Below are positions 1 to 64,000 of a stretch of DNA of 64,000 bases, in pieces. Both the position numbers and the translations under genes were made by a program. Source of the DNA: Candidatus Nitrosocaldus sp. (GTDB taxonomy: Archaea > Thermoproteota > Nitrososphaeria > Nitrososphaerales > Nitrosocaldaceae). The DNA lies in the NCBI GenBank assembly GCA_025054855.1, contig JANWZS010000003.1, positions 1-64,000 of the forward strand, read 5' to 3'. Position 1 is the stretch's first letter, and every line of letters starts with the position of its first letter. A model generated the notes under the pieces. That model saw only the letters and a list, made by a program, of their open reading frames with translations. It searched no databases and had not been told where the DNA came from.

Positions 1-1
1 G

Positions 2-544
2 TTGGAGGAGAAGGTGGTAGCATTGGAGGAGAGGATAGTCAAGTTGGAGGAGAAGGTGGTAGCATTGGAGGAGAGGACTGCCACGATAGAGGAGGAGATC
101 AGGAACCTTAGAAGGGATATGCTGGAGGGGTTCAGGAGGCAGGATAGAAGGTTGAGGTACATAGAGTCTTTCATGGAGAACCTCTCATTGAGTGTAGAGG
201 AGGAGGCTAGGGAGGTCGTGGAGTACTGGCTCAGGCAGAAGGGCATAACACTCAAGGTTACCAACCTAAGGCTACCAGATGTAGAGGTGGATATATATGC
301 AGTAGATACAGATCTGTGCATTGTGGGCGAGGCAAAGACGAGGGCAGCAAGGAAGGCGATAATGCAGGTTGAGAGGTCCATATCCAGGTTATGCAAGAAG
401 CATCCTCAGTACGTAAGGGGAAGGGTCGTTAAGGTCGTATATGCCATCCAGGCTATGCCTGAGGCAATCGAAGAGGCAAGGAAGAGGAATATATGGCTCG
501 TGACAGCCAAGGGTGAGCTCACAGAGTTGAGACTGCAAGCATAG
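2..544 (+). CDS. Coiled-coil PD-(D/E)XK nuclease-like protein, 5' end cut by the window
   Basis: The reading frame is open from the first bases, so the start probably lies upstream. The visible 180 residues begin with heptads of the form V-x-x-L-E-E-(K/R), a strong coiled coil to about residue 40, then an R-R-D-M-L-E-G-F-R-R motif. A C-terminal domain follows with D-V-E-V-D near residue 94 and G-E-A-K near residue 110, the arrangement of a PD-(D/E)XK nuclease core (DUF3782-like archaeal proteins). The protein at 56857-57681 shares the same architecture and 59 identical nucleotides (65-123 = 57109-57167). The cellular role and any nuclease activity are inference. A (TAGA)n repeat follows the stop codon. 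Confidence 0.7.
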   Translation: MEEKVVALEERIVKLEEKVVALEERTATIEEEIRNLRRDMLEGFRRQDRRLRYIESFMENLSLSVEEEAREVVEYWLRQKGITLKVTNLRLPDVEVDIYAVDTDLCIVGEAKTRAARKAIMQVERSISRLCKKHPQYVRGRVVKVVYAIQAMPEAIEEARKRNIWLVTAKGELTELRLQA

Positions 545-549
545 ATGAG

Positions 550-567
550 TTAGATAGATAGATAGAT
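550..567. repeat. (TAGA)n microsatellite
   Basis: A short tandem TAGA run just after the stop codon of the coiled-coil nuclease gene. It is one of several simple repeats found directly after genes in this window. Confidence 0.7.
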
Positions 568-645
568 GTACATTGAATGTGAATTATATGGTGAACCTAT
601 TCCATCATAATGACAGTGGTCATGTTTACCCATCAGAACACTTAT

Positions 646-673
646 ATATCGCTTCCGATATCACTAGCGATAT
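646..673. promoter_or_regulatory. Perfect 8-bp inverted repeat between TATA box and start codon of the PadR gene
   Basis: ATATCGCT (646-653) and AGCGATAT (666-673) are perfect reverse complements, 12 nt apart. The left arm overlaps the TATA box (TTATATAT, 642-649) and the right arm overlaps the ATG at 672. A dimeric repressor bound here would block TBP/TFB or polymerase. Autoregulation through a palindrome on the own promoter is common in PadR regulators, so this is the likely self-operator; that role is inference. Confidence 0.6.
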
Positions 674-1202
674 GATATCCGAGTGGTTGCAGAGGATAAG
701 TGGAGCTGTGCCCAAGGGATTCTCAAGGTACTACGTGCTCAGCCTGATCAGTGAGCGACCCATGACGGGCAAGGAGATAATGGAGGAGGCTGCAAAGAGG
801 AGCAACAACCTCTGGAAGCCCTCGCCAGGGCTGGTCTACCCATTGCTCGGTAAGCTGCTTCAGGAGGGGCTGATAGAGGAGGATGATTATGGCAGGTACA
901 GGATAACTGGCAAGGGCAGAGCAGTTCTAGCAGATGTGCATGTGATTCAAGGCATAGTAAGGAAGCAGTTGGATGTTATGATGCACTTCAGCACGCTCAG
1001 CATGTTCATAGCCAAGGATATACTGGAGAGGATCACCTCCCTAGGCTCTATGCTCGCAGCGAACATAGATAGGATGACACAGCAGGAGAGGGAGAGGTAT
1101 AGAGAGTTCCTGCTTGCACAACTGAGGAAGTTGGATGAGAGTGAAGCAAGGAGTAGCGAGCAGGAGCACAGGGGCAAGAGGGAGAGCATAGGTATAGAAT
1201 AG
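672..1202 (+). CDS. PadR-family winged-helix transcriptional regulator
   Basis: Predicted DNA-binding repressor of 176 residues. The PadR winged helix covers about residues 10-85: a helix with M-T-G-K-E-I-M-E-E-A, the P-S-P-G-L-V-Y-P-L-L recognition segment, then L-I-E-E-D-D-Y-G-R-Y-R-I-T-G-K-G, the wing typical of the family. The C-terminal half is helical and charged, as in PadR dimerisation regions. The frame extends upstream to 573, but the ATG at 672 lies 26 nt from a TATA box, fitting a leaderless start. A perfect inverted repeat overlaps that promoter. The gene ends tail-to-tail with gap, with a short T run between. The ligand is unknown. Confidence 0.85.
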   Translation: MISEWLQRISGAVPKGFSRYYVLSLISERPMTGKEIMEEAAKRSNNLWKPSPGLVYPLLGKLLQEGLIEEDDYGRYRITGKGRAVLADVHVIQGIVRKQLDVMMHFSTLSMFIAKDILERITSLGSMLAANIDRMTQQERERYREFLLAQLRKLDESEARSSEQEHRGKRESIGIE

Positions 1203-1259
1203 ATGGGATACTCTGACATATATCTTATTTCTGTTTTTGATCATCCTTGAGTCTATCCA

Positions 1260-2306
1260 TCAACCGAACTCGCTTGCCAGTGCCCTCTTCCTCTCATTCA
1301 GCCTGAATATCCTCTCCGTCCTCTCCAGAGCCTCCCTCCTACTCCTGCTGAAGAGCATAGCCTGCATAAGCATATGGTTCTCTGGCGCAACTATCCCAGT
1401 CTGATCATCGGAGTAGGTTATCTTCAACGTATCCCCATGTGCCTTGAGCACATCTGTATGTATGTGGACCATGCATGTATCACCGAAGGGGAACCCTAGT
1501 TCTAGGGCCTTCTTCCTCACATCCGCTGTGCCCTTTGCACTGCTCAGCAGTGCAACACCCCACTCCCTCTCGAATATATCGAGTATGCTATCCCTGCTCG
1601 GAGGCTCATGCTTGAACCTTACATAGAGTTGGTGCAGGTGCATCATCCTGCTAGGTACCTTGTAGACATCAACGTAGAGTTCGTGGCTCTTTATAAAGTC
1701 GGCAACATCCCTCTGATGGTGAGGGTCTCTATCCCACTCTATAGAGTCCTTGACCTCCTTCTTATCCTCAAGATCAGCCCATCTCCTTATCAGTGTGGCA
1801 TCGAACCTGATTATCTCGCTCCCATAGCGCTCTATCAATGGCTGCATTATCCTCCCTAGACCGGTGACATTGCAACTACCCTGTATCACATACCTCTTCC
1901 CATAAGCCTGCTCGTAGTTCACCCTAGAGTTGTGTATCATATCTGCAACGCTATGCTCACCGTACCTATCCTCCCCTCCCTGGAAGATCGCTGGCTTGTT
2001 GAATGGTAGATAGTAGTTCAACTTGTTCTCATACCCAAGCCCATCCTTCGCTGCATCTATTATCAGATCACTAGCCTTTATGGCATCCGTTATGCTCCCT
2101 GCTGCATCGTAGCCCTTGTCCTTGAACTCATCCATCTTCTGCTCTGGCACGAATATCCTGAAGCCCTGATCCTTAGCCTCCTTTACCCTATCATCTACAC
2201 TGTACTTGCCAACGCCCAAGAACTCTATCTCCCTATCGTTTGCTAGAGCATACGCAACCCTCCTCCCTATCGTACCGTAGCCATTCAGGAATACCTTGAA
2301 CGGCAT
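1260..2306 (-). CDS. gap: Type II (archaeal) glyceraldehyde-3-phosphate dehydrogenase
   Basis: Cytosolic enzyme that interconverts glyceraldehyde-3-phosphate and 1,3-bisphosphoglycerate with NAD(P). In autotrophic archaea it mainly serves gluconeogenesis. The N-terminal Rossmann motif N-G-Y-G-T-I-G-R-R-V is at residues 7-16, and the catalytic Cys lies near residue 145 in Q-G-S-C-N-V-T-G. The length of 348 residues is normal for the archaeal family. The frame opens 22 codons earlier, but the ATG at 2306 places the Rossmann strand at the N-terminus as in homologues, and an AT-rich TATA-like element (about 2333-2340) lies upstream. Confidence 0.93.
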   Translation of the reverse strand: MPFKVFLNGYGTIGRRVAYALANDREIEFLGVGKYSVDDRVKEAKDQGFRIFVPEQKMDEFKDKGYDAAGSITDAIKASDLIIDAAKDGLGYENKLNYYLPFNKPAIFQGGEDRYGEHSVADMIHNSRVNYEQAYGKRYVIQGSCNVTGLGRIMQPLIERYGSEIIRFDATLIRRWADLEDKKEVKDSIEWDRDPHHQRDVADFIKSHELYVDVYKVPSRMMHLHQLYVRFKHEPPSRDSILDIFEREWGVALLSSAKGTADVRKKALELGFPFGDTCMVHIHTDVLKAHGDTLKITYSDDQTGIVAPENHMLMQAMLFSRSRREALERTERIFRLNERKRALASEFG

Positions 2307-2406
2307 GCCTAACCTTCCATAACCCTCTATTTCAATATTTTTGAGTATGGGTGGGGAGTTACTGTATACCATCCATACTTAAATACCTGTGCATGGTAGA
2401 TACCCT

Positions 2407-2766
2407 ATGGCACTGATCTACGTGGTGCCTGCTGGTGTCCTAGTAACCATGCTTGCAGTATTCCTTGCAAACACACCCATAGCAACCCAGGATTATGCAC
2501 TCGATGTTGATGCATTCAAGGATAACGATGATATGATGCTCATGTACAGGGTCATCATAACCAACATTGGGAGGAACGATGTCACCAACGTTCTGGTTGA
2601 TTATGGTACATACAAGGACTTCATACCAAGGCTGAAGCCTGGTGAGAGGATCATACTCTCTCCCAGTGATCATGCGAGTAAGGAGCAGGTAATAGTGACT
2701 GCAGAGCCCAACATACGCATAGTCAAGGAGTATAGGAGCATAGCAAAGATGGTGAAGGTCCACTGA
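2407..2766 (+). CDS. Small membrane-anchored protein, unknown function
   Basis: 119 residues with one hydrophobic N-terminal segment (about residues 2-22) and a hydrophilic remainder rich in beta-type sequence, probably a signal-anchored extracytoplasmic domain. A segment I-T-N-I-G-R-N-D-V-T-N-V-L-V-D-Y resembles CARDB/Ig-like adhesion folds, but that is weak. The frame also has a GTG at 2389; the ATG at 2407 is preferred because a TATA-like CTTAAATA lies about 25 nt upstream. It converges on the SIMPL-domain gene with a hairpin between them. Confidence 0.6.
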   Translation: MALIYVVPAGVLVTMLAVFLANTPIATQDYALDVDAFKDNDDMMLMYRVIITNIGRNDVTNVLVDYGTYKDFIPRLKPGERIILSPSDHASKEQVIVTAEPNIRIVKEYRSIAKMVKVH

Positions 2767-2783
2767 TTACGTGGAGATAAAAA

Positions 2784-2816
2784 ACAGGTGAGGCCTGCCT
2801 CTACAGGCAAGCCTGT
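2784..2816. terminator. Nested inverted repeat between convergent genes
   Basis: Outer arms ACAGG (2784-2788) and CCTGT (2812-2816) enclose inner arms GCCTG (2793-2797) and CAGGC (2804-2808). An A-run precedes it on the + strand, which gives a U-run on minus-strand transcripts. It sits exactly between the stops of two convergent genes, so a bidirectional terminator is plausible, although archaeal termination relies mainly on U-runs. Confidence 0.45.
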
Positions 2817-2817
2817 T

Positions 2818-3642
2818 CTACTCGAGCAGGAATGTCACCTGCACGGATGCAGAGACACTCTGCTCACTTGGCATTATGGGTGTTGTTGCCTCCGCATCTA
2901 CCCTTGCATGGACTGGTACAGGGTAGTACCCATCGATTATGTTCACGCTCTTGACCCCGACTACACGCATCTCCAGTGCACTGGCAACGCTCTCAGCCTT
3001 GATCCTTGCATCCCTTGCTGCCTTCTCCAGTAGTGATGTTCTTACTGCATCAAGCCTCTCCTGGGAGATGAAGAATGTTACACCATAGACCTGGTTTGCT
3101 CCAGCATTAACAGCAGCATCTATAACCCTGCCTATATTCTGCACCCTATCAAGCTCCATGGTTATGGTGATGTTGTTCACTACCCTGTAGCCTACGAGTA
3201 CCTGCTCTAGGCACTCTGGTGGTGGAGGATATATCGCTATGCACACCTCAGCCTTGCTCCTGGGCTCATACACAGGGTATATGCTGTAGTAGTTCGTGCT
3301 TATCTGATCCTCCCTTATGCCTACAGCCTTTACAGCCTCTATTATACTGCTCATGATCTCAGCATTCCTCCTTGCAGCATCTCCAGCGGTCTTCTCCTGG
3401 ACCTCAACCCCCACGCTTATGCTGGCTCTATCAGGCCTGATCCCCTGTGTTGCACTTCCTACAACAGATAGTTCTGTCCTCCCTGCACCATTCCCGGCCT
3501 GTTCCTGCGCCCTTGCATCCATCGTATTATACTGTACTGCCACAGATGCAAGCAGTAGGGTCAGTGCAACCACTACACCTACACCTGCAACACCCACAGC
3601 CCTCTTGCTCATCCTGCTGGCCATCGCCGTACCCCTCGCCAT
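2818..3642 (-). CDS. Exported SIMPL-domain (DUF541) protein
   Basis: 274 residues. A basic N-terminus is followed by a membrane-spanning or signal segment (about residues 14-35) and then the SIMPL/DUF541 fold: G-x-A-x-Q-G-I-x-P-D-R-A near residue 65, a helix with N-A-E-I-M-S-S-I-I-E-A-V-K-A, and a C-terminal V-x-V-T-F-L-L-E strand. SIMPL proteins are periplasmic or surface proteins of poorly known role that form ring assemblies in some bacteria. ATG at 3642 is chosen over GTG at 3651 because CTTAAT lies about 25 nt before it. Confidence 0.8.
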   Translation of the reverse strand: MARGTAMASRMSKRAVGVAGVGVVVALTLLLASVAVQYNTMDARAQEQAGNGAGRTELSVVGSATQGIRPDRASISVGVEVQEKTAGDAARRNAEIMSSIIEAVKAVGIREDQISTNYYSIYPVYEPRSKAEVCIAIYPPPPECLEQVLVGYRVVNNITITMELDRVQNIGRVIDAAVNAGANQVYGVTFFISQERLDAVRTSLLEKAARDARIKAESVASALEMRVVGVKSVNIIDGYYPVPVHARVDAEATTPIMPSEQSVSASVQVTFLLE

Positions 3643-3755
3643 TATATACACTTGCGGGGGATTAAGCCTATACCCTAGAACCCCTGCTACACCTGTTAGA
3701 ATACACTGTTCTAAACCTTAGAACAACAAAAAATTGTATTTGTAGTTGGGAAGTA

Positions 3756-4640
3756 TCAGGATTCTTGAGGTGCACCACACTGTGGGCAGAATCTTGCACT
3801 CCTTGCTATCTCTGCACCACACTTCACACAGTACCTCACATCCGTCACTATGCTTGCATGCTCTATGCTCCTCAGCGCCCTCTCCTCACTCACAAGCTCG
3901 TTTATCCCAGCAAGTACGCCAGCGATTATATCATCCCTCAGGTTGAATACAGGCTTTATGCTCTTCCCCCCATCCTGCTTCACAACCATCTGTATCATCA
4001 GATCATGCTCATGGAGCCCCTTCCTCCTCGCTATTATCTGCGCCTGCTCTATACTCCCTGCAGGTATCACTATCTCACCTTTGCCAGATGTGAAGACTAT
4101 CCTATTGCTACCATCCCTGCTCCTCTCAAGTACCAACTTGCCTCCCTCAACCCTGTCCTTCCACCCTGGATAACCCTCGATGTAGTCACAGTCATAGCTC
4201 CTCTTATCCAGCCTCTCCCTGCTCTCAACCTGGACGGCGCTATTGCTTAGGAACCTTGTCTGATCCCTTATGTACTTCCATAGGTTTGATTCGAAGCTCT
4301 TCGCAGTGTACAACTTTGCTACGGTAGCGGTTATCCCAACTATGGGGACTATGAACAGTGGGGCGGATGAGAGCATGTTCTTGCCCCACTCTCCAGTGCT
4401 TATCGCTACCTCAAAGTCATCTGGCTTGCCTTTTATGGTTATGTCAGTGCTCCTCCTTGCACCTGCTATGCTCCTCAGCGTGCTCACCTTCCTGGCCTGT
4501 ATGAAGAACCACGATGGTGGTGCAGTGGAGTCCTTGGAGTACGCAACCTCGAACCCGTTCTCCTGAAGGTACATCTGCAACCTAGTTGCCAGCCTCTCAA
4601 GGTCTACATTGAGCCCTGTGAACCGCTCAGTCTTGCCCAT
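3756..4640 (-). CDS. Conserved-type hypothetical protein with C-terminal zinc ribbon
   Basis: 294 residues. No enzyme motif was recognised. The N-terminal half carries a hydrophobic stretch near residues 90-112 (S-A-P-L-F-I-V-P-I-V-G-I-T-A-T-V), probably one membrane helix. The C-terminus is a rubredoxin-like zinc ribbon: C-V-K-C-G near residue 273 and C-P-Q-C-G near residue 287, ending in A-P-Q-E-S. Many thaumarchaeal proteins of unknown function carry such a tail. It may tether a partner or nucleic acid at the membrane; that is speculation. Confidence 0.6.
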   Translation of the reverse strand: MGKTERFTGLNVDLERLATRLQMYLQENGFEVAYSKDSTAPPSWFFIQARKVSTLRSIAGARRSTDITIKGKPDDFEVAISTGEWGKNMLSSAPLFIVPIVGITATVAKLYTAKSFESNLWKYIRDQTRFLSNSAVQVESRERLDKRSYDCDYIEGYPGWKDRVEGGKLVLERSRDGSNRIVFTSGKGEIVIPAGSIEQAQIIARRKGLHEHDLMIQMVVKQDGGKSIKPVFNLRDDIIAGVLAGINELVSEERALRSIEHASIVTDVRYCVKCGAEIARSARFCPQCGAPQES

Positions 4641-4697
4641 GGCCTTAATCTAGTGAAGCAGGATATATCATTTACTAATATATGCAACAAAATAGGG

Positions 4698-5096
4698 TTA
4701 GTGTACCGCTTCCACACTGCTCACCATGCCCCTGGCCTGATTGAGTACCCTGCTGGTTATATCGGATAGGTTGGCAAGCATACCGTACCATGAATCAGCC
4801 TCCTCATCACTCACCTCGACCCTTGCATGCCTCACATCACCCCTGCTCTGTAACCTCTCCATCTCTGCTGCAGCAGCAAGGCTATCGAGCGCAGTTACAC
4901 TGCTCACAACGTATCCTGGATACCCTGGGTAAGTATAACTCTCATTCTGCACAACCTTGAACCCGAAGAGGCTGTACCTGCTCCTCTCAACTATCACTAT
5001 CCATGACTCCTCAACACTCTCATCACCATGCATAACCCGCTCATGGAAGACCCATAGATCTGCCCTACCGTCCCTACCCACGCTAGGGTTATGCAT
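4698..5096 (-). CDS. Hypothetical protein
   Basis: 132 residues, no recognised domain. It is mixed alpha/beta with a C-terminal amphipathic helix (W-Y-G-M-L-A-N-L-S-D-I-T-S-R-V-L-N-Q-A) and no signal peptide. The ATG at 5096 is preferred over 5117 because a TATTAAT box (5119-5125) lies 26 nt upstream, matching the leaderless promoters nearby. Confidence 0.5.
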   Translation of the reverse strand: MHNPSVGRDGRADLWVFHERVMHGDESVEESWIVIVERSRYSLFGFKVVQNESYTYPGYPGYVVSSVTALDSLAAAAEMERLQSRGDVRHARVEVSDEEADSWYGMLANLSDITSRVLNQARGMVSSVEAVH

Positions 5097-5213
5097 ATGA
5101 CAATATAGAGCTACCAACTATTAATCCCTTGCGTTACACCTACGGATTAAACACCAAGCATAATGTGAATGCTATAAAAAGAGTTTTATACTATGATGCT
5201 AAGATATGCGTGG

Positions 5214-6761
5214 ATGAGCGGTAAGCGTATAGTGCTGACTGCAGATAGAAGCCTAACGACCAACTACAGGGGCAACTTCCTGTACGGCTTCATAGCCTGC
5301 GGCCCATACGAACTTGTACCAGAGTGGGTATTCGATAAGGTCTTCTGCCCCAGCGTTGAGACAGATCCGGTGACTGGAGAGGCCAAGGTTGCACAGTGTG
5401 GGTTAAGGAGGATAGAGGCTGCCCTCCTCAGGGAGTACAGGAGGGATGAGGTCTTCATAGCCCATCCAGATATGTTGGAGAAGGCCATAGGCCCAGATAC
5501 CAAGGTCGTGGGCATAAACGTCATGGACCCATTGGGCATGGCCCCAGTTACCACAACCATGAGCCCAGAGAAGCTCTCATACATAGCGATGAAGTTCAAG
5601 CGCATGTGCGCAACCATAATACAGTTGAAGAAGAGGTACAACTTTAAGGTCCTTGTAGGGGGCAATGGCTCATGGGAGCTGGCGAAGCTGGATAGGATGA
5701 GGATACATGGCATAGACTCAGTTGTTATAGGAGAGGCGGATGAGATAGCAGTAGATCTCTTCAGGGATGCCGAGCAGGGTAATGTACAACCACTAGTGCA
5801 TGCGATGGTAAGGAACATAGATAACATACCTGAGATACAGGGCCCAACTGTGAACTCCCTGATAGAGGCGATGAGGGGTTGCGGGAGAGGCTGCGACTTT
5901 TGCGATGTGAACAAGCGATCCAAGAAGGACTTCCCTCTAGAGAGGCTCCAGAGGGAGGCAAGGATAAACCTAGACTATGGCTTCGATAGCATATGGCTCC
6001 AGTCTGATGAGATACTCCTCTACGGGTGCGATAACAGGGACTTTATACCCAACAAGGATGCCATAACATACCTCTGGAGGGGGTTGAAGTCCCTAGGCGC
6101 AAGGTTCGTGGGAACGACACACATGACGCTCTCTGGCGTTGTTGCAAAGCCAGATCTCATAGAGGAGTTGAGCAGGATAAACGGGATGAGTAGTGAGCGA
6201 TGGCTCGCTACTAACCTTGGCGTAGAGACTGGGTCTACAAGGCTTGCGAGGAGGCATCTCGGCATGAAGACAAAACCATTCTCGCCAGAGGAGTGGCCAT
6301 GGGTTGTGAAGGAGGGGTGCAGGATACTCAACAGGAACAACTGGTTCCCAGCACTCACACTCATCGTAGGCTGGCCAGATGAGAGTCCAGACGATGCACG
6401 GGATACCCTTGACCTGATAGAGAGTCTTATAGCGATGAGGATGAGAGGGCTTATCGCACCACTACTCTACCAGGACTTCAATGAGCGCAACTCGATGCAC
6501 TTCAGGAACCTCAACGAGATACAGTTCACCGTATTCTGGCGCTGCTGGGAGCATAACCTGCAGGTCATAAACGATATAATACCTATAATTGTAAGGAACA
6601 AGACGTATGGGCCAGTTATGAAGGTCTTCATGACCATGCTGATAAAGGCTGGTACATGGGCGATAATGAGGTACCTTAGGGGGCTATGCAAGGATCTCTT
6701 CGGGAGAACACCAGACGATATAGTTGATAGGTATAGGAGGCCTATAACCGTAACAGCATGA
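5214..6761 (+). CDS. B12-binding-domain radical SAM protein
   Basis: 515 residues (522 if the ATG at 5193 is used). The N-terminal region resembles a cobalamin-binding Rossmann domain (V-V-G-I-N-V-M-D-P-L-G, then V-L-V-G-G-N-G-S-W-E, V-V-I-G-E-A-D). The radical SAM motif C-x3-C-x2-C lies near residues 223-230 (C-G-R-G-C-D-F-C). This architecture (COG1032) covers methyltransferases, cyclases and MiaB-like enzymes; the product here cannot be named. An additional Cys-containing segment follows (Y-G-C-D-N-R-D-F). TTTATA at 5184-5189 is about 27 nt before the ATG at 5214, which favours that start. T-rich sequence after the stop may terminate transcription. Confidence 0.85.
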   Translation: MSGKRIVLTADRSLTTNYRGNFLYGFIACGPYELVPEWVFDKVFCPSVETDPVTGEAKVAQCGLRRIEAALLREYRRDEVFIAHPDMLEKAIGPDTKVVGINVMDPLGMAPVTTTMSPEKLSYIAMKFKRMCATIIQLKKRYNFKVLVGGNGSWELAKLDRMRIHGIDSVVIGEADEIAVDLFRDAEQGNVQPLVHAMVRNIDNIPEIQGPTVNSLIEAMRGCGRGCDFCDVNKRSKKDFPLERLQREARINLDYGFDSIWLQSDEILLYGCDNRDFIPNKDAITYLWRGLKSLGARFVGTTHMTLSGVVAKPDLIEELSRINGMSSERWLATNLGVETGSTRLARRHLGMKTKPFSPEEWPWVVKEGCRILNRNNWFPALTLIVGWPDESPDDARDTLDLIESLIAMRMRGLIAPLLYQDFNERNSMHFRNLNEIQFTVFWRCWEHNLQVINDIIPIIVRNKTYGPVMKVFMTMLIKAGTWAIMRYLRGLCKDLFGRTPDDIVDRYRRPITVTA

Positions 6762-7453
6762 GTATTCTTTTTGTTGTTAACCCAATCATTACGCATGTAT
6801 CTTCCCATCATCATCCTCCCCCTAACTAACGACTTCATATATCTACCTAGTTGTTAGTGATGTGATTGATCAGCATTGAAGGGTCAGTATCAGCGTGATC
6901 GACATGGTTGTTATGCCATGGGTTCGGTTCCCCATTATGGGAGGTGGATTACCCGACTCTAGAAGTGCATGTGTTATAGGAATAGGCAACCTCGCTTCAT
7001 CTTATGCATCAGCACTAGCCTAATCTACTGCATCAGCATGTAATCAATCATGGTGTAGACGACCCTGAGTCTCAGTTGATCCCTCGCATATATGCCATCA
7101 TCTGCTCTATATCCCCCTCTTGCATACCATTTTAGACAGCATTATTTAGATAGTGTTGCTCTTGATCTATTCGCTCTATTAATGGGAATGATAATGCCAT
7201 TCACGTACACTACATGGGATGGATTGGATTGCAGGTGAAGCAGATGCAACACCACTCTCCTCTTGCGCTAGATGTATTAAATGTTATGTGCGTATATGAT
7301 ATCCATATGTTAACACATACCTGCTTGTAACAGATGTGTTAGGAGAACCATCACACACGCATTAATAGATATACAGTAGATGATATGTAGTATTTGTTGA
7401 TCTATGGGATGATGTTACAGAACATCAAAATAAAAAATAGATGGGATCTTCAC
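6762..7453. other. Gene-free gap of about 0.7 kb
   Basis: No reading frame with convincing coding character was found. The segment 6890-7010 is more GC-rich than its flanks and can form short hairpins: ATGGG (6918-6922) with CCCAT (6931-6935), and GGG with CCC around 6940-6953. The hairpin loop is tRNA T-arm-like, but no acceptor or anticodon arm exists, and RNase P and SRP RNA landmarks are absent. The right part is AT-rich and lies downstream of the PEFG gene. An untranslated RNA is possible but unproven. Confidence 0.4.
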
Positions 7454-8305
7454 CTATACCATCTGTGGGAATATCCTTACCATATGCCTTCTACTGACTG
7501 CTATAAATGCGCCTATACCAGCGGCAAGTATGAGAGCAGCTATTACACCAAACTCTGGTACAACAGCTATATTCTCTGGAGCAACAACTATCTCTAGACT
7601 CTCAATACCAGCAGGAACATCTATCTCAAGTGTAGCCTCATCTGCAGTGTGCCTAGTCACATTCACTGGGATATCTGCATCTGCCTCCTCGCTGAATGGT
7701 ATGAACTCAACGTTCATGAACTGACCCCTGAACTCATCCCTTATCACTGAGGATGGTATGGTTATGGTCATCTTGCCATCTGTGTTCACACCAGAGAGTT
7801 GCAGTACTATGCTATTGAAGTCCTGATCTATGGTTGCGGATCTTACGCTACCAACAGTCATAGTACCCCTCAAGGTTATGTTCTCCTGTATCCCGCTTAT
7901 CCTGACGCTGAACTCCCTTGCTGTTGGCTGTGCCTGTGCAGTGAATGAGAACTCCACCCTGCTCTGAATATCGCCATATGTCACAACCACCCTGTATGTG
8001 CCAGAGTTGCTCATCATAGGCCCTCCAAGCCTGAACTCTGCACTGAAGCTACCATCGCTTGCAGGTGTGACCTGTGTCAGTGCTGCCTGTACATTCCTCT
8101 CGTTCATAAGCTGGATGATCACATCCAGTCCAGCTATGACCCTAGGCACCTTACCAGTGACCCTCAGCGTATCTCCAGTGCTGTACGACTGCTTATCGAG
8201 TGTTACGCTCACCTGCTGTTGCTGTGCATACGCTGCAAATGGTATTGCAAACAGCATCATGGATGCCACGAGTGCCCCCATTACGGCATGTCTGTACCTA
8301 GCCAT
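7454..8305 (-). CDS. Exported protein with PEFG-CTERM archaeal sorting signal
   Basis: 283 residues. A cleavable signal peptide (about 1-27, ending A-A-Y-A) leads into Ig-like beta domains: S-Y-S-T-G-D-T-L-R-V-T-G-K-V near residue 42 and G-T-Y-R-V-V-V-T-Y-G near 105 match macroglobulin-type MG2 repeats. The C-terminus has V-P-E-F-G (249-253), one transmembrane helix and a basic tail, the tripartite PEFG-CTERM signal of Thaumarchaeota. Proteins of this class are thought to be cut and lipid-anchored by an archaeosortase. It is probably a surface protein. No archaeosortase gene lies in this window. Confidence 0.85.
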   Translation of the reverse strand: MARYRHAVMGALVASMMLFAIPFAAYAQQQQVSVTLDKQSYSTGDTLRVTGKVPRVIAGLDVIIQLMNERNVQAALTQVTPASDGSFSAEFRLGGPMMSNSGTYRVVVTYGDIQSRVEFSFTAQAQPTAREFSVRISGIQENITLRGTMTVGSVRSATIDQDFNSIVLQLSGVNTDGKMTITIPSSVIRDEFRGQFMNVEFIPFSEEADADIPVNVTRHTADEATLEIDVPAGIESLEIVVAPENIAVVPEFGVIAALILAAGIGAFIAVSRRHMVRIFPQMV

Positions 8306-8541
8306 TGAGACCCTATATACACGATAGTATATATCTTTTATGTATAAAACGTTTAACTAGATTCATTTATTTATTTTATTAATCACCGTACACCCCTTAT
8401 TTTATATTGCCTTCTCATATAACCACCATCATTTCTCACCAACTTTCATGAAGTTGAGGATATTGTACAGGGGAAAGGTGTAAATTTGGGTCCAAGGATA
8501 GACTTGGAGAGGGTAGATTCTGCAGGTAGGTGATAGAATGC

Positions 8542-8778
8542 ATGAGTGATAGGGTGATAAGGCATGAGTACGTGCCTGAACATATACTTCTAAGCAAGGA
8601 GGAGGCTGAAGAGGTACTCAGGAGGTACCACGTCAGGCCCAACCAACTCCCATTCATACTTGCGAGTGACCCAGCGATAAGGGGCATTGGTGCGAAGCCT
8701 GGGGATATAGTTAAGATAATAAGGAAGAGTCCAACAGCAGGGGTAAGTATATACTACAGGTATGTGATAGAGGGGTGA
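8542..8778 (+). CDS. rpoH: DNA-directed RNA polymerase subunit H (Rpb5-like)
   Basis: 78 residues. It is equivalent to the C-terminal assembly domain of eukaryotic RPB5 and sits at the polymerase jaw. [19 protein letters not shown] and [14 protein letters not shown] are the family core. The ATG at 8542 follows a purine-rich AGGTAGGTG (8524-8532); the frame also has a GTG at 8530. It heads the polymerase operon, 6 nt before rpoB, the classic archaeal order. Confidence 0.95.
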
Positions 8779-8784
8779 TGTTGG

Positions 8785-11700
8785 ATGAGTACAGCAACTA
8801 CACTCAAGCATCAAGGCTTCTGGCCCATAATATACGATATACTGACCAGAGAGGGTGTTGCTAGGCAGCATCTCAACTCCTACAACGAGTTCATAGAGCG
8901 TGGGATACAGAGCATAATAGATGAGGTTGGGGAGATAGAGATAGAGAACCCAGAGTACCCATACAAGGTCAAGCTCGGCAGGGTGAAGCTGCAGTACCCA
9001 AGGGTGACTGAGATCGATGGGTCGATAACATACGTTACCCCCATGGAGGCAAGGCTGAGGAACCTAACCTACTCTGCACCCATAATGGTTGAGTGCAGTA
9101 TAGTTGAGGATGGGAGGATAGTCGAGACTAGGGGTATACATATAGGCGATCTACCTGTCATGGTCAAGTCCAATCTATGCGTCCTGCATAACATGTCTGA
9201 GAGCAAACTCGTGGAGGTGAACGAGGACCCCAAGGACCCAGGAGGTTACTTTGTGATAAATGGCTCTGAGCGTGTCATAGTGGGGCTCGAGGATCTATCG
9301 TACAACAAGATCATAGTGGATATAGAGGAGGTGAGCGGGGTCAAGGTCCATACAGCGAAGATATACTCATCCATAGTAGGTTACAGGACCAAACTTGAAC
9401 TGATAATGAAGCAGGACGGCTCTATAGTAGCAAGGATCTCCGGCTCCCCAGTAGATATACCACTGGTCGTGCTGATGCGTGCACTTGGACTGGAGACTGA
9501 TAAGGAGATCGCAGATGCCGTATCACTCAAGCCAGAGATACAGGATGAGCTGGAGCCATCATTCGAGAAGGCTTCGGAGGTCACCAACACGAAGGAGGCA
9601 ATAGACTACATAAGCAAGAGGATAGCACCCAACATGCTCGAGGAGTTCCAGCTGAAGAGGACTGAGAACCTGCTCGACTGGGGTCTGCTACCACATCTGG
9701 GGAGGACACCGGATAGCAGGCTAGACAAGGCGCTCTTCATAGGGGAGGCTGCATGCAAGCTCATAGAGCTCAAGTTGGGCTGGATAGACCCTGATGACAA
9801 GGACCACTATGGGAACAAGATGATAAAGTTCGCTGGGCAGATGCTTGCAGATCTCTTCAGGACTGCATTCAGGAACCTCGTCAGGGATATGAAGTACCAG
9901 CTCGAACGCTCGGGGCAGAAGCGTGGCATAAACGCTGTGATGGCTGCTGTTAGACCTGGGATAATAACCGACAAGTTGAACAACGCCATAGCAACAGGGA
10001 ACTGGGGTAGAGGGAGGGTAGGCGTAACACAGCTCCTCGATAGGACCAACTACCTCTCTACAATAAGCCACCTGAGGAGGATACAGTCACCATTGAGCAG
10101 GAGCCAGCCGAACTTCGAGGCAAGGGATCTGCACCCGACGCACTTTGGGAGGATATGCCCCAACGAGACGCCTGAAGGCTCTAACTGTGGTCTAGTTAAG
10201 AACCTTGCACTATCGGCAGTGCTATCTGTAACTGTACCTGCTGCAGAGGTCATAGAGATGCTCTACGAGCATGGCGTGATATACCATCAGGATGCATCCG
10301 ATGACCTGAAGGGTAGTGGGAGCAAGGTATTCGTTGATGGGAGGTTGGTTGGATTCATAGGTGATGGGGAGGCACTCACCAGTAAGTTGAGGGCACTGAG
10401 GAGGAGTGGACAACTCCATCCGCACGTCGGCATATACTACTACAGGCCAAGGGTTGAGAGGGCCACGAGCAGGGTGTACATAAGCTGCAATGCTGGCAGG
10501 GTGCTCAGACCGCTCATAGTGGTAAGCAACGGAAGGCATGGAGTGAGCGAGGAGGTTCTTGATAAGCTGAGGCGCAGACTGCTATCTTATGAGGATCTGC
10601 TCTACAAGGGCATAATAGAACTGATAGATGCAAATGAGGAGGAGAACTGCTACATAGCACTTGAACCCTCTCAGATAACCGAGAGGCATACGCATCTAGA
10701 GATATTCCCTGCTGCCATGTTCGGTGTAGCAGCATCCATGATACCTTACCCAGAGCATAACCAGTCTCCAAGGAATACATACGAGTCTGCGATGGCAAAG
10801 CAGTCCCTAGGCTTCTCCACGCCCATGATGAACTTCAACACCTACGTGAGGCAGCACTTCCTCGTGTACCCCCAGGTACCATTGGTTAGAACGAGGGCGA
10901 TACCACTTCTTGGCATAGAGGATAGGCCAACGGGCACAAACTGCATAGTGGCAGTTCTACCGTTCGAGGGGTACAACATAGAGGATGCCATAGTCGTGAA
11001 CAAGGCATCTGTAGAGCGTGGGTTCGCAAGGTCGTTCTTCTACAGGGTGTACGAGGCGGAGGCTAAGCAGTACCCTGGAGGGATGAAGGACAACTTTGAG
11101 ATACCATCGTCAGATGCAAACGTGAGGGGTTACAAGGGCGAGAGGTTCTACAGGCTGCTGGAGGCTGATGGTGTTGTGATGCAGGAGGCTGTTGTGAGTG
11201 GTGGTGATGTGCTCATAGGCAGGACCAGTCCCCCAAGGTTCATGGAGGAGTACAAGGAGTTCGAGGTGAAGGGCCCGTACAGGAGGGATACCAGCGTGAG
11301 CATGAGGCCATCGGAGAGCGGTGTAGTCGATACAGTCGTCATGACCCAGTCCACAGAGGGAGGCAAGCTCTACAAGGTCAGGGTCAGGGATATGCGTATA
11401 CCAGAGATCGGGGACAAGTTCGCATCCAGGCATGGGCAGAAGGGTGTGATAGGAGTACTTGCAAACCCTGAGGACCTTCCATACACCGAGCAGGGTATAG
11501 TGCCAGATGTCATCATAAACCCACACGCATTCCCATCCAGGATGACCGTAGGCCAGTTCATGGAGTCCGTGACCGGCAAGGCTGGGGCACTGGCAGGTAG
11601 GTTCATGGATGGCACAGCGTTCTACGGTGAGAAGGTCGATGATGTCAGGGCCATACTCGAGGCATACGGGTTCAAGTACACTGGTAAGGAAGTTATGTAC

Positions 11701-12147
11701 GATGGGAGGACTGGGAAGAGGTACCCTGCCGAGATATTCATAGGTGTAGTGTACTATCAGAAGCTGCACCACATGGTTGCTGATAAGATGCACTCCAGGG
11801 CCAGGGGGCAGGTGCAGATGCTCACCAAGCAGCCAACGGAGGGTAGAGCAAGGGGAGGCGGCCTGAGGTTCGGGGAGATGGAGAGGGACTGCCTCATAGG
11901 GTATGGTGCTGCCATGCTCCTCAAGGACAGGCTTCTAGAGGAGTCTGACAAGGCGGAGGTATACGTGTGTGAGCGCTGTGGCCTCATAAGTTACTACGAT
12001 GCGAAGCAGAGGAGGTACGTATGCAGGGTGTGTGGTGAGAAGGCCAGGGTATCATCCGTAACCATAGCATACGCATTCAAACTACTCCTGCAGGAGATCA
12101 TGAGCCTTAATATACTGCCTAGGCTGATCCTCAAGGAGAAGGTGTGA
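8785..12147 (+). CDS. rpoB: DNA-directed RNA polymerase subunit B, unsplit (B'+B'')
   Basis: 1120 residues, the second-largest catalytic subunit, colinear with eukaryotic RPB2. The gene is intact, whereas methanogens and Archaeoglobus split it. Signatures include R-I-C-P-N-E-T-P-E-G-S-N-C-G-L near residue 455, G-D-K-F-A-S-R-H-G-Q-K-G near 875, and a C-terminal zinc site C-E-R-C and C-R-V-C-G near residues 1060-1084. It starts 6 nt after rpoH and ends 4 nt before rpoA, so the three are cotranscribed. Confidence 0.98.
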   Translation: MSTATTLKHQGFWPIIYDILTREGVARQHLNSYNEFIERGIQSIIDEVGEIEIENPEYPYKVKLGRVKLQYPRVTEIDGSITYVTPMEARLRNLTYSAPIMVECSIVEDGRIVETRGIHIGDLPVMVKSNLCVLHNMSESKLVEVNEDPKDPGGYFVINGSERVIVGLEDLSYNKIIVDIEEVSGVKVHTAKIYSSIVGYRTKLELIMKQDGSIVARISGSPVDIPLVVLMRALGLETDKEIADAVSLKPEIQDELEPSFEKASEVTNTKEAIDYISKRIAPNMLEEFQLKRTENLLDWGLLPHLGRTPDSRLDKALFIGEAACKLIELKLGWIDPDDKDHYGNKMIKFAGQMLADLFRTAFRNLVRDMKYQLERSGQKRGINAVMAAVRPGIITDKLNNAIATGNWGRGRVGVTQLLDRTNYLSTISHLRRIQSPLSRSQPNFEARDLHPTHFGRICPNETPEGSNCGLVKNLALSAVLSVTVPAAEVIEMLYEHGVIYHQDASDDLKGSGSKVFVDGRLVGFIGDGEALTSKLRALRRSGQLHPHVGIYYYRPRVERATSRVYISCNAGRVLRPLIVVSNGRHGVSEEVLDKLRRRLLSYEDLLYKGIIELIDANEEENCYIALEPSQITERHTHLEIFPAAMFGVAASMIPYPEHNQSPRNTYESAMAKQSLGFSTPMMNFNTYVRQHFLVYPQVPLVRTRAIPLLGIEDRPTGTNCIVAVLPFEGYNIEDAIVVNKASVERGFARSFFYRVYEAEAKQYPGGMKDNFEIPSSDANVRGYKGERFYRLLEADGVVMQEAVVSGGDVLIGRTSPPRFMEEYKEFEVKGPYRRDTSVSMRPSESGVVDTVVMTQSTEGGKLYKVRVRDMRIPEIGDKFASRHGQKGVIGVLANPEDLPYTEQGIVPDVIINPHAFPSRMTVGQFMESVTGKAGALAGRFMDGTAFYGEKVDDVRAILEAYGFKYTGKEVMYDGRTGKRYPAEIFIGVVYYQKLHHMVADKMHSRARGQVQMLTKQPTEGRARGGGLRFGEMERDCLIGYGAAMLLKDRLLEESDKAEVYVCERCGLISYYDAKQRRYVCRVCGEKARVSSVTIAYAFKLLLQEIMSLNILPRLILKEKV

Positions 12148-12151
12148 GCAT

Positions 12152-15100
12152 ATGAGCATCACGGAAGAGGTCACGAAGGTCATAGCAGGGATCAAGTTCG
12201 CTGTATGGTCGCCAAGCGAGATAAGGAGGTACTCTGTAGCAGAGATAACCGCCCCAGAGACGTACGATGAGGATGGTCTCCCTGTTCAGGGTGGGCTCAT
12301 GGACAGCAGGCTCGGCATACTCGAGCCTGGTCAGAAGTGTGCTACGTGTGGCAATACATCAGCAAGGTGCCCAGGGCACTTTGGCCATATAGAACTCGCA
12401 GAGCCAGTGCTCCACATCTCGTTCGTTGATGACATATATCAGTTGCTGCAGGTCACCTGCAGGGGCTGCTCAAGGCTCAGACTGTCTGATGATGAACTTG
12501 CTGAGTACAGGGCGAGGTTGAGCAGTGGGGAGATACATACACAGTTGGCAGTAGAGCGGATCAAGTATGAACTGGTAGAGAAGGCCAAGAAGGTCAAGAT
12601 CTGCCCCCACTGTGGCAAGGAGCAGTACGATATCACGTTCGTGAAGCCTACTACATTCCATGAGAGGACCGAGAAGGGGGAGGAGAACAGGCTACTCCCT
12701 GTAGCGATAAGGGAGAGGTTATCGAATATACCAGATGACGATCTCAGGCTTCTAGGCTACAACCCAGAGACTGCAAGGCCAGAGTGGTTCATCCTCCAGG
12801 TTCTGCCTGTGGCACCGGTCACGGTCAGGCCATCGATCATACTTGAGACTGGTATGAGGTCGGAGGATGATCTCACGCATAAGCTCGTGGATATAATAAG
12901 GGTAAACCAGAGGCTGAAGGAGAGCAAGGAGGCAGGCACACCCCCACTCATAGTCCAGGACCTCGTGGACCTGCTCCAGTACCATGTAACGACCTACTTC
13001 GATAACGAGGTCTCTGGCATACCGCAGGCTCACCACAGATCTGGTAGGCCACTGAAGACGCTCTCGCAGAGGCTGAAGGGGAAGGAGGGCAGGTTCAGGG
13101 GCAGCCTCTCAGGTAAGAGGGTGGACTTTGCTGGCAGGACAGTAATCTCCCCAGACCCAAACCTCGACATATCTGAGGTTGGTGTGCCAGAGGAGATAGC
13201 CAAGAAGCTGACCATACCAGAGGTGGTCTCCCCATGGAATATCGATAGGCTTAGAGCGCTCATAATCAATGGTCCTAACAGGCATCCTGGTGCAAACTAC
13301 ATAGTCAGGCCAGATGGCGTGAAGATAAGGCTTGATTACGTGGCAGATAGGAGGGCACTTGCAGAGTCCCTTGCCCCAGGGTTCATGGTTGAGAGGCACC
13401 TGATGGATGGTGATATAGTGATATTCAACAGGCAGCCATCGCTGCACAGGATATCCATAATGGCACATCTGGTCAAGGTACTGCCGTACAGGACGTTCAG
13501 GCTCCACCCATCCGTATGCCCACCATACAACGCTGACTTTGATGGTGATGAGATGAACCTGCACGTTCCCCAGAGCGTTGAGGCCAGGGCAGAGGCCAAG
13601 ATCCTCATGCAGGTGCATGACCAGTTGATATCCCCAAGGTATGGAGGCCCGATAATCGGAGGCATAAGGGACTTTATAACCGCAGCATACCTCCTGACGA
13701 AGGATGATACCCTGCTGAGCAAGGAGGAGTTTGTGAACCTGGCGTTCATAGGCGGGGTGAAGCAGAACCTCTCCGATCTTCTAGCCAGTGACGGGAATGG
13801 TAGCAGTGCTAATGGTGGTGATGGAGATGGCTCAACATACACTGGCAAGCAGCTCTTCTCCCTCCTACTCCCGAAGGACTTCAACTACACCCTTGTATCG
13901 AAGTGGATGAAGAGTGCGAAGACCAGCAAGCAGCCAGATGTCATCATAAAGAACGGTAGGCTGATGAGCGGGGTTATAGACAAGGCATCTATAGGTGCAG
14001 AGGAGCCAGATAGCATACTGCATAGGCTTGCTAAGGACTATGGCACATCCTTCGCCAGATCATTCCTCGATTCGCTCTTCAGGATGCTCACCCACTTCAT
14101 AACCCACTATGGTTTCAGCTACGGCTACGATGACCTGCTCCTACCTGAGGAGGCAAGGAAGGAGATAGAGGGCATAGTAAAGGGTGCGTATGAGAAGGTG
14201 TACGATCTGATAAGGCAGTACAGGGAGGGTACGCTCCAACCCATAAGAGGACTCTCACCAGAGGAGACGCTAGAGCTGCAGATAGTCAATGAGCTCTCTA
14301 GGGCAAGGGATAGGGCAGGTAGAACAGCGGATCGCTCCCTACCAGATAACAACGCTGGAGTGATAATGGCCAGCACTGGTGCTAGGGGCTCGACGCTCAA
14401 CATAGGGCAGATGACAGCCATACTCGGCCAGCAGTCCATACGTGGCAAGAGGATAGAGAGAGGGTACCAGAGGAGGGTTCTACCACACTTCCTACCAGAC
14501 GATACCAATCCCGATGCCAGGGGCTTCGTCAAGTCCAACTTCAGGGATGGGCTGAACCCATTGGAGTTCTTCTTCCATGCGATGGGGGGTAGGGAGGGGT
14601 TGGTAGATACTGCTGTGAGGACGCAGCAGAGCGGGTATCTGCAGAGGAGGCTCATAAATGCCATGGAGCATCTGAGGATAGAGTATGACCATACTGTAAG
14701 GGACTCCTTCGGTAACATAGTGCAGTTCATGTACGGAGAGGACAGTGTCGATCCAGCGAAGAGCGACCATGGTAGCGCTGTCAACATAGAGAGGCTCGTG
14801 AATGCACAGGCGCTCATAGATGAGAAGGCTGAGAAGGCAACTGATGATGAGGTAATGGGTATAGTTGAGAAGTATGCAAGCATGCTGAACCCAAGCATAC
14901 TCGATGTACTCAAGGCGGAGTTGATGAGGACTAGGCTGAGCAGGGATGGGGTAGAGAGGGTTTGCAGGCATGTGGTTGAACTCTTTGAGAGGGCAAGGGC
15001 AGAGCCAGGGGAGGCCATAGGTATAGTCGCTGCCCAGTCCATAGGCGAGCCTGGTACGCAGATGACGCTGAGAACTTTCCACTTCGCTGGTATAAAGGAG

Positions 15101-16057
15101 AGGAACGTCACACTTGGCTTACCAAGGCTCATAGAGCTGCTAGATGCGAGGAAGAAGCCGGAGACGCCAACCATGGACATATACCTGCTCCCAGAGTATT
15201 CAAAGTCCAGGGAGAGCGCCCTGGAGGTTGCAAGGAACATACTCTTCACCAAACTGAACGATCTCGTGGAGAGTGTTGAGGTGGATGTGGATGGTGCACT
15301 CCATCTGGTGCTCAGTGCAAGCAAGATGAGCGAGAGGGGTTGCGACACAGATACAATAGTCAATGCGCTCAGGTCATCCAAGAAGAAGCTCAATGTCAGT
15401 GTTGATGGTGATGGTATGATAACTATAAGGCCCCCGGCGGGTACAGATGCCAGAACGATGAGCACACTCAAGGGCAAGATACTCAACACGAAGATAAAGG
15501 GTATACCTGAGATAGAGCGTGTCACCGTTGTGAAGCAGGGTGATGAGTGGGTTATACAGACCGCAGGCTCAAACCTCCAGAAGGTTCTGGATGTCGATGG
15601 AGTTGATGCTACTAGGACTACAACGAACAACATATACGAGATAGCGAACGTACTCGGCATAGAGGCTGCCAGGACTGCACTTGTGAAGGAGATAACCAAC
15701 ACACTGGAGGAGCAGGGTCTGGAGGTTGATATAAGGCATATAATGCTCGTTGCTGACGTGATGACTAGCAAGGGTATGCTCCAGCAGATAGGGAGGCATG
15801 GTGTAGCTGGGACCAAGGTCAGCGTTCTTGCAAGGGCAGCGTTCGAGATAACCGTGCCAACCATAGCGGAGGCTGCACTGAAGGGCGAGATAGAACCATT
15901 GAGGGGCGTTACGGAGAATGTCATAGTTGGTTCGACCGTGCCAGTAGGCACTGGTATGGTTGATCTCTACATGAAGGTTGGCAATGGCTCAGCCCAATCC
16001 CCAGCGATGGGGAGTGTGGGCGTGGATGTGGAGGGGGTGCACGGCAAGGATGAGTAA
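12152..16057 (+). CDS. rpoA: DNA-directed RNA polymerase subunit A, unsplit (A'+A'')
   Basis: 1301 residues, the largest catalytic subunit, colinear with RPB1 but without a CTD. A' and A'' are fused in one gene, as known in Thaumarchaeota and unlike most other archaea. The N-terminal clamp zinc site is C-A-T-C-G...C-P-G-H near residue 63, and the Mg-binding N-A-D-F-D-G-D-E-M-N is near 459. The A'' part begins around residue 950 with G-I-V-A-A-Q-S-I-G-E-P-G-T-Q-M-T. A Gly/Asp/Ser/Asn-rich insert occupies about residues 545-563 (DNA 13787-13842), probably a flexible surface loop. The last 8 nt overlap rpl30e. Confidence 0.98.
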   Translation: MSITEEVTKVIAGIKFAVWSPSEIRRYSVAEITAPETYDEDGLPVQGGLMDSRLGILEPGQKCATCGNTSARCPGHFGHIELAEPVLHISFVDDIYQLLQVTCRGCSRLRLSDDELAEYRARLSSGEIHTQLAVERIKYELVEKAKKVKICPHCGKEQYDITFVKPTTFHERTEKGEENRLLPVAIRERLSNIPDDDLRLLGYNPETARPEWFILQVLPVAPVTVRPSIILETGMRSEDDLTHKLVDIIRVNQRLKESKEAGTPPLIVQDLVDLLQYHVTTYFDNEVSGIPQAHHRSGRPLKTLSQRLKGKEGRFRGSLSGKRVDFAGRTVISPDPNLDISEVGVPEEIAKKLTIPEVVSPWNIDRLRALIINGPNRHPGANYIVRPDGVKIRLDYVADRRALAESLAPGFMVERHLMDGDIVIFNRQPSLHRISIMAHLVKVLPYRTFRLHPSVCPPYNADFDGDEMNLHVPQSVEARAEAKILMQVHDQLISPRYGGPIIGGIRDFITAAYLLTKDDTLLSKEEFVNLAFIGGVKQNLSDLLASDGNGSSANGGDGDGSTYTGKQLFSLLLPKDFNYTLVSKWMKSAKTSKQPDVIIKNGRLMSGVIDKASIGAEEPDSILHRLAKDYGTSFARSFLDSLFRMLTHFITHYGFSYGYDDLLLPEEARKEIEGIVKGAYEKVYDLIRQYREGTLQPIRGLSPEETLELQIVNELSRARDRAGRTADRSLPDNNAGVIMASTGARGSTLNIGQMTAILGQQSIRGKRIERGYQRRVLPHFLPDDTNPDARGFVKSNFRDGLNPLEFFFHAMGGREGLVDTAVRTQQSGYLQRRLINAMEHLRIEYDHTVRDSFGNIVQFMYGEDSVDPAKSDHGSAVNIERLVNAQALIDEKAEKATDDEVMGIVEKYASMLNPSILDVLKAELMRTRLSRDGVERVCRHVVELFERARAEPGEAIGIVAAQSIGEPGTQMTLRTFHFAGIKERNVTLGLPRLIELLDARKKPETPTMDIYLLPEYSKSRESALEVARNILFTKLNDLVESVEVDVDGALHLVLSASKMSERGCDTDTIVNALRSSKKKLNVSVDGDGMITIRPPAGTDARTMSTLKGKILNTKIKGIPEIERVTVVKQGDEWVIQTAGSNLQKVLDVDGVDATRTTTNNIYEIANVLGIEAARTALVKEITNTLEEQGLEVDIRHIMLVADVMTSKGMLQQIGRHGVAGTKVSVLARAAFEITVPTIAEAALKGEIEPLRGVTENVIVGSTVPVGTGMVDLYMKVGNGSAQSPAMGSVGVDVEGVHGKDE

Positions 16058-16454
16058 ACTTGTAGCAAAGATAGTCAGGAATGCCATGGCAAACAACGCA
16101 TGCAGGATAGGGAGCAGAGAGGTACTGAAGGGTATAGGCAGTGCTAGACTCATCATATGCTCAAGTTCTGTGGGCAAGGATGTACTCGACAGGATAAGAG
16201 GTAGTGGTAACAGCGCAGCGTATATCTACCAGATCGACAGGAACTCCATGGAGCTCGGGAGGCTCTGTGGCAGGCCATTCAGGATATCGGTGATATCTGT
16301 TGAGGATGTCAGCAAGGAGGACCTAGATGCCCTGATCGCAGAGAAGGGGAGTGGTACAGGTACAGGTACAGGTACAGGTACAGGTACAGGTACAGGTACA
16401 GGTACAGGTACAGTTACAAGCACAGGCACGGGCATGGACACTGGTGCATCCTGA
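16050..16454 (+). CDS. rpl30e: Ribosomal protein L30e with Gly-Thr repeat tail
   Basis: 134 residues. The L7Ae/L30e fold covers residues 1-95: A-K-I-V-R-N-A-M-A-N-N, G-S-R-E-V-L-K-G-I-G-S-A-R-L-I-I and S-V-G-K-D-V-L-D-R-I. It is the usual fourth gene of archaeal polymerase operons. The ATG at 16050 overlaps the rpoA stop in ATGAGTAA, indicating coupled translation. The tail after residue 100 is ten Gly-Thr pairs encoded by (GGTACA)10, then V-T-S-T-G-T-G; normal archaeal L30e ends near residue 100, so the tail is an addition from repeat expansion. nusA and rps12, which often follow, are absent. Confidence 0.9.
   Translation: MSKLVAKIVRNAMANNACRIGSREVLKGIGSARLIICSSSVGKDVLDRIRGSGNSAAYIYQIDRNSMELGRLCGRPFRISVISVEDVSKEDLDALIAEKGSGTGTGTGTGTGTGTGTGTGTVTSTGTGMDTGAS
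16353..16412. repeat. (GGTACA)10 hexanucleotide repeat in coding sequence
   Basis: Ten perfect tandem GGTACA units, in frame inside rpl30e, encoding (Gly-Thr)10. Copy-number change would alter tail length by two residues per unit without breaking the frame. Confidence 0.95.
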
Positions 16455-16475
16455 ACACCTCATAACCAACAACCC

Positions 16476-16485
16476 ACATTTTTTG
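16476..16485 (+). terminator. T-run after the RNA polymerase operon
   Basis: A run of six T in ACATTTTTTGG, about 25 nt after the rpl30e stop and before the promoter of the next gene. Archaeal polymerase terminates at such U-runs, so this is the likely end of the rpoH-rpoB-rpoA-rpl30e transcript. Confidence 0.5.
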
Positions 16486-16533
16486 GCTAGCTAGATTAGT
16501 AATAAATACCAGATCGACCCACTATATCATGCT

Positions 16534-16767
16534 ATGGATGCAAGGCTGCTTATGCTTATAGGCTTTGCACTGGTAATGGTAGGTATGCTCATAATAACAC
16601 TCTCCCTCGCCCGTAGCGCAGGTTCGGGTAGGAGTAGGTCTACGGGGTTCATACTCCTGGGACCCATACCCATAGTCTGGCATGGCTCAAGACCACTACT
16701 GTTCATAGTACCAGCGGTGCTGTTGGTAGCAGTGATCCTCCTCCTGATCATGGTGAGTATGAGATGA
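16534..16767 (+). CDS. DUF131-family small membrane protein
   Basis: 77 residues: an N-terminal membrane helix (about 5-25), a short loop with G-F-I-L-L-G-P-I-P-I-V-W-H-G, then a second helix (about 55-75). The G-P-I-P-I-V motif between two helices is the signature of archaeal DUF131 (TIGR00304), of unknown function. TAATAAATA lies about 30 nt upstream. Its stop overlaps the next start (ATGA), and the next protein has a related membrane part, so the two are probably a tandem pair. Confidence 0.75.
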   Translation: MDARLLMLIGFALVMVGMLIITLSLARSAGSGRSRSTGFILLGPIPIVWHGSRPLLFIVPAVLLVAVILLLIMVSMR

Positions 16768-17249
16768 GCATGAGGAGAAGATGCCATATATGCGATGGTA
16801 TAGCGGTCGATCACTGCAGTGTATGCGGGAGACCAGCATGCTCCCTCTGCATGGTTGATGATGTATGCAGGAGGTGCATGATGGTGTATGATGAGCATGG
16901 TACAGGCAAGGCAGACGATGATGGCGATGGGGGCAGGTTCAGAATAGGCTATGCAGCACTCAGGGATGTGGCAGATATGCCCATGCTTATAGTTGGGGTA
17001 TCCATACTCATCATAGGCATGCTCCTGATCTCATACGCATCCATGAACATGGTTGATGTGCCCAATCAGGGGTCTGGTACAGGTGATGGTGTGGGAGGAG
17101 ATGGAGGGGGTATAGTCGTGGTCTTCCCGTTCCCATTCGTCATACTTGTACCAGATACTGGTATGATGGTGCTGATCATGCTTCTGGTAGTACTGGTACC
17201 CCTCATACTCTTCCTCCTAATCATCAGAAGGGGGCTCAGGGTACCCTAA
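16764..17249 (+). CDS. Zinc-binding membrane protein with DUF131-like C-terminus
   Basis: 161 residues. The first 40 residues carry four closely spaced Cys pairs (C-H-I-C, C-S-V-C, C-S-L-C, C-R-R-C) like a B-box or double zinc ribbon. Then come a membrane helix (about 72-92), a Gly/Asp-rich loop with F-P-F-P-F-V-I-L-V-P, and a second helix (about 135-157). The membrane part resembles the preceding DUF131 protein, so this looks like a duplicate with a fused zinc domain. The ATG overlaps the upstream stop by 4 nt (ATGA). Function unknown. Confidence 0.7.
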   Translation: MSMRRRCHICDGIAVDHCSVCGRPACSLCMVDDVCRRCMMVYDEHGTGKADDDGDGGRFRIGYAALRDVADMPMLIVGVSILIIGMLLISYASMNMVDVPNQGSGTGDGVGGDGGGIVVVFPFPFVILVPDTGMMVLIMLLVVLVPLILFLLIIRRGLRVP

Positions 17250-17308
17250 TACCCCTATAAGACCGCATCACAGACGCATGTAATAGCAGCAGTAGTGGTT
17301 GATTGGAA

Positions 17309-17719
17309 TCAGGCTCTCATGCCCTCCCTTAGGGTATCCTCACACGCCTTGCATATATCCTTGTCTATGATCTTCTCTATGGCATGGTGTATATCGCATA
17401 TGAGTAGGCTATGCCTTATGTAGTTGAGCAGGCCTATGTACTTTGCCATGGTGGATGGCATGAATGCCCTGTTGGTTGCAAGTTCCTTACTTATCTCATC
17501 TATCCTCCTAACCACACTGGGCTCGCTCATGAGCCTCTTTGCGAGTTCAGCATCCCCCCTCGTACCCCTTATATAGTTGCTCACGGCGGCCTGTGTTATC
17601 CCTAGTAGTCTTGCAACATCCTCCTCCTTCATGCCGTACTCATTCACAAGCCTCCTGGATATTATCGCTCTTATTGCTGGTATCAGTGATCTCGACTCTA
17701 TCTCCGAAGGGAGCAGCAC
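17309..17719 (-). CDS. HTH transcriptional regulator, COG2522-like
   Basis: 136 residues from a GTG start. The lambda-repressor-type helix-turn-helix is at about residues 27-50 (M-K-E-E-D-V-A-R-L-L-G-I-T-Q-A-A-V-S-N-Y-I-R-G). The C-terminal part has spaced Cys (C-D-I, C-K-A-C) that could bind metal or an Fe-S cluster. The frame is open to 17797, but a strong TATA box TTTATATAA (about 17741-17749) lies inside that longer frame, 26 nt before the GTG at 17719. Starting there gives a first segment L-L-P-S-E-I-x-x-R-x-L-I-P-A-I-R, matching how homologues begin. Confidence 0.8.
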   Translation of the reverse strand: MLLPSEIESRSLIPAIRAIISRRLVNEYGMKEEDVARLLGITQAAVSNYIRGTRGDAELAKRLMSEPSVVRRIDEISKELATNRAFMPSTMAKYIGLLNYIRHSLLICDIHHAIEKIIDKDICKACEDTLREGMRA

Positions 17720-18097
17720 ACTGACTATATCCCTCCAATTTATATAAACTTTTTTAACTGATGGCATAAGGTGGTATGAACTGATGGAACTGGTCATCTG
17801 ACTGAATCAATTCTACCCTTCAGCAGCAGGATAAGGTCACGTGCAAACCTATAGCACTGCATCTAATACAGTAGCATCCAATATCTAATATCCACTAACG
17901 CTGGTAGCCAGGCTAGCAGTAGCATTACTACAACCATACGGCATATCTGGGAGGATGAGCACATGCTGTAGATGCGCTCTACGAAGATGGCAATATGATG
18001 CATGCAACCATCCACATGTGATGGATAGATACGCAGTATGGAGCAGGCATAGATGGAAGCCAGACATTCGGAGCATCCCACATAAATATCTCTATCC
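17720..18097. other. Divergent intergenic region
   Basis: About 0.38 kb between divergent genes. It holds the HTH regulator promoter (TATA about 17741-17749, minus strand) and a TATA-like CATAAATAT (18081-18089) for the asparagine-synthetase-like gene. I see no further gene or convincing RNA in it. Confidence 0.5.
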
Positions 18098-19132
18098 ATG
18101 ATACATCTCGTGCCCCCAGCAGCAGGCGAGACCGATGCTATCTGTAGCAGACTGAGGGAGGTTCTAATGGGTAGTGTTCAGGAGTGCCTCAGGGCAAGCC
18201 CTAGGCCATCGCTCCTGCTCTCTGGCGGGCTGGATAGCAGCATACTCGCTGCACTTGCATCAGGCATCCATGCTGATACTGGTGCTGCTGGCATGATCGC
18301 TGTGTGCATAGGTCATGATGATGCTCAGGATATGAGGTATGCCAGGATAGTGGCAGAGAGGTTCAATATCAGGCTGCTCATGAAGTGCATAAGCGTGGAT
18401 GAGATGCTCTATGCAGCGAGGGAGATAATCAGGATAATGCACTCATTCGACCCCATGGAGGTGAGGAACTCCATAGTGGTGTACACTGCTATGAGGGAGT
18501 TGGAGGAGCATGGCATCAAACATGTCATGACTGGGGATGGTGGCGATGAGATATTCGCTGGATACTCCTACATGCTCAGGATGAATAGTGAGCAGCTTAG
18601 GCATGAACTCGCAAGGCTAGAGAGGATAATGCACTTCTCCTCCATCAGGATAGCAGAGGACCTGCACATGAATCTGTCGTTACCATACCTGAATAGGGCA
18701 GTCATAGAGTATGCCAGGAGCATCCCAGTGGAGTTGAAGGTCAACGAGTACGAGGGTAAGAGGTACGGCAAGTTCGTACTCAGATCATGCTTCGAGCATA
18801 TTCTGGGCAAGGATGTGGCATGGAGGGCAAAGATGCCCATGGAGCAGGGTGCATATACAAGTATACTGAGCAGCCATCTCGATTCTATGATGAGTGATGA
18901 GTACCTTGCAAGGAGGAGAAGGGAGTACATCGATAGGGATAGGGTCAGGATAAGGAGCAAGGAGCACCTCTACTACTACGAGATATACAGGGGGATGTTT
19001 GGCGCACCTTACTCCATGGACTGCAGAAGCGATGGTGCGAGGTGCAGCGAGTGTGGTGCATGCATAAGCCCCGATGCAAGGTTCTGCAGGGTATGCGGCG
19101 CATTCCCGACCAAGCCAGTACCAGCAGGATAG
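18098..19132 (+). CDS. Asparagine-synthetase-like PP-loop amidotransferase, lacking the glutaminase domain, with zinc ribbon
   Basis: 344 residues. The ATP-pyrophosphatase motif S-G-G-L-D-S-S is near residue 42, followed by AsnB C-domain landmarks: T-G-D-G-G-D-E-I-F-A-G-Y near 145 and L-P-Y-L-N-R near 190. The N-terminal Cys-dependent glutaminase domain of AsnB is missing, so it must use ammonia or another amine, or a partner. The C-terminus is a zinc ribbon, C-S-E-C-G and C-R-V-C-G (about 318-336). The substrate is unknown; asparagine formation is only one option. TATA spacing (AAATAT about 25 nt away) would also fit a GTG start at 18110. Confidence 0.8.
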   Translation: MIHLVPPAAGETDAICSRLREVLMGSVQECLRASPRPSLLLSGGLDSSILAALASGIHADTGAAGMIAVCIGHDDAQDMRYARIVAERFNIRLLMKCISVDEMLYAAREIIRIMHSFDPMEVRNSIVVYTAMRELEEHGIKHVMTGDGGDEIFAGYSYMLRMNSEQLRHELARLERIMHFSSIRIAEDLHMNLSLPYLNRAVIEYARSIPVELKVNEYEGKRYGKFVLRSCFEHILGKDVAWRAKMPMEQGAYTSILSSHLDSMMSDEYLARRRREYIDRDRVRIRSKEHLYYYEIYRGMFGAPYSMDCRSDGARCSECGACISPDARFCRVCGAFPTKPVPAG

Positions 19133-19196
19133 TACGCACTAAATGTATATCATCAATGAGTGCAAAGTTTATTTGCTCATAGTGCATGCAGATAGC

Positions 19197-19973
19197 ATGG
19201 CATCGACGCAGCAGCAGAGGTACATACTTGTGGAGAGGAGGGATGATGGCATAGCCGTGGTGAGGATAAACAGGACAGATAAGTTGAATGCCATGAACCT
19301 CGATGTTATAGCACAGCTCAGCAGCGCAATGGACGATCTTGCAGGCGATGACACTGTAAGGGCAGTCATCATAACTGGTACTGGGGAGAAGGCATTCTCC
19401 GCTGGTGCAGATATAGAGTATATGAGCAGGATATCCCCGCTTGAGGCTGAGGAGTATGCCAGGAGAGGGCATGCTGCGATGAGCAAGGTCGAGAATCTGA
19501 ACAAGCCCGTGATAGCAGCGGTGAACGGTTATGCCCTAGGGGGTGGGTGCGAACTTGCACTGGCATGCGATATAAGGATAGCGAGCAGGAATGCCGTGCT
19601 GGCACAGCCAGAGGTTGGGCTAGGCATATGCCCTGGATGGGGAGGTACGCAGAGGCTGGCAAGGATAGTCGGGGTGGCAAAGGCAAAGGAGCTTGTGTAC
19701 ACTGGTAGGAGGGTGAACGCTGAGGAGGCACTGAGCATGGGGCTGGTGAACAGGGTGGTGGAGTTGCCACAGCTCATGGATGAATCTATAGCAGTTGCAA
19801 GGGAGATAGCAAAGAACAGTGCCATAGCGGTGAGGGTATCCAAGATGCTTATAAACAGGGGTGTGGAGAGCGATATAAGCACTGGGCTTGCGCTGGAGGT
19901 ATGGGGCTGGAGCCTCTGCTTCACCCATCCAGATAGGGCAGAGAGGATGAGCAGGTTCCTGCAGAAGAGATGA
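19197..19973 (+). CDS. Enoyl-CoA hydratase/crotonase, probable 3-hydroxypropionyl-CoA dehydratase / crotonyl-CoA hydratase
   Basis: 258 residues of crotonase fold. Oxyanion-hole segment A-F-S-A-G-A-D-I near residue 64; catalytic Glu near 119 (G-G-G-C-E-L-A-L) and near 139 (Q-P-E-V-G-L-G). Having both acids fits a true hydratase. In ammonia-oxidising Thaumarchaeota a promiscuous crotonase dehydrates 3-hydroxypropionyl-CoA and hydrates crotonyl-CoA in the HP/HB carbon-fixation cycle, and this protein is a good candidate; the specific assignment is inference. The start at 19197 is supported by GTTTATTT 27 nt upstream; the frame extends to 19143. Confidence 0.85.
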   Translation: MASTQQQRYILVERRDDGIAVVRINRTDKLNAMNLDVIAQLSSAMDDLAGDDTVRAVIITGTGEKAFSAGADIEYMSRISPLEAEEYARRGHAAMSKVENLNKPVIAAVNGYALGGGCELALACDIRIASRNAVLAQPEVGLGICPGWGGTQRLARIVGVAKAKELVYTGRRVNAEEALSMGLVNRVVELPQLMDESIAVAREIAKNSAIAVRVSKMLINRGVESDISTGLALEVWGWSLCFTHPDRAERMSRFLQKR

Positions 19974-20091
19974 ATGAACGAACGAATTAATGAAGGAAGG
20001 GATGCACTTCTTGCCATTTATTTTCTTTAATGCATTATGCTATACCTTTACTAAAGTAAAGCTTATTATATTGTATAAGTGTAGTGAGGGT

Positions 20092-20439
20092 ATGGAGAAG
20101 AGCATTCAGAGGCTGATAGTGTTAACACCAAAGGCTGCAGAGAAGGTGAAGGAGTTCATGAAGCAGGAGGGCAGGGATGACCTCTACCTTAGGGTGTATG
20201 TCGCTGGCGGTGGTTGTGCTGGCCTCTCATACGGTATGGGCTTCGAGGAGAAGCCTGCTGATGATGATATAATGCTGGAGGAGCATGGCGTGAAGATACT
20301 CATAGACTCTTACAGCTCCAACTACCTTAAGGGTAGCGAGATAGACTACATAGAGAGCCTGATGGGCGCTGGCTTCAAGATAAACAATCCGAACGTTGTG
20401 AGGAGTTGTGCCTGCGGTCACTCGTTCAGTACGGAGTAG
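20092..20439 (+). CDS. A-type iron-sulfur cluster carrier (HesB/IscA/ErpA family)
   Basis: 115 residues, full length for the family. The three conserved cysteines are visible: Cys near 42 (G-G-G-C-A-G-L-S-Y) and the C-terminal C-A-C-G near 106-108. It carries Fe-S clusters or iron to apo-enzymes. The start at 20092 is set by a TTATTATA box about 26 nt upstream; the longer frame from 19990 is hydrophobic noise. No other Fe-S assembly gene is adjacent. Confidence 0.92.
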   Translation: MEKSIQRLIVLTPKAAEKVKEFMKQEGRDDLYLRVYVAGGGCAGLSYGMGFEEKPADDDIMLEEHGVKILIDSYSSNYLKGSEIDYIESLMGAGFKINNPNVVRSCACGHSFSTE

Positions 20440-20581
20440 TAGTAGCAGTGGTAGTAGTAGTAGCATGCATCACAGCTCCTAGATAGTGTGTATACCGCCC
20501 ATATATTTATTCCACAGTTGCTTAGCATGCACACTATGCAGGAAGATAAAACCTATTAATGAGATTGTGCAATTCATACAC

Positions 20582-21130
20582 ATGACGGGATCGGAGGAGG
20601 AGCCCAAGGATGTGATGGTGTTGAGTGCCATAGCGAAGGGCCACAATACAGAGGAGAAGATAGCCAAGGCCACAGGACTATCCCAGTTCGATGTTGCCAT
20701 GATAGTTGAGAGGCTCATACTGCACGGACTGATAGTCAAGAGGGAGAAGAAGGGCTTCCTGGGCAAGAGGAAGGTCGAGTTGGGTATGACAGAGAAGGGT
20801 CAGAGGGAGCTGGAGGAGCGCAGGTATGAGTTGGAGCAGAGGTGGCAGAGGATGGTCATGCTCGCTGAGCAGGGGAAGAGGCAGGAGTTCGAGCGTGAGG
20901 CTCTATCGATGAGGAGTTGGATACCGATAATGCTCTTCATGGGCATAATGGATATGATGATGTGGATGACGATGCTCAACATGATGAACCTCGCTGCACA
21001 GGATTACATGCCAGAGCAGGTGCCTGGTGCTGGAGGCGGGGGCGGGGGTGGAGGAGAGTCAGGAGGAGCAGGAGAGGGCGGAGATGGAGGAGGCTTCGAC
21101 TGGGGGGACTTTGGCGACGTGAACATATGA
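20582..21130 (+). CDS. Winged-helix protein with membrane segment and Gly-rich tail
   Basis: 182 residues. An N-terminal MarR-like winged helix (about 10-75: A-I-A-K-G-H-N-T-E-E-K-I-A, S-Q-F-D-V-A-M-I-V-E-R-L, then a wing and M-T-E-K-G-Q-R) is joined by a charged helix to a Met-rich hydrophobic segment (about 118-140, rich in M-M-M-W-M) and a tail of Gly, Glu and Asp ending F-D-W-G-D-F-G. This suggests a DNA-binding protein held at the membrane, or one that buries the Met-rich helix in a partner. The start at 20582 is 26 nt from CTATTAATG (20552-20560). Target unknown. Confidence 0.7.
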   Translation: MTGSEEEPKDVMVLSAIAKGHNTEEKIAKATGLSQFDVAMIVERLILHGLIVKREKKGFLGKRKVELGMTEKGQRELEERRYELEQRWQRMVMLAEQGKRQEFEREALSMRSWIPIMLFMGIMDMMMWMTMLNMMNLAAQDYMPEQVPGAGGGGGGGGESGGAGEGGDGGGFDWGDFGDVNI

Positions 21131-21271
21131 TGATGTAGTTGTTGCTGCTGGCTGATGCATAGATAGATGCCTGGATAGTAGATAGATCAGGTTAGACTAA
21201 TCAGAGTAGAAGCGAAGATACCCGACCATACCATCTCTATCGCATCGATTTGCACCTTGAGAGTACAGCAG

Positions 21272-21597
21272 TCACTTCTTCTCCTCAACTATCTTGTACC
21301 TAGTCAGCTGCTTGTATGCTATGAATACTATGAAGGCTATGATGATGAACTCTATTATGACTGCTATGAGATCACCGTACAGGAATGCGAGTCCCCAACC
21401 GTGAATGATAGATCCCTTAACCCTTCACCCACGATGAATAACCCGATGAATGGGTTAATTATATCATTGACTAGAGCAGTAACCACCTTTGAGGCTGCCT
21501 GACCTATCACGAATGCTATAGCCAATCCTATAACACCGAACTTCTTTAGAAAGTCAACGAACTCTTGAATGAACGAACGCTTCTCTTGCTCAACCAT
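21272..21597 (-). pseudogene. mscL: Large-conductance mechanosensitive channel MscL, frameshifted
   Basis: The N-terminal frame (from ATG 21597) gives F-I-Q-E-F-V-D-F-L-K-K-F-G-V-I-G-L-A-I-A-F-V-I-G, the MscL amphipathic helix and TM1 with pore residues. After T-V-G the frame runs into a stop within about ten codons. In the next frame the rest of MscL is intact: G-L-A-F-L-Y-G-D-L-I-A-V-I-I-E-F-I-I-I-A-F (TM2) and a basic C-terminal helix ending E-E-K-K at 21272. The switch is at a run of four C/G (21393-21396); one more G would restore a protein of about 108 residues. It is either a real inactivation, phase variation, or a sequencing error. Confidence 0.85.
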
Positions 21598-21872
21598 GCA
21601 GATATAAATATTTAACATGTAGATATAAATCTATCTATCAGACAATCGATTCTGTAACCTGCATTTCTACACATATTATATGCCTATTCCCGTTCATGTA
21701 TATAATATATACGATTATTCTCACATAGCATTGAAGAACATGATATGAAGATGATATTCATAATTCGTATATTCCAGATCATGTAGATCACAGCGAAGCA
21801 TGATGGGCAATGATCACCCAACGAAAGAATCCCTTCTACCAATAAATTATGTGTTGTTGGTAATACCAGTAT

Positions 21873-23126
21873 CTATGGCCATATACCCCTGGTCTTTATA
21901 GCATCTACTACCCTGTTCACTGCAAGTACCATGCTCCCCTTGCGCATATCTACCCTGTACTCCTCTGCTGTCCTATACACATCGTTGAACGCTGCAACCA
22001 TCTTGCCCTCTAGCATGCTGTGCACCTTCTCATAGCTCCAGTAGTCCCTGGTCAGGTTCTGCACCCACTCAAAGTAACTCACGGTAACGCCCCCTGCATT
22101 TGCAAGTATATCTGGCACTACAAGCTTGCCCTTCTTGAAGAGTATCTCATCAGCCTCAGGTGTGGTAGGCCCATTCGCAGCCTCTGCTATCATCTTTGCC
22201 TTTATATTCCCAGCATTATCCCTAGTTATCTGGTTCTCGTATGCTGCTGGTACAAGTATATCACACTCCAACTCCAGCAACTCCATGTTGGTTATCTCCC
22301 TCGCCTTCTTGAAGCCTCTGACCATCCCACTCCTGCTCTTGTGCTCTATGAGCGCCTCCACATCCAGCCCATCCTTCCCATCGTAGTATATCCCACCCTT
22401 AGAGTCACTGACAGCGATTATACTTGCACCCATCTGCTTAAGGAACCTTGCAGCATAAGTACCTGCATTCCCGAACCCCTGTATCGCAACCCTCGAGCCC
22501 TTCAGGTCTATGTTGAGTTTCTTGGCACCCTCCCTTGCGCAGAATGCAAGCCCCAGCCCTGTGGCCTCAGTCCTCCCCTTGGAGCCCCCTATGTTCACTG
22601 GCTTGCCGGTTATCACCCCAGGGGTTATGCTGCCCCTCAATGCACTGTACGTATCCATTATCCATGCCATCTCCCTCGGCCCTGTGTACACATCTGGCGC
22701 AGGTATATCCACGTACGGCCCTATGATGTCGGAGATCATGTACGCATACCTCCTGGTCAGCCTCTCGAGTTCACCCTCACTCATGCTCTTAGGGTCGCAT
22801 GCTATCCCTCCCTTGCCCCCTCCAAACGGTATATCCGCTATCGCACACTTCCACGTCATCCACATCGCTAGGGCCTTCACCTCATCGAGTGTGACCTGGG
22901 GATGGTACCTGATGCCCCCCTTGTATGGCCCTCTGGCATCGTTATGCTGCACTCTATGCCCTGTGAAGACCTTCACCCTGCCATCATCCATCCTCACCGG
23001 GATGGAGACTGTGAGTACCCTCTTCGGTGTCCTGAGCACCTCGTGCATCCCCTCATCCAGATGGATGATCCTTGCTGCCTCATCCAGTTGCTTCAGTGCA
23101 TTATCGAATGGGTTTATATCTGACAT
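21873..23126 (-). CDS. gdhA: Glutamate dehydrogenase
   Basis: 417 residues, the normal size of hexameric GDH. Substrate-binding P-Y-K-G-G-I-R-Y near residue 68, catalytic Lys in P-F-G-G-G-K-G-G near 100, and P-A-x-D-V-Y-T near 142; NAD(P)-binding Rossmann motif G-F-G-N-A-G-T-Y near 218. It interconverts glutamate with 2-oxoglutarate plus ammonia, an obvious nitrogen-assimilation point in an ammonia oxidiser. TTTATTAG lies about 23 nt upstream, and the 10-bp palindrome ACCTGCAGGT touches the start codon. Confidence 0.96.
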   Translation of the reverse strand: MSDINPFDNALKQLDEAARIIHLDEGMHEVLRTPKRVLTVSIPVRMDDGRVKVFTGHRVQHNDARGPYKGGIRYHPQVTLDEVKALAMWMTWKCAIADIPFGGGKGGIACDPKSMSEGELERLTRRYAYMISDIIGPYVDIPAPDVYTGPREMAWIMDTYSALRGSITPGVITGKPVNIGGSKGRTEATGLGLAFCAREGAKKLNIDLKGSRVAIQGFGNAGTYAARFLKQMGASIIAVSDSKGGIYYDGKDGLDVEALIEHKSRSGMVRGFKKAREITNMELLELECDILVPAAYENQITRDNAGNIKAKMIAEAANGPTTPEADEILFKKGKLVVPDILANAGGVTVSYFEWVQNLTRDYWSYEKVHSMLEGKMVAAFNDVYRTAEEYRVDMRKGSMVLAVNRVVDAIKTRGIWP

Positions 23127-23136
23127 ACCTGCAGGT
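23127..23136. promoter_or_regulatory. ACCTGCAGGT palindrome at the gdhA start
   Basis: A perfect 10-bp palindrome immediately before the gdhA ATG and after its TATA box. The same ten bases sit inside a 12-bp palindrome between alaS and leuS (47830-47841). Possible operator; function not shown. Confidence 0.3.
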
Positions 23137-23252
23137 GTATTATGCTAATAAATAAAGTTTCCTTATGCATATGTTATTATGCCTAGGTTGGTGATACGGT
23201 CATAACATAATTCTTAATGGAGGATAAGGCACAAGCCAGCTAGGGCTGTAGC

Positions 23253-24311
23253 CTACAGATCAGCCATGTGCAATCGGTCGCCTCTTACCCTCATAGCCTC
23301 CAGATAGCCCCTAACCGCATGCAGGTTCACCGCACGAATCTTCTCCAGCACCTTGACCGCACCATCCCTTATAACCTGATCCAGGGCCAGGTCGCATGCC
23401 AGCTGTGCTAGAGCAACCCTCATCATATCCCTCTCCTCCCTGCTAGATGCACGTGCATACATATCTGCTACTCCATCAGCATCGTGGTTGTGGAGTAGCC
23501 TGCTCACACCATCCATGAGCGCATGCTTCCCTTCCGCATACTCCCTACTGTACCTAGAGAGGAGCATCTGGAATGGGTCATCACCAGCACTCCATGGATT
23601 GTATCTCCCAGAGGCATCTATAAGTGAGGCGAATGGATCTACCTGGATGATGCACCTCATCTGCTCTGGCACAGGGGTTGGGTAGCGTATGCCCTTGAGT
23701 ATCACATCTGGCATCAGGTGTGTATGCGCACCCTCTAGCATCCCTATCCTCTGCTTGACCAGTATGTGTGACCTTCTGGTTTTGAATAACCTGTATGGTG
23801 ATGCATCTATCAGCGCATTAAGCATGGCACGATCGGAGAGTATGCTCCTCCCCTCCCTCTCACCGAGCATCCTGTTCACAGTATCATCCCTAACGATTAT
23901 GCATACATCCAGGCTATCGTTGCCTATCCCTATATCCCATACATGCCCCTCCATACCAGGGTCATGGCCCAGATACGTCAGAACACTCCTAGAGCTCATG
24001 GCCGCATCGTCCCTGTGAATACACAGGTAGATGCACTGGGTCCATGGGGTGCACCTATACTCAGCGTTCTCCGCAACTATGGCATACATACCACCCCCAT
24101 CCATATCATCTATGCCCATAGAGCCCTTCTCGTTGCTCACACTGATACTTGAGCCTGTGATCTCAACCTCATGCTCCGATCCATAAGGGGTAGAGAACTC
24201 CGCAACGGCACCATCCCTGACTATGGCCCACGATGCCCTGTAACCTCTCGACGCATCAGCAAGTATACCCTTGAGGTATCCATCAAGCCTCACGGCTGGT
24301 ATGCTGGCCAT
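23253..24311 (-). CDS. Hypothetical protein, probably thaumarchaeal
   Basis: 352 residues with no recognised domain, signal peptide or membrane segment. Acidic, with a beta-rich N-terminal two thirds and a helical end (A-Q-L-A-C-D-L-A-L-D-Q-V-I-R-D-G). The ATG at 24311 is preferred to the frame opening at 24374 because CCTATAACC (24331-24339) sits 25 nt upstream. It follows the MoxR-VWA-NUDIX operon on the same strand but has its own promoter. Confidence 0.55.
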   Translation of the reverse strand: MASIPAVRLDGYLKGILADASRGYRASWAIVRDGAVAEFSTPYGSEHEVEITGSSISVSNEKGSMGIDDMDGGGMYAIVAENAEYRCTPWTQCIYLCIHRDDAAMSSRSVLTYLGHDPGMEGHVWDIGIGNDSLDVCIIVRDDTVNRMLGEREGRSILSDRAMLNALIDASPYRLFKTRRSHILVKQRIGMLEGAHTHLMPDVILKGIRYPTPVPEQMRCIIQVDPFASLIDASGRYNPWSAGDDPFQMLLSRYSREYAEGKHALMDGVSRLLHNHDADGVADMYARASSREERDMMRVALAQLACDLALDQVIRDGAVKVLEKIRAVNLHAVRGYLEAMRVRGDRLHMADL

Positions 24312-24370
24312 GCATCTGATATAGTGAACAGGGTTATAGGGTTTACTGGCACACCGATCGAATCCATGCA

Positions 24371-24985
24371 TCACTGTGCAAGTACATCACCAAGCACATC
24401 CCTCAGCTGCTTCAGTATCCTTGCCGTTGCACCCCATATCACATACCCATCGTAGGTGAACCTGTACGCCTCCCTATGGCCATGCCCCGCCTCATCCTTC
24501 TCCATGCTCTTCAGCAACTCCACCAGTCGGGCATCTATCACATCTGCAACCTCCCCCTTGTTGATACTCACATTGCTTATGCTGTCTACAACTGCAACGA
24601 ACGGTCTCACTACGAAGTTGGATGTAAGCGTGTATACATCGTCCAGCGAGCCGACTATCGAGCCCCTATCTATATCAACCCCTATCTCCTCACGTGTCTC
24701 CCTGAAAGCGGTGCCCAGCAGATCACCATCCTCCTCCTTGAATATGCCACCAGGGAAGGCTATCTGCCCAGCATGGTTCCTCAACCTCTCGCTCCTCCTG
24801 CATAGGATTATCCTAGCATTACCGTCTGTGAAGTGTATTATGAGTAGCACCGCAGCAGGTATCCTCCCTTCATCATTGCCATGTACTACCCTATTACTAC
24901 TACTACTACCACTACTACCACTACCATCCTGCACGCTCCTCAGCCTACCTCTAAGCACACTCGCCAGGGTGCTACTGCTCAGCAT
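24371..24985 (-). CDS. NUDIX hydrolase, probable CoA pyrophosphatase
   Basis: 204 residues. The segment I-L-C-R-R-S-E-R-L-R-N-H-A-G-Q-I-A-F-P-G-G matches the UPF0035 signature that precedes the Nudix box in CoA pyrophosphatases (NudL, NUDT7), and the box ends R-E-T-R-E-E-I-G-V. Such enzymes cleave CoA or oxidised CoA to phosphopantetheine and 3',5'-ADP. A Gly-Ser-rich linker from a (TAC)n-like repeat (DNA about 24893-24923) follows the first 20 residues. The ATG lies 1 nt after the VWA gene stop, so the two are translationally coupled. Confidence 0.85.
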   Translation of the reverse strand: MLSSSTLASVLRGRLRSVQDGSGSSGSSSSNRVVHGNDEGRIPAAVLLIIHFTDGNARIILCRRSERLRNHAGQIAFPGGIFKEEDGDLLGTAFRETREEIGVDIDRGSIVGSLDDVYTLTSNFVVRPFVAVVDSISNVSINKGEVADVIDARLVELLKSMEKDEAGHGHREAYRFTYDGYVIWGATARILKQLRDVLGDVLAQ

Positions 24986-24986
24986 G

Positions 24987-26537
24987 TCAACTTGCTAGGA
25001 GAGCAAGCACCTTCTTTGGTATCTCGTTGAGCCTGCTCACAGCAACGCACCTATCGTAACCTAGGTCCTTCAGGTTCTGTGCTATGCTGAGTGCCCTTGC
25101 GGTGTTGTTGCTTATCCCGAAAGAGACCATATCTATGCCCATACCCTTGAACCTCTTTATGGCCTCCCTTGTGGATGCTGGATCATTTGGCTCGCCATCG
25201 GAGAATGTTATGAATATATCTGGCTTGAAAGCCCTTGCCAGTGGCTCAACCTTCTCATACACCTCAGCGAGAGGCGTACCACCACTAGCCCTTATGGCCT
25301 GCATCCTCCTCTCAGCCGACTTGCTCCAGTGCTCCCCCTCCCCCTTGATGACCCAGCACCTTGCCTTGCCCTTGGTTGTGTTGAATGCCAGTGCTATGAA
25401 GTTGACACCTAGATAGTCAAGTACCTTGCAGAGTGCGGTGAAGACCCTCTTGTACTCCTGCTCATCGCTCGATATGCTGCTCGAGTGGTCTAGGAGGAGC
25501 ATGAGTTTGCCCTTGATCTTCATATCCTGCTCGCTTATGAATGCCCTGTTGGCATGCGTCACAAGCATCTCAGTATCCAGTTCATCCCCAGAACTGGTGT
25601 ACAGCTCAACCATACCCCTCTTCCAGTCCCTGAGCATCCTCTTCAGCCTGTTCACCAGGTCTGGGTCGTACTGTATGAGCTCATCTGCAGCATCTGGCAC
25701 ATCCAGTGCCTTTGACATGCTCACCTCCTCCCTCTTCCCCGCTATGGCGCTCATCCTCCTCACCATATCATACTCCCTCCTGACCTCCCTCCCATCCATT
25801 ATGCTCCTGACCCTCCTCTCCAGTTCCCCATCATCCTCCTCCTTCATCCTGAGCAGTCTCCTGAGCGCAAGGTACACCTCCTCATCCTTCAGCCTTATCC
25901 CTATCCTGACCCTTGAGAATGGTACTGGGATGGTTATGAGCGGGTTCGCACCCAGAGCATCCAGTACCTTGGGCACCTGCTTCTCAACCCACTCCGTGCC
26001 ATGGTTGCTCCTTATCGCCTCATCCACTATCCTATTTGCTATGTTCGTTGCATTCTCTACCTTGACTATATCGAAGCCATCGAGGTCCCCCTTTACGTAG
26101 CCAGTGAGGAAGTACTGGGAGAATGCAATTACCCTCCTGTGTATGCCGTAGAGCGAGTTTACTAGTGGCTTGTCCTGCCATGATACCGCCTCATCGTACA
26201 GCAGCTCATCGAGCATCCCAGGCCACTCCTTAAGCCCCAGGATCGTGACCCTCTTCTGCTCCAGTGCGTTGAGCACATGCCCGAAGGCTATATCATCGGA
26301 GAGGTACTTGCTTGAGTGCTTGTACCTCATGGCTAGTATCCAGCATGCTACCCTCCACTGCCTATACCTTGAGAACTCATCCCCAGCGAATACATCCATA
26401 CTTGGTATGGTTATCGCACCCTTCTCGTAGTTTATCCTCTGCACCCTTGCTATGCGTAGCGTAGCATCCTTACCAGACCACGCACGTATGAGGAACGTTC
26501 CTATATCGAGAAGGGTATCATCCTTCAACACCATCAT
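24987..26537 (-). CDS. VWA-domain protein partnered with MoxR ATPase (CoxE/CbbO-like)
   Basis: 516 residues. The C-terminal half is a von Willebrand A domain with the MIDAS motif D-H-S-S-S near residue 352, a further T-P-L-A-E-V-Y metal-site segment near 427 and F-S-D-G-E near 455. The N-terminal half is helical and charged. MoxR-type AAA+ ATPases and VWA partners act together as metal-insertion or remodelling chaperones (CbbQ/CbbO, NorQ/NorD). The ATG at 26537 follows GGGGTGA; a GTG at 26543 is also in frame. It sits between the ATPase and the NUDIX gene. The client is unknown. Confidence 0.85.
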   Translation of the reverse strand: MMVLKDDTLLDIGTFLIRAWSGKDATLRIARVQRINYEKGAITIPSMDVFAGDEFSRYRQWRVACWILAMRYKHSSKYLSDDIAFGHVLNALEQKRVTILGLKEWPGMLDELLYDEAVSWQDKPLVNSLYGIHRRVIAFSQYFLTGYVKGDLDGFDIVKVENATNIANRIVDEAIRSNHGTEWVEKQVPKVLDALGANPLITIPVPFSRVRIGIRLKDEEVYLALRRLLRMKEEDDGELERRVRSIMDGREVRREYDMVRRMSAIAGKREEVSMSKALDVPDAADELIQYDPDLVNRLKRMLRDWKRGMVELYTSSGDELDTEMLVTHANRAFISEQDMKIKGKLMLLLDHSSSISSDEQEYKRVFTALCKVLDYLGVNFIALAFNTTKGKARCWVIKGEGEHWSKSAERRMQAIRASGGTPLAEVYEKVEPLARAFKPDIFITFSDGEPNDPASTREAIKRFKGMGIDMVSFGISNNTARALSIAQNLKDLGYDRCVAVSRLNEIPKKVLALLAS

Positions 26538-26587
26538 GCTCACCCCATGATGATATACACCTATGGTGATGGTTGTAATTCATGCCA

Positions 26588-27391
26588 TCAGAAGAGCGAT
26601 GTTATGAGGTCCATGACCTTCCTGTACTCACTCTCCCCCCACTGCTCGTACACGTTGGCAAATACAGCCTCTGCTGCCAACTTTGGGGACACGCCCTGCT
26701 TCACCAGCTTTGCGAACGCTATACTCTCCCTTATGCTTGGGCTGTAGTAGAGCTCCTCAACAGATGCAGCCTCCCTGAGCGTGTTGGCCAGCTTTATGGC
26801 CTTCCTCACAATCTCCTCATCCTTGCTACCCAACTGAAGATGCGCACCTATTATCTTCAACTCGGTCTCCGCTGGGGGATACTCCATCCTTATCCTAACT
26901 GGGAACCTGCTGAGCAGCTGTGGTGGCAGCTCCTTGGTGCCCATGTGCGAGAGCGGGTTTATGGTTGCTATAACGAACCAGTCATCCCTGGCCTTGATGA
27001 CCTGCCCCCCAGCCTCCTTGAGCACTATCTGCCTCCTATCATCCAGCGCCTCATCCAGCCTCAGGAGCACATCCGCCTCTGCAGCATTCAACTCATCCAG
27101 GTAGAGTATGGAACCACTCTTCATGGACTTTATGAGCAGACCTTCAACGAACTCAACGTTGCCATTGCTTATAGTCTGCATCCCTATGAGATGGCTCTCC
27201 CTGGTGCGTAGAGAGAAGTTTATGGTGTAGAGTTCCTTGTTGCGCATGTGTGCGAACTTTCTAACCAGGGTGGTCTTGCCAGTACCCTTTGCCCCTATTA
27301 TGAGGACGAATATTCCAGCATCGTAAGCCTTGTTCAGTATCTCCAGAGAATTGTTCCAGTCTATGTAGACTGGTTCGATCTGGCTAAGCAT
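26588..27391 (-). CDS. MoxR-family AAA+ ATPase (CbbQ/NorQ-like)
   Basis: 267 residues. Walker A G-A-K-G-T-G-K-T-T near residue 35, Walker B S-I-L-Y-L-D-E-L-N near 94, sensor 1 region V-I-A-T-I-N-P near 136, arginine-finger area L-L-S-R-F-P-V-R near 157. It is the motor of the pair with the downstream VWA protein, 50 nt away. The ATG at 27391 is chosen over 27397 because TTTATATT lies about 27 nt upstream. No carboxylase or reductase neighbour identifies the substrate. Confidence 0.9.
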   Translation of the reverse strand: MLSQIEPVYIDWNNSLEILNKAYDAGIFVLIIGAKGTGKTTLVRKFAHMRNKELYTINFSLRTRESHLIGMQTISNGNVEFVEGLLIKSMKSGSILYLDELNAAEADVLLRLDEALDDRRQIVLKEAGGQVIKARDDWFVIATINPLSHMGTKELPPQLLSRFPVRIRMEYPPAETELKIIGAHLQLGSKDEEIVRKAIKLANTLREAASVEELYYSPSIRESIAFAKLVKQGVSPKLAAEAVFANVYEQWGESEYRKVMDLITSLF

Positions 27392-27455
27392 ACACATTCT
27401 GATACTGTATCAATTAATATAAAGGTTGCCAGTCAATAGCACTATAACCCCATGA

Positions 27456-27701
27456 TCATGGTTGATGTGCTGCATCAATAGTTATCTTCACCTTGCAGTC
27501 ATTGCAGTAGAACTCATCCCTGTATAGGCATATGCACTTGTTCCTTGCATATATGGTTGGCCTCTTACTCCTCAGTGCTCTCTCATAGTCTATGAACTCT
27601 GCTGCGAGCAGATTGCACCTCATGCATACCACATCATGCCCCCTATGCTCCATGGCCCTATCCCTGTCCTTCTCCACCCTGCCCTCCTTCTCCTCACCCA
27701 A
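27456..27701 (-). CDS. Small Cys-rich putative zinc-finger protein
   Basis: 81 residues from a TTG start, or about 65 if it begins at the internal ATG before H-R-G-H-D. C-M-R-C and, 25 residues later, C-I-C-L-Y...C-N-D-C could form a zinc site. TATTATAAAA (27729-27738) lies about 32 nt before the TTG, giving a short leader. No family recognised; the coding call rests on the Cys pattern and promoter. Confidence 0.45.
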   Translation of the reverse strand: MGEEKEGRVEKDRDRAMEHRGHDVVCMRCNLLAAEFIDYERALRSKRPTIYARNKCICLYRDEFYCNDCKVKITIDAAHQP

Positions 27702-27792
27702 CTTGCGTCGATTATTGGGTGGAGCATGTATTATAAAATCCTTTTAATCGGTGATGCGGGGAGTGAACAGACACACGCTATAGGTAACTCTC

Positions 27793-27830
27793 TATCCATC
27801 CATCAATCCATCAACCCATCCATCCATCTA
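27793..27830. repeat. (ATCC)n-type degenerate tetranucleotide repeat
   Basis: A run of CATC/ATCC units between the promoter of the Cys-rich gene and the end of lysK. Same style as other intergenic microsatellites in this window. Confidence 0.7.
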
Positions 27831-27854
27831 TGCACTATTCTACTCACTCTCTAC

Positions 27855-28958
27855 CTACCTGCCCACCCTCTTGTGCAGCCTTGAGAGGTGGTAGAGCGTC
27901 CTCCTCAGCACATCTATGCTGGCTAGATACTCATCTATGCTGACGTGCTCCTCTGCGGAGTGTGATGAGTGTGCATCCCCAGGCCCATACGTAACTATGG
28001 GTATGTTGAGGGCATTGCCTAGAACGTTCATATCTCCCGTACCGCTCTTCCTTATGAGCATAGGTCTCCTACCCTTCACATCCATCACTGCAAGGACCAG
28101 AGCCCTGACTAGGGGTGAGTCATGTCTGGCCTCGAACGCCTCCGTCTTATCCTCAACGCTATACTCTACCTTTATACCCCTCATACCTGCTACCCTGCTC
28201 ATCGTACCATCGAGAAGGTTTATCACGCTACCAGTGCTCATCCCATTCGGGACCCTGATATCCACGGTTATCGAGCACCTTGCAGGGGTCACGTTGTGGC
28301 TGCTCCCCCCACTTATCTCAGTTATGCAGTACGTCAGCCCCTTGCTCTTCATACCTGCCAGTGCATCCTTTATGCTACACCAGAGCCCATAGGCCTCCTC
28401 TATGGCATTCCCTGCAAGCATGGGGGCACTGGCATGCGCACTCTCCCCAACATCACACGTTATGCTCAGCGCAACCCTCCCCTTGTACGCTATGGTTATC
28501 TTCTCCAACCCACTGGGCTCCCCGAATATGGCGTAGTCAGCATCAACACTGTTCTTCAGGAGGTTCTTTATGCCTGTAGCATTACCCTCCTCATCCACTA
28601 GCCCAGCGAAGGTTATCGTGCCACAGTCCCTGGCAAGGGATGCTGCAAGCAGCAGCGCAAGGAGCGGGGCCTTGGCATCGGATGCCCCTCTACCATACAT
28701 CAGCCCATCCCTTATGCTCACTGGTATGTACCCTGGTACCGTGTCCATGTGCCCGCAGAGCAGTATCCTTGGGCTACCATAGCCCTTCCTCGCTATGACA
28801 TTGCCAACATCGTCCATGTGCACATGCTCGAACCCCAACTCGCTGGATGCCTTATCCGCTATCAGCCTTGCCAGTGGGTGCTCCTGCTTCGATGGCGTGT
28901 AGAGTTCAAGCGCCTCCTTGAGGAGTTCTATTGCGTATGAGTTTGAGATTGTAACCAT
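27855..28958 (-). CDS. lysK: [LysW]-lysine/ornithine hydrolase (M20 peptidase family)
   Basis: 367 residues. The metal ligands of M20 peptidases are visible: G-H-M-D-T-V near residue 70, G-R-G-A-S-D-A-K near 90, D-E-E-G-N near 123, G-E-P-S-G near 147, and a C-terminal A-H-S-S-H near 332. LysK releases lysine or ornithine from the carrier protein LysW in the last step of the AAA/LysW pathway. It lies 34 nt after lysX in the order lysW-lysX-lysK, which fixes the assignment within a broad family. Confidence 0.88.
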   Translation of the reverse strand: MVTISNSYAIELLKEALELYTPSKQEHPLARLIADKASSELGFEHVHMDDVGNVIARKGYGSPRILLCGHMDTVPGYIPVSIRDGLMYGRGASDAKAPLLALLLAASLARDCGTITFAGLVDEEGNATGIKNLLKNSVDADYAIFGEPSGLEKITIAYKGRVALSITCDVGESAHASAPMLAGNAIEEAYGLWCSIKDALAGMKSKGLTYCITEISGGSSHNVTPARCSITVDIRVPNGMSTGSVINLLDGTMSRVAGMRGIKVEYSVEDKTEAFEARHDSPLVRALVLAVMDVKGRRPMLIRKSGTGDMNVLGNALNIPIVTYGPGDAHSSHSAEEHVSIDEYLASIDVLRRTLYHLSRLHKRVGR

Positions 28959-28992
28959 ATGCTCCTACTACCTCTTCCTTCTTTCCTTCTCC

Positions 28993-29868
28993 TCATCCAC
29001 CACCCTGCATCACATACTCTACAATCTCATCCGCTATCCTCTGGTTCGCTACCCTTGCGACGTTCTTGAACTCTGTGGTAGGGTTCACCTCATGCACCAA
29101 CAACCCCCTAGCCTCATCCTCCATGAGATCAACACCAACAACCTCCCCATTGACTGCTCTGCATGCCCTTACGCATACATCCTCCAGCTCACTGCTCACT
29201 GGGCATGGCTCTGCCCTACCTCCCAGCGCCATGTTGGTCTTCCACCTCCCATCGCCAGAGTACCTGTATATCGCCCCAAGGACCCTCTCGCCAGCGACTA
29301 TAGCCCTTATATCCCTTGGGGGCCTCTTCACGTACTCCTGCAGGTAGTATATCTGGTAGAGCGGGAACATATGCTCCCTATCCTCCACTATAGCCTCTGC
29401 GGCATCCCTATCCCTTATCAGTGCGATGAGTCTACCCCAGCTCCCAACGGTGGGTTTGAGTACGGCAGGGTAGCCTAGGGTATCGATGGCCTTGAGTACG
29501 GTATCCTGTGTGAATGCTAGCATGCTCCTCGGAGCCTTGATGCCATTCCTCACAAGGGCTATGTGGGCGAATAGCTTGTTGCCTGCTATCACACTGCACT
29601 GGAATGGGTTCACCACCCTGTAACCCTTGCCCTCTAGGGCAGCTGTTAGGTGGAGGTTCCTGAAGTAACCTACACATCTCTGCAGGAATGTACCACTGCC
29701 ATCGCATACGCTAGACCCGTGCAACATGCCTCCATTGAGATCGATGAGGATATCCTTGCTGTCGAGCATCCTCACATCGAGGCCCTTCCTTGCTGCTGCC
29801 TCGTATAGTGCCTTCTCCTCCCACCTTACAAGATCGTACAGTATGTACAGTCTACCTACTGACCCCAA
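28993..29868 (-). CDS. lysX: LysW-dependent amino acid ligase (LysX/ArgX, RimK-like ATP-grasp)
   Basis: 291 residues. ATP-grasp features: P-A-V-L-K-P-T-V-G-S-W-G-R near residue 134, Y-L-Q-E-Y-V-K near 175 and the metal/substrate motif H-E-V-N-P-T-T-E-F-K-N near 265. The enzyme joins the amino group of 2-aminoadipate (LysX) and/or glutamate (ArgX) to the C-terminal residue of LysW. In other archaea one enzyme can serve both lysine and arginine synthesis. The start appears to be TTG at 29868, inside the last codons of lysW; no ATG or GTG is close. Its carrier unexpectedly ends in Gln. Confidence 0.88.
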   Translation of the reverse strand: MGSVGRLYILYDLVRWEEKALYEAAARKGLDVRMLDSKDILIDLNGGMLHGSSVCDGSGTFLQRCVGYFRNLHLTAALEGKGYRVVNPFQCSVIAGNKLFAHIALVRNGIKAPRSMLAFTQDTVLKAIDTLGYPAVLKPTVGSWGRLIALIRDRDAAEAIVEDREHMFPLYQIYYLQEYVKRPPRDIRAIVAGERVLGAIYRYSGDGRWKTNMALGGRAEPCPVSSELEDVCVRACRAVNGEVVGVDLMEDEARGLLVHEVNPTTEFKNVARVANQRIADEIVEYVMQGGG

Positions 29869-30032
29869 TCCTCCCCAACGACTTGGGCAGGTTTGATATT
29901 AAATCCTTCCCCTTGCCTCTCGAGTTCGTAACTTGCTCCACAGTCTGGGCATGTCAGTATCTCGCCCTCTATCGCATCACTAGGCACCTTGAGATCTGCC
30001 TCACACTCTAGGCATCTGACCTTGCCACTCAT
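29856..30032 (-). CDS. lysW: LysW amino-group carrier protein, with C-terminal Gln
   Basis: 58 residues. Two zinc pairs, C-L-E-C (7-10) and C-P-D-C (28-31), form the LysW zinc ribbon; the end is V-V-G-E-D-W-G-Q. LysW proteins almost always end E-D-W-G-E, and the terminal Glu side chain carries the growing lysine or arginine precursor. Here codon CAG replaces GAG/GAA directly before the TAG stop. GTATAATTAA (30055-30063) lies 27 nt before the ATG, so this leaderless gene opens the lysW-lysX-lysK operon. The short gene is easily missed by ORF callers. Confidence 0.9.
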   Translation of the reverse strand: MSGKVRCLECEADLKVPSDAIEGEILTCPDCGASYELERQGEGFNIKPAQVVGEDWGQ

Positions 30033-30072
30033 AGCACGCTACTCAATGAGAGGTTAATTATACTTTGCTGAA

Positions 30073-30096
30073 CCATCTATCTATCTATCTATCTCT
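30073..30096. repeat. (CTAT)n microsatellite
   Basis: Tandem CTAT units upstream of the lysW promoter, in the gap between lysW and the thiolase gene. A hairpin GCATAA/TTATGC (30182-30202) lies in the same gap, downstream of the thiolase stop. Confidence 0.7.
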
Positions 30097-30255
30097 CCGT
30101 ATAAGCATATGCTTGTGAAAAGTATGTGGATGAGAGGTTCAGAGATGATAGATAGTTAATTGAAAGAATTGATGATGGACTGCATAACGCACTGTCTTAT
30201 GCACTGTAGTATGTTTCTCCATAAACACATAACCACTACTTCCTGCTATTCAGTT

Positions 30256-31380
30256 TCATTGTTGGTTTGAAAGTATGATGACACCTGCATGTGTTCCAGC
30301 AGCAGCCATGTTATGCACCAACCCTATACTGCAGTCCCTTACCTGCCTGCTCCCTGCTCTATGCATCAACTGCCTAGCTATCTCAACCACTTGAGCAACA
30401 CCAGTTGCACCAGATGAGTGCCCCCTTCCTAATACACCTCCATCCGTATTGATAGCTGGTATGCTCACCTTGCCTTCTGCAGCATAACCCCCCTCACCCT
30501 TCCTCACGAATCCAAGGTCCTCATACGCCATAACCTCAAGTATGGTGAATGAGTCGTGCACCTGAGCAGTATCGACCATCCTTGGCTCTACCCCACTCAT
30601 CCTGTACGCCTGCCTTGCAGCATCTATAGTCGCATCCATCCTCGCTAGGTCGATGTTGCTTATGCTTGCACCAACACTGCTCGAGCCTATACCCTTTATC
30701 CATACTGGCTCCCTGCAGATACCCTTTGCCCTATCAGCACTTGCCAGCAGTAGTGATGCAGCGCCATTGCATGCTATAGAGCAGTCGTATAGCCTCAATG
30801 GCTCTACCACTGGCCTTGAGTTGATCACATCATCTACGCTTATCACCCTGCTGTTATGGAAGTACGCCTTCTCATTCCCTAGAGCATTGCTCCTGTTCTT
30901 AACTGCTACCATGGCAAGCTGCTCTCTCCTGGTCCCAAACTCCTGCATGTGCCTCTTCGCATACATGGCAGCCCAGTGTGCAGGATGCCTAGCATCCCCT
31001 CTCGCCACATCCCACCCCAGTAGCATACCAGAGTCGTACGCATCGAACCCTATAACGAGGGCGGTATCACAGAGTCCAGAGGCTATGTATGTGTATGCTG
31101 TCATGAGCGCACTTGCCCCAGAGCTGCACATGCTCTCAACCCTCTGCACTACCCTTGCCCTGATGCCTAGCATATCAGCGAGTATGCTCGCTGTATACGC
31201 TCTACCATCCGTTGTGGAGACTATGAGCGCATCTATACCATCCCTGCGTATATCAAGTTCGTTGAGCATCTCAGCGGTAGAGGTCACGGCGAGTTCGTAG
31301 AGCGAGTGGTCTGAGCACTCACCCCTGCTGAACCTTGCCATCCCATAGCCCACTATGGCAACATCACCATAACCATTCAT
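30256..31380 (-). CDS. Thiolase-family protein (SCP-x type acetyl-CoA acetyltransferase)
   Basis: 374 residues. Active-site Cys in V-E-S-M-C-S-S-G-A near residue 85, a His in V-H-D-S-F near 281, and G-R-G-H-S-S-G-A-T-G near 328. These mark the archaeal SCP-x-like thiolases, which condense or cleave acetoacetyl-CoA. In archaea such genes usually sit beside a DUF35 zinc protein, absent here; instead the start overlaps the LLM oxidoreductase gene by 4 nt. It could serve the HP/HB cycle ketothiolase step, mevalonate synthesis or acyl-CoA use. Substrate uncertain. Confidence 0.85.
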   Translation of the reverse strand: MNGYGDVAIVGYGMARFSRGECSDHSLYELAVTSTAEMLNELDIRRDGIDALIVSTTDGRAYTASILADMLGIRARVVQRVESMCSSGASALMTAYTYIASGLCDTALVIGFDAYDSGMLLGWDVARGDARHPAHWAAMYAKRHMQEFGTRREQLAMVAVKNRSNALGNEKAYFHNSRVISVDDVINSRPVVEPLRLYDCSIACNGAASLLLASADRAKGICREPVWIKGIGSSSVGASISNIDLARMDATIDAARQAYRMSGVEPRMVDTAQVHDSFTILEVMAYEDLGFVRKGEGGYAAEGKVSIPAINTDGGVLGRGHSSGATGVAQVVEIARQLMHRAGSRQVRDCSIGLVHNMAAAGTHAGVIILSNQQ

Positions 31381-32366
31381 ACTCGCTCTCCTTCACTCAA
31401 CACCTCCAGCATCCTCCTGAATATAATGTAATCCTCATCCGTATTATGCACGGGGTTGATGAGCAGTATTGGTAGGGTTACACCACTTGCTATGAACGAC
31501 CTGAGTCGCTCAACACACTCATCCACATCCCCTGCTATGGCTAGCGAGTCGAGCATATCCTCGCTCACATGGGCATGTACATCCCTCAGCCCGTTCCTCC
31601 TGTACTCATCCCTTATCTGCTCGACCTCATCCCTGAAGCCGTGCTCTGCGAGGAACCTTGCGTATATGGAGCCTACAGCGGTGTAGAATGCTATGCTCCT
31701 GCATGCCCTCTCCCTGGCCCTTGCAGGGTCATCGGATACAGCTGTTATAAGCACAGATGCCACATCTATGGCTGGGTTGATGGATCTGAGCATACTTGCA
31801 ATACCATGTATCTCGTTGAGGGGTATGAGGAAGAGTATGGCACCATCACCAACCTCGCCAGCAAGCCTCAGCATACCCTGGTTGGTTGCTGCTATGTACA
31901 CTGGTATGCTGCTCCTCACAGGCCTGAATCCCAGCCTCATACCCCTGATCCTCACAATGCTCCCATCATAATCCACCCTCTCCCCCCTCGTTATGAGCCT
32001 TATGGCATCAACGTACTCCCTCATCCTTGCTGTATTCTGCCTGAACTCCATGCCATGCCAGTCCTCAGCGAGTCTCCTGCTCCCAGCCCCAAGCCCGAGT
32101 ATGGCCCTGCCATTGGAGTACGCATCCAGCGTAGCGAGTGCCATCGCTGTGCTGGCAGCGCTCCTAGCGTATATGTTGACCACAGCGGTACCGAGCATAG
32201 CATGCCTAGTGAACGATGCTATGTAGGAGAGCGTCACGAACGCATCCCTACCCCATGACTCTGGCACCCAGATGGAGTGTATGTGCATCGCCTCAGCTAC
32301 TCTAGCATACTCGAGCACCTGCCTATAATCCAGTAGCATCCCCAGGCTCACACCCATCCTTCCCAT
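31377..32366 (-). CDS. LLM-class (luciferase-like) flavin/F420-dependent oxidoreductase
   Basis: 329 residues. The bacterial-luciferase TIM-barrel signature is seen in I-W-V-P-E-S-W-G-R-D near residue 32, G-T-A-V-V-N-I-Y-A-R-S near 58, L-G-L-G-A-G-S near 90 and P-V-Y-I-A-A-T near 138. These enzymes use FMN or F420; Thaumarchaeota make F420, so this is likely F420-dependent (methylene-H4MPT reductase-like), though the substrate is unknown. It starts 15 nt after the nucleotidyltransferase stop and overlaps the thiolase start, placing it in the middle of a six-gene minus-strand run. Confidence 0.83.
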   Translation of the reverse strand: MGRMGVSLGMLLDYRQVLEYARVAEAMHIHSIWVPESWGRDAFVTLSYIASFTRHAMLGTAVVNIYARSAASTAMALATLDAYSNGRAILGLGAGSRRLAEDWHGMEFRQNTARMREYVDAIRLITRGERVDYDGSIVRIRGMRLGFRPVRSSIPVYIAATNQGMLRLAGEVGDGAILFLIPLNEIHGIASMLRSINPAIDVASVLITAVSDDPARARERACRSIAFYTAVGSIYARFLAEHGFRDEVEQIRDEYRRNGLRDVHAHVSEDMLDSLAIAGDVDECVERLRSFIASGVTLPILLINPVHNTDEDYIIFRRMLEVLSEGERV

Positions 32367-32380
32367 GTCAAGTAGGCACC

Positions 32381-33064
32381 CTAACCCTTACTCAACTCCT
32401 TGCTCGCCTCCTCCACATCCTTGTGGGTATCTATGGAGCGCCAGTAAGCATCCCTGTACTTGACTGCATACAGCACACCATTAGATGCGAGTTGGGGGAA
32501 TGTATCGTACTCTATGCTACCCTTCTCTGGGAGGTACCTGAATACGCTGCTGCTCAGACAGTACACACCAGCGTTTATCCAGAACCCATCCAGCCTTGGC
32601 TTCTCCCTGAATCCCGTTATCCTCGAGTCGTCACCAACCTCAACTATCCCGTATGGGCTCGGCAGTGGCACAACTGCTATACTGCTCTTCCCTGAAGCTG
32701 TGGTGGAGAGCATCTTACCTATGTTGAGGTCTGTGAGCACATCCCCATTGACCACTATGAACCTCTCCTCATCCTTCAGTAGATGCTCAGCATTCTTCAC
32801 GGCCCCTCCGGTGCCCAGTGGCTCACCCTCTACAACGTACTCTATGCTCACTGAGTGTCTTCTACCATCACCAAGGTAGTCCATGATGACCTCCTTCATG
32901 TAACCAACGCATAGGGCAAGTTCATCAACCCCGTTCATCTTGAGCCACTCTATCTGCCATGCTATTATGGGCTTGCCGAGTATCTCTACCATTGGCTTCG
33001 GCCTATCATCTGTCAATGGCCTGAGCCTCTTCCCGTAACCCCCAGCAAGTATCACAGCCTTCAT
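32381..33064 (-). CDS. NDP-sugar nucleotidyltransferase
   Basis: 227 residues. N-terminal signature A-V-I-L-A-G-G-Y-G-K-R-L-R-P-L-T (residues 3-18), P-K-P-M-V near 24, and sugar-binding G-E-P-L-G-T-G-G near 78 and V-N-G-D-V-L near 105. It transfers a nucleotide to a sugar 1-phosphate (mannose- or glucose-1-phosphate class). The left-handed beta-helix of longer relatives is absent. The ATG at 33064 is 26-27 nt from GTTTATTAAC, which overlaps the preceding zinc-protein stop. Probably feeds surface glycan or protein glycosylation. Confidence 0.88.
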   Translation of the reverse strand: MKAVILAGGYGKRLRPLTDDRPKPMVEILGKPIIAWQIEWLKMNGVDELALCVGYMKEVIMDYLGDGRRHSVSIEYVVEGEPLGTGGAVKNAEHLLKDEERFIVVNGDVLTDLNIGKMLSTTASGKSSIAVVPLPSPYGIVEVGDDSRITGFREKPRLDGFWINAGVYCLSSSVFRYLPEKGSIEYDTFPQLASNGVLYAVKYRDAYWRSIDTHKDVEEASKELSKG

Positions 33065-33096
33065 CCGATGGAAGGTTATGGATGATGTTAATAAAC

Positions 33097-33240
33097 TCAT
33101 CCATCTTCGGTCTTCCCTTCAGTCAACAGGAAGTGTATCTCCTGATAGCACTCCACGCATACCTCCTTACCATCTGTATGCTCGCATGATAGCATCCTCC
33201 TGACCTCTCTCTTGCAGATGGGGCAGATGGACATCATCAT
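33097..33240 (-). CDS. Tiny zinc-finger protein
   Basis: 47 residues. C-P-I-C (6-9) and C-x8-C-x2-C (C-E-H...C-V-E-C) give a compact zinc-binding pattern followed by Y-Q-E-I-H-F. It fits 13 nt after the SIS gene and before the nucleotidyltransferase, same strand. Three ATG codons are available at the start. Resembles the 53-residue protein at 34389-34550 in plan. Function unknown. Confidence 0.6.
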   Translation of the reverse strand: MMMSICPICKREVRRMLSCEHTDGKEVCVECYQEIHFLLTEGKTEDG

Positions 33241-33253
33241 ACCCACTACCTAC

Positions 33254-34300
33254 TCAATCTGTCCTGCTGCTGTGGAGCCTCAGTATGGAATAAGCATTTC
33301 TGTAGCGTTCATCATCCTCCCTAGTGTGATCAGGGTTTATACCCTTGCTCACGGCATAGTAGTAGGCAAAGAGCTGCAGTGGTACTATGGCTAGGATTGG
33401 ATGCTCATAAGCGTTGCATTCAGGGATGGTCACTGCACGATCACCCATTCGGGAGAGTGCATAATCATCACTCACTACCACTACCCCTGCCCCTATCGCA
33501 TGGAGGGCATCTACCGCCTTCTCTACCCTGCTCTTAGCATATGCACTTGACCTGCTTGATGCTACTATGAACACAACATCACCCTCCTCTACGCCAGAGA
33601 TGGAGCCGTGAAGGAACTGCTCAATATGCATGCCCTCAGAGTCCGTGAAGTTACCCTCCTTCATCTTCAACGCTGCCTCCAGCGCAGTTGCCGTATCCAT
33701 ACCTGCACCAAGGAAGATGAACCTGCTACGACTGGAATACTCATCCACCAGTGCTCTCACGGGCTCCTCGACCCCTGCTATGATAGCATCCATCAACCTA
33801 CTCGTATGGAGTAGAGCATGTGCTGGGGCAGAGATCAGGTAGAGTGATGCGAGCATGCTGGTATAGCCTAGGGTCACACAGTCGGACTCATCCACCACAG
33901 GGGAGTTCCTTACGGTGAGAATGGCATCTGTATGCTCTGCAGATGTCAGTGCTATGCACCTTGCACCACTCCTCTTCAGCAGCCTGAACGCATCCAGCGT
34001 TGTAACCGTCCTCCAGCTATGGCTCAGGATGAGCGCAACGCTACCAGCAGTATCGGTTGCACAATACTCCAGTATATCAAGTGCATGCACAGCCCTAGCA
34101 TCGATCCCATGCGCTCTCAGTGTATGCTCACCGTAGAGTGCGGCATGGTATGATGACCCGCATCCAGTCAGGTATGCTCTAGCACCCCTAAGCATACTGT
34201 TCGCTACCGTAGCCTGTGCCCTGCACCCCCTCGCTATGTAGGAGATGGTATCTGCCTGCTTGTGTATCATCTCATACATCCTCGGTCTTACGCCCATCAT
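33254..34300 (-). CDS. SIS-domain sugar isomerase (GlmS C-terminal-like)
   Basis: 348 residues with two SIS domains. First: T-G-C-G-S-S-Y-H-A-A near residue 45 and L-S-H-S-W-R-T-V near 92. Second: F-L-G-A-G-M-D near 195, A-L-K-M-K-E-G-N-F near 210, H-I-E-Q-F-L-H-G near 224. This is the isomerase half of glucosamine-6-phosphate synthase without the glutaminase domain, so it may be a deaminase/isomerase or use ammonia. ATG at 34300 or 34297 gives the usual R-P-R-M-Y-E-M-I-H-K-Q N-terminus. The adjacent nucleotidyltransferase suggests an amino-sugar pathway. Confidence 0.82.
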   Translation of the reverse strand: MMGVRPRMYEMIHKQADTISYIARGCRAQATVANSMLRGARAYLTGCGSSYHAALYGEHTLRAHGIDARAVHALDILEYCATDTAGSVALILSHSWRTVTTLDAFRLLKRSGARCIALTSAEHTDAILTVRNSPVVDESDCVTLGYTSMLASLYLISAPAHALLHTSRLMDAIIAGVEEPVRALVDEYSSRSRFIFLGAGMDTATALEAALKMKEGNFTDSEGMHIEQFLHGSISGVEEGDVVFIVASSRSSAYAKSRVEKAVDALHAIGAGVVVVSDDYALSRMGDRAVTIPECNAYEHPILAIVPLQLFAYYYAVSKGINPDHTREDDERYRNAYSILRLHSSRTD

Positions 34301-34388
34301 ACCAAGACACCAGACCATTCATGATCATGACCAGATCATAACCATCAGACCACCAACTCACCACTACCATTATCATCTATCATCCTTG

Positions 34389-34550
34389 TCAGGCCATATC
34401 TATATCTGAGAAGCCCTTATCCTTTATGCTCTCAACATACTTCCTTATTATCTCCCTGACACAGTCATGGCATATTATGTAGACCTTCTGATCCACTGGT
34501 ACAAGTACAAACTCGTTGGTATCTCTATGGCACCTCACGCACTCTACCAT
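34389..34550 (-). CDS. Small zinc-finger protein
   Basis: 53 residues: C-V-R-C (4-7) and C-H-D-C (27-30) separated by a beta-hairpin-like stretch, then a basic helix. TTTATAATA (34575-34583) is about 28 nt upstream of the ATG, so it is probably the first, leaderless gene of the run that continues with the SIS isomerase. Function unknown. Confidence 0.65.
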   Translation of the reverse strand: MVECVRCHRDTNEFVLVPVDQKVYIICHDCVREIIRKYVESIKDKGFSDIDMA

Positions 34551-34596
34551 TAATCGGATGGAGTAACCGTGGACTATTATAAATTCTCATCGATTG

Positions 34597-34962
34597 CTAT
34601 GCCATCCTTGCTATCTTTGCATCCCTGAACCTCTTTATCACACCTAGTGCTATAACCAATGCGCCAAGCCCTGTCACAGGGGCAGAACCAGCTATCGCAC
34701 CTCCCGCTGCTATCAGTATACCATTTACTATGAGCATTATCCACACGAAAGTTGAGACCTCTCTGGCGATGAAGAATGCTGCTATGGATAGTGCTATGGC
34801 AGAGCCCCCGAATGCCAGCCCTCTAACCATCGCATTCAATGGAAGGAACCCAGCCTCCCTATCACCACCATCGCCCATGCTCCTACTCGCTGCCTCATCT
34901 ATACCATATATGATCAGCAGTACGAGCGATGCTATGACCAGCCCCTTTGCTAGATTCATCAT
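34597..34962 (-). CDS. Small multi-helix membrane protein, unknown
   Basis: 121 residues with four hydrophobic segments: about 5-20, 45-62, 68-85 and 90-108. No family recognised. The ATG at 34962 is preferred over 34980 because GTTTATTAAC (about 34985-34994) lies 26-27 nt upstream. It is followed by the zinc-finger/SIS run on the same strand and preceded by bioD. Confidence 0.6.
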   Translation of the reverse strand: MMNLAKGLVIASLVLLIIYGIDEAASRSMGDGGDREAGFLPLNAMVRGLAFGGSAIALSIAAFFIAREVSTFVWIMLIVNGILIAAGGAIAGSAPVTGLGALVIALGVIKRFRDAKIARMA

Positions 34963-35000
34963 AGTAGATGTTGCTACCAACCCGTTAATAAACTGTAGAG

Positions 35001-35684
35001 TCAGGTTAGCAGCAGGTCATACCTTACGTATCTGGATATAGAGTCTATGGCATCTACAGGATTGGCTAAGAGTGGTATGCTACCTATGACTGGCACACCA
35101 CTCAACTCCTGTATCATGCTCCCAGCATTTGCTTCGACTGGGTTACCATGATCCACCATGTTCATGACCACACCTACAATCTCAACCCCTCTCCTCCTGC
35201 ACGCATCTATGGTCAGGAGTGTGTGGTTTATAGTACCGAGCCTTGCCCTAGCAACTATCAGAGCTGGTAATCCCATATCCTTGATGAGATCTACAACGTA
35301 GTAGCCCTTCCTTATGGGCACCATGACACCGCCTATCCCCTCAACCACCAGGAACTCGTGCCTCTCCCTCAACCTCCTGTACGCACTGAATACCCTCTCC
35401 ATATCTATCTCCTGCCTGAGCATGATGCTTGCCATGTATGGTGCTGCCTCTACAGCAAGGAATACAGGGTTCACCAGTTCGTACTCGCTCCTATCCATGC
35501 CTGAGTGTCTAGCGATGATCTCAGCGTCCATGGACTTGAGCAGGGCATCCCTATCGACTCCAGTAGCCACTGGCTTCATGCCAACAGCGTCTATGCCATC
35601 CCTACGCAGTGCATGCACTATGGCTGCCGTAACCAGTGTCTTGCCTACACCAGTATCTGTGCCAGTGACGAAGACCCCACCCAT
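35001..35684 (-). CDS. bioD: Dethiobiotin synthetase
   Basis: 227 residues. P-loop variant G-T-D-T-G-V-G-K-T at residues 8-16, G-M-K-P-V-A-T-G near 35, and V-V-E-G-I-G-G-V-M-V-P near 115. It closes the ureido ring of dethiobiotin from DAPA, CO2 and ATP, the penultimate step of biotin synthesis. Biotin is needed by the acetyl/propionyl-CoA carboxylase of the HP/HB cycle. ATAATAAT lies 27 nt upstream. It is divergent from the anion transporter, with bioA beyond. Confidence 0.93.
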   Translation of the reverse strand: MGGVFVTGTDTGVGKTLVTAAIVHALRRDGIDAVGMKPVATGVDRDALLKSMDAEIIARHSGMDRSEYELVNPVFLAVEAAPYMASIMLRQEIDMERVFSAYRRLRERHEFLVVEGIGGVMVPIRKGYYVVDLIKDMGLPALIVARARLGTINHTLLTIDACRRRGVEIVGVVMNMVDHGNPVEANAGSMIQELSGVPVIGSIPLLANPVDAIDSISRYVRYDLLLT

Positions 35685-35736
35685 GCCTGTGGGATGGGAG
35701 TTACCATTATTATGGGTTTATACGCTCCAAGATGGG

Positions 35737-37209
35737 ATGGGCATCAACGTGAACCTGCTGGGCTTGGTTCTGGGTCCAGTGGTATTCCTCGTAGTACTCT
35801 TCCTGGAGGGTATGGTAGTGATGGATACGGCTCCAAGGGTAGCTCTAGCACTGGTAGCATGGATGGTTGTGTGGTGGGTAACCAATGCCATGCCGCTCTA
35901 TGCAACCGCACTGCTACCCTTGGTCGTGCTCCCAGCATCCAACGTCATGCAGATAGGGAGCGTTGCCCTGAACTACGCTGATAGAGCGATATTCCTCCTG
36001 CTTGGGAGCCTGATGCTTGCTAGAGCGATAGAGGTGGCAGGGCTGCACAGGAGGTTCGCCCTCAGGATGCTTCTACTCCTAGGCAATGATAGCAGGAGCA
36101 TCCTTGGCGGGTTCATACTCGTCACTGCCATACTGAGTGCGTTCATGAGCAACACCGTGGTGGCTGCCATGATGATCCCCCTTGCACTATCTATCATATC
36201 GGTTATGGATGAGGCGCACAGGAGGAGGATAGCCCCAGCGCTCATGATAGTTGTAGCGTACTCCGCAAGCATAGGTGGTGTGATCACACTGGTTGGTACA
36301 CCACCAAACCTGATATTCGCATCCATAGCGGGAGATATGGGTTACGATGTAACGTTTCTGGCATGGCTTCCAGTAGGGCTGACCGTCGGGCCCATGCTCC
36401 TTCTAGCGCTCTGGCTCTACATGCTGTACGTGCACAGGCTCAAGGATGTGAGGGTTATAGATAGCAGGGATGTGGTCATAAGCGAGGCCAACAGGTTGGG
36501 GAGGATGAGCAGCAGGGAGAAGGCTGTGCTGGCAGTGTTCATAGCAACTGTATCTGCATGGATAAGCAGGAGCGTATGGGGCCCATACCTACCAGGTGTG
36601 GATGATGCTGTGATAGCCATATCTGCAGCGCTCTCGCTCTTTGCCATAAGGGTCAGGGAGGGTGGTATAGGCGACGGTGTAAGGGGCAGGGAAGGCATAG
36701 ATGCAACTGTCAGTGCTGGTAGTGAAGGTGCAAGTGTAGCGCTCCTCACATGGGATGATGCATCCAGGATCCCCTGGGGTGTGTTGGTGCTCATAGGCGG
36801 TAGCCTTGCACTTGCCAGTGCATTCACGGCAACAGGGCTTGACAAGATGGTGGCATCATCCCTCTCGCTAGATGCCAGCCCACAGCTGATGCTCTTATTC
36901 ATAACAGCTGTGACCGTATTCCTCACGGAGCTGATGAGCAACACAGCAGTGGCAACGCTCATGCTCCCCATAGTCAGTAGTGTGGCAGTTCACGTCGGTA
37001 TGGAGCCATTGCAGCTCATGCTTGCGGCAACGCTCGCAGCAACCCTGAGCTTCATGCTCCCCGTGGCAACCCCTCCAAACGCTATGGCATTCGCCTCTGG
37101 CTACCTTACAGTAGCGTACATGATAAGGGTCGGGTTCATCATGAATCTTATCAGCATAGCAGTTATAACGCTAGCACTGTATACCATAATGCCCCTGGTC
37201 AGGTTCTAG
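35737..37209 (+). CDS. DASS/SLC13-type anion transporter
   Basis: 490 residues with about 11 membrane helices. Two repeated motifs mark the divalent anion:Na symporter fold: S-N-T-V-V-A-A-M-M-I-P near residue 130 and S-N-T-A-V-A-T-L-M-L-P near 400, each followed by a G-T-P-P-N or A-T-P-P-N hairpin. Substrates of relatives are dicarboxylates, sulfate, phosphate or arsenite. The open frame reaches back to 35314, opposite bioD, but that extension is non-coding shadow; GTTTATAC at 35716-35723 supports a start near 35737-35749. Its place between bioD and bioA may be coincidental. Confidence 0.85.
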   Translation: MGINVNLLGLVLGPVVFLVVLFLEGMVVMDTAPRVALALVAWMVVWWVTNAMPLYATALLPLVVLPASNVMQIGSVALNYADRAIFLLLGSLMLARAIEVAGLHRRFALRMLLLLGNDSRSILGGFILVTAILSAFMSNTVVAAMMIPLALSIISVMDEAHRRRIAPALMIVVAYSASIGGVITLVGTPPNLIFASIAGDMGYDVTFLAWLPVGLTVGPMLLLALWLYMLYVHRLKDVRVIDSRDVVISEANRLGRMSSREKAVLAVFIATVSAWISRSVWGPYLPGVDDAVIAISAALSLFAIRVREGGIGDGVRGREGIDATVSAGSEGASVALLTWDDASRIPWGVLVLIGGSLALASAFTATGLDKMVASSLSLDASPQLMLLFITAVTVFLTELMSNTAVATLMLPIVSSVAVHVGMEPLQLMLAATLAATLSFMLPVATPPNAMAFASGYLTVAYMIRVGFIMNLISIAVITLALYTIMPLVRF

Positions 37210-37307
37210 CCTATCCTATTGTACCTACACACCCACCCGTGTGCTTACCCGCTTCTTCACATCTATATTCTTGATGATAGATATGAGTACAACTGCACGT
37301 TGCCCCC

Positions 37308-38717
37308 TTGGATAAGAGTTATGTGTCTGTAACGAGCAAGCATGCTATGCATATGGATGAGCGTGATCTTAAGACCCTAGATAAGATGTACGTATGGCAC
37401 CCGTACACCCAGATGAGCGACTGGCTCGGCATGGATGCACCAGTCATAGTCAGAGGGGATGGCTTCTACCTAGTTGATGAGCAGGGCAACAGATACCTGG
37501 ATGGTATAGCGAGCATGTGGTGCAACGTATGGGGGCACTCTAGGAGGGAGATAGTGGATGCTATAGTGGAGCAGGTTAGGATGCTACAGCACTCGACGCT
37601 CTTCGGCTTGAGCAACAAGCCCTCGATAGTGCTTGCTGAGATGCTCATCAGGTTAGCAAGGGGCATGGGCAAGGTATTCTACAGCGACGATGGCTCTACA
37701 GCGATGGAAGTAGCAGTTAAGATGGCCATGCAGTACTGGCATAACAGGCTTAGTAGCAGCAACGAGAGGAGGAGGGAGATCATTGCACTGGAGAATGGCT
37801 ACCATGGTGATACCGTAGGGGCCATGTCCATAGGCTACATAGAGCACTTCTTCAAGCCCTACGAGCCACTGCTCTTCAAGGTAAGGAGGGTACCATCCCC
37901 TTACCTCTACAGGAAGAGGGTTGAGATGAGCGATGCCGATTACGTGCAGTACTGCCTCGATGCACTAGAGCATGAACTCAAGAGCAGCGAAGGTAGGGTA
38001 GCTGCAGTTGTGATGGAGAGTGGGGCACAGATCGCTGGAGGGGCTATAGTGTACCCAGATGGATACCAGAGGGAAGTAAGCAGGATATGCAGGAGGTACG
38101 GTACCCTGTTCATACTTGATGAGGTTGCTACAGGGTTTGGTAGGTTGGGCTCCATGGTGGAGTACATAGCACAGGATAGCATGCCAGATATAGTCGCATT
38201 CGGGAAGATGCTTACAGCAGGTTATCTACCACTGGCTGTGACCCTTGCAACGGACGATGTGTTCAACGCCTTCCTTGGCAGGTACGAGGAGAGGAGGCAC
38301 CTCTTCCATGGGCATACGTTCACTGGCAACCCTATAGCATGCGCATGTGCAGTGGCAAATCTCAGGCTGTATGAGAGCGAGGGCCTGATCCCTAGGCTCA
38401 GGGATAACGCTATGTTAATGGCAAGGAGGCTAGAGGAGTTCAAGCGCTATGATACAGTTGGGGATGTGAGGCATAAGGGCATGCTCGCAGGGATAGAGCT
38501 CGTCAAGGATGGAAAGCAGGCACTGGAAAGGCTTGTGGATGGGAGGAGGATAAACTATGCCATAGCTGAGGAGGCCATCAGGAGGGGGTTGATCCTGAGA
38601 CCTCTAGGGCATATAATGCTCCTGGTCCCCCCACTGGCTATCGGCAGGGAGGAACTGGATATGCTCATGGACAAGGCTATGGATGTGCTGGATGCTGTGA
38701 GCAGGTTAGCCCGATGA
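37308..38717 (+). CDS. bioA: Adenosylmethionine-8-amino-7-oxononanoate aminotransferase
   Basis: 469 residues (456 if the ATG at 37347 is used). PLP class III aminotransferase: V-W-H-P-Y-T-Q-M near residue 29, typical of BioA; Y-H-G-D-T-V-G near 165; I-L-D-E-V-A-T-G-F-G-R near 272; the Schiff-base Lys in A-F-G-K-M-L-T-A-G near 300. It converts KAPA to DAPA using S-adenosylmethionine, just before BioD. The frame opens with TTG at 37308. bioB and bioF are not in the window. Confidence 0.93.
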   Translation: MDKSYVSVTSKHAMHMDERDLKTLDKMYVWHPYTQMSDWLGMDAPVIVRGDGFYLVDEQGNRYLDGIASMWCNVWGHSRREIVDAIVEQVRMLQHSTLFGLSNKPSIVLAEMLIRLARGMGKVFYSDDGSTAMEVAVKMAMQYWHNRLSSSNERRREIIALENGYHGDTVGAMSIGYIEHFFKPYEPLLFKVRRVPSPYLYRKRVEMSDADYVQYCLDALEHELKSSEGRVAAVVMESGAQIAGGAIVYPDGYQREVSRICRRYGTLFILDEVATGFGRLGSMVEYIAQDSMPDIVAFGKMLTAGYLPLAVTLATDDVFNAFLGRYEERRHLFHGHTFTGNPIACACAVANLRLYESEGLIPRLRDNAMLMARRLEEFKRYDTVGDVRHKGMLAGIELVKDGKQALERLVDGRRINYAIAEEAIRRGLILRPLGHIMLLVPPLAIGREELDMLMDKAMDVLDAVSRLAR

Positions 38718-38739
38718 TGGCAGGTATGACATGGCAGTA

Positions 38740-38767
38740 TAATAATAATAATAATAGTAGTAGTAGT
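38740..38767. repeat. (TAA)n(TAG)n trinucleotide repeat
   Basis: About five TAA then four TAG units between the bioA stop and tRNA-Phe. Confidence 0.8.
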
Positions 38768-38791
38768 GGGATGATCGTAATATGATGGTGG

Positions 38792-38868
38792 TGGTGCCGC
38801 CGGCGTGATTTGAACACGCGACACCTCGGTCTTCAGCCGAGTGCTCTCCCAGGCTGAGCTACGGCGGC
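38792..38868 (-). tRNA. tRNA-Phe (GAA)
   Basis: Cloverleaf on the minus strand: acceptor GCCGCCG/CGGCGGC, anticodon stem CTCGG/CCGAG around loop CTGAAGA (anticodon GAA), T arm GCGTG-TTCAAAT-CACGC. The 3' CCA is encoded (38792-38794). No intron. Confidence 0.97.
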
Positions 38869-38918
38869 ATGCAAGAGGATACTCATCAAGCCACGGATTT
38901 ATTTGCTTCTCCCAGCCC

Positions 38919-39488
38919 TTATACCCTGCTCGAGCCCTTCCATGGTACATCCCCTATGCCCTTGCGCCTGTTCATAACCCTCGCAAGCACGAAGAGTAGT
39001 GATGAGAGCCTGTTCATGTAGGCTATGAGGTCATCGCTCACGTTACCACCATCCTCGCCCTCACCCTCATCTCTGAGCGCAACTATGACACGCTCTGCCC
39101 TCCTTGCTATTGCCCTTGCAAGATGTAGGAGTGAGGCCTCCCTGCTCCCGCCTGGGAGTATGAAGTAGCTTATGGAGCCTACCTCCCCCTCATACCTGTC
39201 TATAACCCCTTCAAGCCTGCTGATCATCTCCTTGCCTATCCTTGGAGTTGTCTTATCCATACTCGGATCTGCCAGTTCTGCCCCAGCAATGAACAGATCG
39301 CCCTGTATACCTTCCAGGGTAGCCCTCACATCCTCCTCATCTATGAACGATATGCACAAGCCTATGGCTGAGTTGAGCTCGTCTATGCTCCCATATGCAT
39401 CAACTCTAAGCGATGCCTTGGATACCCTCTTGCCTCCAAGCAGCGAGGTGTAGCCCTTGTCACCCCCCCTAGTGTATATCCTTGCCAT
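38919..39488 (-). CDS. Cob(I)alamin adenosyltransferase, PduO type
   Basis: 189 residues. N-terminal ATP-binding T-R-G-G-D-K-G-Y-T-S-L-L-G-G (residues 6-19), V-D-A-Y-G-S-I-D-E-L-N-S near 30, and the C-terminal L-P-G-G-S-R-E-A-S-L-L-H-L-A-R-A-I-A-R-R-A-E helix are the PduO signatures. It makes adenosylcobalamin, the cofactor of methylmalonyl-CoA mutase in the HP/HB cycle. Start at 39488 is 26 nt from the palindromic TATA GTTTAAAC. Confidence 0.94.
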   Translation of the reverse strand: MARIYTRGGDKGYTSLLGGKRVSKASLRVDAYGSIDELNSAIGLCISFIDEEDVRATLEGIQGDLFIAGAELADPSMDKTTPRIGKEMISRLEGVIDRYEGEVGSISYFILPGGSREASLLHLARAIARRAERVIVALRDEGEGEDGGNVSDDLIAYMNRLSSLLFVLARVMNRRKGIGDVPWKGSSRV

Positions 39489-39510
39489 GTATATGGTATT
39501 ACGCAATAAG

Positions 39511-39518
39511 GTTTAAAC
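39511..39518. promoter_or_regulatory. Palindromic TATA box serving divergent genes
   Basis: GTTTAAAC is its own reverse complement. Its centre (39514.5) is 26.5 nt from the start of the adenosyltransferase on the minus strand and 25.5 nt from the ATG at 39540 on the plus strand. One symmetric box may therefore direct two leaderless transcripts. Confidence 0.5.
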
Positions 39519-39539
39519 GTAGCTTTCCCTCGATGGATA

Positions 39540-39794
39540 ATGGGCATGGGTCATGCAAGGTATGTATTTGCTCTAACCATGATGAGCTTCAGCATGGCCA
39601 TAACCCTTGCTGTATCAGCCCTAATAATAGATCACTACCTACTAGGCAAGGATAGCAGTATAAGGATGGATATAATGGAGGCTACGGATGACCTCATAAA
39701 GGGTAACGTGCTGAAGAGCATAATAAACGAGCTCTCGAGGATAGCGGGTAGTGATGTGGGTAGGAGCAATAGCAACTATATAGCTAGCAACTGA
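39540..39794 (+). CDS. Small single-helix membrane protein
   Basis: 84 residues with one hydrophobic segment (about 8-30) and a charged C-terminal part, probably helical. No family recognised. Coding is supported mainly by the TATA spacing (see GTTTAAAC at 39511). A degenerate CATC/ATTC repeat follows the stop. Confidence 0.5.
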   Translation: MGMGHARYVFALTMMSFSMAITLAVSALIIDHYLLGKDSSIRMDIMEATDDLIKGNVLKSIINELSRIAGSDVGRSNSNYIASN

Positions 39795-39931
39795 TCCATC
39801 CATTCATCAATCATTCAAGCATCCATCCAGCATCAAGCATGGAGAGATATACAGCAGGTATACATAGCAGCAGGTTCTTGCAGATGATAATCTATGGATA
39901 GCATATATACATCATCCACCATATGCTATGT

Positions 39932-40066
39932 ATGAGCAAGGAGAGCGCTAAGGTGAGGTGCCCCTACTGCGAATCAACATTCAACAGCAAGGAGGAGTTA
40001 TCTAAGCATATAGATAGGATGCATATAGGTCCTGGAGTGCTTGAGGGAGACACAAGGAAGCTGTAA
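39932..40066 (+). CDS. Tiny C2H2 zinc-finger protein
   Basis: 44 residues. A single classical zinc finger is seen: C-P-Y-C (10-13), then F, L and H-I-D-R-M-H (27-32), i.e. C-x2-C-x13-H-x4-H. ATATATAC at 39903-39910 is 25-26 nt upstream, a clear leaderless promoter. One-finger proteins of this size are common in archaea and their viruses. It may bind nucleic acid; target unknown. Confidence 0.75.
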   Translation: MSKESAKVRCPYCESTFNSKEELSKHIDRMHIGPGVLEGDTRKL

Positions 40067-40126
40067 CCACTGCTAATTATATAACCACTATATATCACAC
40101 CCTATTATATAATCTCGATAGTAAGG

Positions 40127-40815
40127 GTGAGTGGATTGGCCAGGTTCATGATCGGTTTGGTTGCAGTAGTTATAGCATCATCACTACTGCTAGTATATCT
40201 AACCTTGAATTCAGGCTATGAACAGAGTGTACAGGCAAGCAACAAGCCTGAGGTAGTAGAGGTACAGATAGGTAAGTGGAAGTGTCTGCATCCAAAGACC
40301 GAGGAACCCTTACCTCCAGAAGGGTACCAACATACATACCAGAAGGATTCAGGCTGGTAGAGTGTGATTATGGTAATAGTACAGATCTGAACCTATACTC
40401 CCTGCATGAGAGCGTTGATCCATACAACATACCCAAGGATGTAGACGCAGCAGGGTTGATAGCAAGGCATACTATCTACTTTGGTGCCATATGGCATGGC
40501 GCAGAGCATATGAAGGAGGCTAAGGAAAAAGTAATAGATAGAGGCGTTGAGGGCTTCAAGGAGTACAAGGCAAACTCTGCAAGGGGAGATCTCATCCAGA
40601 TATTCGAGATAGATGGTAATCCTGCGATGGGCTGGGAAGCAGGCAACAAGAACAGCATAGTCATGCTTGATGACAAGGTTGTGAGCAGTGAACCGATATC
40701 CTACCCAGCAGAGATAGCAATGATAGACCAAAAGGAGTTAGTGTACTACAGCGTTAGAGGCTACCTTCCATTGGATGAGTTAAGGAGGATACTTGAATCA
40801 CTTGAGAGGCCATAG
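40127..40815 (+). pseudogene. Exported DUF4367-like protein, split by a frameshift
   Basis: Frame 1 (GTG 40127 to stop 40360) supplies a signal-anchor helix and S-G-Y-E-Q-S-V-Q-A-S-N-K. Frame 2 (open 40276-40815) supplies V-P-T-Y-I-P-E-G-F-R-L, then L-V-Y-Y-S-V-R-G-Y-L-P-L-D-E-L-R-R-I-L-E-S-L at the end, the start and end landmarks of DUF4367-type domains. Frame 2 alone has no signal or promoter and is closed by TAA directly before 40276. A one-frame slip within 40276-40330 would join them into about 225 residues. Whether this is decay, error or recoding cannot be told here. Confidence 0.65.
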
Positions 40816-40864
40816 ATAAGTATCTATCAATTATTTTTTATTATCCATTGTATTCACCACCCCT

Positions 40865-41395
40865 ATGCTTGAGTTCTTCCTTAAAGCATGTACGCTGAAG
40901 AGGGTCAAGAGGAAGGGGTGGCTCGTCAAGGCTAGGGTCAGCAGTGAGCATGCTGAATCTGTAGCAGACCACTCCTACACTCTAGCGTTGATGGCCATGG
41001 TTATGGCAGATGTCAAGGGCTTGGATGCATGCAAGGCGATGAGGTTCGCACTGCTCCACGACCTTGCTGAGGCACTCACAGGAGACCATATGCCAGAGGA
41101 GATGGATGGAGAGAGGAAGAGGGCTATGGAGCATGATGCGATGCTGAAGATGCTTGCACCGCTCCCAGAGCATGTTAGGGGTATGTATTCAAGGCTATGG
41201 GATGAGTACAGGAACTGTAGCAGTGATGAGGCAAGGCTTGTGCATGAACTTGACAAACTTGAGATGGTTCTTCAGGCCAGATGCTATGAGGAGATGGGCT
41301 ACAGAGGCACGCTGGATAGGTTCTACTCATACGCTGAGCCGTACATTACATATGCATCGCTTAGGGAACTACTACTGCAGATGAAAAAGTATTAA
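40865..41395 (+). CDS. HD-domain phosphohydrolase (YfbR/HDDC2-like)
   Basis: 176 residues. Metal ligands H-A-E-S-V-A-D-H-S-Y near residue 29, L-L-H-D-L-A-E near 62 and H-E-L-D-K-L-E near 128 make the HD pattern H...HD...D. Closest types are 5'-deoxynucleotidases that dephosphorylate dNMPs or NMPs. TTATTAT lies about 26 nt before the ATG. Confidence 0.88.
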   Translation: MLEFFLKACTLKRVKRKGWLVKARVSSEHAESVADHSYTLALMAMVMADVKGLDACKAMRFALLHDLAEALTGDHMPEEMDGERKRAMEHDAMLKMLAPLPEHVRGMYSRLWDEYRNCSSDEARLVHELDKLEMVLQARCYEEMGYRGTLDRFYSYAEPYITYASLRELLLQMKKY

Positions 41396-41418
41396 CCCCA
41401 TCCCAGTATAGTTAGTTT

Positions 41419-41745
41419 ATGCAGTACTTCCAGGCACTCCAGATAGGGCAGGCAAGGATAAGGGATGCGGTAGCACTGCTCAAGAGGTACACTGGCAATG
41501 CACTCCCTGCCATAGCGTTGAGGGAGAACAGGGGCTCAGGCAGGGGATGGGAGCCAGTTGGTGAAGAGAACCTCTACTCGATAGTTGAGGGGGAGCATGG
41601 GCTCATAATATGCCTGTGCGATGCTGAGGGTAATGCAAAGGCCATAGCATCATGGTACTCGAGGGAGGAGGCTGAGGGCATAGCAGCAAGGATGCGTGCT
41701 GATAGCATCCAAGAGTACACAGGGAGGGTAAGGCTCCCAGTCTAA
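41419..41745 (+). CDS. Hypothetical protein
   Basis: 108 residues, alpha/beta, no signal or membrane segment and no recognised family. GTATTAACC (about 41388-41396) sits 26 nt upstream of the ATG, so it is probably expressed separately from the HD gene. Confidence 0.5.
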   Translation: MQYFQALQIGQARIRDAVALLKRYTGNALPAIALRENRGSGRGWEPVGEENLYSIVEGEHGLIICLCDAEGNAKAIASWYSREEAEGIAARMRADSIQEYTGRVRLPV

Positions 41746-41785
41746 GCGATAATGATTTTTATCCTTGTATGCTGAAGGTACTAGT

Positions 41786-43024
41786 ATGGAGTATGAGCAG
41801 GAGGTTGAGGTCACTGGCCACCTCATAGACTCCATGATACTAACCAGGATATTCGATAAGGTCATGGACCTCAAGGGTGACTTTGAAGTGCTAGAGTTCA
41901 GGATAGGCAAGGAGAAGACCTCGCCGAGTTATGCTAGGCTTATGGTTAGAGGTAGGAGCAGGGAGCACCTTGCACAGATACTCGAGGAGGTCTATAGGGA
42001 GGGCGCTACCCCAGTGCAGGTGGAGGAGGTCATACTCGAACCTTCTGCAAGGGATATGGTTCTACCAGATGAGTTCTACAGCACAACCAACAACAGGACC
42101 ATGATATACGTCGATGGTCAATGGATAGAGGTTGAGGATATAATGATGGACAAGTGTATAGTCTACGATCCATCGAGCAGGAGGGCGTACTGCAAAGCAA
42201 TAAGGGAGGTGAAGAAGGGGGATCTGATAGTCGTTGGGGAGAAGGGCATAAAGGTCATCCCTCCAGAGAGGCCCAGGGAGGGAGTAGACCTCTTCCAGTT
42301 CATGAGCAGCGATGCATCGAGCGAGAGGCCTACACTCCAGATGATAAGGAAGGTCGCAAGGGACATGCATGCGTTGAAGAGGGATGGAGGTAAGATAGTT
42401 GCCGTTGCTGGACCTGCAGTCGTGCACACTGGTGCCGCAGATGCCCTAGCAGCGCTCATAAGGCTTGGGTACATCAAGGCACTGCTTGCTGGCAATGCTC
42501 TAGCAGTGCATGATATAGAGCATGCACTGTTTGGAACCTCACTAGGCATGTACGTTCACGATGGTACTCTAGCGGTTAGAGGGCATAGGCACCATATGCG
42601 TGCCATCAACGAGGTCTTCAAGGCTGGTTCCATAAGGGCTATGGTTGAGAATGGTACTCTGAAGAAGGGTATAATGTATGAATGTGTAAAGAACAATGTA
42701 CCATACGTGCTCATAGGCTCGCCCAGGGACGATGGCCCGATACCAGATGTGATAACTGATGTGGTGCAGGGCTGGAGGATGTACAGGGAAGTGCTTAGAG
42801 GAGCAGATATGGTGCTTATGCTGAGCACTATGCTCCATAGCATAGCTGTAGGGAACATGCTCCCCTCACATGTGAAGGTTGTTGTAGTCGATATAAACCA
42901 TGCAGTGGTTACAAAGCTGATGGATAGGGGTACATGGCAGGCTGTGGGGATAGTATCCGATGTTGGTGTATTCCTACCTACACTGCTTGAGAACATAACT
43001 GCACTAGAGGGTAGCGGGGAGTGA
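41786..43024 (+). CDS. LOR/SDH-family protein, probable archaeal ornithine cyclodeaminase
   Basis: 412 residues. An N-terminal LOR/SDH conserved domain (G-H-L-I-D-S-M-I-L-T-R-I-F-D near residue 11; T-T-N-N-R-T-M near 95) is followed by a TIGR00300-type domain with G-P-A-V-V-H-T-G near 212 and V-V-V-D-I-N-H-A-V-V-T-K-L-M near 368. A member from Methanococcus converts ornithine to proline and ammonia with NAD, giving archaea without classical proline enzymes a route to proline. Start at 41786 is about 26 nt from TTTTTAT. The function is inferred from the family. Confidence 0.82.
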   Translation: MEYEQEVEVTGHLIDSMILTRIFDKVMDLKGDFEVLEFRIGKEKTSPSYARLMVRGRSREHLAQILEEVYREGATPVQVEEVILEPSARDMVLPDEFYSTTNNRTMIYVDGQWIEVEDIMMDKCIVYDPSSRRAYCKAIREVKKGDLIVVGEKGIKVIPPERPREGVDLFQFMSSDASSERPTLQMIRKVARDMHALKRDGGKIVAVAGPAVVHTGAADALAALIRLGYIKALLAGNALAVHDIEHALFGTSLGMYVHDGTLAVRGHRHHMRAINEVFKAGSIRAMVENGTLKKGIMYECVKNNVPYVLIGSPRDDGPIPDVITDVVQGWRMYREVLRGADMVLMLSTMLHSIAVGNMLPSHVKVVVVDINHAVVTKLMDRGTWQAVGIVSDVGVFLPTLLENITALEGSGE

Positions 43025-43167
43025 GTATTCCTAGTTCACATCCGTCCAGCACGGTACCATTCCCCAGCATCTCCACTGCACACTCATCCAACATCCTTCT
43101 AATTTTCTGCATATCTATCCATTATTATGTGAGAAATCATATATTCTTCTATCATTCATCATAGACC

Positions 43168-43239
43168 ATGAGCGTATATCACTGCAACATGTATGGGGAT
43201 GGGGTGTGTGACTGTGGATGCTGCGCTGGCGATGGGTGA
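43168..43239 (+). CDS. 23-residue Cys-rich mini-ORF
   Basis: Encodes M-S-V-Y-H-C-N-M-Y-G-D-G-V-C-D-C-G-C-C and A-G-D-G: five cysteines plus one His in 23 residues, a likely metal-binding peptide. A TATA box CATATATTC (about 43139-43147) lies 25 nt before its ATG, the window's standard leaderless spacing. Its TGA overlaps the ATG (43239) of the membrane protein in TGATG, so translation would pass directly from one to the other. It could be a metal-sensing leader peptide or a tiny partner. Confidence 0.5.
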   Translation: MSVYHCNMYGDGVCDCGCCAGDG

Positions 43240-43832
43240 TGAGCATGAGTGAGCCACTCTACGCATTCTCCATAGCAAGGACTATGTATGCAGGGGCAGT
43301 GGCTGGGTTCATAGCGAGCTGGTATGTTACAGTGCTCCTGATGGCAAGTGAGTACGAGATAGGCTTCCCCATGGGCACGTTCTACACCGTCATAGGTGAG
43401 GTTGCAGGGTTCAGGGGTGCAGATGCGCTCTACGCAGGTCTGGCACTGCACATACTGACAAGCACTGTAGTAGGTTCGCTCTCTGCACTCCTCCTGGTCA
43501 CCATACTGAGGCACTGGAGGCTCAGGGGCAAGGTATGCATAGTCTGCTCGTACAGGGCCGCTGGGGTTGGGCTCATACTGGGCTTCATAATATGGCTTGT
43601 ACTGTTCCTGCCAGTCACGTTCCTTATCGTCGAGCCATCGCTCGCATCCAGGGCTGCTGGCGATCTGAGCATGCTCTACTCCACATCAGTATCCGTATCT
43701 GCACTCCTGAGCATGGTCTGGGTTATAACCGTAAGCGCACTCCCGTACCACCTCGGCTATGGTGCCACACTGGGCTACCTGATGAGCAGATTGGTCAGGC
43801 GCATGGCCATAACTGGCAGGGCGAATATTTAA
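43239..43832 (+). CDS. Multi-pass membrane protein, unknown
   Basis: 197 residues with about four membrane helices (near 15-35, 60-85, 108-130 and 148-170). Cys pair in G-K-V-C-I-V-C-S near residue 97 on a loop. No recognised family. The frame is also open upstream (ATG 43218), but the ATG at 43239 overlaps the stop of the Cys-rich mini-ORF and gives a clean N-terminus. The next gene's TATA overlaps its last codons. A metal-related role is only suggested by the mini-ORF. Confidence 0.65.
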   Translation: MSMSEPLYAFSIARTMYAGAVAGFIASWYVTVLLMASEYEIGFPMGTFYTVIGEVAGFRGADALYAGLALHILTSTVVGSLSALLLVTILRHWRLRGKVCIVCSYRAAGVGLILGFIIWLVLFLPVTFLIVEPSLASRAAGDLSMLYSTSVSVSALLSMVWVITVSALPYHLGYGATLGYLMSRLVRRMAITGRANI

Positions 43833-43840
43833 ATACCTAG

Positions 43841-43868
43841 TTAGGTGAGACTAATTAGGTGTGACTAA
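43841..43868. promoter_or_regulatory. Tandem 14-bp repeats at the TFB-like promoter
   Basis: TTAGGTGAGACTAA (43841-43854) and TTAGGTGTGACTAA (43855-43868) are direct repeats differing at one base, each with TTAG/CTAA half-palindromes. They lie just downstream of the TATA box (ATTTAAATA, about 43826-43834) and over the expected transcription start. Likely operator for a dimeric repressor binding twice; the regulator is unknown. Confidence 0.55.
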
Positions 43869-43871
43869 CTG

Positions 43872-44522
43872 ATGCATATCCAGATCAGCGATAAGATTGA
43901 CGATCTGTTCACGCAGGTACTGCAGGATACCCTTGGGGTGGATGATGGTGTAGATCTGGTTGGTGATGGTAGGTACGCCTCTATAGTATCCAATGCGATG
44001 AGGCTCTACATCGACCTGAGCAGGGGGTACAGGATAAGGAGCAAGAAGACCATCATATGCACAGCGATATATGCAGCGCTCAGACTCGCAGGGTATGCTA
44101 TAACCGTCAACGCATTTGCAGATAGGGTAGGGATGGATGTGAGGAGGCTAGCAGTCTGCTACAGGGCGATGCAGAGGGTTCTAGGGTTGACCGTACCAAA
44201 CCCATCCCTCAATGCGTACATAGATGAGGTTGTGAGATGGCTGGAGGAGGATGGTGGTGCACAGGATAGGTACACAGATGTAGATACTGCAAGGCTGAAG
44301 GAGGAGTCGTATAGGTTGGCTGGTTATGTGAATAGCATGATGAATGGCAGGGGCTTCAACCCTGCTGGCATGGCAGCTGCCATAGTTTACCTCTCGCTGG
44401 ATGAGAGGTGTAGGAAGGCTGTTGGTATCAGGAATCTGGCAAGGATCACTGGTGTGAGCGTTGTCACTGTGAAGAAGAGGATAGAGGACCTCAAGGCACT
44501 GCTGAATGGTCATGTGCAGTAA
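43872..44522 (+). CDS. TFB-like protein without N-terminal zinc ribbon
   Basis: 216 residues with two cyclin-like repeats of archaeal TFB/eukaryotic TFIIB: first about 45-110 (Y-R-I-R-S-K-K-T-I-I-C-T-A-I-Y-A-A-L-R), second about 140-210 (N-P-A-G-M-A-A-A-I-V-Y-L-S-L, then I-T-G-V-S-V-V-T-V-K-K-R, the DNA-contacting HTH). The zinc ribbon and B-finger that recruit RNA polymerase are absent, and the repeats are divergent. It could compete at promoters or act as a specialised factor. Tandem repeats in its promoter suggest tight control. Confidence 0.75.
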   Translation: MHIQISDKIDDLFTQVLQDTLGVDDGVDLVGDGRYASIVSNAMRLYIDLSRGYRIRSKKTIICTAIYAALRLAGYAITVNAFADRVGMDVRRLAVCYRAMQRVLGLTVPNPSLNAYIDEVVRWLEEDGGAQDRYTDVDTARLKEESYRLAGYVNSMMNGRGFNPAGMAAAIVYLSLDERCRKAVGIRNLARITGVSVVTVKKRIEDLKALLNGHVQ

Positions 44523-44613
44523 TGGTGCTGGTATGGTTGATCTATTGATGGATGAAGTAAGGAATAAGTTAGGCCATGTGCTACTCACACTCACCTGAAA
44601 TAAGGTAGTCGAG

Positions 44614-44964
44614 ATGGCCAAAATAGTGGTGATAGAGATAGGAAAATCGGTGGTTGGTGCTGTAATAAAGCACCTTGGTAGGCCATACGCTGTGGTCAGT
44701 TATCCCAGGGAGGTTCACATAAGCGAGTTCAAGAAGATACTGAAGGAGGCATACCAGAAGATAAACGATGCCATCTCCTCCCCAGGCGAAGGCGGTAGTG
44801 ATGATGGTGAGGTATGGCTCATACTATCTGGGCCGTTGGCACTGGTCTTCCAGCTGGGGCAGATAGTTGGGGAGATGAGCAACGTGAAGGTACTCCAGTA
44901 CTACAACGGCGAGTACCATATAGTACCTTCTATAAGCAGGGATGAGTTGCGGGATAAGGTATAG
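44614..44964 (+). CDS. Rossmann-like protein, possibly SAVED/CARF-related
   Basis: 116 residues. A beta-alpha-beta N-terminus (A-K-I-V-V-I-E-I-G-K-S-V-V-G-A-V), then V-W-L-I-L-S-G-P-L-A-L-V-F-Q-L-G-Q-I-V-G and V-K-V-L-Q-Y-Y-N-G-E-Y-H. The pattern of a strand, a Gly-Pro turn, a helix with L-G-x, then a strand ending in Y resembles the second half of SAVED/CARF domains that sense cyclic nucleotides in defence. No effector domain or CRISPR gene is near, so this is tentative. A Gly/Ser/Asp loop is inserted near residue 60. Confidence 0.45.
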   Translation: MAKIVVIEIGKSVVGAVIKHLGRPYAVVSYPREVHISEFKKILKEAYQKINDAISSPGEGGSDDGEVWLILSGPLALVFQLGQIVGEMSNVKVLQYYNGEYHIVPSISRDELRDKV

Positions 44965-45002
44965 GATAGGGTGAAGGATGATGGATAGAGAGAGTAAGGG
45001 AT

Positions 45003-45016
45003 GGCTACAAGTAGCC
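45003..45016. repeat. GGCTAC-AA-GTAGCC inverted repeat
   Basis: Perfect 6-bp arms around AA, between the SAVED-like gene and the alaS promoter. Either an end-of-transcript hairpin for the upstream gene or an operator for alaS. Confidence 0.35.
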
Positions 45017-45088
45017 TTATTCACATGCATAACGGAATAGCGATGCCAATAGAAAGAATTAATAGATTATTCATGGAATGCAATAGCA

Positions 45089-47827
45089 TTGAGTAAGGAG
45101 GAGTTGCTTGCAAGGTTCTCATCAGAACCTGACAGGTACTACAGGGTATCCCTCTTCGATGATGTCGGGTTCAGAAGGCAGCAGTGTAGAGTATGCAGGG
45201 GTCACTTCTGGGCACTCAACAGCAGGGAGAGGTGCCCCAACTGTGAGCCATATGGGTTCATAGGCGACCCTCCAACGAGCAAGAGGATGGACTACATAGA
45301 GGCGTGGAGGGCCGTTGAGAGTTTCTTCACCCAGAACGGGCATGCATCAGTGAAGCGTTACCCAGTGGTATGCAGGTGGAGGGATGACCTCTTCTTCACA
45401 GTAGCATCCATAGTCGACTTTCAGCGTGTGATAGGGGGCAAGGTTGTATTCGAGCTCCCAGCGAACCCCTTGATAGTGCCCCAGATGTGCCTTAGGTTCA
45501 ATGATATAGAGAACGTTGGGAGGACGGGGAAGCACTACACATCCTTCTGCATGATAGGCCAGCACAGCATAGCGGATGCTGAGAATGGCTACTGGAAGGA
45601 TAGATGCATAGAACTCGACTACAGGATGCTCACGGATGTACTTGGCATAAGGAGGGATGAGATAGTCTTCGTCGAGGATGTATGGCTTGGATATGGTGCC
45701 TTCGGGTACTCACTGGAGTACTATGTGAGGGGGCTTGAGCTTGGCAATGCTGTATTCACTGAGTTCGAGGGGAGCCCCAAGGATTACAGGGTTATGAGGG
45801 AGAGGGTAGTGGATATGGGTGCTGGATTAGAGAGGTTCTCATGGGTGACCATGGGCACACCAACCAGCTATGACTGCACATTCGGCCCAGTGCTGAGGCA
45901 TATGATGGACAGGTTTGGTGTGGAGTACGATCCTGCTATACTCAGTAGGTACTTCAGCATAATATCAAGCAGCAACTACAGCGTTGACTATGTCAGGGTA
46001 GCAGAGGTACTGGGCATGGACCCTGCCAGGCTGGAGAGGATGGTTACACCACTGGAGGCTTTGTATGCTGTTGCAGATCACGTCAGAACACTGACATTCG
46101 CCATAGCGGATGGTGCGCTACCAAGCAACACTGGAGGGGGCTACAACCTCAGGGTGGTCCTCAGGAGGGCGCTAGCAATGCTCAGGAGGCTCGGATGGAG
46201 CATAAGGCTGGATGAGGTAGCGGATATGCACATAGACTATCTCGCATCGATGTACCCAGAGCTGAGGGAGCAGAGGGAGAGCGTAAGAACCATACTTGGT
46301 GTGGAGAGCAGCAGGTATGCAGAGGCCATAGAGAGGATGAAGGGCATAGCGAGGAGGCTGCAAGGGAGGAGGTTGAGCAGCGATGATCTCATCAGGCTAT
46401 ACGAGTCTGATGGCATAACACCAGACTTCCTCAAGGAGCAGGGGATAATAGATAGGGTGCCAGAGAACTTCTACACCATGCTGGCCGAGAGGCACAGCGA
46501 GAGGCCCCTCGCCGCTGAGCCCAAGCCCGTCATGGACGTGAGCAGCATAGAGCCCACGAGGCTGCTCTTCTACGAGGACCAGTACATGCTGGAGTTCACG
46601 GCAAGGGTCCTCAAGGTGAGGATGCCCTACATCATCCTAGACAGGACAGCATTCTATGCTAGAGCTGGGGGGCAGGAGCCTGACCATGGCTACATAAACG
46701 AAGCAAGGGTTGTGGATGTCATAAAGCAGGGGGATGTGATCCTTCACAGGGTACAGGATGCGGAGATAAGCTTCAGGGAGGGCGACATGGTTACCTGCAG
46801 GATAGATGGTGAGAGGAGGGGGCTGATAATGAGGCACCATACAGCTACACACATAATCAACGCAGCATCCAGGAGGGCCCTTGGCCAATGGATATGGCAG
46901 CACTCAGCATACAAGGATGAGCACTACGCCAGGCTCGATATAACCCATCACTCACCCCTGAGCAGGGATGATGTGAGGAGGATAGAGGAGTATGCCAACG
47001 AGATAGTCCTTGCAGATATCCCAGTGGAGGTGACCCTCATGGACAGGAATGTGGCAGAGCAGATGTACGGGTTCAGGATATACCAGGGGGGTTATGTACC
47101 AAACAGGAGCATAAGGATAGTGAGGATAGGGGACTGGGATATAGAGGCGTGTGGAGGCACGCATTGTGAGAGGAGTGGGGAGGTAGGCATGATCAAGGTG
47201 ACAAGGGCTGAGAGGATACAGGATGGTATAGTCAGGCTTGAGTTTGTGGCAGGCAAGGCAGCCTTGAGGTATGCACAGTTACAGGAGGAGCATATATCAT
47301 CGATAGCGGAGATGCTCGGCTCAAGCAGGGAGAAGGTCGTTGCCAGCGTGGCAAGGAAGGTGGAGGAGGCTGATGATGCGAGGAGGAGGCTTAGGCTCAT
47401 GGTCAGGAGGTTAGCAGATGAGATGGTCAATAGCATAGTTGGTAGTGCGAAGAGCATAGCAGTTGCTGATGGTAGCGATGGGGGTGATGGAGGCGAGCAT
47501 ATCAGGCTCTACGCCGTCTACGATGATCTCATGGATGAGGAGTACCATATAGCGGTTGGGGAGAGGGCGATAGAGGTGGAGCCAAGGCTCATATACTGTG
47601 CACTGATAGGCAAGTCCAACGAGAAGGGTAAGAGCATAAGGATAATAGTATTCTCTGGCAGATCGGCGAGGAGTAGGTTCAAGGCCAGAGCAATAGCTAA
47701 TGGGATAGCAGGGGTATTCGGAGGTTCTGCTGGGGGTGATGATAGGTTTGCACAGGGTGGAGGCTCGTACAGGGAGGTGGGCGATGCCATTGCCATGGTA
47801 GAGAGTATCATCAAGGGTAGCGTATAG
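45089..47827 (+). CDS. alaS: Alanyl-tRNA synthetase
   Basis: 912 residues, archaeal type with an N-terminal Cys-containing extension (C-R-V-C, C-P-N-C near residues 29-53) before the class II catalytic core (F-F-T-V-A-S-I-V-D-F-Q-R-V near 108). The editing domain has H-H-T-A-T-H near 587 and C-G-G-T-H-C near 689. A Gly/Asp-rich insert is at about residues 793-802. Start is TTG at 45089, with TTAATAGATTA about 26 nt upstream; no closer ATG exists. leuS follows after 24 nt. Confidence 0.96.
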   Translation: MSKEELLARFSSEPDRYYRVSLFDDVGFRRQQCRVCRGHFWALNSRERCPNCEPYGFIGDPPTSKRMDYIEAWRAVESFFTQNGHASVKRYPVVCRWRDDLFFTVASIVDFQRVIGGKVVFELPANPLIVPQMCLRFNDIENVGRTGKHYTSFCMIGQHSIADAENGYWKDRCIELDYRMLTDVLGIRRDEIVFVEDVWLGYGAFGYSLEYYVRGLELGNAVFTEFEGSPKDYRVMRERVVDMGAGLERFSWVTMGTPTSYDCTFGPVLRHMMDRFGVEYDPAILSRYFSIISSSNYSVDYVRVAEVLGMDPARLERMVTPLEALYAVADHVRTLTFAIADGALPSNTGGGYNLRVVLRRALAMLRRLGWSIRLDEVADMHIDYLASMYPELREQRESVRTILGVESSRYAEAIERMKGIARRLQGRRLSSDDLIRLYESDGITPDFLKEQGIIDRVPENFYTMLAERHSERPLAAEPKPVMDVSSIEPTRLLFYEDQYMLEFTARVLKVRMPYIILDRTAFYARAGGQEPDHGYINEARVVDVIKQGDVILHRVQDAEISFREGDMVTCRIDGERRGLIMRHHTATHIINAASRRALGQWIWQHSAYKDEHYARLDITHHSPLSRDDVRRIEEYANEIVLADIPVEVTLMDRNVAEQMYGFRIYQGGYVPNRSIRIVRIGDWDIEACGGTHCERSGEVGMIKVTRAERIQDGIVRLEFVAGKAALRYAQLQEEHISSIAEMLGSSREKVVASVARKVEEADDARRRLRLMVRRLADEMVNSIVGSAKSIAVADGSDGGDGGEHIRLYAVYDDLMDEEYHIAVGERAIEVEPRLIYCALIGKSNEKGKSIRIIVFSGRSARSRFKARAIANGIAGVFGGSAGGDDRFAQGGGSYREVGDAIAMVESIIKGSV

Positions 47828-47829
47828 CA

Positions 47830-47841
47830 CACCTGCAGGTG
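47830..47841. promoter_or_regulatory. CACCTGCAGGTG palindrome between alaS and leuS
   Basis: A perfect 12-bp palindrome filling half of the 24-nt alaS-leuS gap. Its central ten bases equal the palindrome at the gdhA start codon. Possible operator or RNA element; unproven. Confidence 0.3.
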
Positions 47842-47851
47842 CTCTTCACAC

Positions 47852-50797
47852 ATGCTAGACTGGCTAGCGATACAGAGGAGGTGGATGGATGCCTGGGATA
47901 GGGCAAGGATATTCGAGAGCGACCCTACGGGCGAGAGGAAGTACTTCATAACTGTAGCATACCCATACCCCAACTCCCCACAGCATATAGGGCATGGGAG
48001 GACATATACCCTAGCAGATGTGCATGCAAGGTACATGCGTATGAAGGGCTACAACGTGCTCTTCCCCATGGGCTTCCACTACACTGGCACACCCATACTT
48101 GCCATGTCGAGGCGTATAGCGGAGCAGGACAGGGAGCTGATAGAGACGTTCGTGAACCTATACGGTGTGAAGCCAGAGTACATAGAGCAGTTCAAGGACC
48201 CAGTGAATATAGCGAGGTACTTCCATGCGGAGATCAGGGAGGGGATGAGGGAGATGGGCTACTCCATAGACTGGAGGAGGGAGTTCACCACCATAGACCC
48301 GCTCTACAACAGGTTCATAACATGGCAGTTCAGGAGGCTGAGGGATAAGGGGTTCATATCGCAGGGCTCGCATCCGGTTGGGTGGTGCCCAAGGGACCAG
48401 AGCCCAGTCAGCCAGCACGATACACTTGGGGATGTGGAGCCAGAGTTCATGGAGTACCTGCTCATAAAGTTCAGGCTCGTGGATGATGCTGGTGAAGAGG
48501 GGCTGATGCTCCCTGCAGCCACCCTGAGGGCGGAGACCGTATTTGGCGCTACCAACATATGGTTGAACCCAGATGCAGACTATGCAATCGCTATGGTGGA
48601 TGGGGAGAGGTGGCTGATAAGCGTGAGCGCTGCTGAGAGGCTCTCATACCTCAACAGGGATGTGCGTGTCGAGAGCACGATCAAGGGGAGGGATCTAATA
48701 GGAAGGAGGGTGAGCGTGCCTCTGACCAACAGGCATGTACCCATACTCCCTGCCAGGTTCGTGGACCCGAGGAACGGTACTGGTGTGGTCATGTCTGTAC
48801 CAGCACATGCGCCATACGACTATCAGGCACTTAGGGACCTGAAGCATAGCATGCATGGTGAGTTGAAGAAGTATCTGGATAGCATAGAGCCCATAGTGGT
48901 TATAGAGAGCGACTACTCGAACGGTGGCATACCTGCAGCCATCGCTGTGGAGCGCCATGGTGTGTCTAGCCAGGATGACCCAAGGCTGGAGGATGCTACC
49001 AACGAACTCTACACGCACGAGTTCTACAGGGGCAGGATGTCATCCAGTAGCGTGACCATGGGCTACGCTGGCATGAGTGTTAGGGATGCAAGGGAGAGGG
49101 TCAGGGTAGATATGCTTGGAGGCAAGATGGCAGATACCATGCTCGATCTTGCAAGGCCAGTGAGGTGCAGGTGTGGTGCAGAGTGCGTAGTCAAGATACT
49201 CACGGATCAGTGGTTCATAGACTACTCCAACGATAGGTGGAAGGGGCTTGCACACTCATGCCTAGAGAGCATGAATATACTGCCAGAGGATATAAGGGAG
49301 GAGTTCAGGCACGTCATAGACTGGTTGAGGGAGAGGGCATGCGCCAGACGATCTGGGCTGGGTACCAAACTGCCATGGGATGAGAACTGGATAATAGAGT
49401 CGCTCTCGGACTCTGTGATATACATGGCATACTACATAATAGCAAGGTACGCTAGAGCGCTTGGCGCTGGTGATGTTGGAGATGAGTTCTTCGATTACGT
49501 GCTCCTAGGCATAGGTGATGCTGGGAGCGTCGCAGAGCGGTGCAGGTTGAGCAGGGAGTTGGTTGAGCAGATCAGGAGGGAGTTCCTCTACTACTACCCA
49601 GTAGATAGCAGGCACTCCGGTAGGGACCTAGTACCCAACCACCTCACATTCTTCATATTCAACCACGTAGCCCTATTCCCCAGGGAGTTGTGGCCGAGGC
49701 AGATAGTCGTGAATGGGAGTGTGCTGATGGATGGGAAGAAGATGAGCAAGTCCCTAGGCAACATAGTGCCATTACGCAAGGCAATAAGGGAGTATGGGAG
49801 TGATGCTATAAGGGCATCCCTACTCATATCTGCCGAACTGCTCCAGGATGCCGACTTTACGCTTGATATGCTGAAGAGCATAAGGGAGAAGGTCGAGAGG
49901 CTGTACAGCACATGTGTGCAGTTCGCTGGGAGGAGTAGAGGGGATGGTGCTAGGGGGGATGGAGGGAGGGCCAAGGTGGAACAGGTGAAGAAGCAGGAGC
50001 AGGAGGATGCATGGCTCATGAGCAGGCTACAGCACATGATACAGGGCACGACAGATGCAATGGACAGGCTAAGGGTTAGGGAGTCACTCAGCAACCTACT
50101 CTACATCATGGATCAGGATATGCAGTGGTACCTCAAGAGGGCAAGGAGCAAGGGAAGGAGCGATGATGAGATAGCAGGGACAATCCTATCATTCCTCGAT
50201 GCCAGGATAAGGATGCTATCCCCGTTCATGCCATTCATATGCGAGGAGATGTGGAGCATACTCGGTGGCAAGGGGTTCGTATCCACGGCTGAGTGGCCCA
50301 CAGTCGATCGTAGTCTGATCAACGACGCTATAGATGAGGGCGAGTCCCTTATAATGCATGTGATGGATGATGTTGACAGGATAATCAAGGTGACTGGGAT
50401 GAAGCCTAGGAGGATGACTGTGTACGTTGCAGGGAGGTTGAAGTGGGAGCTCTACCTGAGCATGCTCAGGATGGTCAATGCTGGTACTACCAACTATGGT
50501 GAGCTCATGCGTATGCTAGTGAAGGGTGCTGGTTCTGTATCTGATGCTGTAGCAGGTTATGCGAAGAGTAAACCAGAGTTGGTGAGGAGGATGCTTGAGA
50601 GCATACTCTCTACTCCACCAGACTCTAGGCAGAGGAGGGCTACCATAGGGGTGCTCGATGAAGCGGGAGTACTGAGCGATGCCATACCGCTCCTGGAGAG
50701 GGAGTACGGCTCGAGGATGGAGGTGGTGCTGGAGGATGGAGGTGTGGAGATGAAGAAGGTCGCCCTACCGTATAGGCCAGCGATATACATGGAGTGA
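47852..50797 (+). CDS. leuS: Leucyl-tRNA synthetase, archaeal type
   Basis: 981 residues. HIGH motif H-I-G-H-G-R-T-Y-T near residue 47; editing-domain G-T-G-V-V-M-S-V-P-A-H-A near 308; KMSKS motif K-K-M-S-K-S-L-G-N near 629. Archaeal and eukaryotic LeuRS share this layout, with the editing domain inserted in the Rossmann core. A Gly/Arg/Asp-rich insert lies at about residues 694-706 just after the catalytic part. It probably shares a transcript with alaS. Confidence 0.96.
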   Translation: MLDWLAIQRRWMDAWDRARIFESDPTGERKYFITVAYPYPNSPQHIGHGRTYTLADVHARYMRMKGYNVLFPMGFHYTGTPILAMSRRIAEQDRELIETFVNLYGVKPEYIEQFKDPVNIARYFHAEIREGMREMGYSIDWRREFTTIDPLYNRFITWQFRRLRDKGFISQGSHPVGWCPRDQSPVSQHDTLGDVEPEFMEYLLIKFRLVDDAGEEGLMLPAATLRAETVFGATNIWLNPDADYAIAMVDGERWLISVSAAERLSYLNRDVRVESTIKGRDLIGRRVSVPLTNRHVPILPARFVDPRNGTGVVMSVPAHAPYDYQALRDLKHSMHGELKKYLDSIEPIVVIESDYSNGGIPAAIAVERHGVSSQDDPRLEDATNELYTHEFYRGRMSSSSVTMGYAGMSVRDARERVRVDMLGGKMADTMLDLARPVRCRCGAECVVKILTDQWFIDYSNDRWKGLAHSCLESMNILPEDIREEFRHVIDWLRERACARRSGLGTKLPWDENWIIESLSDSVIYMAYYIIARYARALGAGDVGDEFFDYVLLGIGDAGSVAERCRLSRELVEQIRREFLYYYPVDSRHSGRDLVPNHLTFFIFNHVALFPRELWPRQIVVNGSVLMDGKKMSKSLGNIVPLRKAIREYGSDAIRASLLISAELLQDADFTLDMLKSIREKVERLYSTCVQFAGRSRGDGARGDGGRAKVEQVKKQEQEDAWLMSRLQHMIQGTTDAMDRLRVRESLSNLLYIMDQDMQWYLKRARSKGRSDDEIAGTILSFLDARIRMLSPFMPFICEEMWSILGGKGFVSTAEWPTVDRSLINDAIDEGESLIMHVMDDVDRIIKVTGMKPRRMTVYVAGRLKWELYLSMLRMVNAGTTNYGELMRMLVKGAGSVSDAVAGYAKSKPELVRRMLESILSTPPDSRQRRATIGVLDEAGVLSDAIPLLEREYGSRMEVVLEDGGVEMKKVALPYRPAIYME

Positions 50798-50850
50798 GTG
50801 ATTCCATGCGAGAAGTAAATAATTATATTGTATAAGACTTTAGCATCCAT

Positions 50851-51252
50851 GTGCTGAGAGAGGATAGGAACGGGAAGGAGCATAAAAGGCGGGGCAAGGG
50901 TGCAGATGAGTCAAGTGCAAGCAGGAGCAGGGAGAAGGGCAAGTACGCCTCGAGCACAGAGAATAGGAGGCTTGTATGGAACAGCATAATCTGGCCGCTC
51001 ATACTAGAGCTGAACAAACCCTGGTTCACCATAGAGGAGTACCATGCAAGGAGGGATGCATTCTGCTCCTCCCATAGCGAGGAGATGAAGGGGAAGGTTG
51101 CTGGGGGCTTCGTATCGCTCATAGTCAAGGGGCTACTACTCAAGGATAAGGACAGGGAGGTGTACAGCATACACTGGAAGCTGGTGCCGTACATGCGCAA
51201 GAGGCTCTGGCTCGATTATGGGGAGGCTATAAGGCTGATAAGCACAAAGTGA
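50851..51252 (+). CDS. Hypothetical protein, probably helical
   Basis: 133 residues from GTG at 50851. A very basic, Ser-rich N-terminal 35 residues is followed by a compact part with W-N-S-I-I-W-P-L-I-L-E-L-N-K-P-W-F-T-I-E-E-Y and a C-terminal Y-M-R-K-R-L-W-L-D-Y, reminiscent of a small winged-helix domain. TAATTATATTG lies about 26 nt upstream. It may bind nucleic acid; no family recognised. Confidence 0.6.
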   Translation: MLREDRNGKEHKRRGKGADESSASRSREKGKYASSTENRRLVWNSIIWPLILELNKPWFTIEEYHARRDAFCSSHSEEMKGKVAGGFVSLIVKGLLLKDKDREVYSIHWKLVPYMRKRLWLDYGEAIRLISTK

Positions 51253-51306
51253 GTCATGAATATATCGTGGGAGAAAATAGATGGGTAGTAGGTAGTAGAT
51301 AGGTAG

Positions 51307-51327
51307 GAAGAAAGAAAGAAAGAAAGA
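51307..51327. repeat. (GAAA)n microsatellite
   Basis: Tandem GAAA units about 40 nt before the tRNA-Gln gene, after the stop of the helical hypothetical protein. Confidence 0.75.
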
Positions 51328-51362
51328 CAGATAATGGAGTACCATCCTTCTATATCTACGGT

Positions 51363-51507
51363 AGCCCCGTCGTCTAGCGGCCAAGGAGGGCTCGGCCCTT
51401 GAGTGCCAGGCTCTGGATCCCGTGAGGTTATGAATAGGGCTATGTAGAGGAGAGGAGAGGAGAGGAGAGACCTGGTGACGGCAGTTCGAATCTGCCCGGG
51501 GCTACCA
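51363..51507 (+). tRNA. tRNA-Gln (CTG) with two candidate introns
   Basis: Acceptor AGCCCCG (51363-51369) pairs with CGGGGCT (51497-51503), followed by A and an encoded CCA. T arm GGCAG-TTCGAAT-CTGCC (51480-51496). Anticodon stem CCAGG (51406-51410) pairs with CCTGG (51471-51475); loop CTCTGG+A gives anticodon CTG with U33. The A1-U72 pair fits archaeal tRNA-Gln. The loop is interrupted after position 37 by about 53 nt (51417-51469), and about 16-17 nt (near 51389-51405) interrupt the D-arm/anticodon-stem junction. The exact splice sites were not resolved. Confidence 0.85.
51446..51470. repeat. (AGAGG)n pentanucleotide repeat inside the tRNA-Gln intron
   Basis: Four perfect AGAGG units plus AGAGA, forming the 3' part of the anticodon-loop intron and ending at the splice site. 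Confidence 0.85.
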
Positions 51508-51592
51508 ACCATCATCCATTACTACCCATCGATCCATCCACCCACCACCCACCATCCACCCACCAATACATACATACATACATGCATGCATG
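51508..51592. repeat. Degenerate CATC/CACC/CATA repeat tract
   Basis: Low-complexity tract of ATCC, CACC, ACAT and GCAT units filling the space between tRNA-Gln and the 3' end of lysS. Confidence 0.7.
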
Positions 51593-51610
51593 AGTGTATT
51601 CATGCCATGC

Positions 51611-53266
51611 TCACCCTGCTTCAGATACCTTACCAGCGTCATCTCTGCCCCCAGCAGCGATGCGTCTCCTGAGCATGCTCACCACATTCTCCCTCCCCAC
51701 ATCGATTATGTATGGTCCAAGCCTGGGGCCATACTCTGCACCTATTAGGAGCATGTACAGTAACCTGAAGAACTCCTTCGGCTCTATACCATGCTTCCTT
51801 GCAGTATCGAATACACTCGACTGTATCACCTTCGCATCATCACTACCATCTATAACCTGGATGAGGTCCTCTACGGCCATCTTCTGCCTCTCATCCAGTA
51901 CCATTGCTCTTAAAGAGTCTGACCTCTGCTGTAGCACCTCTAGAGCGTAAAGCCTAGCCTTGATCACCTTCTCCCTGAACCGCTCGGATACATCACTGCT
52001 CCTGAGCATACCATATGCCCTAAGCCTGTTGAGCACATACTCTACCTCCCTGCCTTCCATCGCAAGGGATGCCAGTTGGGCGAGCAGCATGTATGGTACA
52101 TGCTCGCCTGCCCTGCTTGGGGGCCTCCCATGGTTTATATACTCGTATATGCCCCTCTGCTTCACAACCTTCATCGCATCAGTACCAGCAGGGACCACGT
52201 TCATGGTACTGAAGTAAGTATCCTCTAGTCTATCGTACTCATCCTCAAGCCTTGGTATATCCTCAACACCAACATGCCTAGTACCTGCTATCCTCTTGAA
52301 GAGCAGGAGCATGAGTGACTCTGGGGTACCGTACCTCAGCCATACCTGGGGTGTGAACACATTACCAGCGCTCTTGCTTATCTTCCTCCCGCTCTTGTCC
52401 AGGAACATCTCATACCTGACGTGCAGTGGGTGCGCATAGTTGAGTATGTTATCAGAGACCCAGTCGTTAACCTTGACGCTATCCATTATATCCTTGCCAT
52501 AGGCCTCGAACCTTATGCCCAGAGCGCTCCACCTGGCAGCGAACTCCACCTTCCAGCTCAGCTTACCCTCCGCCTTGAATACATCGGCCTCTCCCCTGTA
52601 GCCACAGCCCTGAACCTGCTCCCTGCCTATCATCCCTCCCCTGCACTCGTACAGAACCCTGTGCTCATGCTCCAGATACTCATAAGCCTGAGCAAGGTAT
52701 ATCCTGCCGCAGTTTGAGCATATGGGGAAGTATGGCAGTACATGCTTGAACTTCTCCTGCCCCACAAGTTCTGCTATCTTCTCCCCTATGACCCTGGCAC
52801 TCCTGAGCAGCACATCTATCTCCCTGTTCAGTAGCCCCTGCCTGTACGCCTCATACCCGCTCTGGAACCTGTACCTTACGTTGAGCCTATCTAGAGCATC
52901 CATGAGCATGCTGGACATGTGCATGGCGTACGATGAGTGGCATGAGAACGGGTCGGGTATGTTGCAGACTGGCCTAGCTATGTGGTCCTTGAGCCATGCT
53001 GGTAGCCCGTGCGGGACCTTCCTCAACCCATCCATGTCATCGCTGTACGCTACAAGCTCAGCACTGTACCCCATATGCTCTAGGGCAAGTTTGACACCGT
53101 ATGCCCTGACGGCATCACCAAGGCTACCTATGTGTGGTATCCCAGACGCACCCAGCCCAGACTCTACCCTTATGAGCGATAGATCCCTTCCAAGCCTCTT
53201 CTCCCTCTCTACAAGTGCATGGGCGACCTTGTCCAGCCATGTGCCCTTGCCTATTATGCCATGCAT
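51611..53266 (-). CDS. lysS: Lysyl-tRNA synthetase, class I
   Basis: 551 residues. Class I signatures: S-G-I-P-H-I-G-S-L near residue 40 and K-I-S-K-S-A-G-N near 285; zinc-type C-S-N-C-G near 170 with a later C-R-G and C-G-Y. Many archaea use this class I enzyme in place of the class II LysRS. The ATG at 53266 follows GAAGGGTGA; a GTG at 53284 is also in frame. Confidence 0.95.
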   Translation of the reverse strand: MHGIIGKGTWLDKVAHALVEREKRLGRDLSLIRVESGLGASGIPHIGSLGDAVRAYGVKLALEHMGYSAELVAYSDDMDGLRKVPHGLPAWLKDHIARPVCNIPDPFSCHSSYAMHMSSMLMDALDRLNVRYRFQSGYEAYRQGLLNREIDVLLRSARVIGEKIAELVGQEKFKHVLPYFPICSNCGRIYLAQAYEYLEHEHRVLYECRGGMIGREQVQGCGYRGEADVFKAEGKLSWKVEFAARWSALGIRFEAYGKDIMDSVKVNDWVSDNILNYAHPLHVRYEMFLDKSGRKISKSAGNVFTPQVWLRYGTPESLMLLLFKRIAGTRHVGVEDIPRLEDEYDRLEDTYFSTMNVVPAGTDAMKVVKQRGIYEYINHGRPPSRAGEHVPYMLLAQLASLAMEGREVEYVLNRLRAYGMLRSSDVSERFREKVIKARLYALEVLQQRSDSLRAMVLDERQKMAVEDLIQVIDGSDDAKVIQSSVFDTARKHGIEPKEFFRLLYMLLIGAEYGPRLGPYIIDVGRENVVSMLRRRIAAGGRDDAGKVSEAG

Positions 53267-53395
53267 ATGCTCACCCTTCTCCACACCATATCATATGCAC
53301 AAGGGGGTTATGAAGGTACAGGAACATGCAAAGGGCACTAGATGAATGACTATATGATGATGGATGCTAGTGCTCTACTCTACGTGCATCATGGT

Positions 53396-55069
53396 TCAGA
53401 GCATCTTGGCCATGTATGGTCCATACCGCATGTAGCCCAACCTACCATAGTACTCCCTCGTGCCCACAGCGCTTATGACCAGTAGCCTATCCGCATGGAA
53501 CTCATCCCTCGCTATCCGCTCAGCCTCCTGCATGAGCATCCTACCGAATCCCCTGTGCTGGTAACTCCACTGATAGTGCCTGCTCAGTGGTATGACCTGC
53601 CCATACACGTGAAGCTCTCTAACTATACATGCGCCTCCCCTAACCTCTCCCCTGTGCGCATACCTGCTTGGCATCCTGAGCCTAAGGAAGCCGAAGAGCA
53701 GATCATGCTCCTCATCCTCATATGACAGGAATACCTCCCTCCCATCCCCTGCATCGTACTCCTCACGCATGAGCACTGCCCTGCTAGGGTCTACATCAAC
53801 GCCATTAAGCCCAGCCTCCCTGCACCTTATGCATCTACAGCGTAGGCCCAGCTCCCTAAGCCTCCTAAGTGCGAGCTGCCTGATATTCCCATGCCTTACC
53901 CCTGCCACTATCTCACTGCTATCTACCTCCCTCTGGATGCGCATTATCCTCACCCACCTCGGCACCATGCTCTTCATCCCTGCTATCAGGTCTATGAACT
54001 GCTCCTCATCGTACGGTCTGTACTCCCCCCTCCTGTAGAGTTCGTAGAGGGGTGTGCCCCTGAGCACCAGTGTAGGGTATATCTTGAGCATATCTGGCCT
54101 GAACCTAGGATCTGAGAAGAGCATCCTGAACTCCTCCATATCCTGCTCCATGCTTGAGCCTGGGAGACCAGGCATCATATGCGCAACTATCTTGTACCCT
54201 GCATCCCTTGCTACCCTGAACGCATCAACGACATCCTGTAGAGTATGCCCTCTATTGACCAGCCTATACACACCATCGTTCAGTGCCTGCACCCCGATCT
54301 CTACCCTGGTTATGCCGTAGGAGAGCATCAGGTCAACATGCTCCTGCCTGCAGTAGTCTGGCTTGGTCTCTACCGTGAACCCGACGTTCCTGACATCAGC
54401 ATGCTCATTATGTGCCATGGCATCATCCAGCGTGCTGCTCCTGAACCCGTTGAGGGCGTCGTAGCACGACTTTACGAACCACCTCTGATACTCCACTGGC
54501 ATGAAGAGGAACGTACCTCCAACTATAACCAGTTCTACCTTGCTAGTATAGTGCCCGTTCCTTGCTAGGGCATCCAACTTGGACCTTATCTGCATGTAAG
54601 GATCGTAACCGTACCTCATGGCAACTATGGTGGCTGGGGAGGATGCTGTGTAGCTGTTCGGTATGTTGACCTCAACGCCTCCAGGGCAGTATATGCACCT
54701 CCCATGTGGGCATGGATAGGGCTTCGGCATGACCGATATGACTGCTACACCAGATGCCGTCCTCGATGGCTTGACCATCAGGAGCATCCTGAGCCTAGCC
54801 AATAGATCACCCGACGGTCCTCCTGCATGCTCATCAACATCCCCATCCTCTCCCCCGCCATGATCATTAGGGTTGATGTCAAGATATGCAAGTATATCTG
54901 AGTTCCTTGGTAGTGTAGGCAGGGAGTACTTGCTCGCCACTGCCTTGATGACGCTCCTCACCCTCACCCTATCCATGCAGGGATCATCGAGCAGTGTCTT
55001 GACTATCTCCCTGCATGCAGCCTCATACACCCCCCTGCTGTCACTACTACTACTATTACCTACCTGCAT
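53396..55069 (-). CDS. elp3: Elp3-family radical SAM / GNAT tRNA-modifying enzyme
   Basis: 557 residues. The radical SAM cluster Cys are in C-P-H-G-R-C-I-Y-C-P-G-G near residue 118, followed by the Elp3 core (Y-T-S-K-V-E-L-V-I-V-G-G-T-F near 172; P-G-L-P-G-S near 297). The C-terminal GNAT domain has Q-H-R-G-F-G-R-M-L-M near 510, the acetyl-CoA-binding motif. Archaeal Elp3 makes cm5U at the tRNA wobble base. A Gly/Asp/Glu-rich insert lies near residues 68-90. AATTATAC lies about 26 nt before the ATG. Confidence 0.95.
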   Translation of the reverse strand: MQVGNSSSSDSRGVYEAACREIVKTLLDDPCMDRVRVRSVIKAVASKYSLPTLPRNSDILAYLDINPNDHGGGEDGDVDEHAGGPSGDLLARLRMLLMVKPSRTASGVAVISVMPKPYPCPHGRCIYCPGGVEVNIPNSYTASSPATIVAMRYGYDPYMQIRSKLDALARNGHYTSKVELVIVGGTFLFMPVEYQRWFVKSCYDALNGFRSSTLDDAMAHNEHADVRNVGFTVETKPDYCRQEHVDLMLSYGITRVEIGVQALNDGVYRLVNRGHTLQDVVDAFRVARDAGYKIVAHMMPGLPGSSMEQDMEEFRMLFSDPRFRPDMLKIYPTLVLRGTPLYELYRRGEYRPYDEEQFIDLIAGMKSMVPRWVRIMRIQREVDSSEIVAGVRHGNIRQLALRRLRELGLRCRCIRCREAGLNGVDVDPSRAVLMREEYDAGDGREVFLSYEDEEHDLLFGFLRLRMPSRYAHRGEVRGGACIVRELHVYGQVIPLSRHYQWSYQHRGFGRMLMQEAERIARDEFHADRLLVISAVGTREYYGRLGYMRYGPYMAKML

Positions 55070-55121
55070 GTACGTATGTGTAGATGTATGCTTGTATAAT
55101 TAAATATAGTGGTGCATCGGC

Positions 55122-56171
55122 TCATCTGCCAAACCTCACGCATGGTCTATCCACACCTGTACCGTTGAGCATAACACTCCCACCCAACCCATCTATGCAC
55201 ACCTCCCTGCTATCCTTCTTCACCATGTACACCTTCACCAGGATAACCCTGGAATCTATCTGCACCTCATCACTACCATCCCTGACCACCGAGGCCATGA
55301 CCCTACCATCATCGGTCACCACCTTGACCCTTGCCATAAAGCCCCCATCAGCGACTATCCTCACAGACCCTATATACAGGGAGGGTACATCGATGTGTAT
55401 GAAGGCCATCCTCCTACCCTCTACACTGCTCACATGTATGGTCTCTTTGGTATGTATCAGCTCATCCACATCTACCCTGTACACACCATCACCACCGTTA
55501 CCATCATCATTATCATCATACCTATCCAGTGTGTTAACCAGCATGCACGGATCACCGGAGGCTAGGCATACCCTGTATACACCAACAGGCAGAGTAACGC
55601 TTGTAGCATTATGGGTCCTAACACCATCGGCATCCACAACAGTCACCCTCCCTATCCTGCCCTCTGCGCCATCGAACACCATCTCCATCTTCTCCCTCCA
55701 CACCCAGTACGGGTAGAGGTCTGGCCTTATGTAGAGTTCGTCCTTGATAAGGTTGGATGTGAGGAATGCCCTCTGCACGGATATCCATGCTGTGTACCCA
55801 TCAACCCTAACACTGCACCAGAGGTAGCCCAGTAGCCTTCCATACCTATCCCTAGGCTCCAACCTGTCCACTAGCATGTATGCATGACCATCACTGCATA
55901 ACCCCTGCAGGTACGCCTTTGCATCCTTACCCAGGGGTTCCCTCAACTCATAAGCATTGTAGCCTACAAGCCTCACACTCTCACCCCTATCGAGGAGTCT
56001 GACGGTATCCCCATCGACCACGCTTATCCTGACGTACTCTGCGTCTGGGTGGTAGTGCTCGAGTATGATCAGATCTATAGCCCTAGCATCCACTGCGTTA
56101 GAATGCTGTAGCTGTGCTGGTAGCAGTACCAGCAGCATGGGTACTACCATCCTAGCATACATACCAATCAT
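55122..56171 (-). CDS. Exported staphylococcal-nuclease-like protein with beta domains
   Basis: 349 residues. Signal peptide (about 1-28). An SNase domain follows: V-D-G-D-T-V-R-L near residue 53, V-R-L-V-G-Y-N-A-Y-E-L near 66 with the catalytic Arg and Glu, and D-R-Y-G-R-L-L-G near 105 with the second catalytic Arg. The remaining 180 residues are beta-rich with a Gly/Asp/Asn-rich loop and no recognised family. It likely cuts external DNA or RNA for nutrients or defence. The ATG at 56171 is 26 nt from TTAATAG; other ATGs are at 56192 and 56162. Confidence 0.82.
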   Translation of the reverse strand: MIGMYARMVVPMLLVLLPAQLQHSNAVDARAIDLIILEHYHPDAEYVRISVVDGDTVRLLDRGESVRLVGYNAYELREPLGKDAKAYLQGLCSDGHAYMLVDRLEPRDRYGRLLGYLWCSVRVDGYTAWISVQRAFLTSNLIKDELYIRPDLYPYWVWREKMEMVFDGAEGRIGRVTVVDADGVRTHNATSVTLPVGVYRVCLASGDPCMLVNTLDRYDDNDDGNGGDGVYRVDVDELIHTKETIHVSSVEGRRMAFIHIDVPSLYIGSVRIVADGGFMARVKVVTDDGRVMASVVRDGSDEVQIDSRVILVKVYMVKKDSREVCIDGLGGSVMLNGTGVDRPCVRFGR

Positions 56172-56259
56172 GTATGATCTCTCGTATAGCATCTATTAAG
56201 ATTTATTCCATATACCCATCCTAGATGATAACTGTAGGCAGGGACCTGGTAGATAGCAC

Positions 56260-56293
56260 AAATAATAATAATAATAATAAAAATAAAAATAAA
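56260..56293. repeat. (AAT)n / (AAAAT)n repeat
   Basis: About seven AAT units followed by AAAAT units in the gap between the nuclease gene and the short conserved gene. Confidence 0.8.
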
Positions 56294-56310
56294 GATGAGG
56301 TTGTAATATG

Positions 56311-56511
56311 CTAAGATATTGATAGCTCAGGGAACGTTGCTTGAGGTACCTTCAGCTCGCTCTGCAGCTTCCTTATCTTCTGAGCATACTCTATCATCTT
56401 CTCCCTATCTCCCTGCACCTTGGCTATCTTGTACCCCTTCCAGGCCTTCCTCAATGCCCCCCACGTCTGTCCCACGGTGAACGTTGCCTTTGCCTCTCTC
56501 GCCTTTGGCAT
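56311..56511 (-). CDS. Short conserved-type hypothetical protein
   Basis: 66 residues, basic and largely helical: A-T-F-T-V-G-Q-T-W-G-A-L-R-K-A-W-K-G-Y-K-I-A near residue 10, then charged helices. I recall similar short proteins in other Thaumarchaeota but cannot verify that here. The frame runs up to 56694, but the upstream part lacks coding character; AT-rich ATAATAATCC lies about 26 nt before the ATG at 56511. Confidence 0.65.
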   Translation of the reverse strand: MPKAREAKATFTVGQTWGALRKAWKGYKIAKVQGDREKMIEYAQKIRKLQSELKVPQATFPELSIS

Positions 56512-56856
56512 GAGATGAGATAAAAGTATAGGATTATTATCGTTATAGTAGAAGATTGTTAATACCATAGTCAATTTGTGTTTATATCCACCCTTCTTGT
56601 ATGGCCTAACCCATCGGTTCATAATTCTGGCGAGATGTGCTGGAAGTTCCAGGTTAGAATATGTAATGCAGGTATCGCTATCAGATAGATTCATGCATGC
56701 TATGCATATCTATTTATGGTTCCCCAACCTCTGCCATACCTTATTACTATCGTGCTGTAATGATCATCAACTGATAGGGCATATACTATTCCATCCTCTC
56801 CATCACTCCCCTTCCCCTGCCCAATACTAATATACTGCCCTATCCCATGTTCCTAT

Positions 56857-57681
56857 ATGCAGAGACAGGACAGGGAGAAACTGAAGAAGACGCTCTTGGA
56901 TATGCTTGATAAGGATACAGAGTTCAGGCATGCCGTAGCAGGGCTGATAGGCTACAAGGAGATACTTGATAGGATAACCAGTCTGGAGGATAGGGTAGTC
57001 AGGTTGGAGGAGAGGATAGTAGCATTGGAGGAGAAGGTCGTTGCACTGGAGGAGAGGATAACCACTCTAGAGGAGAGGATAGTAGCATTGGAGGAGAGGA
57101 TAGTCAAGTTGGAGGAGAGGACTGCCACGATAGAGGAGGAGATCAGGAACCTTAGAAGGGATATGCTTGAAGGATTCAGGAGGCATGATGAGGAGTTCGC
57201 TAGGGTATGGAAGAGCATAGAGGATATGAGGAGGGATATGCTTGAAGGATTCAGGAGGCATGATATACTACTTCAAGAGCTGAGCATAAGCATAGGCTCT
57301 CTAGGTAGAAGGGTAGGCAGGGATATGGAGAGGCTCATACTTAACATATACAGGGACCAACTCGTGCAACTTGGCATAGATGAGGATAAGGCTAGGAGGT
57401 TCGAGTACACAGATGAGGCAGGGCTATACGGATTGAAGGGTAAGAGGTACGAATTCGATATAGTGATCAGCAACGATCATGCAGATATAATAGAGGTGAA
57501 GAGTCGAATGAGTGAGGAGGATATTGTTGTATTCTATGAGAAGGTCAACAGCATAAGGCCAGCCATAGGCTACAGTGTAAGGAGACTGGTAGCAGTGGCG
57601 GTGCACATGGATGCTGAGGCCCTAGACAAGGCCAAGGAGCTTGGTATAGAGTGTATATATGGTCATATAATTAGGGATTGA
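56857..57681 (+). CDS. Coiled-coil PD-(D/E)XK nuclease-like protein (DUF3782-like)
   Basis: 274 residues. An N-terminal helical part is followed by about nine heptads of the form L-E-E-R-I-V-A (residues 45-95), then two copies of R-R-D-M-L-E-G-F-R-R-H-D (near 98 and 126). The C-terminal domain has Y-E-F-D-I-V-I-S near 206 and D-I-I-E-V-K-S-R near 219, a PD-(D/E)XK core. The heptads are encoded by near-identical 21-nt units. The protein at 2-544 has the same layout. Probably a cytoplasmic nuclease or structural relative; biological role unknown. Confidence 0.75.
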   Translation: MQRQDREKLKKTLLDMLDKDTEFRHAVAGLIGYKEILDRITSLEDRVVRLEERIVALEEKVVALEERITTLEERIVALEERIVKLEERTATIEEEIRNLRRDMLEGFRRHDEEFARVWKSIEDMRRDMLEGFRRHDILLQELSISIGSLGRRVGRDMERLILNIYRDQLVQLGIDEDKARRFEYTDEAGLYGLKGKRYEFDIVISNDHADIIEVKSRMSEEDIVVFYEKVNSIRPAIGYSVRRLVAVAVHMDAEALDKAKELGIECIYGHIIRD

Positions 57682-57809
57682 TATAGATATCATGTTATCC
57701 TAATCGTATAACGCTAAGACCGCTCTACCGCATACAGATACATGTAGTACCTTACGAGTCATTGCCCATATATGTATCGAGGTTGGATGGCTATGGCATA
57801 TTGAGTGAG

Positions 57810-57883
57810 TGGGTGCGGGCGGACTCGAACCGCCGACCACCTGCGTGTAAGGCAGGTATCCTAACCATCTAGACGACGCACCC
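57810..57883 (-). tRNA. tRNA-Val (TAC)
   Basis: Minus-strand cloverleaf: acceptor GGGTGCG/CGCACCC, anticodon stem CCTGC/GCAGG with loop CTTACAC (anticodon TAC), T arm GGCGG-TTCGAGT-CCGCC. CCA is not encoded. No intron. Confidence 0.96.
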
Positions 57884-57992
57884 CCAATCGATACCCAACA
57901 ATCTCCTTCCTATTATAATAAATAATCTTTACTTGCATAAGTATCCAGTATTACATACAAACATTGACATACACATACCCTACTCCAATGGT

Positions 57993-59411
57993 ATGGAGAG
58001 TGAAGTGATAAGGCAGGGTGTAGATAGCAGGGAGCGCATGGCAGAGAACCTGCTAGATAGATTCCTTGACACGAGACCAACATCACTACTGATCCGGGGT
58101 CCGCCTGGGGCAGGGAAGACCACGCTTGCCCTGGAGTTGCTGAGGGCTAGCAATAGACCAGGATACTACATCTCAACTAGGGTATCACTGAAGAGGATAA
58201 GGGCACAGTTCCCCTGGGTCGCAGACCTCCTCAAGGATGAGTACACCATCACCAGCACCAACGATGTTCATGATGGTAGTAACCATGATGGCAATGTGCC
58301 AGTGGTGGATGCCAGGCTCGGCAGTGCTAGGGGCATACTCGAGAGGGTGCTAGACTTTATATTCATGCATCGTAGCAGTGTGATAATACTCGACAGTTGG
58401 GATGCGATAGCGAAGGAGGCTGATAAGAACGAGAGGCTCAAGGCAGAGAAGAGCATGGTCTACATGGCAGATGCCAACGATGGCATGCTGATATTCATAA
58501 GTGAGGAGCCAGAGGAGAATACGGTATCTTACCTGGTCGATGGCGTCATAACGCTCGATATGGAGTACAGGGATGGGTTCAGGATGAGGAAGATGATGTT
58601 CGATAAGATGAGGGGTGTCGAGGTGAAGCACAGCATGGTACCATACACACTCAAGGGCTCAAGGTTCACACCACTGCCCGTTGGCATAAGTTACAGCTAT
58701 CCCGAGCACCCAAGGTACTTCGAGCATATAACTGCCAGGGATGGGTTCATATCAACGGGCAACAGGGACCTGGACGAGGCCCTCCATGGAGGGATAAAGA
58801 AAGGTAGCATAGTGCTACTTGAGAGGGATCAGAGCGTGAGCAAGAGCTATATAACGCATCTATTCGCATGCCTAGTACTCAACGCACTCAGGAGCGGGAT
58901 ACCAGCGTTCACCACGCCAGCACCATACGTGCCAGTGAAGAGCATCATGAAGTACATAAAACCGTTCTGCAGGCGTGAGGAGATCAGGCTCTACACCATC
59001 TTCACCAAGGATGAAGAGCATAATGATGATGTCAATGTATGCAGGTTGACCGACGATGCAACTCTCAACGTGAATCAGACATGCAGTCTATACATGAGTG
59101 CAATAAACAGGTACAGGAGCGCATTGCTCACATGCGATACATCGCTTGCAACTGTGAACTACAACTTGGATGATGTACTCAACGGGATGAAGAAGGTGAA
59201 GGCAAGTGATGGCATCCTGCTGATGATAAGTGGCAAGGACTCGCCACTCTTCAACGCTGTGCAGAGTGTATCGGATGTGCACATGAGGATATGGGAGGAG
59301 AATGGAGTTACCATGCTCAGATTGGTAAGGCCATACAATGGTGTCTATGCCATGCTGCTTGAGAGCAGTGCCAAGGGTTACCCAGCGTACAGGCTGATAG
59401 AGGTGGTATAA
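57993..59411 (+). CDS. KaiC/GvpD-like RecA-fold ATPase
   Basis: 472 residues from ATG 57993 (492 from TTG 57933). The first RecA-like domain has Walker A G-P-P-G-A-G-K-T-T near residue 35 and Walker B S-V-I-I-L-D-S-W-D near 130. The second domain (from about 245) begins I-S-T-G-N-R-D-L-D-E-A-L-H-G-G-I, typical of KaiC/GvpD repeats, but its P-loop is degenerate (E-R-D-Q-S-V-S-K-S). Thus one active and one inactive module. The promoter (TATTATAATAAATAATC, 57911-57927) lies closer to the TTG. It is followed without a gap by a small gene and then a prepilin peptidase. Confidence 0.8.
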   Translation: MESEVIRQGVDSRERMAENLLDRFLDTRPTSLLIRGPPGAGKTTLALELLRASNRPGYYISTRVSLKRIRAQFPWVADLLKDEYTITSTNDVHDGSNHDGNVPVVDARLGSARGILERVLDFIFMHRSSVIILDSWDAIAKEADKNERLKAEKSMVYMADANDGMLIFISEEPEENTVSYLVDGVITLDMEYRDGFRMRKMMFDKMRGVEVKHSMVPYTLKGSRFTPLPVGISYSYPEHPRYFEHITARDGFISTGNRDLDEALHGGIKKGSIVLLERDQSVSKSYITHLFACLVLNALRSGIPAFTTPAPYVPVKSIMKYIKPFCRREEIRLYTIFTKDEEHNDDVNVCRLTDDATLNVNQTCSLYMSAINRYRSALLTCDTSLATVNYNLDDVLNGMKKVKASDGILLMISGKDSPLFNAVQSVSDVHMRIWEENGVTMLRLVRPYNGVYAMLLESSAKGYPAYRLIEVV

Positions 59412-59744
59412 GTGCAGAGCCAGCAGGATACCAGCAGTGATGAGTTCGTAGCAAGGGTAGGTAACCTGGTCAGGGAGCACCTGACCAAGGTCCTTGGGAG
59501 GAGTACAGTACTCGTGATAGACTCATGGCTTAAGCAGAGGGGGTGCAGGGGGCTAGAGGAGGTATGCGTAGACCCAGAGAAGGTGAAGATCTACCTGCAC
59601 ATGATATTCAGGGATGCTGCCATACTGCTTGAGAATGAGGTTGCTAGGGCACTCGAGGAGGAGTTCCTTGCACTGCCAGGGCAAGACGGACGTTCAGATA
59701 GGATAAAGGCCATAGTAGGGAAGCTCAGATCAACCAACAGATGA
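59412..59744 (+). CDS. Small helical protein of the KaiC-like operon
   Basis: 110 residues from GTG, starting at the base after the ATPase stop; GAGGTGG precedes it. Mostly helical: V-A-R-V-G-N-L-V-R-E-H-L-T-K-V-L near residue 13, then V-K-I-Y-L-H-M-I-F-R-D-A-A-I-L-L near 58. No recognised family. Zero spacing implies it works with the ATPase. Confidence 0.7.
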   Translation: MQSQQDTSSDEFVARVGNLVREHLTKVLGRSTVLVIDSWLKQRGCRGLEEVCVDPEKVKIYLHMIFRDAAILLENEVARALEEEFLALPGQDGRSDRIKAIVGKLRSTNR

Positions 59745-59757
59745 CCAGCCTATAGCC

Positions 59758-60492
59758 ATGATACCAGACATCTTCCCCCCTATGTATGCTATCAACATAG
59801 CTGTATGTGTGGCCATGCTTGTAGTTGCATCTCTCATGGATATAAGGAGGAGGGAGGTGAGTGATTGGGTATGGGTAATAGCAGGGGCCGTAGGGATAGG
59901 AGTGATGGTGATAGGAGTTGCGTACATACCTGTACTCCCTGTACAGTCTGATGAGTCGGTAATCAAGTATATCACGAGCATATGCATCACAGCACCATTG
60001 GCCTACATTGCCTACAGGTGGGGACTCTTCGGTGGTGCAGATGCCAAGGCACTAGTAGTTATAAGCATACTAGTACCCTCGTATCAGATGCAGTACAGCA
60101 TACACGGTATACCAGCGTTAACTGTACTGACTAACGCATCGCTCTTGACCATAGTCAACTTACTGCACAACGTAGCCAGGAACTCACTTGCCATGCTCAG
60201 GGGTAAGGACCTCTTCGATGGCATGGATGAGCCACTGCATAGGAAGATGCTTGCATTCATGTTGGGCTTCGTCACGAGGCCAAAGGGTTACATGTTTGCG
60301 CTGGAGGAGGTTAGGGATGGGAGGAGAGTGCTCAGTCTATCACCAAAGGCATACAGTGATTTTGCAGGGCATGATGGGGAGATATGGGTTACTCAGGCAC
60401 TACCATTCATAATCTACATCACTATAGGGTTCGTAATCATGCTGTGCGCTGGGGACCTCTTAGCCTATCTCTTCCACTCACTCCCCGTATAA
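59758..60492 (+). CDS. Prepilin/preflagellin peptidase (A24 family)
   Basis: 244 residues with about six membrane helices. The two catalytic aspartates are visible: S-L-M-D-I-R-R-R-E-V near residue 27 and the G-G-A-D-A-K motif near 93 (G-x-x-D). Such enzymes cut class III signal peptides of archaellins and type IV pilins before the hydrophobic helix. It starts 13 nt after the small helical gene, so it is likely cotranscribed with the KaiC-like ATPase. No pilin or archaellin gene is in the window. Confidence 0.88.
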   Translation: MIPDIFPPMYAINIAVCVAMLVVASLMDIRRREVSDWVWVIAGAVGIGVMVIGVAYIPVLPVQSDESVIKYITSICITAPLAYIAYRWGLFGGADAKALVVISILVPSYQMQYSIHGIPALTVLTNASLLTIVNLLHNVARNSLAMLRGKDLFDGMDEPLHRKMLAFMLGFVTRPKGYMFALEEVRDGRRVLSLSPKAYSDFAGHDGEIWVTQALPFIIYITIGFVIMLCAGDLLAYLFHSLPV

Positions 60493-60672
60493 CAAATAAA
60501 AAAAGTTTTTGTGGCTTTATTGCTTCTCTGCAGTCCAAGGCTAGATCCTGCAGTGCTCAGCGATCTTTTTGGGTTTAGATGTACAGTATACCGGTAACTA
60601 TATAAATATTTTGGTCAATTCTGGTTGATAGCTAGAGGAATTTTCCTTAATCAGGATAATCGCTAATTTTAT

Positions 60673-60686
60673 GCTGTTTATACAGC
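60673..60686. promoter_or_regulatory. GCTGT-TTAT-ACAGC inverted repeat upstream of the ABC permease
   Basis: Perfect 5-bp arms around TTAT, in an AT-rich gap of about 270 bp. The permease promoter (GATTAATATATG, about 60730-60741) lies downstream, 25 nt from its ATG. Possible operator for an activator or repressor. No riboswitch consensus was recognised in the gap. Confidence 0.35.
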
Positions 60687-60760
60687 AAAAAGACAGAGTT
60701 CCTATTATATACTTAACTCCATCACCACGATGATTAATATATGACTCTACAGGAGCATTC

Positions 60761-61522
60761 ATGTTGAGTACACGCATCAGGTCAGTAGCGCTCAAGCTAT
60801 CATTCTACTCATCCCTCTTGCTAGTATGGTATGCAGTCGCTGAGGCCAGGATTCTGCCAGATTACGTGCTCCCCTCGCCCATACAGGTTGCTCAGGAGTA
60901 TGCATCGTCTGGCGCAAGGCTCCTCACATCCCTGGCAATAAGCATGCAGAGGCTCTTCATAGGCTTCATCATCTCATTACTTGCTGGTTTTGCATTCGGC
61001 TATGCGATGGCCAGGAATAAGACACTGTACGATACCGTAGGCTCTCTCATCATAGCACTAGCCTCTCTACCAAGCATAGTATGGGTACCGATAGGGATGA
61101 TATGGTTCGGTTACAGTGAGGCCATGGTGATATTCGTCATAGTTGCCAGCACTGTATTCGCATTCATGCTCTCAACCTACACCAGCATAAAGAACGTACC
61201 TCCAATATACATCAAGGCGGCAAGGAACATGGGTGCGAAGGGCTTCCATATGCTAGCCTATGTGATGGTGCCAGCAGCCACCCCAAGCATACTCATAGGG
61301 ATCAGGAACGCATGGTCGTTCTCGTGGCGAGGGCTCATGAACGCTGAGGTGGTCAGCGGGTACCTAGGCCTAGGATTCATGCTTGAGAGCGCTAGAGAGG
61401 TATTCAACATGGCACATGTTATCGCTGTAGTACTGATAATAATGGCCATCGGACTGCTGGTGGATGTTATACTCTTCTCAAGGGTTGAGAGGTACGTTGA
61501 GCAGAGATGGGGTCTGCGCTAG
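60761..61522 (+). CDS. ABC transporter permease (NitT/TauT, SsuC-like)
   Basis: 253 residues, six membrane helices. The cytoplasmic coupling motif A-A-R-N-M-G-A-K-G-F-H-M-L-A-Y-V-M-V-P-A-A near residue 148 is the EAA loop; N-terminal L-P-S-P-I-Q-V-A-Q-E near 38 is typical of the nitrate/taurine/aliphatic sulfonate class. Neither an ATPase nor a solute-binding protein is beside it, so its partners are elsewhere or lost. Likely substrates are small organic anions such as sulfonates or thiamine precursors. Confidence 0.88.
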   Translation: MLSTRIRSVALKLSFYSSLLLVWYAVAEARILPDYVLPSPIQVAQEYASSGARLLTSLAISMQRLFIGFIISLLAGFAFGYAMARNKTLYDTVGSLIIALASLPSIVWVPIGMIWFGYSEAMVIFVIVASTVFAFMLSTYTSIKNVPPIYIKAARNMGAKGFHMLAYVMVPAATPSILIGIRNAWSFSWRGLMNAEVVSGYLGLGFMLESAREVFNMAHVIAVVLIIMAIGLLVDVILFSRVERYVEQRWGLR

Positions 61523-61599
61523 ATGGCTTATGGCTATGATCATGGCATGCACATGGAGGTGTGATAGAACTAAATACACCGCAATGTAATATAATATCG

Positions 61600-61660
61600 A
61601 TCCCTATGATGTCGAGGAAGAGCCGTCTGAGCAGTGATGATACCAGTTCAATCTGAGGGA
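61600..61660 (+). ncRNA. C/D box sRNA candidate
   Basis: Box order and spacing match an archaeal methylation guide: C-like ATGATGT (61606-61612, one mismatch), 14-nt guide, D' CTGA (61627-61630), 3-nt spacer, C' GTGATGA (61634-61640), 12-nt guide, D CTGA (61653-61656). An AT-rich TATA-like stretch (GTAATATAATATCG) lies just upstream. It sits in an otherwise gene-free gap. The rRNA or tRNA targets were not determined. Confidence 0.7.
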
Positions 61661-61790
61661 TCTGAACCACACCATAGAAGGGAGAAGGAGAAAAAAATAA
61701 ACGGTATGAGTATACTCCACCATCCCAGTATAGAATACTTTGTGTGTATGGCAACCAACATACAAATAAATGCCAATATGCTGTAATCAT

Positions 61791-62306
61791 ATGAGCATAG
61801 CAGAGTACCTACACTACATCGACCTGCTCGGGTCTGATGTACTCATGCTGGTGGCAGGTGCAATCACCGCAGCAGCGATAGCACTAGCGGTGAGGAGGAG
61901 TAGAGAGAGGAAGGCTAGGGAGAGGCTCAAGAGACTTACGCTTGAGAGGCTGAGGAGCATGGGCCCAGGGGAGTTTGAGCATGCGATAGCAGATGTGCTG
62001 AGGGCCATGAACTACAGGGATGTGAGGGTAGTCGGAGGCTCAGGTGACCTTGCCGTGGACATCACTGCAAGGCTCGGCAGGGATAGGGTTGTGATCCAGT
62101 GCAAGAGGTATACTGGGAGGAAGGTCACGAGCCCTGAGATGCAGATGTTCATAGGGATGATGGTCACAGAGTACAAGGCAGCAAAGGGTATATACGTTAC
62201 AACCTCATCATTCACACGGGATGCGATGGAGCTTGCTAGGAAGCATGGCATAGAGTTATGGGATGGTGATACCTTGGCAGGGATGATATCCAGGCTAGAC
62301 CAGTGA
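61791..62306 (+). CDS. Membrane-tethered Mrr-like restriction endonuclease
   Basis: 171 residues. One N-terminal membrane helix (about 15-35), a basic linker, then an Mrr catalytic domain: G-P-G-E-F-E-H-A-I-A near residue 63, G-G-S-G-D-L-A-V-D-I near 86 and V-V-I-Q-C-K-R-Y near 102, i.e. the D...Q-x-K nuclease core. Mrr enzymes cut modified DNA; membrane-anchored forms (COG1787) exist in many archaea without known function. ATG at 61791 is 26 nt from ACAAATAAA. Confidence 0.85.
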   Translation: MSIAEYLHYIDLLGSDVLMLVAGAITAAAIALAVRRSRERKARERLKRLTLERLRSMGPGEFEHAIADVLRAMNYRDVRVVGGSGDLAVDITARLGRDRVVIQCKRYTGRKVTSPEMQMFIGMMVTEYKAAKGIYVTTSSFTRDAMELARKHGIELWDGDTLAGMISRLDQ

Positions 62307-62329
62307 AAGGGAGGGAGGAAGGGAGGGGC

Positions 62330-63013
62330 ATGAGGGTAGGCGTGCTGTACTCGGGGGGCAAGGACAGTAACATGGCTATGTACAAGGCTCACCTGCAGGG
62401 CTATGAGATCGCATGCCTTGTGACTATAGTACCAGCAGGTCACGAGAGCATGCTCTTCCACTACCCAAACGCAGCGCATACAGCCGAGCAGGCTGAGTGC
62501 TTAGGGCTACCGTTGGTATCCAGGCATGTTGATGCTTATGATGTGGAGCGCTACGTGCTTGAGGACCTGCTCATCCATGCAATGGAGAGGTTCGCTATAG
62601 ACGGTGTGGTTACTGGGGCTATAGCGAGCAGGTACCAGTATGAGATGTTCAACGATATGGCGGAGAGGCTTGGGTTGAGGCATATAGCGCCATGCTACGG
62701 GGAGGATCAGTACATGCACATGTGCGAGCTGCTAGAGCACAACTTCTCCATCATGATAACATCGGTCTCTGCAGATGGCCTGGATGCCAGCATGCTGGGT
62801 CGCATCATAGACTGGGCCATGCTCTCAAGGCTTAAGGACCTGAGCATCAGGCATGGATTCAACGTGTCATTCGAGGGTGGTGAGGCAGAGACATTCGTGC
62901 TCGATATGCCGATGTTCAGGAAGAGGCTGAGCGTTGATGGCTACACTGTGCACTGGGATGGAGTTAGAGGGTATATAGAGTTCATAGGGCTCAGCCCTCT
63001 GGATAAGAACTAG
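62330..63013 (+). CDS. dph6: Diphthine--ammonia ligase (Dph6)
   Basis: 227 residues. PP-loop S-G-G-K-D-S-N-M-A near residue 8; V-T-G-A-I-A-S-R-Y-Q near 94; a C-terminal G-E-A-E-T-F-V-L-D near 185, the conserved Dph6 signature. It amidates diphthine on elongation factor 2 with ATP and ammonium. ATG at 62330 follows a purine-rich GGGAGGGG ribosome site; the frame starts slightly earlier at 62303, overlapping the Mrr stop. Confidence 0.92.
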   Translation: MRVGVLYSGGKDSNMAMYKAHLQGYEIACLVTIVPAGHESMLFHYPNAAHTAEQAECLGLPLVSRHVDAYDVERYVLEDLLIHAMERFAIDGVVTGAIASRYQYEMFNDMAERLGLRHIAPCYGEDQYMHMCELLEHNFSIMITSVSADGLDASMLGRIIDWAMLSRLKDLSIRHGFNVSFEGGEAETFVLDMPMFRKRLSVDGYTVHWDGVRGYIEFIGLSPLDKN

Positions 63014-63051
63014 ATAAGGTTAAAAGTGCAGGTATGCTAGTAACATCAGGC

Positions 63052-64000
63052 ATGGTACTCGATAACCTCAAACAGGGGTTGAGGGCAACCCTCAAGAAGC
63101 TCGTAGGGGCATCAAGCGTGGATGAGGGCATAATAAAGGAACTTGCGAGGGATGTGCAGAGGTCGTTGCTGCAGGCAGATGTTAACGTCAGGCTAGTGCT
63201 GGAGTTGACCAACAGGCTCCAGGAGAGGGCTCTTAAGGAGCAACCCCCTCCAGGGCTCTCGAGGAAGGACCATGTGGTGAAGATACTCTACGAGGAGCTC
63301 TCGAGGCTGCTTGGAGGGGATGAGGTAGGCTTACCGCTGAGGAAGGACAAAACCAACATCATACTGATGGTTGGTATAGAGGGCTCTGGCAAGACCAGTG
63401 CCACAGCGAAGCTCGCAAAGTGGCTCCTCAAGCATGGCTATAGCGTTGGTGTTATAGGCACAGATACATACAGGCCTGCTGCGCTCGAGCAGTTGAGGAC
63501 CCTGTGCAAGAGGATAAATGTTGAGGTATACGGTGATGAGAGGAGCAGGGATCCTATACAGATAGCGAGTAGAGGGATAGAGTACTTCACTGGAGGCAGG
63601 AGGAAGGATGTTCTGATAATAGACACTGCTGGCAGGCACAAGGAGGAGAAGGGTCTGCTGGAGGAGATGAGGAGCATGCATGATGCTGTGAGGCCAGATC
63701 TCGTGCTCCTCGTGATAGATGGTACGATAGGGCAGCAGGCGTATGCTCAGGCTGATGCGTTCCACAAGAACGTACCCGTTGGGGGGATAATAGTTACCAA
63801 GCTCGATGGCTCAGCCAAGGGTGGTGGCGCACTCTCTGCCACTGCAGCAACTGGCGCAAGGATAATGTTCATCTCTACAGGGGAGAGGGTGGATGATCTG
63901 GAGCAGTTCTCCCCGACCAGGTTCGTTGGGAGGCTCCTCGGCATGGGCGATATAAAGGCGCTGCTGGAGATGGCCAAGCAGCTGGAGCAGGAGGCGGATG
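63052..64000 (+). CDS. srp54: Signal recognition particle 54 kDa protein, 3' end cut by the window
   Basis: At least 316 residues, continuing past the window. N domain (1-90) with L-Q-A-D-V-N-V-R near residue 46, then the GTPase G domain: G1 G-I-E-G-S-G-K-T-S near 108, D-T-Y-R-P-A-A near 138, D-T-A-G-R near 190, and T-K-L-D-G near 247. It binds signal sequences and docks with FtsY for membrane targeting. The Ser after G-K-T in G1 is slightly unusual. GTTAAAAG (63019-63026) is about 27-30 nt upstream of the ATG. Confidence 0.96.
   Translation, partial: MVLDNLKQGLRATLKKLVGASSVDEGIIKELARDVQRSLLQADVNVRLVLELTNRLQERALKEQPPPGLSRKDHVVKILYEELSRLLGGDEVGLPLRKDKTNIILMVGIEGSGKTSATAKLAKWLLKHGYSVGVIGTDTYRPAALEQLRTLCKRINVEVYGDERSRDPIQIASRGIEYFTGGRRKDVLIIDTAGRHKEEKGLLEEMRSMHDAVRPDLVLLVIDGTIGQQAYAQADAFHKNVPVGGIIVTKLDGSAKGGGALSATAATGARIMFISTGERVDDLEQFSPTRFVGRLLGMGDIKALLEMAKQLEQEAD

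Follow-up and report, generated by a model that had tools for sequence, protein, structure and literature searches.

Described systems closest to the locus

Fungal short copper metallothioneins are about 25 amino acids (aa) long, with a high fraction of Cys residues and with CxC and CC motifs. Leader peptides that act by stop-start coupling form a general class in which a short ORF ends on the start of the next gene. Among the archaea, the haloarchaeal C(P)XCG zinc-finger u-proteins HVO_0758 and HVO_2753 are very small proteins with two C(P)XCG motifs separated by a linker, HVO_0758 being 56 aa long (PMC10716476). The copper-responsive genes of N. viennensis include an upregulated gene for a copper-storage protein with 18 Cys (PMC7785015); the sections of that article available to us do not mention a peptide of the kind described below, and no description of one was found in the parts of the PMC literature searched.

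The locus analyzed here lies in a stretch of 64,000 nucleotides of Candidatus Nitrosocaldus sp. (contig JANWZS010000003.1), a member of a hot-spring genus of ammonia-oxidizing archaea; the stretch is referred to below as the window. It contains a mini-ORF of 23 codons that belongs to a family of peptides of about 21 to 40 aa, as measured from likely start codons. The family resembles the short copper metallothioneins in length, Cys fraction and CxC and CC motifs, but differs from them in having four invariant Cys, a conserved aromatic residue and Gly, and a fixed [DE]G terminus. As far as the available part of their description goes, the C(P)XCG u-proteins share with the family a very small size and four Cys, which in the u-proteins are expected to coordinate a single zinc, and the peptides fall within the size and Cys limits of that group (less than 70 aa, four conserved Cys). 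However, the family has the arrangement C-x7-C-x-C-G-x-C, a lone Cys and a CxCGxC cluster with only one CGxC in place of two C(P)XCG motifs; it belongs to another phylum and matches no described family. The mini-ORF is like the coupled leader peptides in that its stop overlaps the next gene's start, but its relatives elsewhere are free-standing genes that are not always in cis to another gene.

The mini-ORF and its conservation in Nitrosocaldus

The coding features of the locus are as follows.
43168..43239, + strand: mini-ORF of 23 aa, MSVYHCNMYGDGVCDCGCCAGDG
43235..43240, + strand: GGTGAT, Shine-Dalgarno-like; it overlaps the mini-ORF stop, and 4 nt separate it from the conserved start, ATG 43245
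43239..43832, + strand: membrane protein gene, 197 aa from ATG 43239; genus-wide, the conserved start is ATG 43245

The ATG at 43168 opens a frame of 23 codons that closes with TGA at 43237-43239, and its translation agrees with the preliminary description of the window in giving five Cys (C6, C14, C16, C18 and C19) and one His (H5). The same description had the mini-ORF stop overlapping the start of the membrane gene. In the window this is so: the ATG at 43239 overlaps the TGA and opens a frame of 197 residues that extends to 43832, stop included. The overlap calls for two qualifications: the start that is conserved across Nitrosocaldus aligns with the second ATG, at 43245, and in one Nitrosocaldus genome (G005) stop and start do not overlap (TGATAGTCATG). 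A Shine-Dalgarno-like GGTGAT covers the last mini-ORF codons; the window has GGCGAT and an overlapping GGTGAT. A pattern search of the window's own assembly and of one other (G001) did not find the anti-Shine-Dalgarno tail patterns of 16S rRNA.

Promoter spacing, Cys density and stop-start overlap together had been considered hard to explain by chance, but Cys density does not by itself show this. Using a filter for ORFs of 15-40 aa with at least 5 Cys and 20% Cys, two ORFs were selected in the 64 kb window, of which the second lies out of frame within the upstream enzyme gene; 12 first-order Markov-resampled windows gave from 0 to 3 such ORFs each. The mini-ORF is thus judged to be real because of its conservation across genomes and not because of its Cys composition. 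A search with the membrane protein matched 30 of 101 genomes, six of which (the window's own and five others) belong to the one genus, and in these five the protein is 80-81% identical to the window copy. The mini-ORF is directly upstream of the membrane gene in all six Nitrosocaldus genomes, as the preliminary description had proposed to check among orthologues. Pooled over the 15 pairs of these genomes, pN/pS is 0.23; variable sites number 6, 4 and 12 at codon positions 1, 2 and 3, respectively, so that the third position holds 12 of 22 (P = 0.011). The sole difference in length among the six mini-ORFs is one whole codon, and their peptides have 5-6 Cys in 22-23 residues, with CxC, CxxC and CC motifs. 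Judged by this pattern of conservation, the mini-ORF is almost certainly a copy of a real, conserved protein-coding gene family.

The peptide family beyond Nitrosocaldus

A first profile, made from the six Nitrosocaldus mini-ORFs only, was run on 300 genomes. At E <= 1 it matched 56 of them, many by short chance matches, but beyond the genus its best matches, with per-genome E values of 3.8e-5, 4.2e-4 and 8.5e-4, were to similarly built short ORFs, for example MKLLYTCENYGERTCDCGYCCQDG. A profile of 17 sequences matched 31 of 400 relatives at E <= 0.01, namely the six Nitrosocaldus genomes and 25 genomes of one other family (f7), which we take to be probably the Nitrososphaeraceae, of the same order and with several AmoC-like copies per genome; the sister genus (G006) had no match in this search. 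With a profile of 35 sequences, 25 of 70 f7 genomes matched (32 places in all, including a partial one in G142), as did 18 of the 37 good genomes within f7; the remaining 45 of the 70 had no match, and many of those genomes are incomplete. In all 32 places a stop codon directly follows the match, and the stop is absent from the profile itself. A search of 398 genomes of the phylum gave, besides the strong hits, four weak matches (E 0.005-0.03), which were taken as chance because no stop follows three of them, and both the first Cys and the terminal Gly are missing from the fourth.

The 35 aligned rows show no variation at C6, C14, C16, G17, C19 or the terminal Gly. Position 9 is mostly F or Y, and position 18 varies among Y, F, C and D. 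The common pattern, with single exceptions, is C-x3-[FY]-[GA]-x3-C-x-C-G-[YF]-C-x2-[DE]-G-stop, from which the window copy departs by its Cys at position 18. The copies fall into four or more sequence types, and their number per genome reaches two or three in some cases. One copy, in genome G082 (C1:1640563-1640631, minus strand), is at an unannotated locus. Several type II copies (L083-L087) seem to start at TTG (TTG-ATT-AAA-GAA...), which gives peptides of 25 residues. None of the 35 members matched a Pfam or NCBIfam model at E <= 1, metallothionein models included, and in PHROGs a single family was matched by two members, at best with E = 0.48.

Three other origins were considered and rejected. 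A viral source was set aside, as viral contigs had no relative of the peptide and the 901-bp region was absent from phages; a plasmid source, as one peptide of the second family was not found in plasmids; and a modified peptide (RiPP), as no conserved gene for a modification enzyme was recognized in the clustered neighborhoods, seven of which were inspected by eye.

Two observations concern the surroundings of the f7 copies. Of the 8 mini-ORF copies in f7 genomes assembled to chromosome level, 6 are within 9 kb of a ferredoxin gene that is present in 2-6 copies (L111, L113-L116, L118 and L121; 17-kb regions). The combined P of about 5e-7 is post hoc and comes from loci that are partly orthologous; this proximity is not seen in Nitrosocaldus and is not counted as evidence here. 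The ferredoxin resembles the zinc-containing archaeal ferredoxin. In genome G085, which has seven matches to AmoC-like sequences, genes that we recognized by eye, and presume to be AmoC-like, are within 2.5 kb of both mini-ORF copies (L115, +1319; L116, +2463).

Promoter and upstream region

Two elements precede the mini-ORF.
43108..43130, + strand: conserved promoter region upstream, roughly -60 to -38 relative to the mini-ORF, limits approximate
43137..43144, + strand: TATA-like octamer TCATATAT, first base at -31 relative to the mini-ORF ATG, a spacing typical of leaderless genes

A TATA box at the leaderless distance had been noted in the preliminary description, and the octamer TCATATAT indeed begins 31 nt before the ATG at 43168. 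An octamer matching at 7 of 8 positions or better was found at -34 to -27 in 20 of 22 family copies tested, which are not 22 independent cases because many are close relatives. Elsewhere in the 100 nt upstream, counted in bins of 8 nt, such boxes occur in 0 to 8 of the 22 copies, apart from the overlapping bin at -36 to -29. This count covers 22 of 38 copies; the 16 left out are mostly of types II-IV, with other or ambiguous starts, and mostly have weaker boxes (5-7 of 8). From the position of the box, the family probably consists of independently transcribed, leaderless micropeptide genes with a promoter-like box of their own. A simple gene call gave 49 genes in the window, of which 7 have a box of 7/8 or better at -36 to -27 and 11 an SD-like pentamer, none having both; these counts fit the presence of leaderless and SD-led genes side by side.

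When the upstream regions of the six Nitrosocaldus genomes were aligned, mean pairwise identity was 0.80-0.87 at 43108-43130, whereas the blocks at -31 and -21 gave 0.58-0.69. The conservation of 43108-43130, where the relatives have a TATCCATTTTTATAC-like sequence, roughly equals that of the mini-ORF, and a regulator may have its site there.

The membrane protein

Three conserved elements were located in the membrane protein gene.
43449..43451, + strand: codon of His71
43536..43547, + strand: codons of the CxxC loop (Cys100-Cys103), Nitrosocaldus only
43749..43751, + strand: codon of His171

Both His residues are conserved in all 25 aligned homologues. The CxxC (C100, C103) is present in all six Nitrosocaldus proteins and in none of the 19 others. 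It is flanked by RHWRLRGK before and YR after, which by the positive-inside rule suggests that the loop is cytosolic. Pfam DUF6789 is weakly similar over most of the length of the protein (E = 0.0061; 17.1 bits, below the curated cut-off of 27.1), and 7 of the 25 homologues match it at E <= 0.01; the Nitrosocaldus protein differs from this family by its extra CxxC loop. The protein had been described as having four helices. An AlphaFold2 model built from five sequences does have four long helices but adds two short ones, and its mean pLDDT of 53.7 is too poor for use.

A full-sensitivity profile search, covering up to 1.5 kb on either side, found no mini-ORF at the 25 loci of other homologues (L002, L008-L031). 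Membrane genes without a Cys-rich mini-ORF, which the preliminary description gave as a refutation of its reading, are therefore found among distant homologues but not within the genus. The best reading of these distributions is that the peptide family is not tied to the membrane gene and that the pairing is a feature at the level of the genus.

The neighboring gene

The next gene, at 43872-44522, encodes a TFIIB-like factor with cyclin-like repeats only: its product aligns to the TFB model, which has 312 positions, over 162-307, and the N-terminal zinc-ribbon half seems to be missing. The promoter of this gene, at 43832-43870, has a near-repeat, TTAGGTGAGACTAA / TTAGGTGTGACTAA, after a TTTAAATA box, which is possibly an operator. 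Two other genomes (G001 and G003) have similar repeats with palindromic CTAATTAG cores.

Possible functions of the peptide

On balance, we favor a family of metal-binding micropeptides that in Nitrosocaldus has become paired with a membrane gene. In such a mechanism, the four invariant Cys would form a four-thiolate site for a single soft metal, whether Zn(II), Fe(II) or Cu(I), or for a small cluster, and once this was bound the peptide would fold up as a tiny knuckle that ends in the fixed [DE]G tail. The peptide would then act by docking on a larger protein or by handing metal over to it; in Nitrosocaldus this partner would probably be the co-encoded membrane protein, through its cytosolic CxxC loop. 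Binding of a metal or cluster by the four Cys is the firmer part of the proposal and we regard it as probable; the site is one that we infer from Cys conservation alone, because no solved structure matches the family profile at E <= 10. That aromatic, Gly and C-terminal [DE]G positions are conserved as well suggests a defined fold or a surface for docking, and not a plain buffer. A functional partnership with the Nitrosocaldus membrane protein is more tentative, and we would not count on it: docking or metal transfer is plausible there because the CxxC loop is confined to the genus, and the appearance of CxxC and gene pairing together in one lineage is suggestive, but it is a single evolutionary event and the paired arrangement could be a genus-specific accident. 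Thus the metal-linked Cys peptide of the preliminary description agrees with the metal-ligand-like conservation, while the more specific role of metallochaperone for the membrane protein is possible only within Nitrosocaldus, where the two are paired in all six genomes and the CxxC is present. The results give no sign of the metal export, or of the metal sensing, that the same description suggested.

The alternative that survives best is a metallothionein-like buffer, which would store or detoxify Cu(I) or Zn(II) in these copper-demanding ammonia oxidizers with no specific partner. The CxC, CxxC and CC motifs, the 5-6 Cys of the short Nitrosocaldus peptides and the several copies in some genomes would all suit such a role. 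However, only four Cys are invariant, no member matches a Pfam or NCBIfam model, and the conservation of aromatic, Gly and C-terminal [DE]G residues exceeds the needs of a buffer, which makes this explanation unlikely.

The preliminary description had also raised a metal-sensing leader peptide. Here, translation of the mini-ORF, responding to Cys supply or to metal or redox state, would control the membrane protein via stop-start coupling. Tight spacing in all six Nitrosocaldus genomes, Cys codons close to the end of the mini-ORF and the SD-like sequence across its last codons are what such control would use, but residues other than Cys are also conserved (Gly17, the terminal Gly and mostly [FY]9), and the overlap is missing from G005. 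In f7 the relatives stand alone: a same-strand ORF of at least 70 aa starts within 200 nt in only 8 of the 32 places and overlaps in none. Folding of the RNA of the mini-ORF and downstream start gave no unusual stability in the six genomes (z = +0.2 to +1.2), and an attenuator was rejected on the grounds of this ordinary structure and the free-standing relatives. Because of the free-standing relatives, the family's own box and the RNA z-scores, a leader role would be at most a secondary use in Nitrosocaldus, and as the primary explanation we consider it improbable.

A redox peptide, in which the CG[YF]C pair is a dithiol-disulfide site and the other Cys a resolving pair, is a little more doubtful still. 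CGYC resembles the active-site motifs of thioredoxin-fold enzymes and the Nitrosocaldus membrane partner has a CxxC of its own, but 23 residues cannot form a thioredoxin fold, position 18 is variable, and C6 and C14 are as invariant as the pair. Finally, a chance ORF within the promoter region of the membrane gene has almost nothing to recommend it: Cys-rich mini-ORFs do arise randomly at 0-3 per 64 kb, so that Cys density alone is insufficient to reject it, but conservation in all six genomes and a second family with a fixed stop position do so.

Returning to the metal-binding micropeptides, a broader proposal is that they form an undescribed class of metal carriers or switches of about 21-40 residues, specific to Nitrosocaldus and another family of ammonia-oxidizing archaea, which dock by the [DE]G tail on partners. 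In Nitrosocaldus one such partner would be the membrane protein, with its four helices, a CxxC loop to receive the metal and two His within the membrane. We regard this as speculative, with a modest chance of being correct in full; if true, the Nitrosocaldus pair would work together in metal delivery, and its carrier would be one of the smallest on record. A gene of 23 codons is below the usual limits of annotation, and for this reason proteomic and transcriptomic studies would easily overlook such genes. Ammonia-oxidizing archaea are abundant and metal-hungry, and their metal trafficking is poorly known; if the peptide does bind metal, few dedicated metalloproteins would be smaller.

Follow-up and report, generated by a model that had tools for sequence, protein, structure and literature searches.

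A TFB-like cyclin core lacking the zinc ribbon and its conserved, iron-box-like double operator in Candidatus Nitrosocaldus

Within a 64,000-nucleotide stretch of a Candidatus Nitrosocaldus genome (the window), we found a gene for a TFB/TFIIB cyclin core without zinc ribbon, B-reader or linker, preceded by a conserved double operator that looks like a DtxR/IdeR-type iron box. The reading that we favour, and to which we give about an even chance, is that this ribbonless TFB paralogue is controlled by a metal-sensing DtxR/IdeR-family repressor and competes with or modifies canonical TFB. The cyclin core, the double box and the genes sharing the box are read directly from the sequence, and from them we infer the repression and competition steps. 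Archaea are thought to switch gene programmes by means of TFB sets, and the wiring of these sets to signals is mostly unexplained. Here, a TFB derivative cut down to its promoter-binding half is apparently wired straight to a metal sensor, as part of a small, defined regulon. The gene thus offers a concrete test case for basal-factor fragments as archaeal regulators.

The open reading frame lies at 43872-44522 on the forward strand and encodes 216 amino acids. The Pfam TFIIB profile matches the protein in two stretches, its 24.4 bits barely exceeding the curated cut-off of 23.6, the match to the NCBIfam TFB model PRK00423 (E 2.4e-13) is confined to model positions 162-307 of 312, and the Pfam and NCBIfam searches returned no zinc ribbon. 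A phmmer search recovered the Pyrococcus woesei TFB core (1ais_B and 1d3u_B, E about 7e-7). Aligned with canonical TFBs, including the two ribbon-bearing TFBs of its own 1.56 Mb genome (G000, contigs C7 and C11), the frame opens at cyclin repeat 1, its first helix being the start of the repeat, and the alignment with these two own TFBs shows neither B-reader nor B-linker. Both cyclin repeats of TFB/TFIIB are present and in order, with the residues common to all TFBs. Prediction from the single sequence was poor (pLDDT 50.7). An AF2 model built from a three-row alignment (the window protein, a Bathyarchaeal TFB and a viral-contig TFB) reached a pLDDT of 78.7 and a pTM of 0.71 and contains ten helices that form the two cyclin repeats; a scan of genome contigs had yielded a single Bathyarchaeal TFB and a viral scan one viral-contig TFB. 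The best PDB matches of the model in Foldseek are TFB/TFIIB/Brf cores (1d3u_B, TM 0.68/0.73), and it superposes on TBP-bound TFB/TFIIB cores. Profile searches, alignment and fold model agree with the first-pass annotation, which had proposed a TFB-like factor that keeps the two cyclin repeats and lacks the ribbon. A ribbon overlooked upstream, which that annotation had named as a possible refutation, was ruled out because an in-frame stop stands one to three codons before the start codon in all six orthologues of the genus.

Sequence identity of the core to archaeal TFB/TFIIB cores is 25-29%, and the protein departs from them in charge and in its recognition helix. The core carries a charge of +4 (+4 to +13 in the family), whereas the canonical TFB carries +15 (range +13 to +20), and the C-terminal recognition helix, EVTVRNRYK in canonical TFB, is VVTVKKRIE in the window protein. 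Residues EVTxRNR of this helix read the BRE. Where EVTVRNR has its arginine, members of the family carry K, S or R (K or S in four of five), and the valine is mostly kept. With its low charge and this changed arginine, the ribbonless core may no longer read the BRE or bind TBP. These features bear on a possible but unlikely explanation, namely that the TFB-derived core left the basal machinery and became a gene-specific regulator, still under metal-box control, whose C-terminal helix-turn-helix contacts DNA unaided by TBP. A weak HTH_11 match at residues 186-211 is consistent with such a role, as is the tree, where 5.5 changes per site separate the single clade of this protein family from every canonical TFB; with so long a stem, the tree gives the family no definite position. 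Against this explanation, both repeats are retained in order with the residues common to all TFBs, and the model superposes on TBP-bound cores.

The TATA box of the gene (TTTAAATA, 43828-43835, forward strand) shares bases with the stop codon that ends the preceding gene (43218-43832, forward strand), which encodes a membrane protein with a weak DUF6789 match; this neighbour lies outside the unit, and its C-terminal end precedes the TFB-like gene in relatives too. Farther upstream in the window, 41765-43024 encodes a nickel-pincer-nucleotide-dependent ornithine cyclodeaminase (TIGR00300, E 1e-184). In all six genus genomes the operator begins 5 nt past the TATA box and lies between it and the ATG, which itself falls 40 or 44 bases past the start of the TATA box. 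The operator consists of box 1 (TTAGGTGAGACTAA, 43841-43854) and box 2 (TTAGGTGTGACTAA, 43855-43868), both on the forward strand, and reads TTAG-N6-CTAA twice, end to end, over 28 bp, with the two 14-bp copies differing at one position. Across the six promoters all 16 core positions are invariant and the spacer bases vary. The archaeal start site is expected about 25 bp downstream of TATA and is thus predicted to lie within the operator. Two 14-bp repeats with one mismatch over the expected initiation site had been noted before, and their conservation in relatives named as a test; both points hold in these genomes. Chance predicts 0.0003 occurrences of TTAGN6CTAATTAGN6CTAA in a genome of 1.56 Mb, where exactly two were observed and a reversed-pattern control gave 0; together with the conservation in six genomes, this expectation rules out a chance repeat. 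The boxes resemble the 14-bp DtxR/IdeR half-site TTAGGNNNNCCTAA (PMC8464063), from which each departs by a single mismatch (ACTAA for CCTAA), and IdeR boxes at repressed genes overlap the start site (PMC10317159). Downstream, a 116-amino-acid protein (MAKIVVIE..., 44614-44964, forward strand), which also follows the gene in relatives, probably has its own promoter. This protein has a weak partial match to a SAVED domain (E 7e-4) that is probably not meaningful.

The first-pass annotation had supposed dedicated repression of the TFB-like gene, and this part did not survive a genome search for the motif, which rules out a private operator by finding the same type of site at further genes. A second exact double box (C1:12694-12721) lies between the TATA box and the start of a 386-amino-acid secreted protein with a PEFG-like C-terminus, and five of the six genomes carry a double box with one mismatch where a phnDCE operon begins (C22:96777-96804 in the own genome). 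A single box (C33:118381-118394) precedes a 240-amino-acid protein with a C-terminal zinc ribbon (start near C33:118399; L050:1519-2238), conserved as CxCGYELP...CPRCGxxYH in its orthologues (L157, L159, L168). The promoter of this gene, TTTAAATA-N5-TTAGGYTRGCCTAA (whole, TTAGGTTAGCCTAA), is found in five genomes with 0 hits for the reversed-pattern control; its box is a perfect TTAGGNNNNCCTAA and its TATA spacing is that of the TFB-like gene. Two intragenic box-like sites (G000:C39:18575 and C6:4401) were left out of the count. Our data suggest that the operator of the TFB-like gene belongs to a small regulon comprising phnDCE, the PEFG-like protein and the zinc-ribbon protein. A perfect palindromic box (TTAGGCTAGCCTAA; G000:C42:62894-62907, L101:1501-1514) also follows a TATA-like TATATAG; downstream of it there is no long open reading frame, and the site could possibly serve a small RNA or small protein. 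We rejected FTR1 and FeoB as targets in the own genome: FTR1 was not found in the window's family, and the search for FeoB gave no clear one, only weak GTPase matches in frames of about 400 amino acids. The phnDCE genes usually encode a phosphonate importer, and since the family is without FTR1 and a clear FeoB, they may here be a route for iron or an iron chelate. The boxes would thus outline the predicted iron (metal) regulon of a lineage in which the examined genomes lack FTR1 and a clear FeoB.

We propose that when iron is sufficient, the metal-loaded regulator, for which a 151-amino-acid protein at C40:67644 is the best candidate, would occupy the start site as a pair of adjacent dimers, blocking transcription. 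When iron runs short, the regulator would leave, and the TFB-like protein would be made along with phnDCE, the secreted protein and the zinc-ribbon protein. The core would then bind TBP-TATA promoters, or canonical TFB, without recruiting polymerase through a ribbon, and would compete with or modify canonical TFB at a subset of promoters, the simplest outcome being their lower use under iron shortage. The first-pass annotation had supposed a dominant-negative or alternative initiation factor, and either action is conjectural. In vitro, Sulfolobus TFB3 has been reported to compete for polymerase with TFB1 (PMC2246294), and activation in trans has been reported for it too (PMC7289017), so either sign of effect is plausible. 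The core might help full-length TFB in trans as an activator or co-factor, for instance by holding TBP more firmly on weak TATA boxes at genes of the iron response. This precedent of a truncated paralogue working with canonical TFB (PMC7289017) speaks for such a co-factor, and a positive role would suit a gene co-regulated with uptake genes. Nevertheless, TFB3 has a ribbon and no helix-turn-helix (PMC2246294), and because the domain loss is the opposite of that in the ribbonless core its mechanism is not transferable; overall we consider this co-factor role unlikely.

We found further evidence for the identity of the regulator beyond the genus. The 28-bp skeleton occurs order-wide, in 92 of 250 genomes. 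In a related family (f11), where the half-site is exact as it is at the zinc-ribbon gene, the double box separates TATA from ATG at FTR1 (L111 and L112; Pfam FTR1, E 2.9e-56) and at FeoB (L113 and L115, with E 1.1e-57); it also stands about 160 bp ahead of a DtxR-family gene (L114). Regulators of the DtxR family are encoded in all seven genomes of the window's family, two genes per genome; the C40 protein shares 49% identity with the L114 regulator and resembles IdeR/DtxR/MntR structures, and the C39 protein is MntR-like. The skeleton by itself does not prove an iron regulator, since TTAGN6CTAA also occurs upstream of TATA at unrelated genes. In Nitrosopumilaceae-type genomes (lineage labels of this kind are inferred from sequence likeness), arrays made up of two to four such 14-bp units end to end, without the GG/CC flank, stand just upstream of TATA and precede a conserved membrane protein of about 94 amino acids (MNAWNKFWKWYENKILGS...; L130 1501-1557, L122 454-495, L133 1501-1557, L123-L129) with no Pfam match, and in L116 and L127 similar sites are followed by canonical TFBs. 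These arrays may serve a different regulator. The operator in the window might belong to a regulator of another kind than the DtxR-family metal sensors, or to one that senses phosphorus or something else, its iron-box likeness then being convergent; the boxes at phnDCE and the arrays upstream of TATA at non-iron genes in other families lend this view some weight. We regard it as distinctly improbable, given that FTR1 and FeoB of f11 carry this box at the corresponding place between TATA and ATG, that the box also lies near the DtxR gene there, and that the half-site at the zinc-ribbon gene is perfect. The GG...CC form, the position between TATA and ATG and the f11 targets support the iron reading, and together suggest control of the ribbonless TFB gene by iron status. 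The identically built promoters of the core and the 240-amino-acid zinc-ribbon protein also bring to mind a B-factor split in two under metal starvation, either an alternative initiation factor or a two-part inhibitor that would reprogramme promoter use, an idea that we hold to be very improbable.

Orthologues of the ribbonless TFB occur in all five other genus genomes examined (52-58% overall identity), and the sister genus contains no orthologue. The gene is intact in five of the six genomes; that of G098 is frameshifted by a 5-bp tandem repeat (G098:C10, about 59300; L009, about 1500), through either an assembly error or gene loss. Among the five intact orthologues dN/dS is about 0.2-0.4, which shows the paralogue to be under purifying selection. 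A decaying pseudogene of a TFB duplicate with a promoter kept by chance, as the G098 frameshift and the high divergence might suggest, is disfavoured to the point of being barely credible, with five of six copies intact, dN well below dS and an invariant operator core.

Loss of the ribbon is not unique to the window family, since further, independent ribbonless TFB-like cores occur sporadically in other families of the class (L034 in G184, L135 in G270 and L136 in G229). No ribbon reading frame was found within 700 bases upstream of these three and no box within 250 bases upstream. The claim that the device is new for the lineage therefore needs narrowing: ribbonless cores already occur elsewhere in the class, in a small number of genomes, and what is new, as far as the literature shows, is the combination of such a core with a conserved iron-type operator. 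We found no description of a ribbonless TFB under metal control in the open-access literature.

The TFB sets of ammonia-oxidising archaea and haloarchaea likewise include lineage-specific paralogues with condition-dependent expression (PMC12448741, PMC7554672), and TFB levels change in iron-starved Haloferax (PMC11349517); in the cited portions of these papers, however, the paralogues are discussed as initiation factors and none is described as ribbonless. With the archaeal TFB/TFIIB core of Pyrococcus woesei (1AIS/1D3U) the protein shares two ordered cyclin repeats, common core residues and a TM of about 0.7, but it is without zinc ribbon, B-reader and linker and differs in its low identity, lower charge and altered recognition helix. 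The operator is similar to DtxR/IdeR boxes in its 14-bp TTAGG-N4-CCTAA half-sites over the predicted start site, in the encoded regulators and in the iron-transporter boxes of relatives, whereas here two half-sites stand end to end (14-bp period, 28 bp) and the classical box is an overlapping 19-bp palindrome, TTAGGTTAGSCTAACCTAA. Lastly, Sulfolobus TFB3 is a truncated TFB paralogue as well, induced by stress (in its case damage) as the ribbonless core would be, but TFB3 has the ribbon and is without the B-finger and the C-terminal helix-turn-helix, so that the ribbonless core is, domain by domain, its mirror image.
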